From NCBI RefSeq assembly GCF_900104955.1, contig NZ_FNSI01000001.1:3754001-3818000 (forward strand): a DNA stretch of 64,000 bases. The letters run 5' to 3'. The notes beneath the pieces are model-generated. The model was not told the DNA's origin. It did no database searches and saw only the letters and a list, made by a program, of their open reading frames with translations. This stretch comes from Beijerinckia sp. 28-YEA-48 (GTDB lineage Bacteria > Pseudomonadota > Alphaproteobacteria > Rhizobiales > Beijerinckiaceae). This document shows positions 1-64,000 of the stretch, piece after piece. A program made the position numbers and the translations under genes. Positions within the stretch are counted from its first letter, which is position 1; every line of letters begins with the position of its first letter.

Positions 1-1
1 G

Positions 2-574
2 CCGACCATCATCGACACCAGCATCGTCCCGGCGCTGCGCAAATGGGCGGTACGCGATCCGAACCGACCGAATGCCTATGGCCTGACCCGGACGGAACGG
101 GTGCGCATGCTGTTCGAGGACGACGGCGGCCGTTTCAACGACGAGAACGTGCTCGACCGCTACCAGCTTCTCTATGAAGCGGGCCTGGTGGAAGAAGCGC
201 GGCGCGATGGCCGCGCCAGCCCGCTGATCGAGGAAACCGGCCCGCTCGGCGAAGCCATGCGCGACGACCACCGCCGCATCCTCGCCACCGCCATGGGCCG
301 CTTACGCGCCAAGATGAAGTACCGGCCGGTGATTTTCGAGCTGATGCCGGAGAGTTTCACCCTCACCGCCCTGCAACGCACCGCCGAGGCGCTTGAGGGG
401 CGGCGGCTGCATAAGCAGAATTTCCGCCGTTTCGTCGAAAACGCCGCCGTGGTGGAACCGACCGGTGGCACCTCGATCCGCACAGGCGGACGGCCGGCGG
501 CGCTGTTCCGCTTCCGCCGCGAAGTGATCCAGGAGCGGCCGGCGGCCGGCCTGCGGGTGGGCGTGCGCGGCTAG
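2..574 (+). CDS. NAD regulator, NrtR-like (COG4111), 3' end only
   Basis: Partial gene cut by the left edge; the frame is open from base 2 and ends at a TAG. The visible 190 residues hold the C-terminal winged-helix part of an NrtR-like regulator: a DDHRRILATAMGRLR segment, then KYRPVIFELMPESFTL, the HKQNFRRFVE helix and a GGRPAALFRFRRE end, all typical of the alphaproteobacterial COG4111 'NAD regulator' group. Members pair a degenerate Nudix domain, which senses ADP-ribose or NAD-related ligands, with a DNA-binding domain and control NAD metabolism genes. The Nudix part lies mostly outside the window, so its catalytic status cannot be judged. The next gene starts 77 bases downstream and has no visible NAD link. 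Confidence 0.8.
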   Translation, partial: PTIIDTSIVPALRKWAVRDPNRPNAYGLTRTERVRMLFEDDGGRFNDENVLDRYQLLYEAGLVEEARRDGRASPLIEETGPLGEAMRDDHRRILATAMGRLRAKMKYRPVIFELMPESFTLTALQRTAEALEGRRLHKQNFRRFVENAAVVEPTGGTSIRTGGRPAALFRFRREVIQERPAAGLRVGVRG

Positions 575-651
575 GCTGGCCTGGGTGGCGCCCGCCGAGC
601 GGCTCGTTTAGACAGGGAAACATCATTACTGGCTTTCCCGTCTGGAGACCC

Positions 652-1827
652 ATGACCGCTCCGCTCGCCTCTGTCCGTGTGCTTGAACTCGCCCGCATTC
701 TCGCTGGCCCCTGGTGTGGCCAATTGCTCGCCGATCTTGGCGCCGACGTCGTGAAAGTGGAGCGCAGCGGCGCTGGCGACGACACCCGCCAATGGGGTCC
801 GCCCTTCGTCGAGGACATCAACGGCGACCCGCTCGCCGCCGCCTATTTCTATGGCTGCAATCGCGGCAAGCGCTCCATCCAGGCTGACTTCGAGACGCCG
901 GACGGCCAGGCCCTGGTGCGCCGGCTCGCGGAACATGCCGATGTGGTCATCGAGAATTTCAAATTCGGCGGTCTGAAAAAATATGGCCTCGACTACGACA
1001 GCCTGAAGGCGATCAATCCGCGGCTGATCTATTGCTCGATCACCGGCTTTGGCCAGACCGGCCCCTATGCGCCGCGCGCCGGCTATGACTTTCTCGTCCA
1101 AGGCATGGGCGGCGTCATGCATATGACCGGCGAGCCGGACGGCCCGCCGCTGAAATCCGGCGTCGCCATCGCCGACATTTTCACCGGGCTTTACGCCGCC
1201 AATGCGGTGCAGGCAGCCCTGATCCGCCGCGCTGAAACCGGCGCAGGCGCCTATATCGATTGCGCGCTGCTCGACTCGCAGGTGGCGGTGCTCGGCTATC
1301 AGGCGTTGAACTATTTCGTCTCGGGCAAGGTCGGCCACCGTATGGGCAATGGCCATCCCAATCTCGTGCCTTACGATGTCTATCCGGTCGCCGACGGCAA
1401 TATCATCATCGCCACGGGCAACGACGGCCAATATCGCAAATTGTGCGACATCCTCGGCGCGCCGGAACTCGCCACCGATCCGCGCTTTCTCGTCAACAAG
1501 GATCGCGTCGCACAGCGCATTGAATTGACGGCTCTCCTCAACGACCTGACGCGGACATTCCAGCGCAGCGATCTGCTGGCGAAGCTCGAAGCCGCCTCGG
1601 TGCCGGCGGGGCCGATCAACACGATCGTCGACGTGTTCGACGATCCGCAGGTGATCGCGCGCGGCATGCGCATCGACCAGCCCAATCCGCGCGCCAAGGG
1701 CGGCACGACGCCGGGCGTGCGCTCGGCCATCGTCATCGACGGCCAGCCCGCTGCGGCCGAACGGCCGGTGCCGGCCTTGGGCGAACACACACAGGATGTT
1801 CTCACCGACAAGGCCTGGGGAGGCTAA
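652..1827 (+). CDS. CaiB/BaiF family (class III) CoA-transferase
   Basis: A 391-residue class III CoA-transferase, normal length for the family. It opens with the signature VRVLELARILAGPWCGQLLADLGADVVKVE, and the catalytic aspartate is expected at about D175 in SGVAIADIFTG, the residue that carries the acyl anhydride in formyl-CoA transferase. The end contains the usual LGEHT motif. These enzymes move CoA between carboxylic acids; the substrate cannot be read from sequence. Only 3 bases separate its stop from a thiamine-diphosphate enzyme, so the two are surely cotranscribed, an arrangement like the formyl-CoA transferase/oxalyl-CoA decarboxylase pair. That suggests activation of an acid followed by decarboxylation or lyase chemistry, but the partner looks more like acetolactate synthase. 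Confidence 0.9.
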   Translation: MTAPLASVRVLELARILAGPWCGQLLADLGADVVKVERSGAGDDTRQWGPPFVEDINGDPLAAAYFYGCNRGKRSIQADFETPDGQALVRRLAEHADVVIENFKFGGLKKYGLDYDSLKAINPRLIYCSITGFGQTGPYAPRAGYDFLVQGMGGVMHMTGEPDGPPLKSGVAIADIFTGLYAANAVQAALIRRAETGAGAYIDCALLDSQVAVLGYQALNYFVSGKVGHRMGNGHPNLVPYDVYPVADGNIIIATGNDGQYRKLCDILGAPELATDPRFLVNKDRVAQRIELTALLNDLTRTFQRSDLLAKLEAASVPAGPINTIVDVFDDPQVIARGMRIDQPNPRAKGGTTPGVRSAIVIDGQPAAAERPVPALGEHTQDVLTDKAWGG

Positions 1828-1830
1828 GCG

Positions 1831-3513
1831 ATGGCCACGACGCCGAGCAACACCCGCACGGGCGCCCAGATCCTCGTCGATCAACTGACCATTCAAGGCG
1901 TCGACCACGTGTTCTGCGTGCCGGGCGAATCCTATCTCGCCGTGCTCGACGCCTTTCATGACGCCAAGATCAATATCACCGTCTGCCGCCAAGAAGCGGG
2001 CGCCGGCATGATGGCCGATGCGACCGCGCGCCTGACCGGGCGGCCGGGCATTGTCTTTGTCACGCGCGGCCCCGGCGCCACCAATGGCGCCCATGCGATC
2101 CATATCGCCGAGCACGATTCCGTGCCGCTGATCATGTTCATCGGCCAGGTGGCCCGCGACATGCGCGGGCGCGGCGCGTTCCAGGAGATGGATTACGAAC
2201 GCACTTTCGCCTCGACAGCGAAATGGGTGACGGAGATCAACGATCCCCAGCGTATTCCCGAAGTGGTGGCCCGCGCCTTTCATGTCGCCCTGCAGGGCCG
2301 GCCCGGCCCCGTGGTGATCTCACTGCCGGAAGACATGTTGGTTGAAACGGCCAGCGTTGTTGATGCCTTGCGTGTGGAAGCGGCGCAGGCAGCGCCCGGC
2401 GCCCGCGAGCTGACACGCTTCAGCGAACTGCTGGCGCAGGCCAAGCGACCGATCGCCATTCTCGGCGGCAGCGGCTGGTCGGCGCTAAGCTGCGCGCAGT
2501 TTCGCGCCTTCGCCGAGGCTTTCGATCTGCCTGTCGTCGCCTCGTTTCGCCGCACCATGCTGTTTGATGGCGACCACGCCAATTACGCCGGCGAGTTGAG
2601 CCTGGGCGCCAATCCGGCTTTGGTGAAACGCATTCAGACCGCCGATCTTATTCTATTGATCGGTGGTCGCCTCGCGGAAGTGCCGTCGCAAGGCTACACC
2701 TTGCTCGACATACCGGTGCCGCGCCAACGTCTTGTGCATGTGCATGCGGACCCCGGCGAACTCGGCCGCGTCTATCAACCGACGCTTGCCATCAATGCCA
2801 CGCCGCAAGGCTTTTGCGACGCGCTGCAGACCCTCGTGCCGCCAAAGACGATCGCCTGGAGCGCTGAGACGAAAACGGCGCGCGCCGATTATCTCGCCTT
2901 CTCCGGGCTTGATGCACCGATCCCCGGCGACGTGCAGCTCAACGAAATCATGCTGTGGCTGCGCCAACGTCTGCCGGCCGATGCCATCGTCACCAATGGC
3001 GCCGGCAATTACACCACCTGGGTCGGCCGCTATCTGCGCATCCGCCGATTTGGTGGCCTGTTGGCGCCGGTGTCGGGATCGATGGGCTATGGCCTACCGG
3101 CCGCCGTCGGCGCCAAGCGGCTGCATCCCGACAGACTGGTGGTGAGCTTTGCCGGCGACGGCTGCTTCCTGATGAACGGCCAGGAATTCGCCACCGCCGT
3201 GCAATACGACCTGCCGATTGTCGTCGTGGTGATCGACAATGGCATGTACGGCACGATCCGCATGCATCAGGAGCGGGAGTATCCGGGCCGCGTCTCGGCC
3301 ACTCTGCTCAACTCGCCCGACTTCGCTGCGCTCGCGCGCGCTTACGGTGGCCATGGCGAAACGGTGGTGAAAACGGACGAGTTCGCGCCGGCTTTTGAAC
3401 GCGCGATCGCTACTGGCAAGCCGGCCATCGTCCATGTCAAGATCGACCGCGATGCGAGCACGCCGGCAATGACGCTGACCAAGATCCGGGAAGCGGCTTT
3501 GAAGCGCGGCTAA
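1831..3513 (+). CDS. Thiamine-diphosphate-dependent enzyme, acetolactate synthase-like
   Basis: A 560-residue ThDP enzyme with the three usual domains. The pyrimidine-binding domain (about 8-180) has VFCVPGESYLAVLD and the activating glutamate in CRQEAGAGMM; the central domain (about 195-330) follows; the PP-binding domain (about 370-540) has the metal motif from GDGCF to VIDNGMYG. A GGGGAGG ribosome site sits 7 bases before the ATG. It is coupled to the CoA-transferase just upstream. No regulatory subunit of acetolactate synthase follows, and the family contains many decarboxylases and lyases of unknown substrate, so a biosynthetic IlvB role is unlikely. An acyl-CoA lyase or decarboxylase fits the neighbour best, as inference. 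Confidence 0.85.
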   Translation: MATTPSNTRTGAQILVDQLTIQGVDHVFCVPGESYLAVLDAFHDAKINITVCRQEAGAGMMADATARLTGRPGIVFVTRGPGATNGAHAIHIAEHDSVPLIMFIGQVARDMRGRGAFQEMDYERTFASTAKWVTEINDPQRIPEVVARAFHVALQGRPGPVVISLPEDMLVETASVVDALRVEAAQAAPGARELTRFSELLAQAKRPIAILGGSGWSALSCAQFRAFAEAFDLPVVASFRRTMLFDGDHANYAGELSLGANPALVKRIQTADLILLIGGRLAEVPSQGYTLLDIPVPRQRLVHVHADPGELGRVYQPTLAINATPQGFCDALQTLVPPKTIAWSAETKTARADYLAFSGLDAPIPGDVQLNEIMLWLRQRLPADAIVTNGAGNYTTWVGRYLRIRRFGGLLAPVSGSMGYGLPAAVGAKRLHPDRLVVSFAGDGCFLMNGQEFATAVQYDLPIVVVVIDNGMYGTIRMHQEREYPGRVSATLLNSPDFAALARAYGGHGETVVKTDEFAPAFERAIATGKPAIVHVKIDRDASTPAMTLTKIREAALKRG

Positions 3514-3516
3514 CGG

Positions 3517-3705
3517 GTTGTCGAAAACCTTGGTGTCATCCCGGACGCTTGCGCCGCAAGTGATCCGGGAACCAGGGGCCACAAGCGAATGCTGCGCGTC
3601 TTGATGCACTGAAGAAGATGCGGGCGTGATCGAACACTCTACCGCTCGCCCCTGGATCCCGGATCACGCTCCGCGTGTCCGGGATGACACCAAGGTTTTC
3701 AACAA
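3517..3705. repeat. Intergenic inverted repeat, family A copy 1
   Basis: A 189 bp element whose ends are inverted copies of each other: left TTGTCGAAAACCTTGGTGTC continuing into ATCCCGGA, right TCCGGGATGACACCAAGG continuing into TTTTCAACAA. Inner arms CCAGGGGC and GCCCCTGG also pair. A second copy lies at 23974-24175. There is no open frame inside, so it is a non-coding MITE-like or RIME-like palindrome, possibly also the shared end of the convergent transcripts on either side. Confidence 0.85.
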
Positions 3706-3709
3706 TCTG

Positions 3710-5557
3710 TCATTCGCTCTTCTGGGTCTTTTCCTTATCGACCTTTTCGGTCTTCGGGCGGCCCATGGCCTTCACCCGGGTCGACATGCGGATGGCGCGC
3801 CGTTCGCGCGCCCCTTCCGTCTTCGGCTGCAACAGGGCGCGATATTCATCGCGCTTGTCGTGGATCGAGGCGATGACATAGCCCATCGGCACGCCCATAT
3901 CGACGAGCACCGCTTCGGCCAGCTGCAAGCTCGCCTCGATGGTCTCGGGCACAGCGTCGGTGGCTCCGATCTCGTAGAGATGGGTGGCGTGATTGGCGTC
4001 GCGGGCACGGGCGACGATCGTCAGTTCGGACTGTTCGCGATGCGCCGCCTCGACGACGAGTTCGACAGCTTTGGGCGAATCCATCGTCACGACGATGCCA
4101 CGGGCGCTGCCGACGCCGCATTTCTTTAAAAATTCGGCGCGGGTCGCATCGCCCCAATAGATCTGCACCGCGGGATTGCGCTCGCGCACGTGCTGCACGA
4201 GGCGGATATCGTCGTCGATGGCGATGAAGGGAATCTTGTGGCGCACCAGCAGCTCGCCGACGAGCGTGCCGACACGGCCATAACCGACGATGATGACCTG
4301 TCCGGCGACCACATCGACAGGGGTTGAAAACTGGTCGGGCATTCTGGCTTCCGACCGGGGTGGGGCCAATTTGAACGTCAGCGCCGCGATCATCGGAATG
4401 GCGATCATCGATAAGGTGACTGCCACCATCACCTGCGCGCCCGTCACCGCTGCCACGGCGCCTTCGGCCACGGCAGCGGTCAACATGACGAAGGCGAATT
4501 CGCCTCCCGGCCCGATCAGCAACGCGGTTTCACGCGCCACCGGGCTCGCCAGCCCGATGGCACGGCCGATGCCGTAGAGCAGCAGCGCCTTGCCAGCGAA
4601 CAAGGCAACGGCGAGCCCCAAGGTGGCGGCCGGCTGGCGCACCACTTGCGACAGGTCGAGCCCAGCGCCGATCGACACGAAGAACAGGCCGAGCAGCAGG
4701 CCTTTGAACGGCTCGATCGTCACTTCGATCTCGCGGCGGAATTCCGTCTCCGCCAGCAGCAGGCCGGCGATGAAAGCGCCCAGCGACATGGACAGACCGC
4801 CCATGGCGGTGGCGACGCCCGTACCGAGCACAACGAGCAGACAGGCCGCCATGAAGAATTCTGTCGAACGCGCCGCCGCCACATGATGGAAGAGCGGGCG
4901 CAGGATCATGCGGCCGACACCGACGATGACCACGAGCGCCACCATGGCTGGCAACAGCGCCGTCAGCAGGCCCATGCCGAAGCCCATATTGGTGCGCGGA
5001 TCGAGCATGGCGACCATGAACAACAGCGGCGCGACCATCAGATCCTGAAACAGCAGGATCGCGAATGTGGCGCGACCGCCCGCCGTGTTCAGCCGTTTAC
5101 GCTCGGCGATAACAGGCACGATGATGGCGGTCGAAGACAGAGCGAGGGCGCCGCCGATGATGAGCGCTGCTGGCGCTGGCTGGCCGAACCAGAGCGCGAC
5201 AAGCGTGATCCCCAGACCCGAGAGGAAAACCTGCAGCGCGCCTAGGCCAAACACCAGTTTGCGCATGCGGTTGAGGCGCTCGAACGACAGTTCGAGGCCG
5301 ATCATGAACAGGAGGAACGTGACGCCAAGCTCGGAGACCTTGGCCAGCCCCTCGATATCGGACAGGCTGATCGCGGCGATCCACGGATGCAGGTGGGCAA
5401 ACCGACCGAGACCATAGGGACCAAGCAACAGACCGGCGCAGATGAAGCCCAGCACCGGTGAGATGCGCAACCGCCGGAACAACGGGACGACAACGCCCGC
5501 TGTCACGAGAAAAAGCAAAATCTCGCGATAGTCCCCGATCTCGTTGTGGGTCGCCAA
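3710..5557 (-). CDS. CPA2 monovalent cation:proton antiporter with RCK domain (Kef type)
   Basis: A 615-residue inner-membrane protein. Residues about 1-400 form a Na+/H+ exchanger domain of 12-13 hydrophobic segments, including the discontinuous helix GGALALSSTAIIVPV; residues about 420-540 form a TrkA-N (RCK) domain with the Rossmann motif VIIVGYGRVGTLVGELL and an acidic strand end IDDD. This is the layout of KefB/KefC/YbaL, which release K+ in exchange for protons under NAD(H) or glutathione-adduct control. The C-terminal 70 residues are basic and divergent. The start must be TTG: an in-frame stop lies just upstream and no nearby ATG exists. No KefF/KefG-type ancillary gene is beside it, so the exact ion and gating ligand are open. 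Confidence 0.88.
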   Translation of the reverse strand: MATHNEIGDYREILLFLVTAGVVVPLFRRLRISPVLGFICAGLLLGPYGLGRFAHLHPWIAAISLSDIEGLAKVSELGVTFLLFMIGLELSFERLNRMRKLVFGLGALQVFLSGLGITLVALWFGQPAPAALIIGGALALSSTAIIVPVIAERKRLNTAGGRATFAILLFQDLMVAPLLFMVAMLDPRTNMGFGMGLLTALLPAMVALVVIVGVGRMILRPLFHHVAAARSTEFFMAACLLVVLGTGVATAMGGLSMSLGAFIAGLLLAETEFRREIEVTIEPFKGLLLGLFFVSIGAGLDLSQVVRQPAATLGLAVALFAGKALLLYGIGRAIGLASPVARETALLIGPGGEFAFVMLTAAVAEGAVAAVTGAQVMVAVTLSMIAIPMIAALTFKLAPPRSEARMPDQFSTPVDVVAGQVIIVGYGRVGTLVGELLVRHKIPFIAIDDDIRLVQHVRERNPAVQIYWGDATRAEFLKKCGVGSARGIVVTMDSPKAVELVVEAAHREQSELTIVARARDANHATHLYEIGATDAVPETIEASLQLAEAVLVDMGVPMGYVIASIHDKRDEYRALLQPKTEGARERRAIRMSTRVKAMGRPKTEKVDKEKTQKSE

Positions 5558-5656
5558 AGGTCCATCCGTTTATTTGATCAGATCATACCTACATGATTCT
5601 GATGCGAATGGAATCGCAACGGACGTCTTGAAACGGCAATAAATGCGCGGGCTTTA

Positions 5657-6256
5657 TTAAATGCGCGGAATATATCTGGAGACTTGGTCGCCCAGGGTGC
5701 CGCTCAGCGTCCGCACGCCATCGAACATCTGACGCGGCGAAGGCACATATTCGGCGACGCGCGCGACGACGCCGCGTTCATGCACCGCCACCACCGTAGC
5801 AGGGGGCGGTGCGATAGCGGCGACGCGAGACGCAGCAACTTGGGACGAGGTGATCACGGCCGGGCGCGCCGGCGGCAGAACACTCGCCACCTTCGTCGGC
5901 TGTTTTTCCCCCTTGTTGCGCAGCTTCAATTCAGCGCGGGGGACCGGCGCCACATTGGCCAGGCGCAGCGGCGGCAGCGTCGGGCCATTGAAGGCCTCGC
6001 GCGTCGCTTCGCTGACCAGCCGCTCGGGCGCGACCTTGGCTAGCGCGAACGCCGACATATCGGCGGCCAGCTTTTCTTCCTGGCGCTTCGACATGGTGCT
6101 GGGGACCTGCGCCGTCTCAACCGCAGGAGCGGGATGGAGACGACCATAGAGATTGGCGCCCCAGCCAAGAGAAGCAATTGCCGCCGCCGTGAAGAGGAGT
6201 GGCAGCGCCGCCTCGAAGGCAGACAAAGAATGTACGCCGTGCCGCATCGCACTCAT
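5657..6256 (-). CDS. Hypothetical protein with one N-terminal membrane segment
   Basis: About 199 residues, not recognised. One hydrophobic segment (LPLLFTAAAIASLGWGANLYG, near residues 19-38) would anchor it in the inner membrane. The rest is a Pro/Ala/Val-rich, low-complexity periplasmic-type region with a basic patch (LKLRNKGEKQPTK) and a conserved-looking end, SPRQMFDGVRTLSGTLGDQV. The start could be ATG 6256, ATG 6247 or GTG 6274. It stands alone between the antiporter and a hairpin element and is transcribed away from that hairpin. No function is proposed. Confidence 0.6.
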   Translation of the reverse strand: MSAMRHGVHSLSAFEAALPLLFTAAAIASLGWGANLYGRLHPAPAVETAQVPSTMSKRQEEKLAADMSAFALAKVAPERLVSEATREAFNGPTLPPLRLANVAPVPRAELKLRNKGEKQPTKVASVLPPARPAVITSSQVAASRVAAIAPPPATVVAVHERGVVARVAEYVPSPRQMFDGVRTLSGTLGDQVSRYIPRI

Positions 6257-6411
6257 GAGCAGAACCCCGATCACCGAAAGAACAGGTGCAGATTCATCGG
6301 GTTTCCGGGCGAAAATGCGGCGCGGCGCGGACGGCTTGGCGGCTTCGTAGCGGTTTTTTCCGCTGCTATGGCCGCCTCATTGGCGTTTAATGCGTCAAAA
6401 TAAGAGCTTTC

Positions 6412-6445
6412 AGCAAATCGCCTTTCTACCGAAAGGCGATTTGCT
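6412..6445 (-). terminator. Hairpin terminator after the flavin reductase (hairpin family)
   Basis: Perfect 15 bp stem, AGCAAATCGCCTTTC / GAAAGGCGATTTGCT, with the loop TACC, starting directly after the TAG of the reductase. Read on the minus strand it is followed by a T-rich stretch (TCTTATTTTG). It belongs to the same hairpin family as 8846-8877, 36727-36760 and 57854-57886, and shares the adjacent GCGTCAAAA (6392-6400) with the 36664-36760 element. Confidence 0.75.
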
Positions 6446-7012
6446 CTAGGCCATCATCTTCCCGGCCTGCGCCACCACCTGGCTGGCCATGATCTCGATC
6501 TGCCCGGCGATCGCCGGTTCGGAACACTGGCCGTCCTTGAACTTAACCACGGCCGAATTGATCGAGACGCCGAGCGGCACATTCCAGCCGCGCAGGGCAT
6601 GGCCGATCTGGCGCAGCTGCGACAGCACCGCCACCGGACCCTGATAGCCGAAGCCGACACCAATCGAACCAATGGCGCGACCGTCGAAGTAGACGCGCGC
6701 GTCCTTGTTCATTTCCTCGGTATAATCAATGGCATTCTTGACCAGGCCAGAGACGCCGCCGTGGTAGCAGGGCGAGCACAGGATGATACCGTCGGCCTTG
6801 CGCAGATCGTCGATCAGGCGGCGGCCTGCATCGGTCATCGTGCCCGGATCTGGGTCATACATCGGCAGGAGCAGGTCGTTACCGCCGTACATTTTGGTCT
6901 CGGCACCCTTGTCGCGGGCATAAGAAAGCGCCAGCGCCAGCGCCTGCTCGGACGACGAGCCGGTGCGGGTCGTTCCGCCGATACCGACAATGTAAGGCTT
7001 ACGTTGTGTCAT
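6446..7012 (-). CDS. NADPH-dependent FMN reductase family protein
   Basis: A 188-residue flavodoxin-fold protein of the NADPH-dependent FMN reductase family (SsuE/ArsH/azoreductase relatives). The phosphate-binding loop GIGGTTRTGSSSEQAL lies at residues 11-26, followed by the flavin-contacting motif SPCYHGGVSGLVKNAIDYT at about 93-111. The enzyme would use NAD(P)H to reduce free or bound FMN, quinones or azo compounds in the cytoplasm. It has no operon partner. Three copies of an ATATGCAC-like motif lie between its start codon and the region upstream, so its promoter may be controlled by a repeat-binding regulator. The substrate cannot be assigned. Confidence 0.85.
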   Translation of the reverse strand: MTQRKPYIVGIGGTTRTGSSSEQALALALSYARDKGAETKMYGGNDLLLPMYDPDPGTMTDAGRRLIDDLRKADGIILCSPCYHGGVSGLVKNAIDYTEEMNKDARVYFDGRAIGSIGVGFGYQGPVAVLSQLRQIGHALRGWNVPLGVSINSAVVKFKDGQCSEPAIAGQIEIMASQVVAQAGKMMA

Positions 7013-7024
7013 TTCCCATCCTTT

Positions 7025-7066
7025 TGGATATGCACTCGTTGGATATGCACTTGCCGCATATGTGCG
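7025..7066 (-). promoter_or_regulatory. Repeated ATATGCAC motifs upstream of the flavin reductase
   Basis: GGATATGCACTCG and GGATATGCACTTG lie in tandem 14 bp apart, followed by an inverted form GCATATGTGCG. On the minus strand they sit within about 55 bases upstream of the reductase ATG, where an operator or a duplicated leader would be. The pattern is clear; the regulator is unknown. Confidence 0.45.
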
Positions 7067-7508
7067 TTCGCGCGGATTTGTCCCGTTATGCTCACATATT
7101 ACGGCGGCAGCCCATTAGGAAGCCTTCGGATTCGGTCGGTCAACCATGATCCACCGCTCCCGACAGGCAGGAGCCAGATCGCGGCCAGCGCCGGGCCTAG
7201 CTGCCAAGGTTAAGAACATCTGAACCGGGGCATGGAAATTGCTGCCTGATCTCCCGCCCCGCTCCACCCGCGCGAAATCCGAACGAAAACGTCAGCGGCT
7301 GGAACAGATGCCCCTCGCCCGGCTGCCGAAGGCTGAGACGGGCGTTGCGCGCCTGTCCCGAAGCGGCACAAATCGTCCTAAAAATTACGGACAATTTGAC
7401 CGAATTCGCCTACGCCCGCGTAAGATTGCTTCAAATTAAGAAAAATCAGCCGATTTTTCCTGGAACGGCCTGTGCAACGGTGCTCGCAAGATCCGTCGCC
7501 GAAGACGG
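7067..7508. other. Intergenic region upstream of wecC-like gene
   Basis: No convincing gene. The half next to the dehydrogenase is AT-rich. It holds a weak TTGACC (7396-7401) and TAAGAT (7421-7426) pair with a 19 bp spacer, and a perfect 8 bp hairpin GAAAAATC-AGCC-GATTTTTC at 7440-7459, about 50 bases before the start codon. The hairpin could be a transcript leader structure. The 7067-7370 part shows nothing I can name. Confidence 0.4.
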
Positions 7509-8834
7509 ATGAGCACCGAGGCCGTCATGAATTTTCCGAAACAGGCAATTCGCGATTTCGTCCCATTTACTTACGCAACAAATTCTTGGTTTCAGGACGT
7601 TTGCATTATCGGACTCGGCTATATCGGCCTGCCGACGGCAACCCTTGTCGCCTCGCGCGGCTTCAACGTGCGCGGTGTCGACATCAACCGCGGCACGGTG
7701 GCGACCATCAACGACGGGCGCTGCCATTTCCACGAGCTCGGCCTCGACGCCCTGGTGAACACCGCCGTCGAGAACGGCCATCTCTCCGCCTCGATCGATG
7801 TCGCCCCGGCCGACATTTTCATGATCTGCGTGCCGACCCCGTCCGTTCCCGATGGCCAGGGCAATAAGGTGTGCGATCTCTCCTTCGTGCTGGAAGCCGC
7901 CGAGAGCATCGCCCCGCATCTCAAATCAGGCGATCTCGTCATCGTCGAATCGACCTCGCCGATCGGCACCTGCGATCGCGTTTCCGAGACCCTGGCGCGA
8001 CTGCGCACCGACCTGAGCTTCCCGCATCAGGCCGGCGACGCCTCCGATGTCGCCATCGCCTACTGCCCGGAGCGCGTCATTCCCGGCCGCATGATCACCG
8101 AACTGGTCGAAAACGACCGGGTGATCGGTGGCATGACGCCGCGCTGCGCCGACAAGGCCGCCGCGCTCTATCGCTCCTTCGTCAACGGCAAGGTGCATCT
8201 CACCTCGGCCAAGGTGGCCGAAGCGGTGAAGCTCACGGAGAACTCGTTCCGCGACGTCAATATCGCCTTCGCCAACGAACTCTCGATGTTGTTCGCCGGC
8301 CTGGGCGTCGACACCAAGGAAGTGATCGAGCTGGCCAACTGCCATCCGCGCGTCAACATTCTCAACCCCGGCCCCGGCGTCGGTGGTCATTGCATCCCCG
8401 TCGATCCGTGGTTCCTGTGGGAGAGCATGCCCGAACGGGCGCCGCTGATCCGCACGGCGCGCCAGGTCAACGACAACAAAGCCCATTACGTGCTGAACCA
8501 GATCCTCGAAGCCCATGCGGCGCACGGCGGCACGGTTGCCTGCCTCGGCCTGAGCTACAAGGCGGACGTGGATGACTTCCGCGAAAGCCCGGCTTTCGAG
8601 ATCACCGAAGCGCTACACGCCAAACTCGGCGACAAGGTGATCGCCATCGATCCGTTCGCCTCGGCGCTGCTCGCCGGCAAGAAGCGGCCGGCCTTCAAAG
8701 TGACCAACGATCTCGCTGAGGCGGCCAAGGCCGATCTCGTCGTGGCGCTGGTCTCGCACAAGGCGTTCCGCGTCTACCGTCCGCGCGACGGCCAGACAGT
8801 GGTCGACACCTGCGGGCTGTTCGCCACGGCGTGA
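7509..8834 (+). CDS. wecC: UDP-N-acetyl-D-mannosamine dehydrogenase family (WecC-like)
   Basis: A 441-residue NAD-dependent UDP-sugar 6-dehydrogenase. The NAD-binding motif VCIIGLGYIGLPTA starts at residue 31, after an N-terminal extension of about 24 residues; the central helix with catalytic K241 is in AVKLTENSFRDVNIAFANE; the catalytic cysteine C295 is in GVGGHCIPVDP; a C-terminal UDP-binding domain has SYKADVDDFRESPA. The PTPSVPD and PGRMITELVENDRVIGG motifs favour the WecC/CapL group (UDP-ManNAc or UDP-GlcNAc to uronate) over UDP-glucose dehydrogenase. It would feed polysaccharide or capsule synthesis, but no other polysaccharide gene adjoins it. ATG 7527 is an alternative start. Confidence 0.88.
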   Translation: MSTEAVMNFPKQAIRDFVPFTYATNSWFQDVCIIGLGYIGLPTATLVASRGFNVRGVDINRGTVATINDGRCHFHELGLDALVNTAVENGHLSASIDVAPADIFMICVPTPSVPDGQGNKVCDLSFVLEAAESIAPHLKSGDLVIVESTSPIGTCDRVSETLARLRTDLSFPHQAGDASDVAIAYCPERVIPGRMITELVENDRVIGGMTPRCADKAAALYRSFVNGKVHLTSAKVAEAVKLTENSFRDVNIAFANELSMLFAGLGVDTKEVIELANCHPRVNILNPGPGVGGHCIPVDPWFLWESMPERAPLIRTARQVNDNKAHYVLNQILEAHAAHGGTVACLGLSYKADVDDFRESPAFEITEALHAKLGDKVIAIDPFASALLAGKKRPAFKVTNDLAEAAKADLVVALVSHKAFRVYRPRDGQTVVDTCGLFATA

Positions 8835-8845
8835 TGTAGAAATTA

Positions 8846-8877
8846 CCCAATCGCGTTTCGATCGAAACGCGATTGGG
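8846..8877. terminator. Bidirectional hairpin terminator between convergent genes
   Basis: Perfect palindrome CCCAATCGCGTTTC-GATC-GAAACGCGATTGGG: a 14 bp stem and a 4-base loop. It fills the gap between the stop codons of the dehydrogenase (+) and the P-type ATPase (-). It shares the core GCGTTTC/GAAACGC with three other hairpins in the window. Confidence 0.8.
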
Positions 8878-8878
8878 C

Positions 8879-11005
8879 CTATGGTTTGAAACGCAGAAGC
8901 CGCAAGGCATTCGCCGTCACCAGCACGGTCGCGCCAGTGTCGGCAAGGATGGCCATCCAGAGCGGTGTCGTCCCGGTCAGGCTGCTGACCAGAAAAATGC
9001 CCTTCAATCCCAGCGCCACCGCGACGTTCTGCCAGATATTGGTAACAGTCGCGCGCGACAGGACGATCAATTCGGCCACGCCCGTCACCCGGTTCTTGAG
9101 CAGCGCCGCGTCGGCCGTCTCAAGCGCGACATCGGTTCCGCCGCCCATCGCGATACCGACCGAGGCCGCAGCCAGCGCCGGCGCATCGTTGATGCCGTCA
9201 CCCACCATGGCAACGGGCGCATCGGCTTTATAAATCGAGATCGCTTCGAGCTTGGCATCCGGTAGAAGCTCGGCGCGAACTTCAAGGCCGAGGGCTGCCG
9301 CGATGGTTCCGGCGGCGCGGGCGTTGTCGCCACTCAGCATCACGGGGCGAATCCCCAAAGCCCGCAGGCGCTCGAGTCCTTCGGCAGCGTCCGCGCGCGG
9401 CTCGTCGAGAAGCGCGATCAGCCCCATCAGGCGCTTGCCTTCGCTGACCGTCACGACCGTTTTGCCTTCGCTCTCGAGCGCGCCGATCCGTGCCCGCACT
9501 TCGTCGCTCATCGCCACGTGTTCAGCCGCATAACGCGGCGAACTGACCGAGACGAAGCCTGACTTGAGCCGCCCCATGACCGACTTGCCGGGTGAGGCAA
9601 CACTGCCGCCGAACACTTTGGGAATATCGAGACCGCGCTTCTGCGCTTCAGCGACGATCGCCACACCAAGCGGATGGCTGGACCCGGCCTCGACAGCCGC
9701 GGCCTTGGCGAGGAGGTCTGTTTCCGCGCCTTCGATCGCCATCACGTCGGTCACATGCGGACGCCCCAAAGTGAGCGTGCCAGTCTTGTCGAAGGCGACG
9801 GTCTTGATCTTGCCCAACGTTTCCAATGCCGCGCCGCCCTTGATGAGCAGCCCATGGCGCGCGCCGCTGGCCAAGCCCGAGGCGATCGCCGCGGGTGTCG
9901 AGATCACCAGCGCGCAGGGGCAGGCGATCAAGAGCAGCGCCAACCCGCGATAGATCCAAGTGAACCAGTCACCATCGAGAAGCAGCGGAGGGCCGAGGAC
10001 GACCAGAGCCGACACGACGATCGCGGCCGGCGTGTACCAGCGACTGAAGCGATCGATGAAACGCGCCATCGGCGCCTTTGACGTCTGCGCGTCCTCGACC
10101 ATGTGAATGATGCGGGCGATCGTGTTGTCGGCTGCCGTCCGCGTGATCTCCACATGCAGCTCGCCATGCGCGTTGATGCTGCCGGCATAGACGGCAGAGC
10201 CGACCTCTTTGGTCACGGGTGCGGATTCGCCCGTCACCACGGCCTCGCTCACCTCTGATGCACCCTCCACAACGGTACCATCCGATGGGATGCGGTCGCC
10301 GGGCCTGACCACGACAATATCGCCGACGGCCAATGCTTCGGCGGAGACCGTCTCAACCTGCGAACCCCGGAGGCGACGGGCGGTGCGTGGCATCAGGTCG
10401 ACCAGCGCCTTCACTCCGGCCCGGGCCCGGCTTGCAGCGACACCTTGGAGCAGCTCACCGACAGCGAACAGGAAGACGACAATGGCCGCCTCGCGCGCCT
10501 CGCCGATGGCAAGCGCGCCAGTCGCCGCGATCGACATCAGCGTCTCGATGCTGAACGGCGAGCCGGCCCGCGCCGCAGCCAGGGCGCGCCGTGCAATCGG
10601 CAACAGCCCCACCACTGTCGCGGCCATATAAGCCCAGAACGACCAGGCCGGCGCGATCTGCGATACGATGTAGGCGAGCGCCAGCAAAACACCGGTGCCG
10701 AGGACCAGCCGCCCCTTGCGCGTCGCAGGCCAGGCGCTCTTGGCATCGGGCTGAACGAAATCGTTCGCCGGAGCGGTCATTGCCGCTGGGCCAACGGGCG
10801 TGAAGCCTAACGCCTTGATCTGCGCCTCGATCGCGGCACGGGACGTGCGGTCTTCGTCCAATAAGAGCGACAACGATTCTTGGCTGTAACTGACCGAGAG
10901 TCCTGAAACACCAGGCAGGCGCTGGATGGCAGTCTCGATTTTCGCGGCACAGGAGCCGCAATCCATCCCTTCGATCCGAAGCTTAAACGCGCTCGCAGCA
11001 GCCAT
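8879..11005 (-). CDS. zntA: Heavy-metal-translocating P1B-type ATPase (Zn/Cd/Pb type)
   Basis: A 708-residue metal-export ATPase. The N-terminal HMA domain (6-70) carries the metal motif GMDCGSCA (C16, C19). The membrane part has the CPC motif at 362-364. The actuator has TGES at 258-261, the phosphorylation site DKTGTLT begins at D406, and GDGINDAP lies in the hinge. The C-terminal membrane helix NIWQNVAVALGLKG with a nearby late Asp (ILADTGATVLVTANALRLL) is typical of Zn2+/Cd2+/Pb2+ exporters rather than Cu+ ones. The divergent MerR gene and MerR-type promoter support metal-induced expression. The gene symbol is by family; the true metal range is not readable. Confidence 0.9.
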   Translation of the reverse strand: MAAASAFKLRIEGMDCGSCAAKIETAIQRLPGVSGLSVSYSQESLSLLLDEDRTSRAAIEAQIKALGFTPVGPAAMTAPANDFVQPDAKSAWPATRKGRLVLGTGVLLALAYIVSQIAPAWSFWAYMAATVVGLLPIARRALAAARAGSPFSIETLMSIAATGALAIGEAREAAIVVFLFAVGELLQGVAASRARAGVKALVDLMPRTARRLRGSQVETVSAEALAVGDIVVVRPGDRIPSDGTVVEGASEVSEAVVTGESAPVTKEVGSAVYAGSINAHGELHVEITRTAADNTIARIIHMVEDAQTSKAPMARFIDRFSRWYTPAAIVVSALVVLGPPLLLDGDWFTWIYRGLALLLIACPCALVISTPAAIASGLASGARHGLLIKGGAALETLGKIKTVAFDKTGTLTLGRPHVTDVMAIEGAETDLLAKAAAVEAGSSHPLGVAIVAEAQKRGLDIPKVFGGSVASPGKSVMGRLKSGFVSVSSPRYAAEHVAMSDEVRARIGALESEGKTVVTVSEGKRLMGLIALLDEPRADAAEGLERLRALGIRPVMLSGDNARAAGTIAAALGLEVRAELLPDAKLEAISIYKADAPVAMVGDGINDAPALAAASVGIAMGGGTDVALETADAALLKNRVTGVAELIVLSRATVTNIWQNVAVALGLKGIFLVSSLTGTTPLWMAILADTGATVLVTANALRLLRFKP

Positions 11006-11043
11006 GGTGTCACCTCGACAAATTCAACGTGACCGCCCATATA

Positions 11044-11068
11044 GACCCTATAGTAACTACAGGGTCAA
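11044..11068 (-). promoter_or_regulatory. MerR-type promoter/operator for the P-type ATPase
   Basis: Inverted repeat GACCCTATAGT-A-ACTACAGGGTC (11044-11066) with a single mismatch between 11 bp arms. On the minus strand it lies between TTGACC (11068-11063) and TATATG, an over-long 19 bp spacer, the hallmark of promoters that MerR proteins untwist. It lies about 40 bases upstream of the ATPase start and its plus-strand end touches the merR ribosome site. Confidence 0.85.
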
Positions 11069-11071
11069 GCC

Positions 11072-11491
11072 ATGAAGCATGCCATGAGGGAAGAGCATCT
11101 CGCCATCGGAGAGCTGGGGCGGCTGACGAGCACCAAGGTCGAAACCATCCGCTATTACGAGCGTATTGGCTTACTGGCCGCACCGGCGCGCACGGCAGGG
11201 AATTACCGGGCCTATGGCCCAGTTCATCTGAATAGGCTGAGTTTCATCCGCAGATCGCGCGACCTCGGCTTCTCCCTCGAACAAGTCAGAACGTTGCTGG
11301 ACTTGTCCGATGATCGCGATCGCTCCTGCCAAGCCGTCGACGCCATCGCCCAGGAGCATCTGGCCGAGGTCGACCGTAAAATCGCCGATCTCAGCGCCCT
11401 GCGTCACGAGCTCAGTAGAATGATAGAGCAATGCCGCTGCGGCACCGTCGCCGACTGCCGGATCATCGAAGCGCTGTCGCCCCACATCTAA
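11072..11491 (+). CDS. MerR family metal-responsive regulator (ZntR/CadR/PbrR group)
   Basis: A 139-residue MerR protein. The DNA-binding head IGELGRLTSTKVETIRYYERIGLL occupies residues 12-35 and the dimer helix about 82-118. Metal ligands of the divalent group are visible: C86 (equivalent of ZntR C79) and a C-terminal loop with C121, C123 and C129 in CRCGTVADC. This fits Zn, Cd or Pb sensing and matches the divergent P-type ATPase it would control through the operator at 11044-11066. An AGGG 7 bases before ATG 11072, inside the operator arm, supports this start over ATG 11084. The stop overlaps the stop of the convergent hrpB by 4 bases. Confidence 0.9.
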   Translation: MKHAMREEHLAIGELGRLTSTKVETIRYYERIGLLAAPARTAGNYRAYGPVHLNRLSFIRRSRDLGFSLEQVRTLLDLSDDRDRSCQAVDAIAQEHLAEVDRKIADLSALRHELSRMIEQCRCGTVADCRIIEALSPHI

Positions 11492-13956
11492 GTGCCGCGT
11501 GGTTTGGCCCGTGTCGTCGCCGTTGCCTTGGCCGGATCGTCCGGCCAGACGTGACGGGGATAACGGCCCTTCATCTCAGACTTCACCGCCGACCATGAGC
11601 CTTTCCAGAACCCCGGTAGATCGCGGGTGATCTGAATTGGCCGATGCGCCGGCGACAGCAGATGCAATGTCAACGGCACGCGCCCACCAGCCAGCGAAGG
11701 ATGCTGCGACAGACCGAACAATTCCTGCACGCGCACGGCGAGCGCCGGGCCGCCTTCGGCTTCGTAGTCGACGGCGATCTGCGATCCGGTCGGCGCTTCG
11801 AAATGGGTCGGCGCTTCAATATCGAGGCGGCGACGCATGTCCCACGGCAACAATGCCTGCAGAGCCGCATCGAGATCATCGGCGGTGATGGCTGAGAGCG
11901 AGGCGCGGCCTTCGATGAAGGGCGCCAGCCAGGTTTCGGCCGATGCCGCCAAAGCCGTATCGGACAGATCCGGCCAGACGTCACCCTCGGCGCGGCGCAA
12001 AAACATCACCCGATCACGCAATTGCTTCTGCGCCTTGTTCCACGACAAGCGATCAATACCAAGCGTGGCGATGCCATTGGCCAGCACCACGGCGCTCTCA
12101 GACCCCTCGATGCTGCGCGGCTGCTCGCTCAACGCCACGGCACCGAGCCGGCGCGTGCGGCGGGCGCGGACGCTAACAGAAGCGCGATCGAAACTGATCT
12201 CGTCACGCGTCTCGATACGCGCGCCCATCAAGGCTTCGATCTCCTCGATGGTGATGACTGCCGCGGCGAGAATGCGCGAGGCGCCGGCGCGGCCAGCGAT
12301 CTCGGCAATCGCCAGATAGGGCGCGCGCGCCAGCGCATCATGGGCTTCGCAGGCCGCGGCGCGACCGTTCACCATGACGAATTCGCCGAGCTTGCCACGG
12401 GCGCGAGCCACACGATCGGGAAAGGCGACGGCGATCCAGCGGCCGACATGGGCAACGTCATCGCTTGTTTCCATCGCGCCAAAGAAAGCCTGCGCCTGAT
12501 CGGCCCAGCCGCGCGCCAATCGCCGCGCATCCTGCGCCCGCCCCGCCCGATCACGCCGCAGCCGCTCCACCCGCTCGGCAATATCAACACCATCGCCACC
12601 GACACCGCGTTCGACGATGACGGCGGCGATCTCCGCCGCAAGACGCGCTGCGCCGGCCCGTGCCGCCTCCAGCACCATGCGCGCCAGACGCGGCGGCAAG
12701 GGCAAGGCCCGAATACGGCGGCCTTCCGGCGTGATCGCGCCATCGTCATCGAGCGCGCCCAGCGCGCGCAACAGCGTGCGCGCCTCGGCCAGCGCCGCAG
12801 CCGGCGGCGGATCGAGCCAGCGCAATTGCATCGGATCGCGCGCACCCCATTGCGCTAGATCGAGAACCAGCGATGACAGATCGGCGCTGAGAATTTCCGG
12901 CGGTGCGAAAGGCTGCAAAGCGCCGTTCGCCGCCTCTTCCCACAAGCGATAACAAACGCCCGGTTCCGTGCGGCCGGCGCGGCCCCGGCGCTGATCGGCG
13001 GCGGCGCGCGAGACGCGCACCGTTTCCAAACGCGTCAGACCCAGATCCGGCTCGAAGCGCGGCACGCGCGCCAAACCGCTATCGATGACAACGCGCACAC
13101 CGTCGATGGTCAGTGACGTCTCGGCGATGGAGGTGGCGAGCACGATCTTGCGACGACCGGGAACCGACGGCGACACCGCCAGATCCTGCGCCTTGCGATC
13201 CATGGCGCCGAACAAGGGCGCGAGATCGATCGTCGCATCGGTGATGCGTTCCTTCAAGCGTTCGGCGGTGCGTGTGATTTCGCCCTGGCCTGGTAGAAAC
13301 ACCAGGAGCGAACCACTGTCGGCGCGCAACGCCCGCTCGATCACCTTCACCACTTCATCCTCGATACGCGCGCGTGCATCGCGACCGACATATCGGGTTG
13401 CGACGGGAAACGCGCGGCCTTCGCTGGTGATCAGCGGCGCATCATCGAGCAATGCGCCGACACGCGCGCCATCGAGCGTCGCCGACATCACGAGAATACG
13501 GAGGTCTTCGCGTAAGCCAGCTTGCGCATCGAGCGCCAAGGCCAATCCGAGATCAGCATCGAGCGAACGCTCATGAAACTCATCGAAAATGACGGCCGCG
13601 ATCCCTTCCAGCGATGGATCGTCGAGAATCATGCGAGCGAACACGCCTTCCGTCACGATCTCGATCCGCGTCGCGGCGCTGACGCGCGATTCCATGCGCA
13701 CGCGCAGGCCAACCGTGGCGCCGACCGCTTCACCCAGGGTTTGCGCCATGCGCGCGGCAGCCGCGCGCGCCGCCAGCCGTCGCGGCTCGAGCACGACAAT
13801 GCGACCGCCGGCTGCCCAGGGCTGTTGTGCGAGCAAGAGAGGTACGCGCGTGGTTTTACCAGCGCCCGGGGGCGCGACGAGCACCGCGCGCACGTGCGAG
13901 ACCAACGCGTCGCAGAGCGCGCCGGCAACCTCGTCGATCGGGAGCGCAAAATCCAT
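11488..13956 (-). CDS. hrpB: ATP-dependent RNA helicase HrpB
   Basis: An 822-residue DEAH-box helicase. Motif I is VAPPGAGKTTRVPL, Ia is LEPRRLAARAAA, motif II is DEFHERS, III is SAT, and VI is QRRGRAGRTEPG; the winged-helix/ratchet region (HA2) follows and a C-terminal HrpB domain (about 680-822) ends in LPGFWKGSWSAVKSEMKGRYPRHVWPDDP, diagnostic for HrpB. These proteins are nucleic-acid-stimulated helicases with an unclear cellular role. ATG 13956 is preferred; TTG 13974 would add six residues. The gene is monocistronic, convergent with merR. Confidence 0.92.
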   Translation of the reverse strand: MDFALPIDEVAGALCDALVSHVRAVLVAPPGAGKTTRVPLLLAQQPWAAGGRIVVLEPRRLAARAAAARMAQTLGEAVGATVGLRVRMESRVSAATRIEIVTEGVFARMILDDPSLEGIAAVIFDEFHERSLDADLGLALALDAQAGLREDLRILVMSATLDGARVGALLDDAPLITSEGRAFPVATRYVGRDARARIEDEVVKVIERALRADSGSLLVFLPGQGEITRTAERLKERITDATIDLAPLFGAMDRKAQDLAVSPSVPGRRKIVLATSIAETSLTIDGVRVVIDSGLARVPRFEPDLGLTRLETVRVSRAAADQRRGRAGRTEPGVCYRLWEEAANGALQPFAPPEILSADLSSLVLDLAQWGARDPMQLRWLDPPPAAALAEARTLLRALGALDDDGAITPEGRRIRALPLPPRLARMVLEAARAGAARLAAEIAAVIVERGVGGDGVDIAERVERLRRDRAGRAQDARRLARGWADQAQAFFGAMETSDDVAHVGRWIAVAFPDRVARARGKLGEFVMVNGRAAACEAHDALARAPYLAIAEIAGRAGASRILAAAVITIEEIEALMGARIETRDEISFDRASVSVRARRTRRLGAVALSEQPRSIEGSESAVVLANGIATLGIDRLSWNKAQKQLRDRVMFLRRAEGDVWPDLSDTALAASAETWLAPFIEGRASLSAITADDLDAALQALLPWDMRRRLDIEAPTHFEAPTGSQIAVDYEAEGGPALAVRVQELFGLSQHPSLAGGRVPLTLHLLSPAHRPIQITRDLPGFWKGSWSAVKSEMKGRYPRHVWPDDPAKATATTRAKPRGT

Positions 13957-14221
13957 TGCCGCCAATTCAGCCAACCTCGCCCGTCAAACCTGTGCGGCTG
14001 TGTGCCAGTCCGCCCCACGTCGGGCAAGATTAATCCCAAAGCCACAAGCGAGATCAAAACCTGAGATAAATCCTAAGCGGATTGTTCTCATGGCGGTTTT
14101 CGGGCATTCCCAGGCGGGATTTGTTTCCGCCTGCGGAAAAGAGTATATCGCGGCTCTGCGAGAACTGGGCCAGACGAAACGGCGCCAGGGCTGCGTGTTT
14201 ATTGTTGAATAAGGCTACCGA

Positions 14222-16141
14222 ATGACGCCGGGCCAAGATGCGTTACCTACCGCCCCCGGCGGCCATCAGGATGCACAATCACCAAGTTCCACCGGACTGT
14301 TGGCGATGGCGTTCGGCTCCGTGGGTGTCGTTTATGGCGACATCGGCACCAGCCCGCTTTATGCGCTGCGCGAATCGCTCTTCCACGCCAGCGCTCATGG
14401 CACCGTCGGCGAACGCGATGTCATCGGCGTCGTCTCGCTGCTGATCTGGGCCCTGTTCCTGATCGTCACGGTTAAATACGTCATTTTCGTCATGCGCGCC
14501 GACAACAAGGGCGAAGGCGGCACGCTGGCGCTGATGGCGTTGGCGCAAAAAGTCATCGGCCGACGCTCCGGATATATTTTCGTGCTCGGCATTGTCGGCG
14601 CGGCGCTGTTCACCGGCGATGCGATCATCACGCCAGCGATCTCGGTGCTGTCGGCGGTCGAAGGCCTCAAGCTGGTGACGCCACATCTCGATCATTACGT
14701 TACGCTCATTGCACTCGTTATTTTGATCACCCTGTTCCTCGTGCAGAGCAAGGGAACCGCAGGCATCGCCCGTTGGTTCAGCCCGATCATGACGGTCTGG
14801 TTCGTCTGCATCGCGGTTCTCGGCCTCATGCATATCGGCGATGCGCCGCGTGTTCTGCAGGCTTTCAATCCCATCAATGCTCTCTCCTTCCTCTTCAGCC
14901 ACGGCGTCATCAGCTTCGTGGTGATGGGCAGCGTGTTTCTCGCCGTCACGGGCGCGGAAGCACTCTACGCCGACATGGGCCATTTCGGCCGTAAGCCGAT
15001 CCAGGCGGCATGGATTAGCTTCGTATTCCCGGCGCTGATCTTGAACTACCTCGGCCAAGGCGCTTTGATCCTCGACAATCCCAAGGCGATCGAGAATCCG
15101 TTCTTTCTGCTGGCGCCGGAATGGGCGTTGCTGCCTCTGGTGGTGCTGGCGACAGCGGCGACCGTCATCGCCAGCCAGGCCACCATCACCGGCGCTTTCT
15201 CGCTCGCTCGGCAAGCGATCCAGCTCGGCCTGCTGCCGCGCCTGGAAATCCAGCACACATCCGACACGCAGGAAGGACAGATCTACATTCCGCGCGTCAA
15301 TCGCATCCTGCTCATCGGCGTCGTGCTGCTGGTGCTGATCTTCCGCACATCGAGCGCCCTGGCCTCGGCCTATGGCATCGCCGTGACCGCCTCGATGGTG
15401 GTCGATTCCTGCCTGGTCTTCTTCGTCGCCTGGCATTTGTGGCGCTGGCCGCTGGCGGGCGCGCTCCTGTTCGCGTCCCTGTTTCTGACAGTGGAACTGG
15501 CCTTCTTCGCCTCCAACATCCTGAAGCTGATGGACGGCGGCTATGTGCCCGTGTTGATCGGCGGCCTGATGATCCTGATCATGTGGACCTGGCTGCGCGG
15601 CACGCATTTTCTTGAAAGTAAAACGCGACGCGACGCCATTCCGACCCGCGACCTGATCCGGATGCTGGAAAACTCCAAGCCGATCCGCGTGCCGGGCACG
15701 GCGATCTTCCTGACCCAAGATGCCGACAGCGCGCCGTCGGCGCTCATGCACAATCTCAAACACAATAAGGTTCTGCACGAACGCGTCTTCCTGGTTTCGG
15801 TGCAGACCGAGAATGTGCCGCGCGTACCGCGCGAATATCGCTATGAGATCGAGAAACTCTCCGACGATTTCACCAAGATCCGCCTGCGCTATGGTTTTAT
15901 GGAAAGCCCGCGCGTGCCGGCCGCCATGGCGTTGATGCGCAAGAGCGGATTGAAGTTCGACATCATGACGACATCGTTCTTCCTCGGCCGACGGACGCTG
16001 AAGGAATCGCCGACATCGGGCATGCCGGTCTGGCAGGATCGCTTGTTCATCGCGCTGTCGAAACATTCGGCCAATGCGACCGACTTCTTCTCGATCCCGT
16101 CCGACCGCGTCGTCGAACTGGGCGCCCAGGTCAAGATCTGA
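14222..16141 (+). CDS. kup: Potassium uptake protein Kup
   Basis: A 639-residue K+/H+ symporter of the HAK/KUP/KT family. It opens with the signature FGSVGVVYGDIGTSPLYALRES, followed by 12 hydrophobic segments to about residue 435 and a cytoplasmic C-terminal domain. The GDAIITPAISVLSAVEGL segment of the family is at about 137-154. It provides low-affinity potassium uptake, useful at low pH. The 265 bases upstream show no recognised riboswitch. The stop abuts the stop of the convergent GH2 gene, so transcripts from both strands probably overlap. Confidence 0.95.
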   Translation: MTPGQDALPTAPGGHQDAQSPSSTGLLAMAFGSVGVVYGDIGTSPLYALRESLFHASAHGTVGERDVIGVVSLLIWALFLIVTVKYVIFVMRADNKGEGGTLALMALAQKVIGRRSGYIFVLGIVGAALFTGDAIITPAISVLSAVEGLKLVTPHLDHYVTLIALVILITLFLVQSKGTAGIARWFSPIMTVWFVCIAVLGLMHIGDAPRVLQAFNPINALSFLFSHGVISFVVMGSVFLAVTGAEALYADMGHFGRKPIQAAWISFVFPALILNYLGQGALILDNPKAIENPFFLLAPEWALLPLVVLATAATVIASQATITGAFSLARQAIQLGLLPRLEIQHTSDTQEGQIYIPRVNRILLIGVVLLVLIFRTSSALASAYGIAVTASMVVDSCLVFFVAWHLWRWPLAGALLFASLFLTVELAFFASNILKLMDGGYVPVLIGGLMILIMWTWLRGTHFLESKTRRDAIPTRDLIRMLENSKPIRVPGTAIFLTQDADSAPSALMHNLKHNKVLHERVFLVSVQTENVPRVPREYRYEIEKLSDDFTKIRLRYGFMESPRVPAAMALMRKSGLKFDIMTTSFFLGRRTLKESPTSGMPVWQDRLFIALSKHSANATDFFSIPSDRVVELGAQVKI

Positions 16142-18610
16142 TTAGAAACTGACTTTCCCTGTCCCATTCAAGGCGGACACGGACCCTGTCGGCGCGCGCA
16201 AGCTGGCGCGGGCCGATTGCAAGGCGACCAGGCATTCCCGCCCCGGCGCCAGATGAAAATAGTTATCCTGCGGCAGGAAGCCATCGGCCGCGATCACAAC
16301 CGTCTGCGCCAGACGATCGGTTGTCAGCTTGAGATGGAAGCCGTCGGCCTCACGATGAAGCTCCGCCCGCAAGCCCAGATCATGGCGTGTATCGCCACGC
16401 CCCATGGGGAAATGAGTGGCTTCCTGCAACACGACGCCGCTCTCTTTATCGATCAGTCTGACCACATTGGCGTCATGCGCGGGCGGGCCGAAGCGATAGG
16501 TATAAGTCGTATCGAAGAACGCGCCGAGCAGCGTAGTCGCCGCGACGGAATAATGACCGCGCGCCGCAACCGTCACCGACTGCTCGCCGGAAGCGGCGCG
16601 GCGATGGCCCTCGGTGAGGCAGTCCAGCGTCAGCAGAACGTCAATCGGGCGGTCTGTTTCATTGACGACATGCAAGCGCAGACCATTGACGCCCTCGTCG
16701 CTGACGATCAGTTGCACGGGCGCGAAAGCGCGCTTCAAGGCGTAATAGCCTGACTTCGGTTCGCCGGAGTGATCGACCACGCCCCAGCCCAAGGCCGGCG
16801 CTAGGTCTTTCCACATCAGCACCAGGCCGCCTGCCGTGCGCGATCCGGGCCGACGCCATTCGGTGAACACCGCCTGCATCACCTCGGCGGCGGCCGCCTG
16901 TCCGATGGCGACATAGCGATCGAAATCCTGCCCCTTGAGGTGCTGTGGATCGACGTCATAGAGCAGCGTCATATAATGATGACGGATGTCCTCGAAATCC
17001 CAATCGGCACCGCGATCACGCGGCACCAGAGCTTTCCAACGTTCCAACGGCGTTGTGCCATCAAGACGTCGCTTGGCCAGCCGGGCGCGCGACGGCAGAT
17101 TGGCGAAGGCGAGGCACTCGGCGGCAAAGGCGACGTCGGCGCGGCGCGCGTCGTCCAAAGGTCGGCGATAGGCGCCGACACCATAGTAATGGCCAACGCC
17201 CTGATCGACGACGAAAGGCAGCTCGCCGCCAGACGGCGAATTGACGACATAGGCAACGTCCGGCCGCCACGCGGCGACGATATCAGCCAGTTCGCCGTCG
17301 ATGAAATCATTGCTCCAGCGCTCGCGCGGCAAGCCGAGCATGGCCGCCTGCTGCAGGATCTCGCTGCCGCCGCCATAGACGACGAGCGACGGCGATCCCT
17401 GACGCTGTGCGAGAAAAGCTTCCGTTTCGTGGCGCAGCTCGGCGCGAAAAGCCGCATCGCCGACCGGATAGTCGAAATTGGCGAGCATCGCGTCCTGCCA
17501 GATCATGATGCCAAGTTCGTCGGCCAGATCGTGGAAGATGCGCGGTTCATAAACCGTTGTACCGCAGACGCGAATGAGATTGATGCCGGCATCGCGCGCC
17601 AAGGTCAGTTCGCGCGCATAGACCTCGCGCGTCGCGGGAAAATCGACCAGATCAGGTGGCGACCAGCAGACGCCACGGGCGAAGACCGGTGTGCCGTTGA
17701 TGCGAAAACAGAAATCACGGCCATCGGCGCCACGATCGATCGCGACACTGCGAAAGCCGATCTGCGTAACAGAGTGACGGCTGCCATCGATCTCAATCTC
17801 GAGCGGATAGAGCTGCGGCGTGCCGTGGCTGTGCGGCCACCAGGGCGCGACACCCTCGACGCGCGTGTCGAGCGACCAGCGCCCATCGCGCAATTCCGCA
17901 TTCATCGTCTGGCCGGCGCAGATCCAGGCAACGGTAGCGGCCTTCATCTCGGCTGGATCGAAACTGACGCGCAGCTGTGCGCTGCCATCAGCCCATGAGG
18001 TTTGTACCTTGAGGTCGCGCAGGCGTGGGATGCGCGCTGGCAGGATATGCACCGGCCGCCATGGCCCGACGATGGCGACAGGCGGGCACCAGCCCGGCAT
18101 ATGGCCGAGCAGGCTGGTACGCACGAAGCGTAGTTTCTGCTCCGGGATCATCGCCACGCGCCAGCGCGCCCGCTTGCCTTCGACCTGCGACAGGCGACGG
18201 GACAGGCTGCGACAGACAAAGCTCAGGCGATGATGCCCGGTGAGCGTGACGGTGAGTTCCAGCGGCCGGAACATATTGGCTGACGAGGCCAGCTTCACAT
18301 CGTCAAGCCAGATTTCTGCGAAGGTCGCGAGCCCTTCGAAGACAAGCCGCACCTCTCCCGGACCAGCCAGCGTCGCCTGATACCAAGCGTCGCAATCATG
18401 CAGAGAGGCCGCCTCGCCTGGCAAAGACAGGCCGAGATTTTTCATCACCGCCTCAGCCGGCGCCAGGGCCGCCAGATGCGCCCAGCTGGTGAGCCGCTGC
18501 GCCGCCGCCGCATCCTGACAGGCATCGGGCAAAGTCAGCGCGAACGACCAGGCGGGCGCGATGGAGGCCGCATCGCCCGTCCCTATACCAATCCCGAAAG
18601 CCGGATTCAC
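16142..18610 (-). CDS. Glycoside hydrolase family 2 protein, beta-mannosidase-like
   Basis: An 822-residue GH2 protein with an N-terminal sugar-binding jelly roll (about 1-180), an Ig-like domain, a TIM barrel (about 290-600) and C-terminal beta domains. The barrel shows NLIRVCGTTVYEPRIFHDLADELGIMIWQDAMLANFDYP, the beta-mannosidase hallmark, and the acid/base region VVYGGGSEILQQ with its Glu where GNNE is usual. No signal peptide is visible, so it should act in the cytoplasm. It is the last gene of an operon with DUF1839 and acyl-CoA dehydrogenase genes (4-base overlap with the former). That context suggests trimming or making a small glycoside rather than polymer breakdown. The substrate is unknown. 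Confidence 0.8.
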   Translation of the reverse strand: MNPAFGIGIGTGDAASIAPAWSFALTLPDACQDAAAAQRLTSWAHLAALAPAEAVMKNLGLSLPGEAASLHDCDAWYQATLAGPGEVRLVFEGLATFAEIWLDDVKLASSANMFRPLELTVTLTGHHRLSFVCRSLSRRLSQVEGKRARWRVAMIPEQKLRFVRTSLLGHMPGWCPPVAIVGPWRPVHILPARIPRLRDLKVQTSWADGSAQLRVSFDPAEMKAATVAWICAGQTMNAELRDGRWSLDTRVEGVAPWWPHSHGTPQLYPLEIEIDGSRHSVTQIGFRSVAIDRGADGRDFCFRINGTPVFARGVCWSPPDLVDFPATREVYARELTLARDAGINLIRVCGTTVYEPRIFHDLADELGIMIWQDAMLANFDYPVGDAAFRAELRHETEAFLAQRQGSPSLVVYGGGSEILQQAAMLGLPRERWSNDFIDGELADIVAAWRPDVAYVVNSPSGGELPFVVDQGVGHYYGVGAYRRPLDDARRADVAFAAECLAFANLPSRARLAKRRLDGTTPLERWKALVPRDRGADWDFEDIRHHYMTLLYDVDPQHLKGQDFDRYVAIGQAAAAEVMQAVFTEWRRPGSRTAGGLVLMWKDLAPALGWGVVDHSGEPKSGYYALKRAFAPVQLIVSDEGVNGLRLHVVNETDRPIDVLLTLDCLTEGHRRAASGEQSVTVAARGHYSVAATTLLGAFFDTTYTYRFGPPAHDANVVRLIDKESGVVLQEATHFPMGRGDTRHDLGLRAELHREADGFHLKLTTDRLAQTVVIAADGFLPQDNYFHLAPGRECLVALQSARASLRAPTGSVSALNGTGKVSF

Positions 18611-19599
18611 GCGGCCGCCGATCGACGGATCATCGCCCGATCGATCATTTCCATCAGCCGATCGTAATGTTCCGCGAGCGCGGCGACAGACTGCGCCAAG
18701 CCACCGGGCCGGCGACGGGCGACCGCGCGCGCCACCTGGAATTGCAGCGCCTTCATGCCGCTCGAAATGGCGCGGGCGTGAGGCACGGCATCCGTGAAAT
18801 CGACATCAGCGTGAGCCCCGAGCCAGTCGAGATGACCCGCTAAAAGTTCGAAATTGGAACCGCACTGGCGCAAGGTGTTGAAGGCATAGATGTGGAAATA
18901 GTCCGGAGGCCGGTCGAACATATCGACGACCTGCGCTTCAAAACGCGCCTCAAACTGCCGCAGCGGATTGCCTGCTGGCCGGCGCGCCAGATAGCGCCGC
19001 AGCCAATCGAACACCACGACCATATCGAGCGACTGATGCGCCGCCGGCAGTTTCACGAATTCGGTATAGGGCATCAGCATCGCCGTGCCGTCGAGCGTGC
19101 GGCCGCCCGATTGCATGATGCCGTCATAGTCCTCGCCCGAGAGAGCGGCATAGGTGGCGTTGTGAAAATAGGCGAGGCGGCGGGCGACCGGATCGATCTC
19201 GTTGATGCCGATCGTCGTCTTGCTGTGGCCGGAGCGATAGGTGACGCCACGCGTATCGGGCAGGAAATAGCCGTCGACTTCCATCATCACCAGCCGGCCA
19301 CGGCCGTTCTGTTCGACGATATGCTTCTCGCATGTATCGAACATGGCGAGCTCGAAGGTCGAGAGACCATAGAGCGCTTCGATGGCTTCCAGCGGCGGCT
19401 TGAAGAAGGTGAATTGATCGCCTTCGAAATCCTGCGTCAGGGTGAAACCCATCAAGGCTTCGGGCGCACGGCCCAGCGCCGCCAGAACCTCGATCCACAG
19501 ATCGGCATAGCAATTGGTTTCCGGCCAGTCGCGCTCGCCACGATGCAATGCATGGGGCGCGTAACTGTCGGCATTGAGACCAGAAATGACGGCCATCAA
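18607..19599 (-). CDS. DUF1839 family protein, possible Cys-dependent acyltransferase
   Basis: A 330-residue protein of the uncharacterised DUF1839 family. A conserved-looking cysteine lies at C30 in ETNCYADLWIEVLAALG, and a histidine at H125 in a strand reading MEVDGYFLPDTRGVTY...GHSKTTIGIN, followed by LAYFHNATY (H146, N147). This order (Cys at a helix start, a D-x-Y-x-x-P strand, then His) resembles the BtrH N-terminal/papain-like fold, which includes an enzyme moving an aminoacyl group from a carrier protein to an amine. The resemblance is my pattern reading, not a search result. The gene is in an operon: 7 bases after the acyl-CoA dehydrogenase and overlapping the GH2 start by 4 bases. 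Confidence 0.75.
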   Translation of the reverse strand: MMAVISGLNADSYAPHALHRGERDWPETNCYADLWIEVLAALGRAPEALMGFTLTQDFEGDQFTFFKPPLEAIEALYGLSTFELAMFDTCEKHIVEQNGRGRLVMMEVDGYFLPDTRGVTYRSGHSKTTIGINEIDPVARRLAYFHNATYAALSGEDYDGIMQSGGRTLDGTAMLMPYTEFVKLPAAHQSLDMVVVFDWLRRYLARRPAGNPLRQFEARFEAQVVDMFDRPPDYFHIYAFNTLRQCGSNFELLAGHLDWLGAHADVDFTDAVPHARAISSGMKALQFQVARAVARRRPGGLAQSVAALAEHYDRLMEMIDRAMIRRSAAA

Positions 19600-19606
19600 G
19601 ACACCT

Positions 19607-20812
19607 CTAGCCGAGAAGGCCGTTTTCGTTGCGGCTGATCGGCATCAGTTTCTCGACATTGCCGAGGATGCGATCGTTATTGACCATGAGCGCCGCCGAC
19701 AGAGAATCGCGCATGTGGCGGCCGACGCTATGGGCCCCGTCGTTGCGATAGCCGCCAATGCCGATGACGAGCATGGCCTGGCGCACGATGTCGGCCACCG
19801 CCGTCGATGTGGTCACCTTCAGATTGTTCATGGCGACCGCGAAGGCCACCGACGATAGCTCCGCTTCATCGCCCTTGACCGCCTCGAAGCGACGCAGGCC
19901 ATCGAGCACATCGGCCTTCATCTGCTGCAAGGCGCCGACCGTCTGCGTCAGCCGACGGGCGGCGGCAGGCGTCGCGCCCGGCTGGCGTCGTGCTTCGGCG
20001 CGCACGCAAGCCCGGGCCCGCGCCACCGCATCGGCGGCGATGCCATACCAGACGCTGCTCCACAGAATATGCGCCATGGCCAGCATGGATTGCGCGGCGA
20101 TCTCAGCGAAGGGCTTGTCGAGGATCTGCTCGCGCGGCGCGCGCGCGGCAAAACGAAAGCCTTCCGAACAGGTGCCGCGCATGCCCAGCGTGTCCCAGGC
20201 GATGGTCGGCTCAAGCACATATTGATGCTTCTGGATGACGGCCATCAGCTGATCGGAGCTTGGCGCCTCGGCATTGCGACGCGCCGTGATCAAGATTGCG
20301 TCGGCCTTCATGCCATAGGAGATGACATTGGCCTCTTTGCGCAGCTGGAAGAAGCTAGCGTCCTCTTCCGGTTCGATGGCGCAGATGCTTGAGCGCATGT
20401 CGCCGCCGACGCCACCTTCGGTGGTGGCGGACGCCAGCAGCAATTGCTTTTCGGCGATCTGCTGCATGAAGCCGCGATGCCAGGCGGAGCCCTGCCCATG
20501 GGTGACGAGGCTCGAGGTTTTGATCTGATGCATGGCGAAGATCATCGCGGTCGAGGCGCAAGCCTGGCCCAGGATGCTGCAAACATCGGCGACCTCCGCG
20601 GCAGAGGCACCCTCTCCCCCCAATTCGACGGGGATCATCAGGCCCAGCAGCCGCCCTTCCTTCAGCACCTCGAGGGCCTCGGCCGGAAAGCGGCTGTTGC
20701 GGTCAACATCGTCAGCAAATTCGCGCGCGACCGTGGCGGCGGCTTCCGCACGTTGCCGCACCAGGCTCCGGGGGAACCGCTCTTCAACCTTTGGTTTGAC
20801 CGCCACACTCAT
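19607..20812 (-). CDS. Acyl-CoA/acyl-ACP dehydrogenase-like flavoprotein
   Basis: A 401-residue acyl-CoA dehydrogenase fold protein: N-terminal helices (EFADDVDRNSRFPAEALEVLKEGRLLGLMIP), a middle beta domain with ASATTEGGVGGD, and a C-terminal helical domain ending GGYRNDGAHSVGRHMRDSLSAALMVNNDRILGN. In canonical family members the last motif carries the catalytic Glu (YEGT); here that stretch reads MVNNDR, so the usual alpha-proton base is missing or elsewhere. It may act on a carrier-protein thioester rather than a fatty acyl-CoA; the operon with DUF1839 and GH2 genes and the carrier protein elsewhere in the window point that way. Start ATG 20812 is preferred to TTG 20842, which lacks a ribosome site. 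Confidence 0.8.
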   Translation of the reverse strand: MSVAVKPKVEERFPRSLVRQRAEAAATVAREFADDVDRNSRFPAEALEVLKEGRLLGLMIPVELGGEGASAAEVADVCSILGQACASTAMIFAMHQIKTSSLVTHGQGSAWHRGFMQQIAEKQLLLASATTEGGVGGDMRSSICAIEPEEDASFFQLRKEANVISYGMKADAILITARRNAEAPSSDQLMAVIQKHQYVLEPTIAWDTLGMRGTCSEGFRFAARAPREQILDKPFAEIAAQSMLAMAHILWSSVWYGIAADAVARARACVRAEARRQPGATPAAARRLTQTVGALQQMKADVLDGLRRFEAVKGDEAELSSVAFAVAMNNLKVTTSTAVADIVRQAMLVIGIGGYRNDGAHSVGRHMRDSLSAALMVNNDRILGNVEKLMPISRNENGLLG

Positions 20813-20980
20813 TTCGCCCGCCCCAAAAATCCAAACTGTCAAAATCTAATTTGTATTGAGATGTTAAGGTGGGGCACTGTAGAATCCCTTAAGTCGACCT
20901 GCGAGGGATCCCGCCTAAACCGCGACATCGTTAGCAAGTTGCTTCGCCAAAACTCTCGAGGCCGCCCGCGACCGGGAGCG

Positions 20981-20995
20981 TTAACAGTCTATTAA
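20981..20995 (+). promoter_or_regulatory. CtrA-type binding site
   Basis: TTAACAGTCTATTAA matches the full alphaproteobacterial CtrA consensus TTAA-N7-TTAA exactly. It lies 77 bases before the GTG of the alpha/beta hydrolase and 168 bases before the divergent acyl-CoA dehydrogenase start, a sensible place for cell-cycle control of either. It is the only intergenic full site I found in the window. Confidence 0.55.
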
Positions 20996-21072
20996 GTCTC
21001 CGCTGCGGCCCGAACGGTATTTACCCCCAATCACGGGTAGATGCATCACTTCTAGCATCGCAGCGCATCTGA

Positions 21073-22821
21073 GTGGAGTTTCCCCGTCCCGTGCATGCCG
21101 TCGCCTTTGATACCAGTTTCGGCATGTTTCACGACGCCAGCGGCGATACCGCTGTCGTTCTGATGGCGCCGTTCGGCGTCGAGGGACTGGCGGCGCACAA
21201 AAGCCTGCGGCTGCTGGCCGAGGATTGCGCGCGGCGCGGCTTTCCCACCCTGCGGTTCGACTTCCCCGGCACGGCCAATGCACTTGGCGACGAGGCTGAA
21301 TTCGACCTGATCGCCAGCCGCTGTGCGGCGGCAAAACAAGCCGTTGCGTGGATCCGCAAACAGACCGGCCTCACCAAGGTCATTCTCATCGGCTTACGAC
21401 TGGGTGCCTCCATCGCCGCCATGATCGGCCCTGCGGTGCAGGCCGAGCGCGTCGTGCTGATGGCGCCGGTTGTTTCGGGCAAACGCTATCTGCGGGAATT
21501 GAAATCGCTGGTCCAACTGACCAAGGGCGCCGAAGCCCTTGCCAAGGAAGCCCTTGCCAGTGACGGGTCAGACCAGGAATTCGATGGCTTTCGCTTCAGC
21601 GTGGCTTCGCTAGCCGCGCTGCAGGCGATGAATCTGGCCGCCCTGCCGGCGCCGGCGCCTGACGTTTTGATCCTGGCGCCCGACGGCCAGCCGGCGATGG
21701 CCAAACTGGGCGACACATGGCGCGGCAGCCCGAGCGCCAGCGGCGCGCGCGTCACCCTGCTCGCTTTCGAGGGTTTCGCTGGCCTTATTGCCGACCCGAC
21801 CGTGGCGGAACCGCCGCGCACCGACCTGACGCAGGTCGCCGCCTGGCTCGGCGTCGCCGCCCCCCTGCCCCGGCCGGCAGCCCCGATCACGCCGGCAAGC
21901 CTCGAAACCGAGACCTTCATCGAAACAGCAGCGGCTTTCGGCTCGGACGACCAGGTCTTCGGTTTGTTCTGCCGGGCACGGCAGCCCAATCCCGACGTGC
22001 CGGTCGTCATCTTGCTCAACACCGGCGCCAACCCGCACTATGGCTGGGCCCGACAGACGGTGGAGGTGGCGCGCCAGCTCGCCGCCAGCGGCATTTCCAG
22101 CCTGCGGATCGATACCAGCGGCATCGGCGAGACGCCGGATCTGCCGGGACGGCCGAGCCGCGTCGTCTATGTGCCGACATCGAGCGCCGATGTAGTGGCC
22201 GCTGTCGATTGGCTTGAAGCCCAAGGCTACCATCGCCCGATCGTCGCTGGCACCTGTAGCGGCGCTTATCTCGCCTTCCAGACCGCATTGATCGAGCCGC
22301 GCCTGTCGGCGATCGCGATGATCAATCTGCAAAAATTCTTCTGGGACGACAGCCAGCGCCTGACCATCTATTCGTCGACCGGCCATTATCTCTCGCAGCT
22401 CTGGCAGCCGGCACTGTGGTCACGCCTGATGCGCGGCGAGATCGACACCGCCGGCATTCTCAGCACGGTCGGCCAGCGCCTGTCGCGCACCATCCGTTTC
22501 CGTCTGCAGCGTGTCGTCGGCTCGGTGGATGAAGACAGCGAGCATGCCAAGATCCTGCGCAGCTTTGCCAGTTTCCGTGCCCGTGGCGTGAGGATTCTCA
22601 TCGGCTATACAATTGGCGATGGCGGCATCGATGAAATGATTTTGCATCTGGGCCGCAACGCCAGCCATGTCGCCGGCCCCAACCTGCGCTTTACAGAGAT
22701 CAAAGCCTTCGATCACAATTTCACCTCGCCGCGTGACCGCGCGCAACTGATCCCGGCGCTGCGCGATTTCGCGTTGGAAAGCACGCGCCCTGCTTCGCGC
22801 GCCGCGACCGCCGCCGAATAG
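21073..22821 (+). CDS. Two-domain alpha/beta hydrolase with altered nucleophile elbows
   Basis: A 582-residue protein built of two alpha/beta-hydrolase domains (about 1-260 and 285-570). The first has the elbow IGLRLGAS, with Arg where the Ser nucleophile of G-x-S-x-G stands, as in some exosortase-linked hydrolases. The second has AGTCSGAYLA, placing Cys at the nucleophile position, with D-x-x-G-x-G-x-x-P (IDTSGIGETPD) before it and FDHNF near the end as a possible His. So one domain looks inactive and the other may be a Cys hydrolase or acyltransferase. Start is GTG 21073 or GTG 21091. It is divergent from the acyl-CoA dehydrogenase operon and has a CtrA box upstream. Product and substrate are unknown. 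Confidence 0.75.
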   Translation: MEFPRPVHAVAFDTSFGMFHDASGDTAVVLMAPFGVEGLAAHKSLRLLAEDCARRGFPTLRFDFPGTANALGDEAEFDLIASRCAAAKQAVAWIRKQTGLTKVILIGLRLGASIAAMIGPAVQAERVVLMAPVVSGKRYLRELKSLVQLTKGAEALAKEALASDGSDQEFDGFRFSVASLAALQAMNLAALPAPAPDVLILAPDGQPAMAKLGDTWRGSPSASGARVTLLAFEGFAGLIADPTVAEPPRTDLTQVAAWLGVAAPLPRPAAPITPASLETETFIETAAAFGSDDQVFGLFCRARQPNPDVPVVILLNTGANPHYGWARQTVEVARQLAASGISSLRIDTSGIGETPDLPGRPSRVVYVPTSSADVVAAVDWLEAQGYHRPIVAGTCSGAYLAFQTALIEPRLSAIAMINLQKFFWDDSQRLTIYSSTGHYLSQLWQPALWSRLMRGEIDTAGILSTVGQRLSRTIRFRLQRVVGSVDEDSEHAKILRSFASFRARGVRILIGYTIGDGGIDEMILHLGRNASHVAGPNLRFTEIKAFDHNFTSPRDRAQLIPALRDFALESTRPASRAATAAE

Positions 22822-22870
22822 GGCGGCAACCCGTCATACGGGCCGCGTGACCTACGCGCTGACAGCGTGC

Positions 22871-22922
22871 TAGCGTTCCTCCAGAGCAAAACGCTATAGA
22901 CATTGCCGAAGACAATTCGGCA
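22871..22922 (+). promoter_or_regulatory. Two inverted repeats in the leader of the amidohydrolase gene
   Basis: TAGCGTT (22871-22877) pairs with AACGCTA (22890-22896), and TGCCGAA (22904-22910) pairs with TTCGGCA (22916-22922), ending 5 bases before the GGGAGG ribosome site of the next gene. The first includes GCAAAACGCTAT, also found at the end of the 57851-57950 element. The role is unknown; an operator or leader hairpin would fit. Confidence 0.35.
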
Positions 22923-22938
22923 TGCTGGGAGGACAGTC

Positions 22939-23940
22939 GTGCAGGCCATCGATATCTATACCCATATCTTTCCCGACACCTTCTTTGCTGAGCTGAGCAA
23001 GGCCTCGCCGAAATTGGGGAACATCGGCCAACGTCTGCGCAGCATTCCGCCCCTGTTCGATCTCGACGTGCGCTTCAAGGCGATGGACAAGGCCGGCACC
23101 GACTATCAGCAGGTGATCTCGCTGCCCAATCCGCCGCTGGAAGACATCGCCACGCCTGATCTGGCGCGACATCTGGCGCGTGTCGCCAATGATGCGATGG
23201 CCGAGCTGGTCGCCAAGCACAGAGATCGATTTCCGGCCTTCGTGGCAGCCATTTCCATGCTCGACATCGACAGCGCGCTCATCGAGATCGACCGCGCGGT
23301 GACGCAGCTGGGCGCCAAGGGCATTCAGATTTTCACCAATGTCGCGGGCAAGCCCCTCGACCTGCCCGAATATGATCCGGTGTTCGCCGCCATGGCGCGA
23401 CACGATCTGCCGATATGGCTGCATCCGGCGCGCACATCCGAGATGACCGACTATGCCAGCGAAAAGAAGTCACGCTACGAAATGTGGTGGTGTTTCGGCT
23501 GGCCTTACGAAACCTCGGTGGCGATGGCGCGGCTGGTCTTCTGCGGCGTCTACGATCGCTATCCCAACCTCAACATCATCACCCATCACTGCGGTGGCAT
23601 GATCCCCACCTACGATGGCCGCATTGGCCCAGGACTCGATGTGCTCGGCAGCCGCACGGCGGATGAGGATTATTCAAACGTGCTGCCGTCGCTGAAGCGG
23701 CCGCATCTCGACTATTTCCATAATTTCTATGGCGACACGGCGATGTTCGGCGCGCAGACCGGCCTGCACAGCGGGCTCAAATTCTTCGGCGCCGATCATG
23801 TGGTGTTTTCAACCGATGCACCGCTCGGCCCGATCGGCGAGACGATCAAGGCCGTTGAAGGTCTGGATCTCTCCAAGGACGATCTCGCGAAAGTCATGTC
23901 CGGCAATGCCAAGCGCTTGCTGAAATTGCAAACCGTTTAA
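22939..23940 (+). CDS. Amidohydrolase family protein, ACMSD-like
   Basis: A 333-residue metal-dependent TIM-barrel protein of the amidohydrolase_2 group (aminocarboxymuconate-semialdehyde decarboxylase and resorcylate decarboxylase relatives). The GTG at 22939 follows a GGGAGGACA ribosome site and gives the expected start QAIDIYTHIFP. The usual first metal motif H-x-H is Y-T-H here, so the first histidine is missing. Later metal positions look intact: WLHPAR, IITHHCGGM and the acidic FSTDAPLG. Relatives decarboxylate or hydrolyse aromatic or cyclic acids. It stands alone before an inverted-repeat element. The reaction cannot be assigned. Confidence 0.82.
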   Translation: MQAIDIYTHIFPDTFFAELSKASPKLGNIGQRLRSIPPLFDLDVRFKAMDKAGTDYQQVISLPNPPLEDIATPDLARHLARVANDAMAELVAKHRDRFPAFVAAISMLDIDSALIEIDRAVTQLGAKGIQIFTNVAGKPLDLPEYDPVFAAMARHDLPIWLHPARTSEMTDYASEKKSRYEMWWCFGWPYETSVAMARLVFCGVYDRYPNLNIITHHCGGMIPTYDGRIGPGLDVLGSRTADEDYSNVLPSLKRPHLDYFHNFYGDTAMFGAQTGLHSGLKFFGADHVVFSTDAPLGPIGETIKAVEGLDLSKDDLAKVMSGNAKRLLKLQTV

Positions 23941-23973
23941 GTAGCCATGGCATCGACGCGCGGCTAGAAGAAA

Positions 23974-24175
23974 CCCTAGCAGGATATAGAAAATCCTTGG
24001 TGTCATTCCCGACGCGCCGAAGGCGCGAGCGGGAATCCAGGGGCGAGTGGTAAAACGTTGCGTGATGGCTGCGCGTCACGGTTTCAACAGGCATTTACCG
24101 TTTGCCCCTGGATCCCCGCTCAGCCGCTGCGCGGCTGTCGGGGATGACACCGAGGCTTTCAACAGTCCTCTAGGG
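23974..24175. repeat. Intergenic inverted repeat, family A copy 2
   Basis: A 202 bp element with inverted ends: left CCCTAGCAGGA followed by CCTTGGTGTCATTCCCGAC, right GTCGGGGATGACACCGAGG followed by CAGTCCTCTAGGG. The inner arms pair as CCAGGGGC/GCCCCTGG. It shares the GGTGTCAT end, the CCAGGGGC block and its spacing with copy 1 at 3517-3705. Nothing in it looks coding. Confidence 0.85.
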
Positions 24176-24204
24176 AGCTAAGGAAACCTCATTAGGACAT
24201 CGAT

Positions 24205-25182
24205 ATGAAAATCTGCATTTATGGCGCCGGTGTCATCGGCGGCGTGTTGGCGGGTTCGCTTCTCAAGGCTGGGCACGAGGTCTGCGCCATCGCACGCGGC
24301 GCGCAGCTCGAAGCGCTGCGCGACAAGGGCCTGACCATCATCACCCCGGCGGCAACCGCGACCTATCAGCTGCCGGTCTCCGCCTCGCCGGCGGATTTTG
24401 GCCCGCAGGATCTCGTTATCATCACCACCAAGACCCCGGCGCTCGATGACGTGGCAAAAAGCATCGCGCCGCTGCTCGGTCCGCAGACCATGGTTGGCTT
24501 CTCCGTCAACGGCGTGTTCTGGTTTTATGGTGATGGCTTCGCGCCCGGCGGCACCAAGATCGACGTCAGTCGTCTCGATCCCAACGGCACGCTGCATCGG
24601 GAAATCGGCGCCGAGCGGGCGCTTGGCATCGTCGTCTGGTCGGGTGGAGAAATCCGCGAGCCTGGCGTGATCCGCGCCAGCCGCGCTGGCGGGCGCATCG
24701 CCATCGGCCCGGCCCTGCCGCAGAACGCGGCGCGCTCCCGCGCGCTCATCGAAGCCATGAACATCACCGACCTGACGGTCGACATCGCCGATGATGTGCG
24801 CGTGCCGATGTGGGAGAAATTCATCACTGTCAGCGGGGTTTTCGGACTCTGCGCTTTGACCGGCGCGACGATCGGGCAGATCCATGCCGATCCGGAAACC
24901 CAGGCCGTCATGCTGGCGGTGCAAGGGGAAGCCGATCGGATCGCCCGCGCCCATGGCATCACCGACACGAAATTCAATGCCGAACAGCTGCGGGCCAATC
25001 CAGTCGCTTCACCGCACAAGCCCTCCATGCTACAGGACCTTGAACGTGGCAGGCGCATGGAAATCGAGAGCACTTATCTCGTCCTCCAGGATCTGGCGCG
25101 CCAGGCCGGCATTGCCACGCCCGCGCTAGACGTGGTCGCGCCGCTCCTGGCTATGCGGGCCCGGGTCGCCGGCTGTTACTAG
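24205..25182 (+). CDS. 2-dehydropantoate 2-reductase family protein (PanE/ApbA)
   Basis: A 325-residue ketopantoate reductase-type protein. The NADP-binding motif IYGAGVIGGVLAGSLLKAGHEV is at residues 4-25; the catalytic lysine region WEKFI (about 203-207) and the C-terminal helical domain with the HKPSMLQDLERGRRMEIES signature follow. PanE makes pantoate for coenzyme A and phosphopantetheine synthesis, but genomes like this often carry several paralogues used on other alpha-keto acids. It sits directly before an ABC uptake operon of branched-chain/aromatic type, separated by 81 bases, so a catabolic role is as likely as a vitamin one. Confidence 0.85.
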   Translation: MKICIYGAGVIGGVLAGSLLKAGHEVCAIARGAQLEALRDKGLTIITPAATATYQLPVSASPADFGPQDLVIITTKTPALDDVAKSIAPLLGPQTMVGFSVNGVFWFYGDGFAPGGTKIDVSRLDPNGTLHREIGAERALGIVVWSGGEIREPGVIRASRAGGRIAIGPALPQNAARSRALIEAMNITDLTVDIADDVRVPMWEKFITVSGVFGLCALTGATIGQIHADPETQAVMLAVQGEADRIARAHGITDTKFNAEQLRANPVASPHKPSMLQDLERGRRMEIESTYLVLQDLARQAGIATPALDVVAPLLAMRARVAGCY

Positions 25183-25263
25183 ACAATATCAGGGTTATTG
25201 ACATCTGAGGCATGAGCTTCCTATCTTGCGCCATCGCAGAGGGTGATGCGAGGGGAGGTTTAC

Positions 25264-26478
25264 ATGCGTATTCTGGGAGGAGCCGTTTCCGTAGCGGCGT
25301 TGATGCTGGCGACCGTTTGCGCACAAGCGCAGATCGCCAACGGCACGGTGAAGATCGGCGTCCTGACCGATCTGTCCGGCGGGTATGAGCAGAATTCCGG
25401 CCACGGCTCGGTGGAAGCGGCCCGCATGGCCGCCGAGGAGTTCGGCGGCAAGATCAATGGCGCGACGATTTCGATTCTCGCCGGCGACCACCAGAACAAG
25501 CCCGACGTCGGTGTGTCCGTGGCCAATCGCTGGTTCGATGTCGACAAAGTCGACATGGTGACCGATCTGGTCAATTCCGCCGTCGGCTTCGCCGTTCTCG
25601 ACGCCGCCAAGGCGAAGAACAAAATGGTCATGCTGACCAGCGCCGGTTCGGCCGATTTCACCGGCAAGGCCTGCGCCCCCGACAATTCCGTGCATTGGGT
25701 CTATGACACCTATCAGATCGGCAGGACGATCGGCCAAGCGGTGCCGCAGCTCGGCAACAAATGGTTCTTCATCACCGCCGATTATGCCTTCGGCATCGCG
25801 CTGGAACAGGGTGTCACCGCTGCCATCAAGCCGGCCGGCGCCAGCGTCGTCGGTTCGGTGCGCGCGCCGCTCGGCACCACTGATTTCTCGTCTTTCGTGC
25901 TGCAAGCGCAAGCCTCGAAGGCCGACGTGGTGGCCCTCAACAACGGCGGCGACGACGGCATCAACTCGATGAAGGCGGTGCGCGAATTCGGCCTTCTTAC
26001 GGGCGGCATGAAGGTTGCTGCGCTGGGTCTCGATTCGCTGCCGGCGCTCAAGAGCGCGAGCCTGGAAGTGGCGCAGGGCAGCATGTTCGCCACCACCTGG
26101 TACCCTGATTTGAACCCAGAAGCGCAGGCGTTCATGAAGAAATTCATCGAACGTCGCAAGACCGCGCCAGGCCCGTTCCAGGTCGGCACCTATTCGGCGG
26201 TTCTCAACTATCTGAAGGCCGTGCAGGCGACCAATTCGACCGACCCGAAGACCGTCATCGCCAAGATGCGGGCCACGCCGGTCAAGGACGCTTTCACCAA
26301 CAACGGCGTCCTGCGAGCTGATGGCCGCATGGTCCACGACGTCTATCTCGTGCAGGTGAAGTCGCCGCAGGAGTCGAAGAGCGAGTGGGACATGCTGAAG
26401 GTCGTCAAGGAGATGAAGGGTGAGGACGTGTTCCGCCCGCTCTCCGACAACGCCTGCCCCGCGCTCGCCAAGAATTAA
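25264..26478 (+). CDS. ABC transporter periplasmic substrate-binding protein (Liv/aromatic-acid type)
   Basis: A 404-residue type I periplasmic binding protein. ATG 25264 follows an AGGGGAGG ribosome site and starts a clear signal peptide (MRILGGAVSVAALMLATVCAQA, then cleavage). Mature residues begin KIGVLTDLSGGYEQNSGHGSVEAARMA, the branched-chain amino acid/aromatic acid receptor pattern. It heads a complete importer: a 31-base hairpin, two ATPases and two permeases follow in the same direction, ending in a feruloyl-CoA-synthase-like ligase. That partner suggests a phenylpropenoid or benzoate-like ligand rather than an amino acid, as inference. Confidence 0.9.
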   Translation: MRILGGAVSVAALMLATVCAQAQIANGTVKIGVLTDLSGGYEQNSGHGSVEAARMAAEEFGGKINGATISILAGDHQNKPDVGVSVANRWFDVDKVDMVTDLVNSAVGFAVLDAAKAKNKMVMLTSAGSADFTGKACAPDNSVHWVYDTYQIGRTIGQAVPQLGNKWFFITADYAFGIALEQGVTAAIKPAGASVVGSVRAPLGTTDFSSFVLQAQASKADVVALNNGGDDGINSMKAVREFGLLTGGMKVAALGLDSLPALKSASLEVAQGSMFATTWYPDLNPEAQAFMKKFIERRKTAPGPFQVGTYSAVLNYLKAVQATNSTDPKTVIAKMRATPVKDAFTNNGVLRADGRMVHDVYLVQVKSPQESKSEWDMLKVVKEMKGEDVFRPLSDNACPALAKN

Positions 26479-26487
26479 GCCTGTCTC

Positions 26488-26518
26488 GCGGCCCGCAGCG
26501 TCATGCGCTCCGGGCCGC
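26488..26518 (+). terminator. Intercistronic hairpin after the binding-protein gene
   Basis: GCGGCCCG (26488-26495) pairs with CGGGCCGC (26511-26518), with an inner AGCG/CGCT pairing. No run of T follows, so it is more likely an mRNA-stabilising or partial-termination hairpin that lets the receptor be made in excess over the membrane parts, as is common in ABC operons. Confidence 0.6.
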
Positions 26519-26541
26519 TTGGCCGTCTATAGATTGCATCC

Positions 26542-27298
26542 ATGTCAGCACCCCATGACGAACCGATTCTGCGGCTCGAGAACGTGTCGAAATCGTTCTT
26601 TGGCTTCTATGCCGTGCGTGATTTCTCGCTCGACGTTCATCGCGGCTCCATCCATGCGCTGATCGGCCCGAATGGCGCCGGTAAGACGACGATTTTCAAT
26701 CTGGTGACGAAGACGCTGCCGCCGACCAGCGGGCGCATCTCGTTCAAGGGCATCGACATCACCAAGCGCAGTCCCAGCGAAGTGGCGCGGCTCGGCATGG
26801 TGCGCTCGTTCCAGATTTCGGCGGTTTTCGCCAGCCTGACGGCGCTGGAGAATGTCAGCATCGCCCTGCAGCGCTTCCGCTCCGATGGCTTCGCCTTCTG
26901 GAAGTCGGCGAGCGTGCTGCGCGACCTTGATGAGCGAGCCCTGTCCCTGCTCAGCGACGTGGGCATTGAAAGCTATGCCAATATTCGTGCCTCGGAACTG
27001 CCCTATGGCCGGCGCCGCGCGCTGGAGATCGCCACCACTTTGGCGCTGGAGCCGGAACTGTTGATGCTCGATGAGCCGACAGCCGGCATGGGCCACGAGG
27101 ATGTCGATCGCATCGCCGCGCTGATCAAGAACGTGGCGCGCAAGCGCACCGTGCTGATGGTCGAGCATAATCTTTCCATCGTCTCCGATCTGTCGGACCG
27201 CATCACGGTGCTGGCGCGAGGCGAACGATTGGCGGAAGGCCCCTACGATGTCGTGTCGAAGGATCCCGCCGTCATCGAAGCCTATGTGGGCAGCGAGC

Positions 27299-27306
<8 letters not shown>
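26542..27306 (+). CDS. ABC transporter ATP-binding protein, LivG-like
   Basis: A 254-residue ATPase of the branched-chain/aromatic uptake family. The Walker A GPNGAGKTTIFN (about 42-53), a LivG-type SFQISAVFASLTALENV stretch, the signature-equivalent LPYGRRRALEIA and Walker B LLMLDEPTAGMG are visible, plus the C-terminal LivG tail ending VIEAYVGSEHD. The signature loop reads PYGRRR instead of the usual SGGQ, which is normal for LivG. It energises the importer with the neighbouring LivF-like subunit, whose gene overlaps its stop by 8 bases. Confidence 0.92.
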
Positions 27307-28006
<700 letters not shown>

Positions 28007-28018
28007 GAGCAGACGCCC

Positions 28019-28888
28019 TTGTCGATGCAGGCACTCTTCGGACAACTACTGGTCGGGCTCATCAACGGCTCGTTCTATGCGATGCTCAGTCTCGGGTTGG
28101 CGATCATTTTCGGCCTCCTTGGCATCGTCAACATCGCCCAGGGCGCGTTCTACATGCTCGGCGGCTTCATCACCTGGATGCTCCTGAACTATGCCGGCAT
28201 CGGCTATTTCTGGTCGCTACTCCTGGTGCCGCTGATCGTCGGCCTGATTGGCGCGGCGATCGAGCGAACGCTGCTCAATCGGATCTATAATCTCGACCAT
28301 ATGTACGGTTTGCTGCTGACCTTCGGCATCATGATGTTCATCCAGGGCATGTTCGTGCATTTCTTCGCCACCGCCGGCAAGCCCTATGCGGTGCCGGCGG
28401 CGCTTACCGGCGGCTATAATCTCGGCTTCATGTTCCTGCCGAAATATCGCGGCTGGGTGGTGCTGGCCTCGCTCGTTCTGTGCCTGACGACCTGGTATGC
28501 GATCGAGAAGACCTCGCTCGGCCGCACCTTGCGGGCCGCGACCGAGAATCCGACGCTGACGCGCGCCTTCGGCATCAATGTGCCGGCGCTGATGACCATC
28601 GGCTTTGGCATCGGCGTGGCACTGGCGGGTGCTGCCGGCGTGCTTGCGGCGCCGATCTATCCGGTGAGCCCGCTGATGGGCGCCGAACTGATCATCACCG
28701 TTTTTGCCGTGGTCGTCGTTGGCGGTCTGGGTTCGATCATGGGGTCGATCGTCACCAGCCTGATGCTGGGTCTGCTCGAAGGGCTGACCAAAGTGTTTTA
28801 TCCGCAAGGCTCCAATATGGTCATTTTCGTCATCATGCTGATCGTGCTGCTGGTGCGGCCGGCTGGCCTCTTCGGCCGGGAGCGCTGA
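28019..28888 (+). CDS. ABC transporter permease, LivH-like
   Basis: A 289-residue inner-membrane permease with 7-8 hydrophobic segments. It starts LFGQLLVGLINGSFYAMLSLGLAIIFGLLGIVNIAQGAFYMLG, the hallmark of LivH, and contains the coupling-loop region RTLRAATENPTLTRAFGIN (about 173-191). An AGGAG 9 bases before TTG 28019 supports that start; ATG 28025 is the alternative. It pairs with the LivM-like permease two bases downstream. Confidence 0.92.
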   Translation: MSMQALFGQLLVGLINGSFYAMLSLGLAIIFGLLGIVNIAQGAFYMLGGFITWMLLNYAGIGYFWSLLLVPLIVGLIGAAIERTLLNRIYNLDHMYGLLLTFGIMMFIQGMFVHFFATAGKPYAVPAALTGGYNLGFMFLPKYRGWVVLASLVLCLTTWYAIEKTSLGRTLRAATENPTLTRAFGINVPALMTIGFGIGVALAGAAGVLAAPIYPVSPLMGAELIITVFAVVVVGGLGSIMGSIVTSLMLGLLEGLTKVFYPQGSNMVIFVIMLIVLLVRPAGLFGRER

Positions 28889-28890
28889 GC

Positions 28891-29877
28891 ATGTCGCAAC
28901 TCACTGACACCGCTTCCGCCACAGCGCCCAGCCGCACCCTCATCTGGTATGGCCTCGGCATCCTCGCGCTGCTGGCCGCGCCGTTCCTGTTCTATCCGGT
29001 GTTTCTGGTGAAGCTGCTGTGCTTCGCCCTGTTCGCCTGCGCCTTCAATCTGCTGCTCGGCTCCTGCGGCCTGCTGTCCTTCGGCCATGCCGCCTTCTTC
29101 GGCACAGCCGGCTATGTCGCCGGACACGCGGCGAAGGAATGGGGCTTTCCGTTCGAACTGGCGATCCTATGCGGCACCGGCGCTGCCGGCGTGCTCGGCT
29201 TCTTCTTCGGCTATGTGTCGGTGCGCCGCTCCGGCCTGCAGTTCGCCATGGTCACTTTGGCCCTGGCGCAGCTGGTCTATTTCCTGGCGTGGCAATTGCC
29301 GTTCACCCATGCGGAAGATGGGCTCAGCGCCATTCCGCGCGGCAAGGTGCTGGGTCTGTTCGATCTCGATAATATCTTCGTGCTTTATTACACGACGGCC
29401 GTGATCTTCCTTATCGGCTTCATCGCCATGCATCGCATGACCCACTCGACCTTCGGGCAATTGCTGCGCGCCATCCGCGATAATGAACCGCGCGCCATTT
29501 CGCTGGGCTATGAGGTCAACCGCTACAAGCTGATGGCCTTCGTTCTCTCGGCGACCTTGGCTGGCCTGGCCGGTTCGACCAAGGCGATCGCGCTGAAGAT
29601 CGCGGCGCTCACCGACGTGCATTGGGCGACTTCGGGCAGCGTCATTCTGATGACCCTGCTCGGTGGCCTCGGCACCCTGCTCGGCCCCGTGGTCGGCGCC
29701 GGCGTGGTGCAGACGATCGAAGATTATCTCTCCGCTTTGCCAGCTGATTTCGCCGTCTTCGGCCTGTTCCGGCTGCCGCCGATCACCGCCATCGTCGGCG
29801 CTATTTTTATCATTTGCATTCTCTTGTTCCGGCGCGGCATCGTTGGAGAAATCCAGCATTGGCTTGGCCGGCGCTGA
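28891..29877 (+). CDS. ABC transporter permease, LivM-like
   Basis: A 328-residue permease. ATG 28891 is two bases after the LivH stop. About nine hydrophobic segments, the LivM motif LLLGSCGLLSFGHAAFFGTAGYVAGH (about 50-75) and the cytoplasmic coupling loop RAIRDNEPRAISLGYEVNRYKL are present. Longer in-frame readings upstream run through the LivH gene and have no ribosome site. It completes the importer; the CoA ligase gene follows 11 bases after the stop. Confidence 0.92.
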   Translation: MSQLTDTASATAPSRTLIWYGLGILALLAAPFLFYPVFLVKLLCFALFACAFNLLLGSCGLLSFGHAAFFGTAGYVAGHAAKEWGFPFELAILCGTGAAGVLGFFFGYVSVRRSGLQFAMVTLALAQLVYFLAWQLPFTHAEDGLSAIPRGKVLGLFDLDNIFVLYYTTAVIFLIGFIAMHRMTHSTFGQLLRAIRDNEPRAISLGYEVNRYKLMAFVLSATLAGLAGSTKAIALKIAALTDVHWATSGSVILMTLLGGLGTLLGPVVGAGVVQTIEDYLSALPADFAVFGLFRLPPITAIVGAIFIICILLFRRGIVGEIQHWLGRR

Positions 29878-29888
29878 GGAGATTGGCC

Positions 29889-31757
29889 ATGGAAACGACC
29901 TTGCAGAAGACCGCGCCAGTGCGTGACCCGCATCTGGGCGCCGTCGACAGCGTGATGGAAAAGCGCGCCGACGGCAGCATCATCGTCCGCAACATCCATC
30001 CGCTCGGCCCCTATCCGCGCAAGCTGACGGAACGGCTCGAACATTGGGCGCGTGTCGCCCCCGACCGCATCTATCTGGCCGAGCGCGATCCCGCCGCCGG
30101 CGATTGGCGCAGCGTCACCTATGGCGAGACGCTTGCCAAAGTGCGGGCGCTGGCGAGCGCGCTGCTGCAGCGCCCGGTTTCGCCGGAACGGCCCCTGCTC
30201 ATTCTCTCCGGCAACGAGATCGAACATGCGCTGTTCGGCCTGGCCGCGCTCTATGCCGGCATTCCCTATGCGCCGATCTCGCCGGCCTATTCGCTGGTGT
30301 CGCGCGACTATAAGAAGCTGCGCCATATCTACAATCTGCTGACGCCGGGCCTGGTCTACGCCAGCGATGGCCAGGCCTTCACCGACGCCATCGCCGCTGT
30401 CGTCGCCCCCGATATCGAAGTGATCGTGCGCACCGGCAAGATCGAGGGCCGTCCCTGCTCGCTGTTCGATGACGCGGTGGCAACGCCCGTGTCGCCGGCG
30501 GTGGACGCGGCCCATGCGGCCGTCGAGCCGCAGACCATCGCCAAGATCCTGTTCACCTCCGGCTCCACCGGCGTGCCGAAAGGCGTCATCAACACGCAGC
30601 TGATGCTGTGCTCGAATATCGAGATGGCGACCTGGCACTATGCCTTCATGCGCGACGAACCACCGATCGTTCTCGATTGGTCGCCGTGGAACCACACCGC
30701 CGGCGGCAACAACAATTTCAACGTCATCCTCCACAATGGCGGCACGCTCTATATCGACGATGGCCGGCCGACCCCAGGCGGCATCGCCGCCACCGTGCGC
30801 AATCTCAAGGAGATCGCGCCGACTTGGTATTTCAACGTGCCGAAGGGGTTTGACGCGCTGGTGCCCTTCTTCAAGGCCGACGAGCAGCTGCGCAAGAATT
30901 TCTACAGCCGCCTGCGCATGCTCTGGTACGCCGGCGCCGGCATGGCGCATCATCTGTGGGAAACGCTCGACGCGCTCGCGGTTGAGACCTGCGGCGAACG
31001 CATCGCCATTCTCTCCGGCCTCGGCTCGACCGAAACCGCGCCTTTCGCCATGGCGGCCGATCTGACCATGGCGGGCGCCGGCAAAGTCGGCCTGCCGGCG
31101 CGCGGCGTCGAAATGAAGCTCGCGCCTTCGGGCGGCAAATGGGAAGCCTGCTTTCGCGGCCCTTCGATGACGCCTGGCTATTGGCGCCAGCCCGAGCTCA
31201 CCGCCAAGGCTTATGACGAAGAAGGTTTCTACAAGATCGGCGACGCCCTGAAATTCGTTAGCGAAGGCGACGTGACGAAGGGCTTCCTCTTCGACGGCCG
31301 CATCGCCGAAGACTTCAAACTGTCGACCGGCACCTGGGTCAGCGCCGGCAATATGCGCGCCGCTGTCATCGACACATTCGCGCCCTATGTGCAGGACGCT
31401 GTGATCGCCGGTCTCGACCAGGATTATGTCGGCGTGCTCGTCTTCCCCGACATCGCCGCCCTCAGGACCCTGTGTGCGCCCGATTGCGCTGACGCGCCTG
31501 TTGCCGAGGTGGTGAAACACCCGGCGGTGCGCGCCAGGATACAGGACATTCTCGATGTTCTGCGCCAGCGCGGCACCGGCAGTTCCAATCGCGTCGAGCG
31601 GCTGATCCTGATGGACACGCCGCCGTCGCTGGACAAGGGCGAGATGACCGACAAGGGCTCGATCAACCAGCGCGCCGTGCTCGAGCTGCGCCGCGCGCTC
31701 GTTGACGATCTCTACAGCGCCACGCCTTCGGACACTGTGCTGATCGCCAAACGCTAA
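29889..31757 (+). CDS. Feruloyl-CoA synthase-like AMP-binding ligase
   Basis: A 622-residue adenylate-forming acyl-CoA ligase. ATG 29889 follows GGAGATTGG. The phosphate loop is LFTSGSTGVPKGVI (about 220-233), with the A5 motif region LGSTETAP and the end motif DKGEMTDKGSINQRA, which differs from the short-chain A10 lysine motif but is usual for the feruloyl-CoA synthase group. The N-terminal RNIHPLGPYPRKLTERLEHWA is typical of the same group. It would activate a hydroxycinnamate or related aromatic acid to its CoA thioester right after uptake by the importer encoded just upstream. No hydratase/lyase gene is present, so later steps must be elsewhere. Confidence 0.85.
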   Translation: METTLQKTAPVRDPHLGAVDSVMEKRADGSIIVRNIHPLGPYPRKLTERLEHWARVAPDRIYLAERDPAAGDWRSVTYGETLAKVRALASALLQRPVSPERPLLILSGNEIEHALFGLAALYAGIPYAPISPAYSLVSRDYKKLRHIYNLLTPGLVYASDGQAFTDAIAAVVAPDIEVIVRTGKIEGRPCSLFDDAVATPVSPAVDAAHAAVEPQTIAKILFTSGSTGVPKGVINTQLMLCSNIEMATWHYAFMRDEPPIVLDWSPWNHTAGGNNNFNVILHNGGTLYIDDGRPTPGGIAATVRNLKEIAPTWYFNVPKGFDALVPFFKADEQLRKNFYSRLRMLWYAGAGMAHHLWETLDALAVETCGERIAILSGLGSTETAPFAMAADLTMAGAGKVGLPARGVEMKLAPSGGKWEACFRGPSMTPGYWRQPELTAKAYDEEGFYKIGDALKFVSEGDVTKGFLFDGRIAEDFKLSTGTWVSAGNMRAAVIDTFAPYVQDAVIAGLDQDYVGVLVFPDIAALRTLCAPDCADAPVAEVVKHPAVRARIQDILDVLRQRGTGSSNRVERLILMDTPPSLDKGEMTDKGSINQRAVLELRRALVDDLYSATPSDTVLIAKR

Positions 31758-32110
31758 GGATAGTCCTGATAGGGACAATCAACCTGCGGCCGCCAGACCA
31801 GTCCCTGGCCCGGCACATAGACCTGCACGCGGCTGCCATAGCAGCCGCTATAGCCAAATGGCGCGCCATTGACGGGCGCGCCTTGCGGCACGGGCACATA
31901 ACCTCCGGGCGCTGCCTGATAAGGCGGAGCCGCCCATCGTTGGCGCGGTGCATGATGACGGCCCGCTGACAGCTTATGTGGCGCGGCGTGACGCTGCACC
32001 CGCTGATGTTTCTGAACTTGCGCTTCGGCCGGGACCGTGCCGACCGGCACAGTGAGCGTGGCCAGCACAAAGGCACTCAGGACGCTCAGAACTATTCGAT
32101 CCGCACGCAT
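31754..32110 (-). CDS. Small secreted hypothetical protein
   Basis: A 118-residue protein with a clear signal peptide (MRADRIVLSVLSAFVLATLTVPVGTVPAEAQ, cleavage near residue 31). The mature part starts with a His/Arg/Gln-rich stretch (QKHQRVQRHAAPH), then PPYQAAPGGYVPVPQGAPVNG, then a short domain with two cysteines (SGCYGSRV...VDCPYQDYP) that may form a disulfide. GGAGG lies 7-11 bases before ATG 32110. Not recognised; probably a periplasmic or envelope protein. Its stop overlaps the convergent ligase stop. Confidence 0.6.
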   Translation of the reverse strand: MRADRIVLSVLSAFVLATLTVPVGTVPAEAQVQKHQRVQRHAAPHKLSAGRHHAPRQRWAAPPYQAAPGGYVPVPQGAPVNGAPFGYSGCYGSRVQVYVPGQGLVWRPQVDCPYQDYP

Positions 32111-32120
32111 CGGCGCCTCC

Positions 32121-32142
32121 CATACGCACTCAAGTGCGTATG
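32121..32142. promoter_or_regulatory. Perfect palindrome between divergent genes
   Basis: CATACGCACT-CA-AGTGCGTATG: 10 bp perfect arms with a 2-base centre. It lies directly before the GGAGG of the small secreted protein gene and 63 bases before the amidohydrolase ATG. An operator for a dimeric repressor is the simplest reading; a hairpin next to the ribosome site is the alternative. Confidence 0.5.
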
Positions 32143-32205
32143 CTGGAACATTAGCATAAATCTCTTTAGTGTTCGCCTCGTTCCAACAGTGATTTGGGGG
32201 ACACG

Positions 32206-33669
32206 ATGTTTGAATGTTCCAGCGTGAGTTCGACAGAGAACGATCCGTTCGGCCGCTGTATCTGCCACAGCCCGGCCTTCGCGCGACTGAATGCCCAGCT
32301 CGACGCAAAGTTCTCCCGCCGTGCCTTCCTCGGCGGGGCCGCCGCGATTGGCGCTGCCGCTTTCTGGCCGAAAGCTGCCTCCGCGGCCATCCCCGATGCC
32401 CCGGCCACGCCGATCGCGATCACCAACGTTCGGATCTTCGACGGCAAGTCTAACAAGCTCATCTCCGGTTCGCGCATTCTCATCGAAGGCAACAAGGTCA
32501 AAGCGATCGAACCCGGTAACGCGCCATTAGCTCAGGGCGTTCAGTCCATCGATGGCGGCGGCCGCACATTGATGCCGGGGCTGATCGATGCCCATTGGCA
32601 TTCGATGATGGCCCCTGTTCCGATGATGGATTTATTGACCGCCGATGTCGGTTACATCACCTTGGTCGCATCGGAAGAAGCGCGTAAAACCTTGTTGCGT
32701 GGCTTCACCAGCATCCGTGATTTGGCAGGCCCATCTTTCAGCCTCAAACGTGCCATCGATAGCGGCTTAACATTTGGCCCTCGTATATGGCCGTCTGGCG
32801 CGATGATTTCGCAGACAAGCGGCCACGGCGATTTCCGCTTTCCTTACGAAGTACCGGCGCAGCCTAACGGTCCACTCAGCCGGGGCGAAGCGGTCGGCGG
32901 CGGCATGATCGCCGATGGCGTCGATGCCGTCTTGAAGCGGGTGCGCGAACAATTGATGCTCGGGGCCAGCCAGATCAAGCTCGCCGCCGGCGGCGGTGTT
33001 GCCTCAAATTTCGATCCGATCGACGTCAGCCAATACACGGAAGCCGAGTTCCGCGCAGCGGTCGACGCGGCCGAGAACTGGGGCACTTATGTCACGGTGC
33101 ATGCCTATACGCCGCGCGCCATTCAGACTGCCATTCGCGGCGGCGTGCGCTGCATCGATCATGGCCAGCTCATGGACGAAGAGACGGCGAAGATCATGGC
33201 CGACAAGGGCATCTGGTTCTCTTCCCAGGCGTTCATCGAAAATGAATACGCCAATCCCTATCCGGAAGGCTCGGCCAATCGCGCCAAGCAGATGACCATG
33301 TTCGCGGGCACCGACACCGCTTATGGCCTCGCTAAGAAATATAAGCTCAAGACCGCCTGGGGTACCGATATTCTCTTCGAGCCGTCGATGACGAAGAATC
33401 AGGGCGCAATCCTGACGACGATGTCGCGCTGGTACTCCAACGACGAAGTCTTGCAGATGGCGACGAGCGGTAACGCCAATCTTCTGGCCATGTCGGGACC
33501 GCGTAACCCCTACCCCGGCAAGATCGGTGTCATCGAAGCCGGTGCTTATGCGGACATCCTGCTCGTCGATGGCGATCCGATCGCCGATATCAAGCTCCTC
33601 GCCGATCCCGAAAAGAACCTGAAGCTTATCATGAAAGATGGTCGGATCTACAAGAATACTCTGACCTAA
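32206..33669 (+). CDS. Tat-exported amidohydrolase, imidazolonepropionase-like
   Basis: A 487-residue metal-dependent hydrolase. ATG 32206 follows a GGGGGAC ribosome site. A twin-arginine signal lies at about 37-60 (SRRAFLGGAAAIGAAAFWPKAASA), unusually far from the N-terminus, after a 36-residue leader containing CSS and CICH. The amidohydrolase core has the metal motif LIDAHWHS, a VTVHAYTP histidine, IDHGQLMDE, and TAWGTDILFEP with the catalytic Asp. Relatives act as periplasmic dipeptidases or lactonases (Sgx9260/prolidase group). It appears monocistronic, divergent from the small secreted protein. Confidence 0.85.
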   Translation: MFECSSVSSTENDPFGRCICHSPAFARLNAQLDAKFSRRAFLGGAAAIGAAAFWPKAASAAIPDAPATPIAITNVRIFDGKSNKLISGSRILIEGNKVKAIEPGNAPLAQGVQSIDGGGRTLMPGLIDAHWHSMMAPVPMMDLLTADVGYITLVASEEARKTLLRGFTSIRDLAGPSFSLKRAIDSGLTFGPRIWPSGAMISQTSGHGDFRFPYEVPAQPNGPLSRGEAVGGGMIADGVDAVLKRVREQLMLGASQIKLAAGGGVASNFDPIDVSQYTEAEFRAAVDAAENWGTYVTVHAYTPRAIQTAIRGGVRCIDHGQLMDEETAKIMADKGIWFSSQAFIENEYANPYPEGSANRAKQMTMFAGTDTAYGLAKKYKLKTAWGTDILFEPSMTKNQGAILTTMSRWYSNDEVLQMATSGNANLLAMSGPRNPYPGKIGVIEAGAYADILLVDGDPIADIKLLADPEKNLKLIMKDGRIYKNTLT

Positions 33670-33727
33670 ACGCCGGCCTTATGAGGCCCCGCTTGCTATC
33701 CTGGCAGCGGGACCTTGAATCGCGCAC

Positions 33728-34333
33728 TCAGAAACTCGTGCGCTGGCGGATGGCGGCCGAGAGCGTGCCTTCGTCGAGATAGTCGAGCTCGCCGCCGACG
33801 GGCACGCCATGGGCGAGGCGGGTCAGCTTGACGTTGGTGTGGGAGAGGACGTCAGTGATGTAATGAGCGGTCGTCTGGCCATCGACCGTGGCATTGACCG
33901 CCAGGATCACCTCGGTGACGCCGCCACCGGCGACGCGTTCGACCAGCATGCCGATGTTGAGATCTTCAGGCCCGATGCCATCGAGCGGCGACAGGGTGCC
34001 GCCGAGCACATGATAGCGTGAACGCACCGCGCCCGAGCGCTCCAACGCCCACAGATCGGAGACGGTCTCGACGACGACGATGGTTGTGGGGTCGCGACGC
34101 GGATCGGCGCAGATGGTGCACGGATCGATCGTGTCGACATTGCCGCAGGACGAACAGGTGCGCACGCGCTGATGGGCGACCTGCATGGCGTCCGCCAGCG
34201 GCCCAAGCAATTCCTCGCGCTTGCGGATCAGATGCAGCGCGGCGCGACGGGCCGAGCGCGGACCCAGGCCCGGCAGACGCGCCAGAAGCTGAATCAGACG
34301 TTCGATCTCCGGCCCGGCGACCCGCTCGGCCAT
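33728..34333 (-). CDS. recR: Recombination protein RecR
   Basis: A 201-residue RecR, standard length. The helix-hairpin-helix [19 protein letters not shown] (17-35), the C4 zinc finger with C60, C63, C72 and C75, a Toprim domain with [15 protein letters not shown] and the C-terminal Walker-B-like segment [31 protein letters not shown] end ([12 protein letters not shown]) are all there. RecR forms a ring clamp with RecF or RecO to load RecA at gapped DNA. Last gene of the dnaX-ybaB-recR operon, 2 bases after ybaB. Confidence 0.96.
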
Positions 34334-34335
34334 GA

Positions 34336-34659
34336 CTAGAACGGCAGTTTCATGCCGGGCGGCAGCGGCAGTCCGGCCGTCACCGATTTCATCTTCTCTT
34401 CCATGGTGCGCTCGGCTTTCTTGCGCGCATCCTCATGGGCGGCGAGGATCAGATCCTCGACGATTTCCTTCTCGTCGGCCTTGAGCAGGGACGCATCGAC
34501 GGAAATGCCCTTCATGGCGCCCTTGGCGGTGAGGGTGACTTTCACCAACCCGCCGCCCGACTGTCCTTCAACCTCGATGCGCTCGAGCTCGGCCTGCATG
34601 TCTTGCATGCGGCTCTGCATCTCTTGCGCCTGTTTCATCAGTCCCATGATGTCTTTCAT
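34336..34659 (-). CDS. YbaB/EbfC family nucleoid-associated protein
   Basis: A 107-residue member of the YbaB/EbfC DNA-binding family: a long N-terminal helix ([41 protein letters not shown]) and a beta sheet followed by the C-terminal helix [21 protein letters not shown]. It binds DNA as a tweezer-shaped dimer. It lies between dnaX (10-base gap) and recR (2-base gap), the conserved bacterial arrangement that ties it to replication and repair. Confidence 0.94.
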
Positions 34660-34669
34660 GGCTTATCCT

Positions 34670-36568
34670 TTAAAGATCATCTTCGGTGTAGCTGTCGTCA
34701 GTATAGCCGATTTCATCGTCGCTCGGCCCGGCAAGCAGCATCGGCTCGGGCGGCGGCAAGGCGTCCTCGGCCGATTTCACCCCGACGATTTCGGCGCCGG
34801 GAAAACGTTCGAGCACGCTGCGCACCAGGGGATCGGCGCGCACGCCAACCAGAAGATCCTGTTTGCGCGCGTCGCGCTGCTCAAGAATAGTTGGCGCGCC
34901 TTCGGCCGAAACCACCACCGCCATCCAGCGCTGGCCGGTCCAATCCTGCAGTTTGCGCGACAGGGTGGCGGCAAGCTGCGCCGAAGCGCCCGGCGCCAAA
35001 GCGAATTCGATCGAGCCTTGCTCGAAACGCACCAGGCGCACGTCGCGCTCGAGCGCCATTTTGAGCTGGATGTCGCGGTTGATCTGGGCCAGCGCCACCA
35101 CGTCCTCGAAACGGGCGAGCTGCACGCGCGGTGCGGTGCTCGCCTGAACCTGAACGCGCGGCGCCGGCGACGATGTGGCCAACATCGGTCGTGCGCCGCC
35201 AGCGACGGCCACGGCGCCACCGCCGCCACCACCACCGTTACTGACCATGGCGCGAGATGGGGCCGGACCTTCATTGGGGCTGTCGGCCAGCCGGCGCAGC
35301 ACATCCTCGGGGCTCGGCAGATCGGTCGCGTAAGCTAGGCGAACCAGAACCATGTCGGCGGCGGCCAGGGGGCGCGGCGACGACTTGAGATCCATGATCC
35401 CCTTGGAAATGATCTGCCAGGCGCGGGTGAGCACGCCGATGCTGAGCGTGTCGGCGAACTCGCGGCCACGGGTGCGCTCGTCCTGGCCGATCGAGGCGTC
35501 GAGCCGCGACTCCGGCGCCAGCTTCAGCCGGGTGACGAAATGGATGAATTCGGCCAGGTCGGTCAGCACCAGCGCCGGATCGGCGCCCTGGTCGTAGAGT
35601 TCCTTCAGGCCGTCGAGAGCGACGGCGATGTCGCCTTTCATCACCGCCTGGAACAGGTCGATGATGCGGCCGCGATCGCCGGTGCCGAGCATGGTGCGGA
35701 TGCTCTGGGCGCTGATCGGCTCGCCGGCGGCGGCGTGCGCAATGGCCTGGTCGAGCAGCGACAGGGAATCGCGCACCGAGCCTTCGGCGGCGCGGGCGAT
35801 GAGAGACAGCGCCCGTTCGTCGATATCGACCTTCTCGCTCGTGCAGAGCTTGCCGAGATGGCCGATCAGTACATCCGATTCGACGCGGCGCAGATCGAAG
35901 CGCTGACAACGCGAGCGCACTGTCACCGGCACTTTCTCGCTTTCCGTCGTCGCGAACAGAAACTTCACATGCTCCGGCGGCTCTTCGAGCGTCTTCAACA
36001 GCGCGTTGAAAGCCGACTTCGACAGCATGTGCACTTCGTCGATGATATAGACTTTGTAGCGCGCCATCACCGGGCGATAGCGGGCGCCCTCGATGATTTC
36101 GCGCACGTCGTCGACGCCAGTGTGCGAGGCGGCGTCCATCTCGATGACGTCGACATGGCGCGATTCGATGATCGCCTGGCAGTGGGCGCCGAGCTCCGGC
36201 ATGTCGATTGACGGGCGGTCGATGGCCGGATGACCGTCCTTGGCGGGCAGTTCGTAGTTGAAGGCCCGCGCCAGGATACGCGCCGTCGTCGTCTTGCCGA
36301 CACCGCGCACGCCGGTCAGCAGATAGGCCTGATGAATGCGGTTGAGTTTGAAGGCATTGGTCAGGGTGCGAACCATCGCCTCCTGGCCGATCAGATCGTC
36401 GAAGCTCGACGGCCGGTATTTGCGAGCCAGCACCCGATAGGCCCCCGTGGGGCCTGCGGCCGGCGCTGCACCAAGATCAAGGCCAAGCCCTGGGCCAAGA
36501 TCAAGCCCGAGGCCCGGTTCGTCCGCCGTGGACGCTCCCGATGTCTGTTCGTCGCGCCCGTCGCTCAT
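34670..36568 (-). CDS. dnaX: DNA polymerase III subunits gamma/tau
   Basis: A 632-residue clamp-loader ATPase. An unusual 43-residue N-terminal tail carries a duplicated GLGLDLG motif. The AAA+ core has Walker A GVRGVGKTTTAR (86-97), Walker B IIDEVHMLS (175-183) and sensor-1 LFATTE; the SRC motif of the arginine finger is in VRSRCQRFD. The four-cysteine zinc module found in most DnaX proteins after the Walker A helix is degenerate: only C130 remains in 105-130. The C-terminal tau domain (about 480-632) ends in an acidic DDSYTEDDL. A Gly-rich run (GGGGGGG) sits in the linker. Probable promoter at 36664-36693. Confidence 0.95.
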   Translation of the reverse strand: MSDGRDEQTSGASTADEPGLGLDLGPGLGLDLGAAPAAGPTGAYRVLARKYRPSSFDDLIGQEAMVRTLTNAFKLNRIHQAYLLTGVRGVGKTTTARILARAFNYELPAKDGHPAIDRPSIDMPELGAHCQAIIESRHVDVIEMDAASHTGVDDVREIIEGARYRPVMARYKVYIIDEVHMLSKSAFNALLKTLEEPPEHVKFLFATTESEKVPVTVRSRCQRFDLRRVESDVLIGHLGKLCTSEKVDIDERALSLIARAAEGSVRDSLSLLDQAIAHAAAGEPISAQSIRTMLGTGDRGRIIDLFQAVMKGDIAVALDGLKELYDQGADPALVLTDLAEFIHFVTRLKLAPESRLDASIGQDERTRGREFADTLSIGVLTRAWQIISKGIMDLKSSPRPLAAADMVLVRLAYATDLPSPEDVLRRLADSPNEGPAPSRAMVSNGGGGGGGAVAVAGGARPMLATSSPAPRVQVQASTAPRVQLARFEDVVALAQINRDIQLKMALERDVRLVRFEQGSIEFALAPGASAQLAATLSRKLQDWTGQRWMAVVVSAEGAPTILEQRDARKQDLLVGVRADPLVRSVLERFPGAEIVGVKSAEDALPPPEPMLLAGPSDDEIGYTDDSYTEDDL

Positions 36569-36663
36569 GAGCCTCGCTACCCGATCCCGCCGCCAGGCGG
36601 GCGGAACAGGCCTGTTTCGGAGCCCTGCTCCGCCGAAACGGCCGGATTATCCGGAATGTAATG

Positions 36664-36693
36664 TCATAGCGCTTTGCGGTTTGACATCATCAA
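36664..36693 (-). promoter_or_regulatory. dnaX: Probable dnaX promoter within a dispersed element
   Basis: On the minus strand TTGATG (36693-36688) and CTATGA (36669-36664) are separated by 18 bases, close to the alphaproteobacterial housekeeping pattern. It lies 95 bases upstream of the dnaX ATG. The same pair with the same spacing occurs at 57921-57950, in a homologous stretch. Confidence 0.5.
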
Positions 36694-36726
36694 ACGCCAC
36701 AAAGACGCGTCAAAACAATAACTAAA

Positions 36727-36760
36727 AGCAAAAATGCGCTTCTTCGAAACGCATTTTGCT
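36727..36760 (-). terminator. Hairpin terminator of the SRP RNA gene
   Basis: Arms AGCAAAATGCGTTTC (minus strand, 36760-36746) and GAAGCGCATTTTTGCT (36742-36727) with a 3-base loop, followed by TTTAGTTATTG. It begins 6 bases after the 3' end of the SRP RNA, so it should end that transcript. Confidence 0.75.
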
Positions 36761-36766
36761 TGAGTA

Positions 36767-36859
36767 GGAGGCTGGACAGAGACCCGCCCGATCTCGTTAG
36801 GGCTGCTTCCTTCCGGACCTGACCCGGTTGGCGAGTGGAACGTCCACCGCCAACCTCCC
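36767..36859 (-). ncRNA. ffs: Signal recognition particle RNA, small bacterial type (4.5S)
   Basis: On the minus strand the sequence contains the invariant SRP loop GGTCAGGTCCGGAAGGAAGC (36826-36807), which binds Ffh. The 5' end GGGAGGTTGG pairs with the 3' end CCAGCCTCC to close the long hairpin, giving about 93 nucleotides. It lies upstream of dnaX in the same direction, a common bacterial arrangement, and is followed by its own terminator hairpin. Ends may be off by a few bases. Confidence 0.95.
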
Positions 36860-37047
36860 GGCCCTTATTTGGCAGGGCGAGCCCGGTTTCGCAAGCCGCC
36901 AGAACAAGGAATCCCAGGTTCCGTCTCGGCACCGCGCGCTTGGGTCACATCTGGCCAGTTTCTGGTCAAGCTTTGAGGCAAGTTTCGATTGCCGCCACCG
37001 GGGTGGCGGGTGAAACTGCCACGATAGAATCGCGAGCGCTTTTTCGT

Positions 37048-38049
37048 ATGCAAAATCATATCTCCGCCGGGGAATTGTCCGCCGCCACCGGCTATGCCTT
37101 CAACCCCATCGACCGCCTGTCCGAACGCCGCGATGAACCGGGCCTTTTCGACAGCTTTTTCGACGATCCCACCAGCCGTTTTGTCGTCATCGGCCGTGAC
37201 CGGCCGGTGCTGAAAAGCCAGGACGGCACGCTTGACCCGCTGCACACCCGGGCCGAGGCCCTGGCGATCGGCCCGGCGCGAGAAACCGTGCTGCTTGGTA
37301 AGGAAGGCGAGCGCGCCCTTTTCGCCCTAATGATCGACGACAGCGCCATCACGATCGAGGAAACGGTGAGCGCCAGCGGGCTCATCGACACCCGCCGGCA
37401 GATCATTCCCGGCCGGCCCGACCTGGTGGTGCGCGACCTGCGCTCCGTCGCCACCGAGGGCCTGCTGCCCACAGCCCAAGTCGGCTATCTCGGCCAGGCC
37501 AAGAGCGTCATGTATTGGCATGCCCACCATCGCTTCTGCAGCAATTGCGGCGCGCCCTCCCATGTGGTCGGCGCCGGCTGGCGGCGTGAATGCCCCACCT
37601 GCGGCGCGCAGCATTTTCCGCGCACCGATCCGGTGGTGATCATGCTGGCGGTGAGCGGTGACGACTGCCTGCTCGGCCGTTCCGGCCGCTTCGGCAAGGG
37701 CATGTATTCGGCGCTCGCCGGCTTTCTCGAGCCCGGCGAGACGATCGAGGATGCGGTGCGCCGGGAAATCCTGGAGGAATCGGGCATCCGAATCGGCCGC
37801 GTCGCCTATATCGCCTCGCAGCCCTGGCCCTTCCCCTCCTCGCTGATGATCGGCTGCGTGGCGCAGGCGCTCAATCGCGACATCGTCGTCGACCAGACCG
37901 AGCTGGAGGATTGCCGCTGGTTCACCCGACAGGATGTCGATTTGATGCTCCGGCGCAGCCACCCCGACGGCTTTGAAGCGCCCCACCCGATCGCCATCGC
38001 CCATCACCTGCTGCGCGCCTGGCACGAAGGCAAAACGCCGGCCGTCTAA
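37048..38049 (+). CDS. nudC: NAD+/NADH diphosphatase NudC
   Basis: A 333-residue Nudix hydrolase that cleaves NAD(H) to NMN(H) and AMP and can remove NAD caps from RNA. The N-terminal domain is followed by a zinc ribbon (C164, C167, C182, C185), the Nudix box GFLEPGETIEDAVRREILEESG (225-246) and the NADH-pyrophosphatase signature SQPWPFPSS (257-265). ATG 37048 gives the normal start; longer in-frame readings would run through the SRP RNA gene. The neighbouring left-edge NAD regulator is 36 kb away, so no link is claimed. Monocistronic. Confidence 0.94.
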   Translation: MQNHISAGELSAATGYAFNPIDRLSERRDEPGLFDSFFDDPTSRFVVIGRDRPVLKSQDGTLDPLHTRAEALAIGPARETVLLGKEGERALFALMIDDSAITIEETVSASGLIDTRRQIIPGRPDLVVRDLRSVATEGLLPTAQVGYLGQAKSVMYWHAHHRFCSNCGAPSHVVGAGWRRECPTCGAQHFPRTDPVVIMLAVSGDDCLLGRSGRFGKGMYSALAGFLEPGETIEDAVRREILEESGIRIGRVAYIASQPWPFPSSLMIGCVAQALNRDIVVDQTELEDCRWFTRQDVDLMLRRSHPDGFEAPHPIAIAHHLLRAWHEGKTPAV

Positions 38050-38151
38050 GCAAAGCCGCGCAACGCCAGTCGCCCACTGTCACATAACCGCAGTGCGAAT
38101 ATGTTCTTGGGGCCGTAGTGATCCTCGGAAAGTCCGGGTGGAGAACTGCGG

Positions 38152-39264
38152 ATGGCGCTCTCTTTCGTCGATGCCGGGCATCCGGCGGCGCGCAAACGTC
38201 GGCCTCGGCCGCAAATTCAGGCAGCCGATCGCACCGATCCGCTGCGCCTGCTCTTGGTGACCGACGCCTGGTCGCCACAGATCAATGGCGTTTCGCGCAC
38301 TTATGAATGGCTATCACGGACGCTACCGGAGCTGGGCGTCGATCTGCATCTACTGACGCCGCAGGGCTATCGGTCGGTCCCGATGCCGTCCTACCCCGCC
38401 ATCCGCCTGGCCCTGCCGCCGCCGCGCAGCGTGCCGCACCGCATCGCCGCCGTCGCACCGCATATTGTCCATATCGCCACAGAAGGGCCGATCGGCCTTT
38501 TGGCGCGGCTCTATTGCCACCGCCGGCGCATTCCCTTCACCACCTGCTTCCACACGCGCTATCCCGAATATATCGCGGCGCGTTGGCCGATTCCCGAGCG
38601 CTGGAGCTATGCGGCTCTGCGCTGGTTCCACAATGGCGCGGCAGCGACGATGGCCGCGACGCAGGCGCTTGCCAGCGAACTGCGCGGCCATGGCTACGCC
38701 CGCATGGTGCATTGGCGGCGCGGCATAGACACCAAGCTCTTCGCCGAAGGCCCTGTGGCGCAGTTCGATCTGCCACGGCCCTGGTTCCTGTTCGCTGGCC
38801 GGCTGGCGGTGGAAAAGAACATCGAGGCCTTTCTCCAGCTCGATCTGCCCGGTACCAAACTGGTGGCCGGCGACGGCCCGGCGCGGGCAATGCTGCAGCA
38901 GAAATATCCCCACGCCCGCTTTCTCGGCGCGCTCTCGAGCGCCGAACTGGGCACGGTCTATCGCGCCGCCGATGTGTTTGTCTTTCCGAGCCGCACCGAC
39001 ACGTTCGGCCTCGTCATGGCGGAAGCCTTGGCCGCCGGCCTGCCGGTCGCTTGCTATCCCTCAGATGGCGCCCGCGCTATTTTCGATGGCGAAGCCTGCG
39101 GCGTGATCGGCACGGATCTGCGCCAGGCGGCGCTGTCAGCGCTACGCATCGACAAGGCGCTGTGCCGTAAGGTCGGTGCGTCGCACAGCCTGGAACGCAG
39201 CGCCCGCAGCTTTCTGTCGATCGTGGAGAATGCCAAGGCGGCGACCAGCCTGCCGTGGCGATAG
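38152..39264 (+). CDS. Glycosyltransferase family 4 (GT-B) protein
   Basis: A 370-residue retaining GT-B glycosyltransferase. The N-terminal LLLVTDAWSPQINGVSRTYEWLSRTLPELG (about 25-54) and HTRYPEYIAARW match the group of MgtA/PimB-like and digalactosyl/glucuronosyl lipid transferases. The donor-binding half has FAGRLAVEKNIEAFL, GDGPARA, and FPSRTDTFGLVMAEALAAGLPVACYP with the conserved E-x7-E pattern. It likely adds a hexose to a lipid acceptor at the inner membrane. An LpxH-like phosphoesterase (opposite strand) and a ceramide-type glycosyltransferase lie beyond a repeat, suggesting a glycolipid locus. Confidence 0.85.
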   Translation: MALSFVDAGHPAARKRRPRPQIQAADRTDPLRLLLVTDAWSPQINGVSRTYEWLSRTLPELGVDLHLLTPQGYRSVPMPSYPAIRLALPPPRSVPHRIAAVAPHIVHIATEGPIGLLARLYCHRRRIPFTTCFHTRYPEYIAARWPIPERWSYAALRWFHNGAAATMAATQALASELRGHGYARMVHWRRGIDTKLFAEGPVAQFDLPRPWFLFAGRLAVEKNIEAFLQLDLPGTKLVAGDGPARAMLQQKYPHARFLGALSSAELGTVYRAADVFVFPSRTDTFGLVMAEALAAGLPVACYPSDGARAIFDGEACGVIGTDLRQAALSALRIDKALCRKVGASHSLERSARSFLSIVENAKAATSLPWR

Positions 39265-39280
39265 GGTTAGCTCCGCTTCA

Positions 39281-39417
39281 CCGTCATTGCGAGCACAGCG
39301 AAGCAGTCCAGGAGCCAAGAATAGAGCCCTGGATATAATGCCGGTGCCACAGGCATTTTTGATATTTCACCACATGCCTCTGGATTGCTTCGTCACTGCG
39401 CTTCTCGCAATGACGAA
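39281..39417. repeat. Intergenic inverted repeat, GTCATTGCGAG family
   Basis: A 137 bp element with ends CGTCATTGCGAG plus GCGAAGCAGTCCAG on the left and CTGGATTGCTTCG plus CTCGCAATGACG on the right, an imperfect inverted repeat. An inner GCCAC/ATGCC-rich core joins them. This end sequence is a frequent intergenic repeat type in Rhizobiales. It fills the gap between two convergent genes and is non-coding. Confidence 0.8.
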
Positions 39418-39422
39418 TGCAA

Positions 39423-40238
39423 TCAGGCGATCAGTTCGCTGCTCAGCTCTTTCACTGACACGGGCGCGAAAGCCTCAGCCACTTGGTGCCAATGGATCAG
39501 TTCCAGGCGACCGTCTTGGTTCTCGACCACGGCCGAGCAGGATTCAACCCAGTCGCCGGTGTTGATATAGAGCACGCCATCGACGGTGCGCATGGTCGGC
39601 TTATGGATGTGGCCGCACAGCACGACCTCGACACCATGGCGGTGCGCATCGGTCACCACTGCATTCTCGAAGGCGCTGATGAAGCTCACCGCGCGTTTGA
39701 CCTTGTCCTTGCTCCACTGCGAGAAGGACCAATAGGGCAAGCCAAAGTAGCGGCGCACGCGAGCGATATGACCGTTGAGCCAGATGGCGAAGTCATAGGC
39801 CCAGTCGCCGAGCAGAGCCAGCCAGCGCACGTTGCGCACGACCGTATCGAACTTGTCGCCGTGCAGGATCAGCATCGAGCGACCGTCGGCGCAGCGATGA
39901 ATGGATTCTTCCTCGATTTCGATGCCGCCGAAATTCGAGCCGACATAGTCGCGGAAGAATTCATCGTGATTGCCCGGCACATAGATGACGCGCGTGCCCT
40001 TACGCACCTTGCGCAGCATCTTCTGCACCACGTCGTTATGTTCCTGCGGCCAATACCAGCTCTGGCGCAGGCGCCAACCGTCAACGATATCGCCGACCAG
40101 ATAGATGGTATCGGCATCGTAGACCCTGAGAAAATCGAGCAGCGCCGTGGCCTGGCAGCCTCGCGTGCCCAGATGGACATCCGAGAGGAAGAGGGTTCGG
40201 ACATGTCTGGATTCGGACATCGTTTCAGTCTCGCCCAT
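39423..40238 (-). CDS. LpxH-like metallophosphoesterase (UDP-2,3-diacylglucosamine diphosphatase-like)
   Basis: A 271-residue calcineurin-fold phosphoesterase. All metal motifs are present: FLSDVHLGTRG (D-x-H), YLVGDIVDGWRL (GD), VPGNHDEF (GNHD), LHGDKFD and CGHIHKPT (GHxH). The WSKDKVKRAVSFI segment is typical of the LpxH-like group widespread in Proteobacteria. LpxH proper cleaves UDP-diacylglucosamine to lipid X, but this subgroup also exists next to glycosyltransferases and its substrate is unproven. Start ATG 40238 or ATG 40220. It lies between two glycosyltransferase genes that run in the opposite direction. Confidence 0.85.
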   Translation of the reverse strand: MGETETMSESRHVRTLFLSDVHLGTRGCQATALLDFLRVYDADTIYLVGDIVDGWRLRQSWYWPQEHNDVVQKMLRKVRKGTRVIYVPGNHDEFFRDYVGSNFGGIEIEEESIHRCADGRSMLILHGDKFDTVVRNVRWLALLGDWAYDFAIWLNGHIARVRRYFGLPYWSFSQWSKDKVKRAVSFISAFENAVVTDAHRHGVEVVLCGHIHKPTMRTVDGVLYINTGDWVESCSAVVENQDGRLELIHWHQVAEAFAPVSVKELSSELIA

Positions 40239-40353
40239 GAGTAGCCAGACGATTCAGCCCAGCTAACAGGAGCGGGATGCGCGATTTGTGTCTCACTTTC
40301 GTGACAGGATGCGTCATACTTCCGTCAACGGGACCGGGTACCCGGAGATGGCA

Positions 40354-41583
40354 ATGTCGATTCTCGCGCAGTCCGCCGCAGCACTCGCCGCCACGCTTCT
40401 CTCCATCCAGGTCGCCAGCGCCGCGATCGCGATGGTTCGATGCCGCAAGGGTGCGCCTGTTGGCCCGGTGAGCAAGCCGAAAGGCATTTCGATCGTCCGC
40501 CCGCTGTGTGGCCTCGAACCCTATTCACGTGAAACGATCGAAGCCTCCTTCCATATCGACTGGCCCGACTACGAGCTGATTTTCTGCGTCGCCGATGCGC
40601 AAGATCCCATTGTGCCGCTGGCGCAAGCGGCGATCGATCGGCATCCGCATATTGCCGCCCGCCTGCTCATCGGCATGGAGCATCTCGGCCCCAACCCGAA
40701 GCTCAATAACATGGCCAAGGGCTTTCGCGGCGCCCGCTTCGACGTCATCGTTTTCGTCGACAGCAATCTGCTCGTCGCACCCGACTATCTGCGTCGGCTC
40801 ACCGGCGCCTGGCGCGAAGACGCCGGCATGGTGACAGCACCAGCCTTCGGCGACCGGCCGGACGGGTTTTGGTCGATGCTCGAATGCGCCATGCTGAACA
40901 GCTATCAGGCGCGCATCCAATATGCGGTCGACACGCTCGGCTCCGGCTTCGCCCAGGGCAAATCGCTGATGTTCCGCCGCGCCGATCTCGAACGCGGCGG
41001 CCTCGAATCGCTCGCCAGCGAACCGGCCGAGGACGCCGCGGCGACCAAGATGATGCGCGGCAAGAAGCGCGACATCGCCGTCGCCGGGCCGCCCTATCCG
41101 CAATTGTTGGGACGCCGCACCCTGGCGCAGGTCTGGGGCCGGCATCTGCGCTGGGCGCGGTTGCGCCGCGCCAGCTTCCCCGTCCTCTTCGCGCCCGAAA
41201 TCTTCAGTGGCGTCCTGCCGCCGCTGGCGGCGACCCTGGTCGCCGCCCATGGGGCAGGGATCAATCTCCTGGCCGCCACGGTTGTGTTTCTGGCGGTGTG
41301 GTACATTCCGGAATGGCTGCTGACGCGCATCGCCGGCTGGCCCCGATCGGCAGCTTTGCTGCCGGCTATGGTGCTGCGCGATATCTTGTTGCCAGCGCTG
41401 TATTTCTGCGCCTTCTTCGGCCGTTCCGTCACCTGGAACGGCACCAAGGTGGATCTCGCCGCCGCGCCCAAACGGCGCGTTCTGCTGCGCCCGAAACTCA
41501 TCGCCAACGCCATTTCGGCTGGCAGCGCCCGTCTCGCCCGCGTCTCCCTGGTGCGCTCCCTGAAGACCCTGCGCCGTTCCTGA
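40354..41583 (+). CDS. Glycosyltransferase family 21-like (ceramide glucosyltransferase type)
   Basis: A 409-residue membrane glycosyltransferase with an N-terminal anchor (AAALAATLLSIQVASAAIAMV), a GT-A domain and three C-terminal hydrophobic segments. The processive-type motifs of GT21 are visible: VADAQDP (D1), VDSNLL (D2), SEPAEDAAA (D3, ED) and HLRWARLRR as the (Q/R)xxRW equivalent. The family glucosylates ceramide; the related HpnI acts on hopanoids, but no hopanoid genes adjoin. ATG 40354 has CGGAG 8 bases upstream; ATG 40348 is possible. Its neighbours support glycolipid synthesis. Confidence 0.82.
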   Translation: MSILAQSAAALAATLLSIQVASAAIAMVRCRKGAPVGPVSKPKGISIVRPLCGLEPYSRETIEASFHIDWPDYELIFCVADAQDPIVPLAQAAIDRHPHIAARLLIGMEHLGPNPKLNNMAKGFRGARFDVIVFVDSNLLVAPDYLRRLTGAWREDAGMVTAPAFGDRPDGFWSMLECAMLNSYQARIQYAVDTLGSGFAQGKSLMFRRADLERGGLESLASEPAEDAAATKMMRGKKRDIAVAGPPYPQLLGRRTLAQVWGRHLRWARLRRASFPVLFAPEIFSGVLPPLAATLVAAHGAGINLLAATVVFLAVWYIPEWLLTRIAGWPRSAALLPAMVLRDILLPALYFCAFFGRSVTWNGTKVDLAAAPKRRVLLRPKLIANAISAGSARLARVSLVRSLKTLRRS

Positions 41584-41696
41584 CCGCCTTATTCATAGGG
41601 CCAGGTGCTTATTCATAAGACTAAGCGCACTGATTTATCCCTTCCCCTTAACAATTCCTCCGGGCTAGAACGACGGCCAGCGGAAGGAAAATCATC

Positions 41697-43193
41697 ATGC
41701 GCGAACTGACACATTTCATCGGCGGCCAGCACGTTAAGGGCACGTCCGGACGCTTTACCGAAGCCTATGAGCCGATGACCGGCGAAACCATTTCCAAAGT
41801 ACCCCTGGCCTCGAAGGCCGAAGTCCGCGCCGCCATCGAGAACGCCATTGCCGCCCAGCCGAAGTGGGCCGCCACCAATCCGCAGCGCCGCGCCCGCGTG
41901 ATGATGAAATTCGTCGATCTGCTCAACCGCGACATGGACGCGCTCGCCGAACTGCTGGCGCGCGAACACGGCAAGACCATTCCCGATGCCAAGGGCGACA
42001 TCATGCGCGGCCTCGAAGTTGCGGAATTCGCCATCGGCGTGCCGCATCTGATGAAGGGTGAATTCACCGAAGGCGCTGGCCCGAACATCGACATCTATTC
42101 GATCCGCCAGCCGCTCGGCGTCGTCGCCGGCATCACGCCGTTCAACTTCCCGGCGATGATCCCGATGTGGAAATTCGCCCCGGCCATCGCCTGCGGCAAT
42201 GCCTTCATCCTCAAGCCGTCGGAACGCGATATCGGCGTGCCGCTGCGCCTCGCCGAACTGATGATCGAGGCCGGCCTGCCGCCGGGCATCCTCAATGTGG
42301 TCAACGGCGATAAGGAAGCTGTCGATTGCCTGCTCGACGATCCCGATATCAAGGCCGTCGGCTTTGTCGGCTCGACCGCCATCGCCGAATATGTCTATGC
42401 GCGCGCCGCAGCCTCAGGCAAGCGCGTGCAATGCTTCGGCGGCGCCAAGAACCACATGGTGATCATGCCGGATGCCGACATGGACCAGGCGGTCGATGCG
42501 CTGATCGGCGCTGGCTACGGCTCGGCCGGCGAGCGCTGCATGGCGGTCTCCGTTGCCGTGCCGGTTGGCAAGGGCACCGCCGACGAATTGGTGAAGCGCC
42601 TCATCCCGCGCGTCGAATCCCTGAAGGTTGGCCCCTCGACTGATGTTGCCGCCGATTACGGCCCGCTCGTCAGCCGCGCTCATCTCGACAAGGTGAAGTC
42701 CTATGTCGATATCGGCGTCAAGGAAGGCGCCAAGCTGCTCGTCGATGGTCGCGGCTTCAAGATGCAGGGCTATGAAAATGGCTTCTACCTCGGCGGCTGC
42801 CTGTTCGACGATGTGACGCCCGACATGCGCATCTACAAGGAAGAGATTTTCGGGCCGGTGCTGTCGGTGGTTCGCGCCAATGCCTATGAAGACGCGCTGC
42901 GCCTGTGCAACGATCACGAATATGGCAATGGTGTCGCCATCTTCACCCGCGACGGCGACGCGGCGCGCGATTTCGCCTCGCGCGTGCAGGTCGGCATGAT
43001 CGGCGTCAACGTGCCGATCCCGGTGCCGATCGCCTATTACACCTTCGGCGGCTGGAAGCGTTCGGGCTTCGGCGACCTCAATCAACACGGCCCGGATTCG
43101 ATCCGCTTCTACACCAAGACGAAGACGGTGACGTCGCGCTGGCCGAGCGGCATCAAGGACGGCGCCAGCTTCGTCATCCCGACGATGGGCTGA
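41697..43193 (+). CDS. mmsA: CoA-acylating methylmalonate-semialdehyde dehydrogenase
   Basis: A 498-residue aldehyde dehydrogenase of the MmsA group, which turns (methyl)malonate semialdehyde plus CoA and NAD+ into propionyl- or acetyl-CoA in valine, beta-alanine and inositol breakdown. The N-termini FIGGQHVKGTSGRF, the catalytic C281 in AGERCMAVSVAV, and QCFGGAKNHMVIMPDAD, where the general-base Glu of hydrolytic ALDHs is absent, identify the CoA-dependent subfamily. GGAAGG lies 9 bases before the ATG. A strong terminator follows, so it is monocistronic here; no other valine or inositol gene is beside it. Confidence 0.94.
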   Translation: MRELTHFIGGQHVKGTSGRFTEAYEPMTGETISKVPLASKAEVRAAIENAIAAQPKWAATNPQRRARVMMKFVDLLNRDMDALAELLAREHGKTIPDAKGDIMRGLEVAEFAIGVPHLMKGEFTEGAGPNIDIYSIRQPLGVVAGITPFNFPAMIPMWKFAPAIACGNAFILKPSERDIGVPLRLAELMIEAGLPPGILNVVNGDKEAVDCLLDDPDIKAVGFVGSTAIAEYVYARAAASGKRVQCFGGAKNHMVIMPDADMDQAVDALIGAGYGSAGERCMAVSVAVPVGKGTADELVKRLIPRVESLKVGPSTDVAADYGPLVSRAHLDKVKSYVDIGVKEGAKLLVDGRGFKMQGYENGFYLGGCLFDDVTPDMRIYKEEIFGPVLSVVRANAYEDALRLCNDHEYGNGVAIFTRDGDAARDFASRVQVGMIGVNVPIPVPIAYYTFGGWKRSGFGDLNQHGPDSIRFYTKTKTVTSRWPSGIKDGASFVIPTMG

Positions 43194-43213
43194 TTATCTT
43201 ACGTTTTCACGGA

Positions 43214-43250
43214 AAGAGCCGGCGGTTCCCCCGCCGGCTCTTTTGTTTTG
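43214..43250 (+). terminator. Rho-independent terminator of mmsA
   Basis: AAGAGCCGGCGG and CCGCCGGCTCTT form a perfect 12 bp stem with the loop TTCCC, followed by TTGTTTTG. It starts 20 bases after the mmsA stop. Confidence 0.92.
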
Positions 43251-43345
43251 AGCAACGGAGTCTCGCGGCCTTCCTCAAGACCTGCTAACGTTCCGGGAAT
43301 TTCGCTTTGCCAAGGAACTTTGCAAGGTAACCGTCGGCGAATGTC

Positions 43346-44152
43346 ATGCCCTACTCGACCCGAAATGGCCTGAAAATCCACTACGAGATTCATGGCGAGG
43401 GGCATCCCCTGGTCCTGATCCACGCCAATCCCTTCGATCGACGTCTGTGGCTCTATCAAATCGCGCGCTTCTCGCCGTTCTATCGCGTCATCGCGGTTGA
43501 TCTGCGCGGATACGGGCTCTCCGACAAGCCCGAAATCCCGTTCACCTTGCGCGACATGATGGATGACGTGCTCGGCGTCTGCCACGACCAGGGCGTCGGC
43601 GAGGCGATTTTCGCCGGCGTCAGCGTCGGCTCCGGCATCGCCCTTTTAACGGCGCTTGATCATCCAGAGCGCACCAAAGCGATCGTGCTCGTCGGCGGAT
43701 CGAGCAGCGGGCCGAGGAACCCCGAAACGATCGTTGCCGGCTTCGATCCGGATGATCCGGGCGCGTATATGATGACGTTGATGCGCGGCTATGTGGCGCC
43801 GGGCTTCGCCGACACGCCGCAGGGCAAATGGCTGCTCGATCTTTTCGTCGAGAACTCCGCCCATCTGTCGTCGAAATGCATTGCGCAGATTTTCCGCACG
43901 CGCGGCAACTTCGACATGACAGCGCGTCTTGGCGAAGTGAAAACGCCGACCCTAGTCATCAATGGCGAATATGACGAATCCCTGGAAGCCGGTCGTCTCA
44001 CAGCCTCACGCATTGCCAACGCCCGGCATGTGGTTCTGCCCAATACGGGCCATGCCTGCTGCATCGAAGATGCGCCGGCCTTCGACCAGGCGATGATCAG
44101 CTTTCTCGCCGATCATCACCTGATCCCAGAGGGCGCTCTGAAGCACCGTTAG
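43346..44152 (+). CDS. Alpha/beta fold hydrolase
   Basis: A 268-residue single-domain alpha/beta hydrolase. The oxyanion loop HANPFDRRLW, the strand VIAVDLRGYGLSDKP, the nucleophile elbow GVSVGSG (Ser near residue 93), an acidic position around NGEYDESL and the catalytic His in NTGHACCIEDAP form a full triad. It resembles 3-oxoadipate enol-lactonase and haloalkane dehalogenase-like proteins, with no feature fixing the substrate. It follows the mmsA terminator by about 95 bases and is convergent with the binding-protein gene of the hydantoinase operon. Confidence 0.85.
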   Translation: MPYSTRNGLKIHYEIHGEGHPLVLIHANPFDRRLWLYQIARFSPFYRVIAVDLRGYGLSDKPEIPFTLRDMMDDVLGVCHDQGVGEAIFAGVSVGSGIALLTALDHPERTKAIVLVGGSSSGPRNPETIVAGFDPDDPGAYMMTLMRGYVAPGFADTPQGKWLLDLFVENSAHLSSKCIAQIFRTRGNFDMTARLGEVKTPTLVINGEYDESLEAGRLTASRIANARHVVLPNTGHACCIEDAPAFDQAMISFLADHHLIPEGALKHR

Positions 44153-44168
44153 ACGAAGTCTCTGTCGC

Positions 44169-45182
44169 CTAATTCGGCGGCAGGGTCATTTCCTTCAACA
44201 GATCGACAATGTCCTGTGGCTGGGTCGCGACATCGGCAACCAGGCTTTGCAGCGCCTTGCCGTCGAGCGGATCGACGCCGAGGCGACGCTTCTCCGCATC
44301 GGCCAGGAAGGTCGGATCCTTCATCATCGCCGCATAGGCGTCGCGCAGCGCCGCCGTGCGCGTCGGCTCGTTCTGCGGCGGCGCGACGATGGCGCGGCCG
44401 ACCGATGAGGTCGAGGCGATCAGCTTCAGCGCATTCTTGTTGCGCGGATCGTTGGTCAGCTCCAACACCGTCGGCACGTCGGGCAATTTGGAGAAACGCT
44501 CCAGGGCGATGACGTAAAGAATCTTCATCTTCTTTTCGTCGAACCAGTCCTGCTTGGTCAAAAGGTAATCCCAGCTGGTGCTGCCATTGCCGAAGGCCTC
44601 GCCACGCTCGACCGCCAGCCCCATGGCGGCGCTGGAATTATAGCCCAGGATGACCTTGAACTTGGTGCCGATCATTCGATTAAGGGCCCAGGGAATGGTC
44701 GCAGACGTGCCAGCCGCCGCATTGGCCGAGAGTATGACCTCGGTCTTCTTCGCCTCCTCGATCGTCTGCGCCGGCGAGTTGTGCCAGACGAGACCGACGA
44801 GCGTGGCTGAATCCATGCGGCCGATATAGGTGAGATCCTGCGACACATATTTGCGGTTCGGATCGTTCAGCTTTTCGAGAATAAACGTCGGCTGGAACAT
44901 CGCCAGCGTCGTGCCGTCCTTCGGTGCAACGGAATAGACATATTCGGCCGCCGCGATGCTGCCAGCACCTGGCATGTTGCGCGGGATGATCGTCGGATTG
45001 CCCGGCAGGAACTTGCCGAGATATTGCGCGGCGAGGCGCGACGAGAAATCGTAACCTCCGCCTTCGCCCGTGCCGATGATGAAGGAGATCGGCTTGCTGC
45101 GGTAAAAGTCGCCAACGCTCTGCTGCGCCGAGGCGGCTTGGGCCGCCAGAGCGGCGGTGAATGCCAATGCCAGAGTTCTCAT
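44169..45182 (-). CDS. Bug-type (TctC-like) periplasmic binding protein
   Basis: A 337-residue solute receptor of the tripartite tricarboxylate transporter family. A signal peptide (MRTLALAFTAALAAQAASA) is followed by FYRSKPISFIIGTGEGGGYDFSSRLAAQYLGKFLPGNPTIIPRNMPGAGSI, the typical Bug start. Its start overlaps the hydantoinase B stop by 4 bases, so it is the third gene of that operon. No TctA/TctB membrane genes are present, which is usual for Bug proteins. The link suggests it captures the lactam, hydantoin or related compound split by the two enzymes upstream. Confidence 0.88.
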   Translation of the reverse strand: MRTLALAFTAALAAQAASAQQSVGDFYRSKPISFIIGTGEGGGYDFSSRLAAQYLGKFLPGNPTIIPRNMPGAGSIAAAEYVYSVAPKDGTTLAMFQPTFILEKLNDPNRKYVSQDLTYIGRMDSATLVGLVWHNSPAQTIEEAKKTEVILSANAAAGTSATIPWALNRMIGTKFKVILGYNSSAAMGLAVERGEAFGNGSTSWDYLLTKQDWFDEKKMKILYVIALERFSKLPDVPTVLELTNDPRNKNALKLIASTSSVGRAIVAPPQNEPTRTAALRDAYAAMMKDPTFLADAEKRRLGVDPLDGKALQSLVADVATQPQDIVDLLKEMTLPPN

Positions 45183-47044
45183 GCTTGCTTTCCCCCCAGG
45201 GTTGCGCGGAGCTTCTGTGTCTCCGCCAGATCGGCAGCGCCATCGGCGTCGAGCACGACGCCATAGACCGTGCGCGCTTCTTCGGCGCTCACATATTCTT
45301 CGGCGACGTCATGCGCGACGCGTATCGGATCACGTTCCAGCGGTGAGCCGAAGCCGCCACCGCCGCCGGAACGAGAATAGAAACCCTCGCCTGGCTGCAA
45401 GCGACGCAAGAACACCTTGGCATTCGCTACATCGCGTTTCTCGCCATTGGCGTCATAGACCGTCACTTCATTGCCGAAGCCGTCATGGCCGCCTTCCAGC
45501 CCCCAGGGCGCGCAATGCATGCGTTCCACTTGGGCATTGAGGGTCAGCGGCACGCGCGCCGAGACCTTGCGGGCGATGCCGAGGCCGCCACGGAACTTGC
45601 CGGCGCCGCCCGAGCCGCTGCGCAGCGACAATTCCTCGATCAGGAAGGGGAATTTCGCCTCGACGGATTCGACCGGGCTGTTGTGCGTGTCACCATCGTT
45701 GAGACAGACCGTGGCGCTCATGCCATCCTCGGTCATCTTGGCGCCCCAGCCGCCGCCAAGAGGACCGAAGCCGCCCATGAAGAAGCCGCCCGTGCGCGGA
45801 TGGATGCCGTGCAGATTGGTGCTGAGGAGATCGGCATGATGGCCGGCGATGACGCGATCGGGGATGGCCGGCGCCAGAGCCTTGAAGATCGTATCGACGA
45901 TGGTCATCGGGAAGGTCATCCACCAGCGCATCGGCGCCGGCTTCACCGCGCTGATGATCGTGCCCTTGGCGAGCGCGACGTTGAGCGTGCGGAAACTGCC
46001 CTCGTTGATCGGATAGTCGGTCGGCGAGGTCAGGCATTTATAGGCGACCTGAGCGCAGGCGATGCCGGTCGTCTCACCGGAATTATAGAAGCCGCGCACC
46101 TGCGCGCTCACCTCCGTCAGGTCGATGCTCATTTCATCGCCCTTGACAGTGACCTTGACCTTGATCGGCACGCGCTTGCCGATATCGACGCCGTCGTCGT
46201 CCATATAGGAGGTCGCTTCATAGACGCCGTCTGGAATCTCGCGCGTGCGCGCCCGGGCCGAGCGTTCCGACTGGGCCATGATGTTGCCGATGGCGGCGAG
46301 CGTTTCCGCGCGGCCATAGCGGGCGAGCAACTCCTTGAAGCGGCGTTCGCCGGTCTTAACCGCAGTGATTTGCGCTCTGAGATCCCCCATCGCGCGATCT
46401 GGCAGGCGCACGTTCATGCGGATGATGTCGACCAGGTCCTGATTGACCACACCGGCGCGCTGATATTTGACGATCGGGATCTGGATGCCTTCGGAATAGA
46501 TATCCGTGGTGACGCCGCCCAGCGTGCCGCCGACATCGGGCCAATGGGCCATGCAGCAGGCAAAGCCGCACAACTCACCTTCAAAGAAGATCGGCAGGCT
46601 GAAGGTGAAATGGTTGAGATGGCTGCCGGTCAGATAGGCGTCGTTGGTGACAAGGATATCGCCTTCCTGCAGCCCGTCTTTGCCGAAGTGGCGCAATTTG
46701 GCGCGCACGGTTTCGGCCATGCCGCGAATGAACATCGGCAGGCCGAGGCCGATCGAGATCGTGTCGCCTTCGGGCGTATAGAGGCCAACGGTGAAATCCA
46801 GCGCTTCGTAGATGATCATATTGTAGGCGGTGCGCATGAGATTGGACTTCATCTCTTCGGTCACCGCCAGCACGCCATTGCGAATGATCTCGGTCAGAAT
46901 CGGATCACTCTTGGCGAAGCGCCGCTTCGGCTGGCTCTTGACCTGCGTGGTTTTGCCCCCCGCGACTTTCCGCGCCACACGCTTTTTCGCAGCCGCCTTC
47001 TTGACCGGCCGGCGTTGGGCCTTTTTCACTTGCTTGGCCATCAC
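45179..47044 (-). CDS. hyuB: Hydantoinase B/oxoprolinase family protein
   Basis: A 621-residue protein of the HyuB/5-oxoprolinase C-terminal family. It has a basic Lys/Arg-rich N-terminal tail (first 40 residues), then DPILTEIIRNGVLAVTEEMKSNLMRTAYNMIIYEALDFT, the DILVTNDAYLTGSHLNH motif, and the C-terminal GGAGKFRGGLGIAR and GEGFYSRSGGGGGFGSPLERDP signatures. With HyuA it performs ATP-dependent opening of a cyclic amide or carboxylation-type reaction (N-methylhydantoinase, acetophenone or acetone carboxylase families are relatives). Starts overlap by 4 bases with both neighbours. Confidence 0.92.
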   Translation of the reverse strand: MMAKQVKKAQRRPVKKAAAKKRVARKVAGGKTTQVKSQPKRRFAKSDPILTEIIRNGVLAVTEEMKSNLMRTAYNMIIYEALDFTVGLYTPEGDTISIGLGLPMFIRGMAETVRAKLRHFGKDGLQEGDILVTNDAYLTGSHLNHFTFSLPIFFEGELCGFACCMAHWPDVGGTLGGVTTDIYSEGIQIPIVKYQRAGVVNQDLVDIIRMNVRLPDRAMGDLRAQITAVKTGERRFKELLARYGRAETLAAIGNIMAQSERSARARTREIPDGVYEATSYMDDDGVDIGKRVPIKVKVTVKGDEMSIDLTEVSAQVRGFYNSGETTGIACAQVAYKCLTSPTDYPINEGSFRTLNVALAKGTIISAVKPAPMRWWMTFPMTIVDTIFKALAPAIPDRVIAGHHADLLSTNLHGIHPRTGGFFMGGFGPLGGGWGAKMTEDGMSATVCLNDGDTHNSPVESVEAKFPFLIEELSLRSGSGGAGKFRGGLGIARKVSARVPLTLNAQVERMHCAPWGLEGGHDGFGNEVTVYDANGEKRDVANAKVFLRRLQPGEGFYSRSGGGGGFGSPLERDPIRVAHDVAEEYVSAEEARTVYGVVLDADGAADLAETQKLRATLGGKQA

Positions 47045-49167
47045 GCTCTCCCGATCTCGATCACTAGATTGCCGAACTGATCGACTTCCACCTTGTCGGA
47101 GGGGAAGACGACCGTGGTCGAGGCATGTTCCTCGATCAGCGCCGGGCCAGAGATGCGATTGCCGGCCTTCAGCGCGTCGCGCGCATAGACATTGGTTTTC
47201 TTCGCTGCTCCAGAGCCGAAGGTGACGGAGCGCGTGCCACGCAAAGCGGTGGCCGGCGGCTTGGCCGTGCCACGGGCAATGCGTTCCATCTTCGGCTTGC
47301 GCATGACGCCGCTGATCGTCGCGCGCAGGCTGACCAGCTCCGCCGCCTCAGTCGGCGCATTGGTGCCGTAGCGCAGGAGATGTTCTGCATCGAACAGCTG
47401 CTTGATGGCGGCGCGGTCCTGCTTACGCAGCACCTTTTCCGGCAGTTCGATGGTCACCGCATGTTCCTGGCCGACATAGCGCATGTCGACGGCGCGCACG
47501 ACTTTCATCTTCGCATTGCTGGCGCCGCTGCGGGCCAAGGCTTCCTCGCCCTCGGCGATCAGTTCGCCATAGATGCGTTCGAGATCGGCGAAGGACATTT
47601 GCGCCAGCCGCGCCGGCCATGTCCGCACGTAATCGTAGCGCAGGTCGGAATGCAGCATGCCGAAGGCACAGAAATGCCCCGGCGCGCGCGGCACGATCAC
47701 CCGTTCCATGCCGATCTCGCGCGCGATCGCCACCGCATGCAGGGGCCCAGCGCCACCGTAAGCGACGAGCGGGAAAGAGGCCGCGTCGAGGCCGCGCTCG
47801 GTTGTCACCGTCTTCACGGCGAGCGACATGGTGGTCGCGGCGATGCGCAGAATGCCAGCGGCGGCTTCGATCACGGTGAGCCCGAGGGGGCCGGCGATCT
47901 TATCCTGAATGGCCTGGCGAGCGGCGGCGACATCGAGCTTCATCTCGCCGCCGAGGAAACGATCGGCGCCGAGACGGCCAAGGATCAGGTTGGCGTCGGT
48001 GACGGTCGGCTGTTGCCCGCCACGGCCATAACAAGCCGGCCCAGGCTCAGCGCCAGAGCTGCGCGGGCCGACATGCAAGGCGCCACCCTCGTCAAGCCAG
48101 GCGATGCTGCCACCGCCGGTGCCAACCTCGAAAATATCGATCATCGCCATCTGCACCGGCAGGGCGCGCTCATAACCGCCAACCAGCGCGAGGCTCGTCG
48201 TCAAAGCCTTGCCTTCATAGATGACGCCGGCCTTGGCCGTGGTGCCGCCCATGTCGAAGGCGATGGCCTCGCCGAGGCCCATGGCGTGACAGAGCGCCTG
48301 GGTGCCGACGACGCCAGCGGCGGGGCCTGATTCCAGCATGCGGATACATTGCTGCTTGGCCTGCGCCGATTCATAGAGACCACCCGTCGACTGTACGAGC
48401 AGGAACGAGCCGTCGAAATCGGCCTGTTTCAGATGGCTGTCGATCTCGGCGATATAGTCGCGCACGCGCGGGCCGACATAGGCGTTGGCGAGCACGGTCG
48501 AACAGCGTTCGAACTCGCGATATTCCTGCGACAATTCATGGGAGGCTGAGACAAAGGCCTGCGGCAGACGCTCGCGCACGATGTCGCGCACACGGATCTC
48601 ATGCGCCGGATTGCGGTAGGAATGCAGAAGCATGATGCCGACCGCGTCGACGCCGATCTCGATCAGGCGATCGCAGACCGCGTGCACACTGGCTTCATCG
48701 AGCGGCTGATGCACATCGCCCTCGGCGGTGAGGCGTTCGCTCACCTCGAAGCGGCGCGAGCGCGGCACCAGCGGGTCATGTTTGCGAAAGTAAAGATTAT
48801 AGGCGTCGGGCCGGTTGATGCGGCCGATCTCATAGACGTCGCGGAAGCCCGCCGTGGTGATCAGCGCTGCCTTGGCGCCGTTGCGCTCGAGCATGGTGTT
48901 GATGGCGATGGTCGAGCCGTGCAGGAAGATCGCCGCATCGGCGAAGCGGGCGCCAGACTTGCCGGCGCCTTCCGATATGCCCTCGACCAGATGGCGCGGC
49001 GTCGACAAGGTCTTGCCGAGCAGCAGGCGGGACGTGCGTTCATCGAAAGCGGCCACATCGGTGAAGGTGCCGCCAATGTCGGCGGCAAGCCGCAGGCGGC
49101 GGTCTGATTGTTTCTGAGGTGTTTTCATTGCAACGCCGGCAGCAGCAGGCTGTGCCGTTTCCTCCAT
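47041..49167 (-). CDS. hyuA: Hydantoinase A/oxoprolinase family protein
   Basis: A 708-residue ATP-binding subunit. The N-terminal Hydant_A_N domain begins LAADIGGTFTDVAAFDERT (about 27-45), the ASKHA-type core has DMGGTTAKAGVIYEGKA and GTGGGSIAWLDEGGALHVGPRSSGAEPGPACYGRGG, and the C-terminal domain includes VEVDQFGNLVIEIGRA. GGAG 8 bases before ATG 49167 supports this start; ATG 49128 would drop 13 residues. It is the first gene of hyuA-hyuB-bug, all with 4-base stop/start overlaps. The substrate (hydantoin, 5-oxoproline or other) cannot be told from sequence. Confidence 0.92.
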   Translation of the reverse strand: MEETAQPAAAGVAMKTPQKQSDRRLRLAADIGGTFTDVAAFDERTSRLLLGKTLSTPRHLVEGISEGAGKSGARFADAAIFLHGSTIAINTMLERNGAKAALITTAGFRDVYEIGRINRPDAYNLYFRKHDPLVPRSRRFEVSERLTAEGDVHQPLDEASVHAVCDRLIEIGVDAVGIMLLHSYRNPAHEIRVRDIVRERLPQAFVSASHELSQEYREFERCSTVLANAYVGPRVRDYIAEIDSHLKQADFDGSFLLVQSTGGLYESAQAKQQCIRMLESGPAAGVVGTQALCHAMGLGEAIAFDMGGTTAKAGVIYEGKALTTSLALVGGYERALPVQMAMIDIFEVGTGGGSIAWLDEGGALHVGPRSSGAEPGPACYGRGGQQPTVTDANLILGRLGADRFLGGEMKLDVAAARQAIQDKIAGPLGLTVIEAAAGILRIAATTMSLAVKTVTTERGLDAASFPLVAYGGAGPLHAVAIAREIGMERVIVPRAPGHFCAFGMLHSDLRYDYVRTWPARLAQMSFADLERIYGELIAEGEEALARSGASNAKMKVVRAVDMRYVGQEHAVTIELPEKVLRKQDRAAIKQLFDAEHLLRYGTNAPTEAAELVSLRATISGVMRKPKMERIARGTAKPPATALRGTRSVTFGSGAAKKTNVYARDALKAGNRISGPALIEEHASTTVVFPSDKVEVDQFGNLVIEIGRA

Positions 49168-49312
49168 TTTTGCTCCTGCCGCAGCGACAGCAGTGGTTTT
49201 TATGGGTCACGACTGCCCGGCGACGCGTCGAAATGCAAGCCTAGAGTGGAGCAGGACCACAGCGGGATCTCAAATAGACTTGCGGCCCACGCCAAAAGAC
49301 CCGATTTCAATC

Positions 49313-49329
49313 TATAATCTTGCTATAAT
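49313..49329 (+). promoter_or_regulatory. Twin TATAAT boxes before a small gene
   Basis: Two exact TATAAT hexamers (49313-49318 and 49324-49329) lie 11 bases apart and about 20-30 bases before GTG 49349. Exact -10 boxes are rare in such GC-rich DNA. No clear -35 box is seen for either. Confidence 0.4.
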
Positions 49330-49348
49330 CTTCGATCGGGAGACAGAG

Positions 49349-49732
49349 GTGCAACCGCAAGCCGTCGGCCAGGAATTAGCGAGACTGTGGGCTGGCGCGA
49401 TGATTTTCGCCCCGCACATGGCCGGCTGTGCCTGCGCCGGGGGCTTCCACGTGCCGCTTGAGCCGGGCGCGGTGGAACAGGACATTCTGGAATTTTTGCA
49501 CTACCGCTACCGCCAGGACGGCCGCACGGCCCTGGCTCAGTTCGTCGCCGTCCGGCTGGCGCAGATCGGCCAACAAGGCGGGCAAGCCGATTTCGGCACG
49601 TGGCTAACGCATCTCGATGAGGCCCCGGTCGGCGCGGCCGACCTGCAGCAGCTCGCCGCCGACATCCGTACCCCCCTTGAATCCATGGGCAATGCGGCGC
49701 CAGCCACGGGCGGCGGCTTTGTCTGCTATTGA
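49349..49732 (+). CDS. Hypothetical protein with CxC motif
   Basis: A 127-residue protein, not recognised. GTG 49349 follows GGGAGACAGAG and two -10-like boxes. It contains FAPHMAGCACAGGFHVPLEPGAVEQDILEFLHYRYR with a Cys-x-Cys pair and a His nearby, a central ALAQFVAVRLAQIGQQ helix, and an end in GGGFVCY. No membrane segment or signal is visible. It lies 136 bases before the carrier protein gene and on the same strand, so it might belong with the carrier protein/ligase pair, but that is unproven. Confidence 0.6.
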   Translation: MQPQAVGQELARLWAGAMIFAPHMAGCACAGGFHVPLEPGAVEQDILEFLHYRYRQDGRTALAQFVAVRLAQIGQQGGQADFGTWLTHLDEAPVGAADLQQLAADIRTPLESMGNAAPATGGGFVCY

Positions 49733-49868
49733 CCGATCGAATTCCCGGAAGCTGCTTAACCGCCTGTAAACTGCGATGTAGAAATGCCGCAAAGGCACGA
49801 AATCATTCACCCTTTCGCAGTGGGCGCGGCTTTAAACCGTGCCCTAACAATATCCGGGGACTGCAATC

Positions 49869-50114
49869 ATGAACGATAAGATTCGGGACATTCTCGACCA
49901 AACAGCCAAATTGCCGGTCAAGGCTGCAACGCTATCCGACGACGCCGACTTGCATGAGGCGGGCCTGACCTCCTTTGCTTCCGTGCAATTGATGCTGGCG
50001 TTGGAAGACGCCTTCGAGATCGAGTTTCCCGAACAGATGCTCAACCGTCGTACATTCGCGAGCATCAAGGCGATCCAGAACGCCATCGCCGAATTGACCC
50101 AGACCGCCGCCTGA
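49869..50114 (+). CDS. Acyl carrier protein partnered with an amino acid ligase
   Basis: An 81-residue four-helix carrier protein. The phosphopantetheine serine is S35 in [17 protein letters not shown]; the usual DSL triplet reads TSF, as in the special carriers of the amino acid:[carrier protein] ligases rather than the fatty-acid AcpP. Helix II/III residues [20 protein letters not shown] fit the family. The ligase gene begins 31 bases downstream. It would hold an amino acid as a thioester in the cytoplasm. What takes the amino acid next is not known. Confidence 0.9.
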
Positions 50115-50145
50115 ACAGCTACCGCCCTCGACTGGAGTTGCCTCT

Positions 50146-51099
50146 ATGAGCGTTGCCGCGCCTAGCACCGGGTCCACTTCCTCTTCGCCGGTTTCGGCGC
50201 AGGAAGCCTATCTCGACGAACTGTTCGACAAGGGCATCCTCTTTGATACTGGCGTCGAGGGCCTCTACGGCCGCTCCGGCGTGTTCGAGGATGTGATTCA
50301 GGCTTTCGACCGGCTGATCACGCAATATGGCGCCGCCGATCGCGCCACATCGATCCATTTCCCACCGGGCATCGCCAGGCCGCTGTTCGAGAAGAGCGGC
50401 TATATGAAGAGCTTCCCGCAGCTCGCTGGCACCGTGCACAGTTTCATGGGCGGCGAGGCCGACCACTGCACCTTGCTCGCCGAACTCGAAGCCGGCCAGG
50501 ATTGGACCGGCCATCAGGCCGCCACCGACATCATCCTGACGCCGGCCGCCTGCTATCCGCTCTACCCGACCGTCGCCAAGCGCGGGCCGCTGCCCGTCGA
50601 CGGCCGCCTCTATGACCTGCAATCCTATTGCTTCCGCCACGAACCCTCGAAGGATCCGGCGCGGATGCAGATGTTCCGCATGCGCGAATACGTCCGCATC
50701 GGCACGCCCGAACAGGTCCAGGCCTTCCGCGAAACCTGGCTCGAACGCGGCCAGGCGATGATGGGCTCGCTCGGCGTGCCGCTGAAGGTCGATCTGGCCA
50801 ATGACCCGTTCTTTGGTCGCGCCGGCCGCATGCTCGCCAACAACCAGCGCGACACCGGCCTCAAATTCGAACTGCTGATCCCGGTAACGAGCGAAGAGAA
50901 GCCGACGGCCTGTCTGTCCTTCAACTACCACCAGGATCACTTCGGTTCGCTGTGGAACATCCCCACCAGCGACGGCGAAGTCGCGCATACGGCCTGTGTC
51001 GGCTTTGGCATGGAGCGCGTGGCGCTGGCGCTGTTCAAGCACCACGGCACCGACACGGCGCAGTGGCCGCAGGCGGTGCGGCAGGTGCTGTGGCCGTGA
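50146..51099 (+). CDS. Amino acid--[acyl-carrier-protein] ligase (class II aaRS-like)
   Basis: A 317-residue homologue of the catalytic core of atypical archaeal-type seryl-tRNA synthetase, without a tRNA-binding domain. Enzymes of this family, characterised in Bradyrhizobium, activate glycine or alanine with ATP and load it on a dedicated carrier protein. Visible: candidate zinc ligands C136 (PAACYPLYP), E181 (MREYVRIG) and C284 (HTACVGFG), motif 2-like [20 protein letters not shown], and motif 3 [12 protein letters not shown] with its class II Arg. It follows its carrier gene by 31 bases. Whether Gly or Ala is used is not readable from the pocket by eye. Confidence 0.92.
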
Positions 51100-51504
51100 G
51101 CGCCACGGCATCTCCCTCATGCCCGGCCCACAGGGTCGAGCAATGGCGGGCTAAGGGGGCGGTGATTAAGGACCCCAATCTCCTGCATTAACCAGTCGCC
51201 CAATAGGGCTTGCGTCCGATCGAGCTTTCCGCCTAGCCTCACTTAGCTGGGGGGACGGCGATGCGGTTTCGCGGACCGACTGGATGTTTGCCGAGGCGCC
51301 TCTTCGTCAGTGTTGCATCCCACGGCTTCAGGCTGGATTTGCTCTATGGCCCTTGCCGCAAGGGGCCGCGCACAGCATGCAAGCCATTTTCCATGACCTT
51401 CCAAACCTACGTACCGAAAGACGTCGTGAACCGTGTCGGCTGGCAACCGGCGCCCATCGCTAAGGTCGCCAACTAGGTTCGCCTGCAAGAGAAGGAGTCT
51501 CGTT
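51100..51504. other. Intergenic region between ligase and DUF1254 genes
   Basis: No gene is firmly supported. A 71-codon open frame (51261-51476) has a GGGGGGACGG ribosome-site-like stretch before its ATG and ends 28 bases before the next gene, but its Arg/Pro/Cys-rich product resembles nothing and its composition is not convincing. The rest shows no repeat, hairpin or RNA I can name. Confidence 0.4.
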
Positions 51505-52527
51505 ATGAAACTTCGATTCAAGCTCGCTACGATGGCGCTGGCCACAGTCTGCGGCTCCGCTGTATTGGCTCAACAAACGCCGATCCCAGTCACGCCGGAC
51601 AATTTTGTTCGCGCCGAATCCGATCTCTACTTCAGCAACTTCGTCAAGGATGGTGGTTTCGGAAAGTTCCTCCATCGGCGCGAACCAGCCTCTATCGAGA
51701 ATCAGACGGTCATCCGGCTCAACCGGGACACACTCTATTCCGCTGCGATCTTCGATCTCGATGCCGGGCCCGTCACGATCACGTTGCCAAACCCTGGCAA
51801 GCGCTTCATGTCGATGCAGGTGATCGACGAGGATCAATATACCTCGCAGGTGATCTACACGCCGGGCAAGCACACCTTCACCAGGAAGCAGATCGGGACG
51901 CGCTACGTCGTGTTGGGCGTGCGAACGCTCGTCGATCCCGCCAACCCGAAAGATGTCCAAGAGGTGCACGCCCTACAGGACGCGATCAAGGTCGATCAGA
52001 AGAGCACGGGCAAATTCGAGATTCCAAACTGGGATCAAGTCAGCCAGAAGAAAGTGCGCGATGCGCTGCTCGTGCTCGCCTCGACATTGCCTGACGCCCG
52101 CCGGATGTTCGGCACCAAGGCGCAAGTTGATCCCGTGCGCCGGCTCATCGGCGCGGCCTCCGCCTGGGGCGGCAATCCGGACAAGGAAGCTATCTATCTC
52201 AACGTGACCCCGCCAAAGAACGATGGCTCTACGGTCTACAAACTCGATGTCGGGGCTGTGCCAGTCGATGGCTTCTGGTCGATCAGCCTCTACAATGAGA
52301 AGGGCTATTACCAGCCGAACCCGCTCAACGCCTATTCGATCAACAACCTCACAGCCACCAAGAGCCCGAGCGGCGGCGTCACGGTCCAGTTTGGTGGCTG
52401 CGATGGCAAGATTCCGAATTGCCTGCCGATCATGAACGGCTGGAATTACATGGTTCGGCTCTACCGCCCGCGTGCCGAAATTCTGAACGGCAAGTGGCAA
52501 TTCCCGGAAGCAAAGCAGGTGCCGTGA
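51505..52527 (+). CDS. Secreted DUF1254/DUF1214 domain protein
   Basis: A 340-residue exported protein. ATG 51505 follows GAAGGAG. The signal peptide is MKLRFKLATMALATVCGSAVLAQ. The DUF1254 part (about 30-130) includes FVRAESDLYFSNFVKDGGFGKF and VIRLNRDTLYSAAIFDLDAGP; the DUF1214 part (about 230-330) includes YKLDVGAVPVDGFWSISLYNEKGYYQPNPLNAYSINN and the ending NWNYMVRLYRPRAE-type motif (GWNYMVRLYRP). Function of these domains is unknown. Followed by a probable terminator. Confidence 0.88.
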   Translation: MKLRFKLATMALATVCGSAVLAQQTPIPVTPDNFVRAESDLYFSNFVKDGGFGKFLHRREPASIENQTVIRLNRDTLYSAAIFDLDAGPVTITLPNPGKRFMSMQVIDEDQYTSQVIYTPGKHTFTRKQIGTRYVVLGVRTLVDPANPKDVQEVHALQDAIKVDQKSTGKFEIPNWDQVSQKKVRDALLVLASTLPDARRMFGTKAQVDPVRRLIGAASAWGGNPDKEAIYLNVTPPKNDGSTVYKLDVGAVPVDGFWSISLYNEKGYYQPNPLNAYSINNLTATKSPSGGVTVQFGGCDGKIPNCLPIMNGWNYMVRLYRPRAEILNGKWQFPEAKQVP

Positions 52528-52614
52528 CATGTGCGGCCGTGGGGCTGGCGTCCCCGGCGGCACCGCAAGCGGCCCAGAGTTCAGGCGCGTGAAGATCGTT
52601 GGAAATAGGGAACG

Positions 52615-52648
52615 CCCGGCCCGAGCCTCTTCGGTTCAGCCGGGTTTT
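52615..52648 (+). terminator. Probable terminator after the DUF1254/DUF1214 gene
   Basis: CCCGGC (52615-52620) pairs with GCCGGG (52639-52644), with an inner CCGA/TCGG pairing, followed by TTTTCGTTT. It lies between two convergent genes. Confidence 0.5.
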
Positions 52649-52652
52649 CGTT

Positions 52653-53117
52653 TCAGCCTTGCGGCACGCGCTGCAGGGCAGCGAACTGATGCATGACCGC
52701 GGCCAGCTCTTCCTCACGCACCAGTTCAGCCGCCTGTTCGAGGCTGAACCATTTGGTGACGCGGTCGTGCTTCTCCGGCCATTTCTTGCGCTGCTGCGTG
52801 ACTTCCATGGGGAAGACTTCGACGCGGCAGAGCCAGACGGCGCCGTTCTTGCGGCGCTTCTGATAATGAAACTGACCGATCGACTGGGGGGCGATGGTGC
52901 CGATCAGACCGGCCTCCTCAAAGGCCTCACGGGCGGCCGTCTCATAGCCCGTCAGGCCATCCATCGGCCAGCCCTTGGGAATGATCCAGCGGCCGGAGTC
53001 GAGCGAGGAGACGAGCATCACTTCAAGGCCGTTGTCACGACGATACGGCAGGGCTGCGAACTGCAGGTGCGGTTCGCTGCTCTTCTGAGGATCCCTGACT
53101 GCCGTGCTCGTTGTCAT
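52653..53117 (-). CDS. Nudix hydrolase
   Basis: A 154-residue Nudix protein similar to diphosphoinositol-polyphosphate or diadenosine-polyphosphate hydrolases. The box reads PKGWPMDGLTGYETAAREAFEEAGL (about 50-74): the REAFEEAG core is present, while the first Glu of the strict G-x5-E pattern is not, as in others of the PKGWPM group. HDRVTKWFSLEQA forms the usual end. It starts 1 base after the stop of the phosphate transporter gene, in the same direction, so it is cotranscribed; a polyphosphate-type substrate would suit this place. Confidence 0.88.
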   Translation of the reverse strand: MTTSTAVRDPQKSSEPHLQFAALPYRRDNGLEVMLVSSLDSGRWIIPKGWPMDGLTGYETAAREAFEEAGLIGTIAPQSIGQFHYQKRRKNGAVWLCRVEVFPMEVTQQRKKWPEKHDRVTKWFSLEQAAELVREEELAAVMHQFAALQRVPQG

Positions 53118-53118
53118 T

Positions 53119-54123
53119 TCAGCCTAAAACTCCTGACACCCAATAGAAAACCGCACCGATCAAAGCCGCGGCCGGCATTGTCACAACCCAAGCCACCAAA
53201 ATGCTGCGGGCAACGTTCCACCTGACGGCAGACACTCGCTTAGCAGCACCGACACCCACGATGGAGCCCGTTATCGTATGTGTCGTCGACACCGGAACGC
53301 CTAAGCCTGTTGCCATGAAGAGCGTAATCGCGCCGCCCGTTTCGGCGCAAAATCCCTGCATTGGTGACAGGCGTGTAATTTTAGACCCCATGGTATGCAC
53401 GATTCGCCAGCCGCCAAAAAGGGTCCCAAGCGCCATAGCCGCTTGGCAAGCTAGGACAACCCAGAACGGAACGTGGAAGCCGCCTTCAAGTTGGCCATGC
53501 GAATAGAGCAGAACGGCAATAATTCCCATTGTTTTTTGTGCATCGTTGCCGCCGTGGCCCAGGGAATAGAGCGAAGCAGACACAAACTGCAAGCCCCGAA
53601 ATGCGCCATCGACCGCCAATGGGCTCAAACGATAACAAATCCATGACACTAAGAGCATGAGCAAAAGGGCAAGAATGAAGCCAACCATGGGCGATAAGAC
53701 GATCGCCAGCGTTGTCTTGGTGACGCCGCTGATCACCACCGCGCTAAATCCGGCCTTGGCGACGCCTGCCCCCAAGAGCCCGCCAATCAGCGCATGCGAG
53801 CTGCTTGAGGGAATGCCACCGATCCAGGTGACAATATTCCAGATGATGGCGCCCATCAGCGCGCCGAAGATCACCCGGTCATCAACGATCTCGGGCGTGA
53901 TGATGCCTGTTCCGACGGTCGTGGCGACATGCAGGCCGAAGAAAATAAAGGCGATGAAATTGAAGAACGCCGCCCAGAACACGGCATATTGCGGCCGTAA
54001 CACGCGCGTGGAGACAATGGTGGCGATCGAATTCGCCGCGTCGTGCAGGCCGTTCAGGAAGTCGAACAGCAACGCCACACCGATGAGCGCCACGAGCAGA
54101 TAGAGAGTGAAGCTAGCGTCCAC
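53119..54123 (-). CDS. Low-affinity inorganic phosphate transporter, Pit family
   Basis: A 334-residue PitA-family permease with about 10 hydrophobic segments. The duplicated family signature is visible: FDFLNGLHDAANSIATIVSTRVLRP near the start and GGNDAQKTMGIIAVLLYS in the second half, plus VPVSTTHTITGSIVGVG. It imports metal-phosphate complexes with protons. The DUF47 gene lies 6 bases upstream and the Nudix gene 1 base downstream, forming a three-gene operon. The compact Pit with DUF47 is the usual Rhizobiales arrangement (as in OrfA-Pit). Confidence 0.93.
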   Translation of the reverse strand: MDASFTLYLLVALIGVALLFDFLNGLHDAANSIATIVSTRVLRPQYAVFWAAFFNFIAFIFFGLHVATTVGTGIITPEIVDDRVIFGALMGAIIWNIVTWIGGIPSSSSHALIGGLLGAGVAKAGFSAVVISGVTKTTLAIVLSPMVGFILALLLMLLVSWICYRLSPLAVDGAFRGLQFVSASLYSLGHGGNDAQKTMGIIAVLLYSHGQLEGGFHVPFWVVLACQAAMALGTLFGGWRIVHTMGSKITRLSPMQGFCAETGGAITLFMATGLGVPVSTTHTITGSIVGVGAAKRVSAVRWNVARSILVAWVVTMPAAALIGAVFYWVSGVLG

Positions 54124-54129
54124 GGGGGC

Positions 54130-54786
54130 TCACAAATGTTCGATGACAATGCCATTGATGCGATCGGCGACATCCTCGAACCGATCGACCACCTTCTCCA
54201 GATGTCCGTAGATCTCGCTGCCGACGATATAGGCCATGGGGCTGACATTGCCGTGCACCCTGAACAGGCCCTTGAGACCGATGTCATGCAATTCGTCGGA
54301 CTGTTCTTCGAGCTGGGTTATGCGCGAAGCGATGACGGCGAGTTTGGCCGCATCCTGGCGCATGGTTCGCAGCCGATTGACCGCCTCGATCGTCAGTTTC
54401 GCCGAATCAACGATCAGGTCACCCAACTGCCGCATTTCCGGCTCGAACGTGGTCACCTCGAACAGTGAGATCGCCTTGACCGTCTGGCGCATCTGATCGA
54501 CGGCGTCATCCATCGAGGTGATCAGCTCGCGGATGTCGCTGCGATCAAACGGCGTGATGAAGGACCGGCGCACAGCGAGCAGCACGTCGCGCGAGACGCC
54601 GTCGGCCTGGTCCTCAAGTTCGTTAACCCGGGCGCTGTTGGCAGCGATCGCCGCGCCGCCCTCCAGCAAAGCGCGCAAAGCCTCCGCGGCCTTGGCGCTA
54701 ATCTGCGCGTGTTGATCGAAATAATCGAAAAAACGTTCCTCTTTTGGCATCAGAGCCTGAAACCAGCCGAGCATGCGCGCCCCCAA
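54130..54786 (-). CDS. DUF47 family (PhoU-like) protein, Pit accessory
   Basis: A 218-residue all-helical protein of the DUF47/PhoU-like family, with the metal-cluster acidic motifs ELEDQADGVSRDVL (about 54-67) and LEEQSDELHD (about 157-166). Such proteins are nearly always encoded with Pit transporters and are needed for their control. It is the first gene of the operon DUF47-pit-Nudix. About 190 bases separate it from the divergent hydrolase; I see no clear Pho box there. Confidence 0.93.
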   Translation of the reverse strand: MGARMLGWFQALMPKEERFFDYFDQHAQISAKAAEALRALLEGGAAIAANSARVNELEDQADGVSRDVLLAVRRSFITPFDRSDIRELITSMDDAVDQMRQTVKAISLFEVTTFEPEMRQLGDLIVDSAKLTIEAVNRLRTMRQDAAKLAVIASRITQLEEQSDELHDIGLKGLFRVHGNVSPMAYIVGSEIYGHLEKVVDRFEDVADRINGIVIEHL

Positions 54787-54976
54787 AACAACGTTGAACC
54801 AATGCCGAATCGATATTTGTGACGGTTTTGTATCAACCGCAGGAGCGGGCTTTTACCAAGGGCCGGGCCGCCGGGAAACCAGCGTGGGGCGCCGAAGCTG
54901 CGGTGGCGGTGGACATCTCTGTCGCCCTACGCCAAGAGAACGGCGAAAAAGCACGAGATGGAGGATTACGGCGCTC

Positions 54977-55840
54977 ATGCAAGCTCAGACTCGCCAAGCC
55001 CAGACTGGTAAAGCCCAGACTGGTAAAGCCCAGACTGGTAAAGCCCAGACCCGCGACAACCACGCCATTGCCTACGACCTCGTTGGCGCCCCCTCGGCAC
55101 CGCATCGTTTCGCGCTCACCCATTCCCTGGCGCTCGATCGCAACTTCTGGACCCCGGTGGTCGAGCAACTGAGCCAGGCGCTGGGCCAAGACGCCGCGAT
55201 CCTGACCTGGGATTGTCGCGGCCACGGCCAGTCGGACAAGCCCCGCCAGGCCTATTCGGTGGAGCAATTCGCCGATGACCTCGCCGACCTGTTCGACCAT
55301 GTGGGCTGGTCCGATGCCATCGTCGCCGGAGCCTCCATGGGCGGCTGCATCAGCCTCGCCTTCGCCGGCCAATATCCGGCACGCACGAGGGGGTTGGGCC
55401 TGTTCGACACCACCGCCTGGTATGGCCCCGATGCCCCGGCGCAATGGGCGGATCGGGCCGGAAAAGCCCTGTCGGAAGGCCTTACCGGGCTTGTCGCGTT
55501 CCAGAAAATCCGTTGGTTCGGCGATGCCTTCCGTGATGACCATGCCGATGTCGTCGACGCCTGCCTCGACGTGTTCCTGCGCAACGATCTCGAAGCCTAT
55601 GCGGCGAGCTGCCGGATGCTCGGCGCGGCCGACCTGCGCGCCCATCTGCCGGCGATCCGCGTGCCGACGCGGGTGCTTGTCGGCGCGGAAGATTTGGCAA
55701 CCCCCATCGCCATGGCGGAGGTCCTGCACAACGGCATCGTCGGCTCGACGCTGACGATCGTGCCGGACGCACGCCACCTCAGCCCGCTGGAAGTGCCCGA
55801 TCTGATTGCCCGTGAATTGCAGGCGCTGGCCAAAGCCTGA
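54977..55840 (+). CDS. Alpha/beta hydrolase with repeated N-terminal tail
   Basis: A 287-residue alpha/beta hydrolase like 3-oxoadipate enol-lactonase. Residues 2-25 form a tail of five-residue AQTGK-type repeats. The fold starts at about 28: HSLALDRNFW, LTWDCRGHGQSDKP, nucleophile elbow GASMGGC (Ser near 119), acid in VLVGAEDLATP and His in PDARHLSPLEVP, a complete triad. GGAGG lies about 12 bases before ATG 54977. No beta-ketoadipate genes adjoin, so the reaction is open. It is convergent with the sulfatase-fold gene (6-base gap). Confidence 0.85.
   Translation: MQAQTRQAQTGKAQTGKAQTGKAQTRDNHAIAYDLVGAPSAPHRFALTHSLALDRNFWTPVVEQLSQALGQDAAILTWDCRGHGQSDKPRQAYSVEQFADDLADLFDHVGWSDAIVAGASMGGCISLAFAGQYPARTRGLGLFDTTAWYGPDAPAQWADRAGKALSEGLTGLVAFQKIRWFGDAFRDDHADVVDACLDVFLRNDLEAYAASCRMLGAADLRAHLPAIRVPTRVLVGAEDLATPIAMAEVLHNGIVGSTLTIVPDARHLSPLEVPDLIARELQALAKA
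54986..55045 (+). repeat. Tandem 15 bp repeat inside a coding region
   Basis: Three exact copies of CAGACTGGTAAAGCC (55001-55045) and one diverged copy, CAGACTCGCCAAGCC (54986-55000), encode QTRQA and QTGKA x3. The identical units point to recent slippage and possible length variation between strains. Confidence 0.95.
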
Positions 55841-55846
55841 TTTAGT

Positions 55847-57649
55847 TTAGGGCTGAACGATCCAGCCCGAGTCGATCAGGAAGCGCTGATAGGCGAGGAC
55901 GGCGCCGCGATCGGCGCAACTGACGTAAAGGCCGTTGCAGCGGTCGATCAGCCACAGGCGCCGCTGCAACACAGAATCGAGCGGCAGGCCGGCAGCGGCC
56001 ACCGTCAAAGCCGCCAGGTGCGGAATCTCGAGGATCGGCACATTGGGCAGTGCCGTCTTCGGCGTGAAATTCAGCCCGTCCACCGCGTAATAAGTGTCGA
56101 AAGCGCGGGATGCGGGATCGAGCTGCCAGGCAATGCCTTTGTCGGCGATCTCGATGGCATTGGAGAGCGGCAGACGCGCCAGCGCCGGCTGGTGGTCGCC
56201 GTAGTTCACGAACAGGAAGGGCTGGCCGGGAAAACGCGCGGCGAGCTTGGTGCGGAAGGCGTCGCGATCGCGCTTGGCGAGCACCAGCCGCCACAAATAT
56301 TCGTCGAACTCGGGATCGCCGGTCCAGCGCGTCGTCTCGCCGGGTTTCAACATTTCCGGCGCAAAGCGGAAATTCCATGGGGAATGCGCCGCCATGCTGG
56401 AGGCGACAATAAATTGTGGGCGGCGCGCTTTGCCACTGGAGGCGCTGTCGCGCGCGCCCTGCAACACCTTGATCACCTGGTCGAGATAGAATTCATCGCG
56501 CTGGCGGTCGCTGGGCGCATGATGCACCTGCCGGTCGATGACCTGATCGAAACCGATCGCCTTGTAGAACCGGCCCGAGCCGGCAAAGCCCGCGAGCGAA
56601 GGATAAATGATCGAGGTGTCGTAACCACAGGCCTTCAGATATTGCGGCAGTGCATGGCGCAGCCGCCCCGTCATCAATTGGGTGGCGAAGTTGCGCAGGT
56701 TGCCGAAGGTGTTGGTCGGCAAGCCGGTGAGCACCGAGAAATCCGACAGCCAGGTGCCGCCGCCGAAGGTCTCGACGCGCAGCCGATGGGTCTGGCCATC
56801 GCTTGAGCGGAAGAACGGCGCCAGTTCGGCTGGATAGTGCAATTGCGGATAGACGCCTTCGGGCATCGCCGATTCATTGAGGAAGAGCACGATGTCGGGC
56901 GCGTTGGCGGCTGCCTCGCAGGTGATCGCCGAGGACTTTGTCGGCGACAAAGTGGCGTGGGCGCTGATTTCAAAAAAGCCCTTGGCCTGCACCAGCGCCG
57001 GCATATCGGCGAGCGAGCCGATGAAAGCCGAAAAGATATAGCGGCCTTCGTCGAAGAAGGTCGGCTTGCGCGCCGCAAGGCTCCACGTGCTGGCCAGGAG
57101 AACCGCGCAGGCAGTAAGGCCCGCGAGCGGGCGCACCAGAACGGGGAAGCGGCGCGGCGTTTCCAGACGATAGCTGGCATAGAGCAAGGCCAGAGCAATC
57201 GCCAAGGCGCCGCCACACAGCAGAACCGTCAACGGATAGGTTTGAATGAAGAAGCCGATCTGCGCGGTGTTGAACAGGTAGAACACCACGTCATAGACGT
57301 GCAGGTTCATCGCCGTGATGTCGAACTTGAAGAGCGACGCCGCGTAGACCGGGACGAAGAGAAAGATGGCGACGATCAAAGCGAAACCCGGCCGACGCGT
57401 CATCACCGTGAACAAGGCCGCGAGGGCGATGAAGAATCCGGCGACAAGCGCAAAGATCGTTCGGTCCGGTTCCGTAAAGTCGATGAAGGCGCACCAAGCC
57501 AGCGCCAAGGCCGCGACGAATGTCCAACCAAGCGGCTCCGACGTCCCGTGATTCCGCGCGGCCCCACGAGCGGAACCGGATAGGCGCGCGGCACTGGGGA
57601 CTGGCACCATGAGGACAGACGCGTGTTTTTGTTCGTTTATCCGCCACAT
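55847..57649 (-). CDS. Membrane sulfatase-fold enzyme, LTA synthase/MdoB-like
   Basis: A 600-residue inner-membrane protein: about five hydrophobic segments (residues 40-215) and a periplasmic alkaline-phosphatase-superfamily domain (about 255-600). The metal/nucleophile positions appear as DIVLFLNESAMP (Glu), ETFGGGTWLSDFSVLTG (Thr nucleophile in GGGTW) and FVNYGDHQPAL (Asp-His). Relatives transfer phosphoglycerol or phosphoethanolamine to glycans or lipids (MdoB, LtaS, EptA). Two cysteines in the tail (DRCNGLYVSCAD) may pair. Starts ATG 57649 or 57610. Alone, with no glucan-synthesis gene beside it. Confidence 0.85.
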   Translation of the reverse strand: MWRINEQKHASVLMVPVPSAARLSGSARGAARNHGTSEPLGWTFVAALALAWCAFIDFTEPDRTIFALVAGFFIALAALFTVMTRRPGFALIVAIFLFVPVYAASLFKFDITAMNLHVYDVVFYLFNTAQIGFFIQTYPLTVLLCGGALAIALALLYASYRLETPRRFPVLVRPLAGLTACAVLLASTWSLAARKPTFFDEGRYIFSAFIGSLADMPALVQAKGFFEISAHATLSPTKSSAITCEAAANAPDIVLFLNESAMPEGVYPQLHYPAELAPFFRSSDGQTHRLRVETFGGGTWLSDFSVLTGLPTNTFGNLRNFATQLMTGRLRHALPQYLKACGYDTSIIYPSLAGFAGSGRFYKAIGFDQVIDRQVHHAPSDRQRDEFYLDQVIKVLQGARDSASSGKARRPQFIVASSMAAHSPWNFRFAPEMLKPGETTRWTGDPEFDEYLWRLVLAKRDRDAFRTKLAARFPGQPFLFVNYGDHQPALARLPLSNAIEIADKGIAWQLDPASRAFDTYYAVDGLNFTPKTALPNVPILEIPHLAALTVAAAGLPLDSVLQRRLWLIDRCNGLYVSCADRGAVLAYQRFLIDSGWIVQP

Positions 57650-57850
57650 GACGGATTTGTGAAAATCTATCTAGGATGTGTGCATAAATACGTAAAGCGC
57701 CATGTGAGTCAGATCGTCGGAATGCTGCTTTGCAATATCTCCCGCTGTTCACCAGATTGACGCATTGTAGCGTCAGAAACCGCGCGGCTGGCTTTGCGAA
57801 CCACGAAGGCAGCTATATCTGTGCCTGCGGCGCAGTCATCGTGCTTCCCC
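57650..57850. other. Intergenic region between divergent genes, left part
   Basis: About 200 bases without a gene. AT-richer than its surroundings near 57655-57700, as expected for the sulfatase gene promoter, but no pair of hexamers is convincing. The right part of this 336-base gap is the dispersed hairpin-promoter element. Confidence 0.5.
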
Positions 57851-57853
57851 AAA

Positions 57854-57886
57854 GCAAATTGCGTTTCGATAGAAACGCAATTTTGC
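57854..57886 (+). terminator. Hairpin of the dispersed element
   Basis: AATTGCGTTTC-GATA-GAAACGCAATT, extended by GCA and TTGC, an 11 bp perfect core. No same-strand gene lies just upstream to be terminated, so here it may act only as part of the element or as an insulator. Confidence 0.6.
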
Positions 57887-57920
57887 CTTGGATCTTTGTT
57901 TCGACGCGTCTTTGTGGCGC

Positions 57921-57950
57921 TTGACTAAGTCAAACTGCAAAACGCTATCC
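57921..57950 (+). promoter_or_regulatory. Probable promoter of the GltB-like gene
   Basis: TTGACT (57921-57926), 18-base spacer, CTATCC (57945-57950), 35 bases before ATG 57986. The TTGACTAAGTCAA stretch is also a perfect palindrome around a central base, so it may be an operator as well. Confidence 0.5.
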
Positions 57951-57985
57951 CACGCATAAACCGCAGGAAACGTCCGGAGCTTTCC

Positions 57986-59413
57986 ATGATCATTCTGCTG
58001 ATTGTCGTCGCCGCCCTGATCCTGGGCATTTTCATTCATGACATCCGGCAGACCAACCACGCCATCCTGCGCAATTTCCCCGTCCTTGGCCATTTCCGCT
58101 ATTTCGCCGAGACCTGGGGCGAATATATGCGGCAGTATCAATATCTGCCCGATTGGAGCGAGCGCCCGTTCAACCGGCTCGAGCGCTCTTGGATCTACCG
58201 CTCCGCCAAAGGCGTTCCCAATCTGATCAGCTTTGGCAGTTCGGCAACACCGAGCTTCGCCTTCCGCAACGCCGCCTTCCCGGTGCTGGAAGAAGATCGC
58301 CACGGCTTTCCCGGCAAGATGATCGGCATCGCCGAAGGCCCCGGCTCCAGCGCCCAGCCTTATTTCGCCAAGAGCTTTTTCAACTTGAGCGGCATGAGTT
58401 TCGGCGCCCTCAGTCCCGCAGCGGTGACCGCCTTGTCAAAAGGCACACAGATGGCCGGCATCTGGATGGCAACCGGCGAAGGCGGCTTGTCGCCTTATCA
58501 TCTGGTCGGCGGCGGCGATGTGGTGATGCAGATCGGCACCGCCAAATATGGCGTGCGCGACGCCGGCGGCAATCTGTCCGACGACCGGCTGCGCGCCATC
58601 GCGGCCCATGAAAACGTCCGCATGTTCGAGGTGAAGTTGGCGCAAGGCGCCAAGCCCGGCAAAGGCGGCATCCTGCCCGGCATCAAGGTGACCAAAGAAA
58701 TCGCTGAAATCCGCGGCATCCCGATGGGCGAGGATTCGATCAGCCCCAACCGTCACCGCGACATCGCCAACGTGCGCGAGCTTGGCCTTTTCGTCCAGCG
58801 CGTGCGCGAGGTTACGGGCCGGCCGGTTGGCGTGAAATTCGTTGTCGGCGACACGATGGCGCTCGACGAATGGTTCGAGGATTGCCTGCGTCATCCTGAA
58901 GGCTGCCCCGACTATATTCATGTCGACGGCGGCGAAGGCGGCACCGGCGCGGCGCCAGCGGCGCTGATCGAACATGTCGGCATGCCGATCACGCTAGCGC
59001 TGCCAGCCGTGATCGAATCGCGCGACCGGCATGGGCTGCGCGACCGCATTCGCGTCATCGCCGCCGGCAAGTTGGTGACGCCCGACAAGGTCGCCTGGGC
59101 CTTGTGCATCGGCGCCGACTTCGTCGTCAGCGCCCGCGGTTTCATGTTTTCGATCGGCTGCATTCAGGCGATGAAATGCGGTTCGGGCCACTGCCCGACC
59201 GGCGTGACTTCGTCCGTCCCGCGCCTGACCGCCGGCCTCGACCCGGCCGACAAGGCGGTGCGGGCCTCCAATTACGCCAAGCGCATGATCGAGGAAGTCG
59301 AAATCATCGCCCACAGCTGCGGCCTTGCCGGCCCGCAGGATTTCGCGCCCCACCACGTTACCGAGGTCGAGCGCGGCGTCGCCGGCTTCCGCAATACCGG
59401 CGCCGCCGAATAG
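57986..59413 (+). CDS. FMN-binding glutamate synthase family protein (GltB-like, stand-alone)
   Basis: A 475-residue protein consisting of the glutamate-synthase central/FMN domain alone. An N-terminal hydrophobic segment (IILLIVVAALILGIFIHDI, 2-20) likely anchors it to the membrane. The (beta/alpha)8 domain has GMSFGALSPAAVTALSKG (136-153), GEGGLSPYH, VDGGEGGTGAAPAALIEHVG and the 3Fe-4S cysteines C392, C398 and C403 in GCIQAMKCGSGHCPTG. There is no glutaminase domain and no GltD partner nearby, so it is not a complete GOGAT; related archaeal-type and membrane forms have unknown or methylamine-glutamate roles. Confidence 0.9.
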   Translation: MIILLIVVAALILGIFIHDIRQTNHAILRNFPVLGHFRYFAETWGEYMRQYQYLPDWSERPFNRLERSWIYRSAKGVPNLISFGSSATPSFAFRNAAFPVLEEDRHGFPGKMIGIAEGPGSSAQPYFAKSFFNLSGMSFGALSPAAVTALSKGTQMAGIWMATGEGGLSPYHLVGGGDVVMQIGTAKYGVRDAGGNLSDDRLRAIAAHENVRMFEVKLAQGAKPGKGGILPGIKVTKEIAEIRGIPMGEDSISPNRHRDIANVRELGLFVQRVREVTGRPVGVKFVVGDTMALDEWFEDCLRHPEGCPDYIHVDGGEGGTGAAPAALIEHVGMPITLALPAVIESRDRHGLRDRIRVIAAGKLVTPDKVAWALCIGADFVVSARGFMFSIGCIQAMKCGSGHCPTGVTSSVPRLTAGLDPADKAVRASNYAKRMIEEVEIIAHSCGLAGPQDFAPHHVTEVERGVAGFRNTGAAE

Positions 59414-59577
59414 GGAACCAGGCATCACGTCAAGATATCGCGTCACGGCACTGCCCCGAGGAGGGCGGGCGCCTGGCGGGTGCCCAAAGTTGACGCCGGG
59501 CGCGTCCGGACGCCATAAGCAGCGATCCGGCCGGCAATCCACGATCCCTGGTGCTGGCGTTACAAGAGCCCGATTCC

Positions 59578-60192
59578 ATGACCATTCGCCTGCACAAGGG
59601 CGACCTGCCCGCCAACACCACGTTTGGCGATGCCGTCGCGATCGATACCGAAACGCTGGGCCTGCGCCCCCACCGCGACCGGCTGTGCGTGGTGCAATTG
59701 TCGCGCGGCGATGGCACCGCCGATGTGGTGCAGATCGAGAAGGGCCAGACCCGGGCCCCCAATCTGGAAAAGCTGTTCGCCGACCCGAAGGTAACGAAGA
59801 TCTTCCACTTCGCCCGTTTCGATATTGCGGCGCTTTACAATGCCTTCGGCGTGATGCCGGCGCCTGTTTACTGCACCAAGATCGGCTCCAAACTGGCACG
59901 GACCTATACCGACCGGCACGGCCTGAAAGACCTGGTGCGGGAGCTCGTCGCCGTCGATCTGTCGAAACAGCAGCAATCCTCGGACTGGGGCGCCGACAAG
60001 CTGACCGAAGCGCAGCTCGCCTATGCCGCGTCCGACGTGCTGCACCTGCACGAATTGCGCCGCAAGCTCGATGCCATGCTGGCGCGCGAGGGCCGCGCCG
60101 AGATCGCCGCCGAATGCTTCAGCTTCCTGCCCGCCCGCGCCCGTCTCGACCTGATGGGCTGGCCGGACAGCGACATCTTTTCGCACGAATAG
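59578..60192 (+). CDS. Ribonuclease D-type 3'-5' exonuclease (DEDDy)
   Basis: A 204-residue exonuclease consisting of the DEDD domain alone, without the HRDC domains of E. coli RNase D. Exo I is VAIDTETLG, Exo II FHFARFDIAALYNAFG, Exo III YAASDVLHLHELR with the Tyr of the DEDDy class. It would trim 3' ends of structured RNAs or tRNA precursors. ATG 59578 gives the conventional start; an upstream in-frame TTG/GTG region lacks a ribosome site. It lies 115 bases before lptC, on the same strand, the usual Rhizobiales neighbour order (rnd-lptC-lptA-lptB-rpoN). Confidence 0.9.
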   Translation: MTIRLHKGDLPANTTFGDAVAIDTETLGLRPHRDRLCVVQLSRGDGTADVVQIEKGQTRAPNLEKLFADPKVTKIFHFARFDIAALYNAFGVMPAPVYCTKIGSKLARTYTDRHGLKDLVRELVAVDLSKQQQSSDWGADKLTEAQLAYAASDVLHLHELRRKLDAMLAREGRAEIAAECFSFLPARARLDLMGWPDSDIFSHE

Positions 60193-60306
60193 GGCCAGCT
60201 CAAATGGCGGACGCGCGAAAGCAGCCGCCATTTAGCCTCAACTTTGCCATTGGCAGCCGCCAAGAGTAATGTCGGGCTGATAGCCGAACGGGGCGCGCAC
60301 ACCAGT

Positions 60307-61017
60307 ATGACCGGTACAATGACCCAAGTGAACGACAGCACGCTGCTTCGTCCGCAGGTCGACCGCGCGCGGGCTTTCGCCAAAGCCGATCGCCACTCGC
60401 GGCAGGTGCGGCGGCTGCGGCGCCTGATCATTATCGGCTCCAGCATCGCCATCACCGGCTTTCTCGCCGCCTTGATCTTCAATCCGTTCCGCGATCTGCC
60501 CGGCAATGTTTCGATCGGCCAGGCGACCCTCAACGGCACCAAAGTGACCATGGAGCTGCCGAAGCTCAGCGGCTTCCGCCCCGATGGCCGGCCCTATGAG
60601 GTGCGGGCCAAATCCGGCGTCCAAGACGTGCGCACGCCGAAGGTCATCGAACTCAACGAGATCGAGGCGCGCATCCGCACCGCCGACGATACCAATGTCA
60701 ACATCAGCGCGCCGCGCGGCGTCTATGACAGCGCCGCCGACACGATGGCGCTCGCCTCGGACGCCACCGAGGGCCGCATCCGCATCACGAGCTCTTCGGG
60801 ATATGATATCGTTCTGCGCAGCGCCGACGTGCGCTTCAAGGACAGCACGATGACGTCCGACGAGCCCGTGACAGTGCGCATGAAGAACAATACGGTTTCA
60901 GCCGACAAACTCGAAATCGCCGATAAAGGCTCGGTGGTGATATTTTCCGGCAATGTGAAGTCAACGATCGTGCCCGACCTCAGTCTGGAAGCCGATCAAG
61001 TGAAAGGCGAACAATGA
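60307..61017 (+). CDS. lptC: LPS export protein LptC
   Basis: A 236-residue single-span inner-membrane protein. The basic N-terminus (HSRQVRRLRR) precedes the hydrophobic segment LIIIGSSIAITGFLAALIF, then a periplasmic beta-jelly-roll domain with LPKLSGFRPDGRPYEVRAKSGVQDV, the LptC family pattern, ending in DLSLEADQVKGEQ. LptC hands LPS from the LptB2FG motor to LptA. The start is ATG 60307 or 60319; the TTG at 60244 has no support. The stop overlaps the lptA start by 4 bases. Confidence 0.93.
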   Translation: MTGTMTQVNDSTLLRPQVDRARAFAKADRHSRQVRRLRRLIIIGSSIAITGFLAALIFNPFRDLPGNVSIGQATLNGTKVTMELPKLSGFRPDGRPYEVRAKSGVQDVRTPKVIELNEIEARIRTADDTNVNISAPRGVYDSAADTMALASDATEGRIRITSSSGYDIVLRSADVRFKDSTMTSDEPVTVRMKNNTVSADKLEIADKGSVVIFSGNVKSTIVPDLSLEADQVKGEQ

Positions 61018-61619
61018 AGGGCGTTGCAATTGGATTCGGGTTGGCCGTGCTGATCGCGAACGCGGCTCTCGCGCAGCGCGCGGGCGCTGTCTTGCCCGGC
61101 GGTAATGCCCGCTCGCCAGTGAATGTCGATGCCGCCAAGCTCGAATATTTCGACAAGGAGCAGAAGGCGGTCTATTCGGGCGGTGTCGTCGCGCGCCAGG
61201 GCGATGCGATCATGCGCTCCACCACCCTCACCGTCATCTTCGACCGCGATGCAGCGGGCGACGGTACCGCGAGCAGTAGCGGAACCGCCACCAGTGGCGG
61301 CAGCGGCAGCACTGGCGCTGGCCCGACCAGCAATCAGGTCAAGCGCATTGAAGCCACCGGCCCGGTCACCGTGATCGAAAAGGAACGGGTTGGAACCGGC
61401 GATCGCGGCGTCTACGAGCGCGCCGAGAACAAGGTCTATCTCATCGGCAATCCGACCTTGAGCGAGTGCGGCAATGTGGTGAAGGGCGATAAGGATTCGC
61501 GGCTGATCTACGATCTGACCAACAGTCGGGCGCAGATCACCGGCCGGGTTTCCAGCACCTTCGTGCCCGGCGGCAGTAATTGCGGCGAAAAGCCGACTGC
61601 TAAACCTGCCCGTCCCTAA
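61014..61619 (+). CDS. lptA: LPS export bridge protein LptA
   Basis: A 201-residue OstA-family periplasmic protein. The signal peptide is MKGVAIGFGLAVLIANAALA. The jelly roll carries PVNVDAAKLEYFDKEQKAVYSGGVVARQGDAIMRS and, after an unusual Gly/Ser/Thr-rich insertion (about residues 79-107), VKRIEATGPVTVIEKERVGTGDRGVYE, the typical LptA repeat. Two cysteines (C152, C190) may form a disulfide. LptA polymerises to bridge LPS across the periplasm. Translationally coupled to lptC. Confidence 0.93.
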   Translation: MKGVAIGFGLAVLIANAALAQRAGAVLPGGNARSPVNVDAAKLEYFDKEQKAVYSGGVVARQGDAIMRSTTLTVIFDRDAAGDGTASSSGTATSGGSGSTGAGPTSNQVKRIEATGPVTVIEKERVGTGDRGVYERAENKVYLIGNPTLSECGNVVKGDKDSRLIYDLTNSRAQITGRVSSTFVPGGSNCGEKPTAKPARP

Positions 61620-61700
61620 CCTGACGGATACTTGTCCCGGATTCGCTTTTTTCGCGGAATCATTTAAAGCCCTGCGGCCTCCTCTCTCAACGCGTTGCCC

Positions 61701-62612
61701 ATGTCGCTGTTCTCCCAACTTTCCCGGCCGGGCCTCGCGGTCGTCCGTTTTGGACGCGGGCTGAACGACCGCGTGCGCGAGCGGGCGGAACAAGCCGGCC
61801 TGATCGAAAAGGTCGAAGACGAGCCAGCGCCGGCGCTCGACGCCCTTGCCAGCCGTGAACTGCCGCCGCCCGAGGTCGCCCATCTCGGCGACGGCTCGCT
61901 CGGCGCCTATAATCTGGGCAAAAGCTACAAGGGCCGCCAAGTGGTCGCCAATGTCAGCTTGAACGTGCGGCGCGGCGAATCAGTCGGCCTGCTCGGTCCC
62001 AACGGCGCCGGCAAGACCACGGTCTTCTATATGATCACCGGCCTGGTGAAGGCCGACAAAGGCTCGATAGAGCTCGACGGCCGCGATGTCACCGGCCTGC
62101 CGATGTATCAGCGGGCGCGGCTCGGGATCGGCTATCTGCCGCAAGAAGCATCGATTTTCCGGGGTCTCTCGGTCGAGGACAATATCCGGGCCGTGCTCGA
62201 AGTGACGATCAAGGATCGCGACGAGCGCGAAGCGGAACTCGATGCCCTGCTCGACGAATTCGATATCAAGAGACTGCGCAAGTCGCCCTCCATCGCCCTT
62301 TCGGGCGGCGAGCGGCGGCGTTGCGAAATCGCCCGGGCCCTGGCCGGGCAGCCAACATTCATGCTGCTCGACGAGCCTTTCGCCGGCATCGACCCGATCG
62401 CCGTGGGCGATATTCAGGCCCTGGTCCGCCATCTGACCCAGCGCGGCATTGGCGTTCTGATCACCGACCACAATGTCCGCGAAACCCTGGGTCTGATCGA
62501 CCGTGCCTATATTATCCACAGTGGCCATGTGCTGACCGAGGGCCTGCCGGAGGAGATCGTCGCCAATCCGGACGTGCGCCGCTACTATCTCGGCCAGGAC
62601 TTCCGTATGTAA
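61701..62612 (+). CDS. lptB: LPS export ABC transporter ATP-binding protein LptB
   Basis: A 303-residue ATPase, about 60 residues longer than E. coli LptB because of an N-terminal extension (LSRPGLAVVRFGRGLNDRVRERAEQAG), common in this order. Walker A GPNGAGKTTVFYM, the Q-loop region YLPQEASIFRGLSVEDN, the signature LSGGERRRCEIARAL and Walker B FMLLDEPFAGIDPIAV are all intact. It drives LPS extraction with LptFG, which are not in the window. ATG 61701 is preferred to TTG 61695. rpoN follows after 245 bases. Confidence 0.95.
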   Translation: MSLFSQLSRPGLAVVRFGRGLNDRVRERAEQAGLIEKVEDEPAPALDALASRELPPPEVAHLGDGSLGAYNLGKSYKGRQVVANVSLNVRRGESVGLLGPNGAGKTTVFYMITGLVKADKGSIELDGRDVTGLPMYQRARLGIGYLPQEASIFRGLSVEDNIRAVLEVTIKDRDEREAELDALLDEFDIKRLRKSPSIALSGGERRRCEIARALAGQPTFMLLDEPFAGIDPIAVGDIQALVRHLTQRGIGVLITDHNVRETLGLIDRAYIIHSGHVLTEGLPEEIVANPDVRRYYLGQDFRM

Positions 62613-62787
62613 GGCATTGCCGGCGCTTCGCGGTGCCTTTGAAATAATAAAATAAAATCAGAATATTAGATATCTTTCTGGGATATCCTGCCACGCCAGT
62701 TTCCGCGCCTCGCGAGACCCCTTCATGGGCTCTTAACCGCCAGCCCGCTTCGCCCGATAAAATCCGCAGCAAGTCTCCCTGACAGGA

Positions 62788-62806
62788 TTCCTTATGCTAT
62801 AAGGAA
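62788..62806 (+). promoter_or_regulatory. rpoN: Inverted repeat upstream of rpoN
   Basis: TTCCTTA-TGCTA-TAAGGAA, 7 bp perfect arms, 51 bases before the rpoN ATG. TATGCTATAA could include a -10 box. Autoregulation of rpoN is known in Rhizobiales, but the sequence is not a GG-N10-GC sigma-54 promoter. The AT-rich stretch at 62640-62680 is the other promoter candidate in this gap. Confidence 0.4.
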
Positions 62807-62857
62807 GCAAGAAACGGGCCGAACTTGTGTACGGCCAAGGTCAGCGTGGGTCGAGTA

Positions 62858-64000
62858 ATGGCGCTTTCAACTCGCCTCGTCATGCGTCAGGGGCAATCCC
62901 TGGTGATGACGCCGCAGCTTCTGCAGGCGATCAAGCTGCTGCAATTGTCGAGTTTTGAACTGTCGGCCTTTGTCGAACAGGAACTTGAGCGCAATCCGCT
63001 GCTTGAACGGGCCGAGGAGGCCCCCGAGGCGCCAGGTGCGCTCGAATCCTCCGGCAACGACAGCACTTCGAACGACGATTTCGATGGCGGATCAGACGAC
63101 GGCGACTATGCCGGTGACAGGGATTATTCCGGTGGCGACGACGACCATGCGCCGGAATGGGCGAGCGACACCCTCGTCACCTCAGCCAATAACCTCGAAA
63201 ACGACCTCGGCACCGAAATCTCCAACACTTACGACGCCGATATGGTGGCGCCGAAAACACCCACCAGCAACGAGGACCCCTCGCTCTCGGCCACATCCTG
63301 GACGGGGACGCAGGGTTCCGCCTCCTCCGATGGCGGTGGCGAAAGCCCCAATCTGGAGGCCTATGTCGCCAGCCAATTGTCCCTGCCCGAACATCTCGAA
63401 CAACAGTTGGCGCTCGCCCTGACCGACCCGATGGACCGGCTCATCGGCCATACCTTGATCGATGCGATCGACGAAGCCGGTTATCTCCGAGAGCCTGTCG
63501 CGGAAGTCGCCGAACGGCTCGGCACCACGCTCGAGCGCGTTGAACAGGTGCTGCGGGTCATTCACACATTCGAGCCAAGCGGCATCGGCGCGCGTGATCT
63601 GGCTGAATGCCTGGCCATCCAGCTGCGTGAGCAAGACCGTTTCGATCCCGCCATGCAGATCTTCGTCGCCCACCTGCCACTGTTGGCGCGGCGCGATTTT
63701 GCGCAGTTGCGTAAATTGTGCGGGGTCGATGATGAAGACCTGACCGATATGCTCAATGAAATCCGCAGGCTCGATCCCAAACCGGGCCGCGCCTTCGGCG
63801 GCACGCCCATGCAGCCGGTGATTCCAGATGTCACTGTGCGAGCGGCGTCGGATGGCAGCTGGCTGGTGGAGCTGAATGCGGAAGGATTACCGCGCGTCCT
63901 GGTCAATCAGACCTATGCGGCACGCGTCGGCGGCAACAGCCCGACCAAGGCGGCCGACAAATCCTATATTGCCGAATGCCTGCAGAGCGCCAACTGGCTG
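62858..64000 (+). CDS. rpoN: RNA polymerase sigma-54 factor RpoN (5' part)
   Basis: Partial gene cut by the right edge; 381 codons are visible without a stop. Region I is complete: TRLVMRQGQSLVMTPQLLQAIKLLQLSSFELSAFVEQELERNPLLE, the Gln/Leu-rich activator-response region. Region II (about 55-165) is acidic and Gly/Ser/Asp-rich and longer than in E. coli. The core-binding domain begins near LEAYVASQLSLPEHLEQQLALAL and contains TFEPSGIGARDLAECLAIQL and RRLDPKPGRAFGG. The HTH and RpoN box lie outside the window. It follows lptB, the conserved neighbour. Confidence 0.96.
   Translation, partial: MALSTRLVMRQGQSLVMTPQLLQAIKLLQLSSFELSAFVEQELERNPLLERAEEAPEAPGALESSGNDSTSNDDFDGGSDDGDYAGDRDYSGGDDDHAPEWASDTLVTSANNLENDLGTEISNTYDADMVAPKTPTSNEDPSLSATSWTGTQGSASSDGGGESPNLEAYVASQLSLPEHLEQQLALALTDPMDRLIGHTLIDAIDEAGYLREPVAEVAERLGTTLERVEQVLRVIHTFEPSGIGARDLAECLAIQLREQDRFDPAMQIFVAHLPLLARRDFAQLRKLCGVDDEDLTDMLNEIRRLDPKPGRAFGGTPMQPVIPDVTVRAASDGSWLVELNAEGLPRVLVNQTYAARVGGNSPTKAADKSYIAECLQSANWL

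Follow-up and report, generated by a model that had tools for sequence, protein, structure and literature searches.

A split gene set in Beijerinckia sp. 28-YEA-48 probably encodes a tRNA-independent aminoacylation of an amino sugar

A class II aminoacyl-tRNA synthetase (aaRS)-like ligase and its carrier protein (CP) probably form, together with four genes 30 kb away, the two halves of one conserved pathway for the aminoacylation of an amino sugar, independent of both tRNA and nonribosomal peptide synthetases (NRPS). We assign this reading a probability of about 0.7. The six genes are found in a window of 64,000 nucleotides of Beijerinckia sp. 28-YEA-48, the whole stretch of DNA that was analysed:

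49869..50114, + strand: carrier protein (CP), 81 aa, phosphopantetheine site Ser35 (PF00550, NF005480, 2jq4, Ser35)
50146..51099, + strand: class II aaRS-like amino acid:[carrier protein] ligase (type A), 317 aa (NF005479, catalytic positions, helix)
19607..20842, - strand: acyl-CoA dehydrogenase-fold flavoprotein, proposed oxidiser of the CP-bound aminoacyl group (PF02771/PF00441)
18607..19599, - strand: DUF1839 protein, proposed aminoacyl-S-CP : amino sugar N-acyltransferase, papain-like (Cys30, Thr128, His146)
16142..18610, - strand: GH2 glycosidase (beta-mannosidase-like), candidate acid/base Glu417, candidate nucleophile Glu498 (PF22666/PF00703/PF17753)
21073..22821, + strand: two-domain alpha/beta-hydrolase, candidate Cys395-Asp516-His548 triad in the C-terminal half (TIGR03100 and TIGR03101, below cut-off)

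The CP gene is located upstream of the ligase gene on the + strand, separated from it by 31 bp. Both open reading frames are intact and both products exceed curated NCBIfam cut-offs, so that the pair is as the original prediction had described it. CP reaches 113.9 bits with NF005480 (cut-off 72), matches the Pfam PP-binding family PF00550 (E 6e-9) and is close to Atu2571 (PDB 2jq4, E 4.6e-23) in a PDB sequence search; its Ser35 is invariant in 92/92 rows. The ligase scores 505.8 bits against a cut-off of 357 for NF005479 ('amino acid--[acyl-carrier-protein] ligase'), and among solved structures Bradyrhizobium ligase 1 is the nearest (4h2w, E 4e-102). Six ligase residues are invariant in 98/98 rows: C136, E181 and C284, which we take to be the zinc-ligand positions from the Bradyrhizobium structure, and R164, E166 and R291, presumably the class II motif 2/3 residues. 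Conservation counts throughout refer to rows covering 70% of the query, with identical rows counted once and the far ligases of L110-L112 excluded; the gene finder was a home-made GC-frame script. Relatives from the ligase family activate a small amino acid with ATP and load it on the phosphopantetheine of a CP. Both families and the catalytic positions are the same in Bll0957 of Bradyrhizobium and in the Agrobacterium Atu2571-2574 locus, where Atu2573 is presumably the ligase. The window's genome contains one CP match and one ligase match at E <= 0.001.

The second group lies at 16142-22821 and is present as described earlier, according to both coordinates and profile matches. On the - strand (16142-20842), the oxidoreductase gene is followed 7 bp on by that for DUF1839 and then by the GH2 gene, the start of which overlaps the DUF1839 stop. 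The hydrolase gene is on the + strand, divergent from this group.

Phylogenetic profiling, which had been proposed as a check, was carried out on 249 genomes of the order with the ligase profile, DUF1839 and the window's GH2 and hydrolase. The ligase profile matched 52 genomes (48 above the cut-off). DUF1839 was detected in 36, spanning nine family groups, and every one of them also has the ligase; in 35 its match begins 31-454 bp downstream of that to the ligase, on the same strand, and only the window's own genome differs. The hydrolase (E <= 1e-10) occurs in exactly these 36 genomes. It is more than 20 kb from DUF1839 or on another contig in seven of them; the distance on a single contig is 226 kb in G165 and 766 kb in G210, and G246 has an apparent contig break, GH2 and hydrolase continuing on another contig. 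In G210 (L079, G210:C1:2515620-2516545) DUF1839 appears next to the ligase as two profile matches lying in different frames, which reflects a pseudogene or a sequencing error. With the window GH2, the same 36 genomes come up at E < 1e-100 and three others weakly (1e-41 to 1e-43). The ligase genomes devoid of DUF1839 (16 of 52) comprise 12 with a distinct ligase class and four in which the match is a far relative that stays under the cut-off. Class-wide, among 337 sampled genomes, a few of them shared with the order sample, DUF1839 occurred in four, all with ligase, and a ligase match in 14 (eight above the cut-off). As the sampled genomes are related and not independent, formal p-values for co-occurrence overstate independence and are illustrative only. 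The link between the ligase pair and the families at 16142-22821, suggested in the original prediction, thus proved right, and a chance pairing is ruled out by profile and synteny.

The gene-neighbourhood search gave the same picture. We compared 20-kb ligase neighbourhoods from 50 stretches, 35 of type A, 12 of type B and three with far ligase relatives only (G032 was left out, and L188 and L189 are outside the analysis). All 35 type A loci join CP, oxidoreductase, ligase, DUF1839 and GH2 in one place, with the hydrolase inside the stretch in 24. The 12 type B loci have the pair oxidoreductase-ligase and neither DUF1839 nor GH2; CP is divergent in the nine loci with a tblastn match. A second scan, partly overlapping with the first (e.g. 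L146, G116), covered the named genomes with DUF1839. Here, 51 of 62 DUF1839 loci show the order CP, oxidoreductase, ligase, DUF1839, GH2, while L167 has the same five genes with GH2 first, six loci are cut by contig ends and L113 carries the split form. The oxidoreductase gene stands between those for CP and ligase in 54 of the 62. The set also occurs in metagenome-assembled genomes (MAGs) from Myxococcota (L166) and Acidimicrobiia (L169), as well as in an isolate of the Acetobacteraceae (L167).

Three of the 62 DUF1839 loci have no ligase in the locus nor a match in their genomes: L123 (Roseibium denhamense), L143 (a Roseibium MAG) and L165 (a Proteobacteria MAG). Matches to CP, oxidoreductase, DUF1839, GH2 and hydrolase are kept in all three. 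Loading may have passed to another enzyme, or the assemblies may be incomplete; inspection of L123 and L143 by eye brought up no outstanding substitute loader.

The split of the operon is shared with a sister genome, L113 ('MAG: Rhizobiales bacterium 62-17'). In both, CP and ligase are 30 kb apart from the half with oxidoreductase, DUF1839, GH2 and hydrolase. In L113 the ligase (1185.8-1186.8 kb) and DUF1839 (near 1217 kb) are on the same contig and on opposite strands, like in the window. The 30-kb separation is therefore older than this pair, for which sequence identities are 97.5% (CP), 94% (ligase), 90% (oxidoreductase), 87% (DUF1839), 85% (hydrolase) and 81% (GH2). A search for debris of the missing genes beside the two halves gave nothing at E below 0.02 other than the genes themselves. 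Trees were computed from selected loci (51 and 42 rows; L110-L112 left out). In the ligase tree, window, sister and L115 form one group (99*). In the DUF1839 tree the placement of L115 is unresolved, yet it is the nearest by path to window and sister, whose common stem is long (0.58); the window ligase is 84% identical to that of L115. A different origin of the two halves was considered; the ligase and DUF1839 trees reveal no conflict that would speak for it.

The enzyme which hands the carrier-bound aminoacyl group to its acceptor is probably DUF1839, judging from its sequence and predicted structure. The protein scores 376 bits with PF08893 (gathering cut-off 22.5), and a structural search revealed a CcbD-like predicted fold over nearly the full length, which fits the 'acyltransferase-like residues' noted earlier. 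Among the matches listed, CcbD, AziU and CtaG are closest; the structural alignment with CcbD has 8-9% identical residues. Within the papain-like domain, C30 and H146 are kept in 90/90 rows, position 128 is Thr or Ser in 90/90, and D157 occurs in 89/90. A passage of PMC10318531 gives the DUF1839 arrangement as C(T/S)H; for CcbD, a Cys-His-Glu triad is given in a passage of PMC4351081. The shared fold of DUF1839 and CcbD is no proof of a shared acceptor. The sole PDB sequence match of DUF1839, 8pjw (SAKe6FE, E 9.5e-5), has no single stretch that passes and was dismissed as chance.

A characterised parallel is lincosamide synthetase (LmbC/CcbC, CP, LmbD/CcbD), which in the relevant passages of PMC4351081 and PMC12945683 combines stand-alone amino acid activation, a CP and a papain-like amide synthase whose fold is the one predicted for DUF1839. 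There, an adenylation domain activates the amino acid, as stated in a passage of PMC12945683, whereas the window set employs an aaRS relative and has a flavoprotein, a GH2 and an alpha/beta-hydrolase in addition. The butirosin acyltransferase BtrH is likewise described, in part of PMC10318531, as a papain-like ACP:aminoglycoside acyltransferase. DUF1839 forms a Pfam family of its own; the absence of BtrH from the 50 structural matches listed for DUF1839 excludes nothing.

The catalytic Glu of classical acyl-CoA dehydrogenases is missing from the oxidoreductase: position 387, aligned with MCAD-376, is Ile or Val in 100/100 rows. Since the solved dehydrogenase 7p98 has Thr at this position in the same alignment, Ile/Val alone does not exclude a dehydrogenase. 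H105, H258, W261, N389 and R391 are invariant in the 100 rows. Relatives in the PDB, as found with the single sequence, include dehydrogenases and the monooxygenases nitrososynthase and DszC. Among NCBIfam profiles FadE16 is best and the family of the prolyl-carrier dehydrogenase RedW matches weakly, all below cut-off. The profile search gave two entries only at E <= 1e-20, both of them dehydrogenases, which counts against mono-oxygenation; that activity is our preference, not a result. Located directly upstream of the ligase gene and on its strand in 47/47 type A and B loci, the oxidoreductase probably acts on the tethered aminoacyl group and not on the acceptor.

GH2 is related to beta-mannosidase 5n6u (E 1e-45). 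E417 and E498 are kept in 88/88 rows; E498 is aligned with a Glu of 5n6u, and E417, the region of which is gapped in that alignment, was placed by motif. The hydrolase resembles exosortase A-associated hydrolase 2 in its N-terminal half and hydrolase 1 in its C-terminal half, both below cut-off (87.3 vs 168.45 bits for hydrolase 1, 82.3 vs 202.75 bits for hydrolase 2). In the C-terminal half C395 (66/66 rows), D516 (64/66) and H548 (65/66) are conserved. Acyl transfer or thioester chemistry would be in keeping with the candidate Cys nucleophile. The N-terminal half has no conserved nucleophile, position 109 being mostly Gly or Arg in the 66 rows. The window's genome has another copy of the two-domain hydrolase outside the window, with 33% identity (G000:C1:1100199-1101857, L177). 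A simple Kyte-Doolittle scan revealed no obvious N-terminal signal in the six window proteins, which are likely to be cytoplasmic; one hydrolase stretch, from residue 104, reaches 1.82 (usual threshold 1.6).

Two classes of ligase can be told apart by the stretch at residues 222-245. The window sequence resembles that of nine further type A loci compared. Of the 12 type B loci, three have a stretch beginning with FFGRVGQMKAVSQKQ, identical to 3mey, and the other nine are similar. Bradyrhizobium ligase 1 in PDB 3mey (Bll0957) reads VGQMKAVSQKQ at the carrier-binding helix and so has the letters of the type B loci without DUF1839, in contrast to the type A letters of the window ligase. PDB 4h2w, also named Bradyrhizobium ligase 1, has type A letters at the helix, presumably an engineered swap for acceptance of the Agrobacterium CP. 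By the helix letters, then, the Bradyrhizobium enzyme of known structure belongs with type B, and the ligase of the window with the Agrobacterium Atu2571-2574 type. Neighbours in type B loci (L101, L102, L108) are an SDR, an AMP-binding ligase, a TPP enzyme, a homoserine O-succinyltransferase-like protein, an EutQ-like cupin and a weak GNAT match. These loci probably belong to a different pathway, one supplied by a thioester of the same kind. By eye, the first residues of a window ORF at 1831-3513 resemble the TPP enzyme of the type B neighbourhoods.

Proteins of at least 150 aa were compared between the flanks of nine of the 35 type A loci and nine of 40 control stretches from elsewhere in type A genomes. 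Glycos_transf_1 is the most frequent among the 25 families listed for the flanks (nine matches in 77 proteins), which also include Polysacc_synt (three), WecG (two) and nucleotidyl transferase (two). It is not among the 25 families listed for the control (125 proteins), where it can thus have two matches at most; with two assumed and only nine control stretches, Fisher's test gives p 0.003. Near hydrolase copies unlinked to DUF1839, the protein scan detected WecG (L180) and GT2 (L184). For hydrolase copies 13-17 kb from DUF1839, two glycosyltransferases, a flippase and Wzz were found in L186, and Wzz in L187. Similar glycan genes surround the hydrolase in L178, L179 and L181, and the Myxococcota locus (L166) has Wzz- and dehydratase-like genes, both as judged by eye. 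Inspection by eye showed no glycan genes at the extra hydrolase copies L177, L183 and L185 and no glycan cluster beside either half in the window, where sugar-related genes are scattered only.

We propose the following pathway. The ligase, as is known at family level, would use ATP to activate a small amino acid and load it as a thioester on the CP phosphopantetheine. The flavoprotein would then oxidise the tethered aminoacyl group, perhaps by mono-oxygenation. DUF1839, as its fold and invariant residues suggest, would take over the group onto Cys30 and transfer it onto an amino sugar's amine by a ping-pong mechanism like that of CcbD. GH2 and the Cys-type alpha/beta-hydrolase may trim, transfer or proofread on the glycan side, which is the weakest step of the scheme. 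The product would probably be a modified sugar unit of a surface polysaccharide; this target and the oxidation step are held with lower confidence than the overall model. More tentatively, and at clearly less than even odds, a tRNA-free branch of aaRS relatives may serve surface-glycan synthesis in several bacterial phyla, with CP charging, modification of the tethered group by the flavoenzyme (e.g. N-hydroxylation) and amide formation by DUF1839 giving an oxidised-aminoacyl sugar, while the sister ligase class feeds a separate pathway.

The product might instead be a small, diffusible metabolite made of an aminoacylated amino sugar (a lincosamide-like glycoside), with GH2 releasing or detoxifying the sugar part. 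This would suit the occurrence of GH2 with DUF1839 in 36/36 genomes, and the closest structural matches (CcbD, AziU and CtaG) belong to small-molecule pathways. We regard it as unlikely, however, given that glycosyltransferases top the type A flanks, that glycan genes lie near some unlinked hydrolase copies, and that the gene set is widely kept, over nine family groups. Tethering could also serve the oxidation only, DUF1839 hydrolysing off a free modified amino acid; the constant pairing of oxidoreductase and ligase in 47/47 type A and B loci, including the 12 without DUF1839 and GH2, would be expected then. The CcbD-like fold argues against such a hydrolysis, CcbD being amide-forming, as does the co-occurrence of DUF1839 with glycosidase and hydrolase in 36/36 genomes, and we consider it distinctly improbable.

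That the halves no longer cooperate in this lineage, the split reflecting divergence of function, is suggested by the 30 kb between them and by the long DUF1839 stem beside a well-conserved ligase. Both halves are intact, though, and the sister genome has the same split; the genome offers a single ligase and a single CP match, and key positions are kept in the window proteins, so that we give this explanation a very small chance. Least probable by far is the feeding of an NRPS elsewhere in the genome, even though the title of Mocibob et al. 2010 mentions a link to nonribosomal peptide synthesis. A search of the whole genome with the condensation domain PF00668 gave no match, while it matched four of 14 control genomes (three above the cut-off). 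This agrees with the earlier statement that the window lacks an NRPS module, and on the strength of the condensation-domain search we largely reject such a use of the thioester for this genome.

The gene association itself was predicted from gene context in a note added in proof by Iyer et al. 2010 (PMC2922099), which lists ligase, ACP, redox enzyme, Atu2574, glycosidase and liposaccharide genes and foresees amide formation at the amino group of a sugar on the cell surface. The association found here thus bears out an earlier prediction. In its passages on the set, the note mentions neither a CcbD-like fold nor a two-domain hydrolase, nor two classes of ligase or a split of the operon; what the present analysis contributes is the match in fold, the exact profile (which also holds for the hydrolase where it is unlinked), the ligase classes and the split. 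DUF1839 is named in PMC10318531, the main text of which contains no mention of CcbD, CtaG, AziU, lincosamide or closthioamide. Parts of PMC10888616 and PMC11941606 provide gene lists. Our literature search found no paper linking DUF1839 to CcbD. The role of these ligases is still called unknown in a passage of a 2022 review (PMC9437257). The present analysis names the most likely acceptor enzyme, assigns to it a predicted fold for which an amino-sugar precedent has been characterised, and defines the six-gene set, and thereby offers a testable answer to the old question of the purpose of carrier-loading tRNA synthetase relatives. If it is true, a synthetase relative has left translation for glycan decoration, with neither tRNA nor NRPS.

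An RpoN-like ORF was noticed by eye at 62825-64000 of the window, 12 kb from the ligase. L123 and L143 also have an RpoN-like ORF within 10 kb of the operon, which may be chance.
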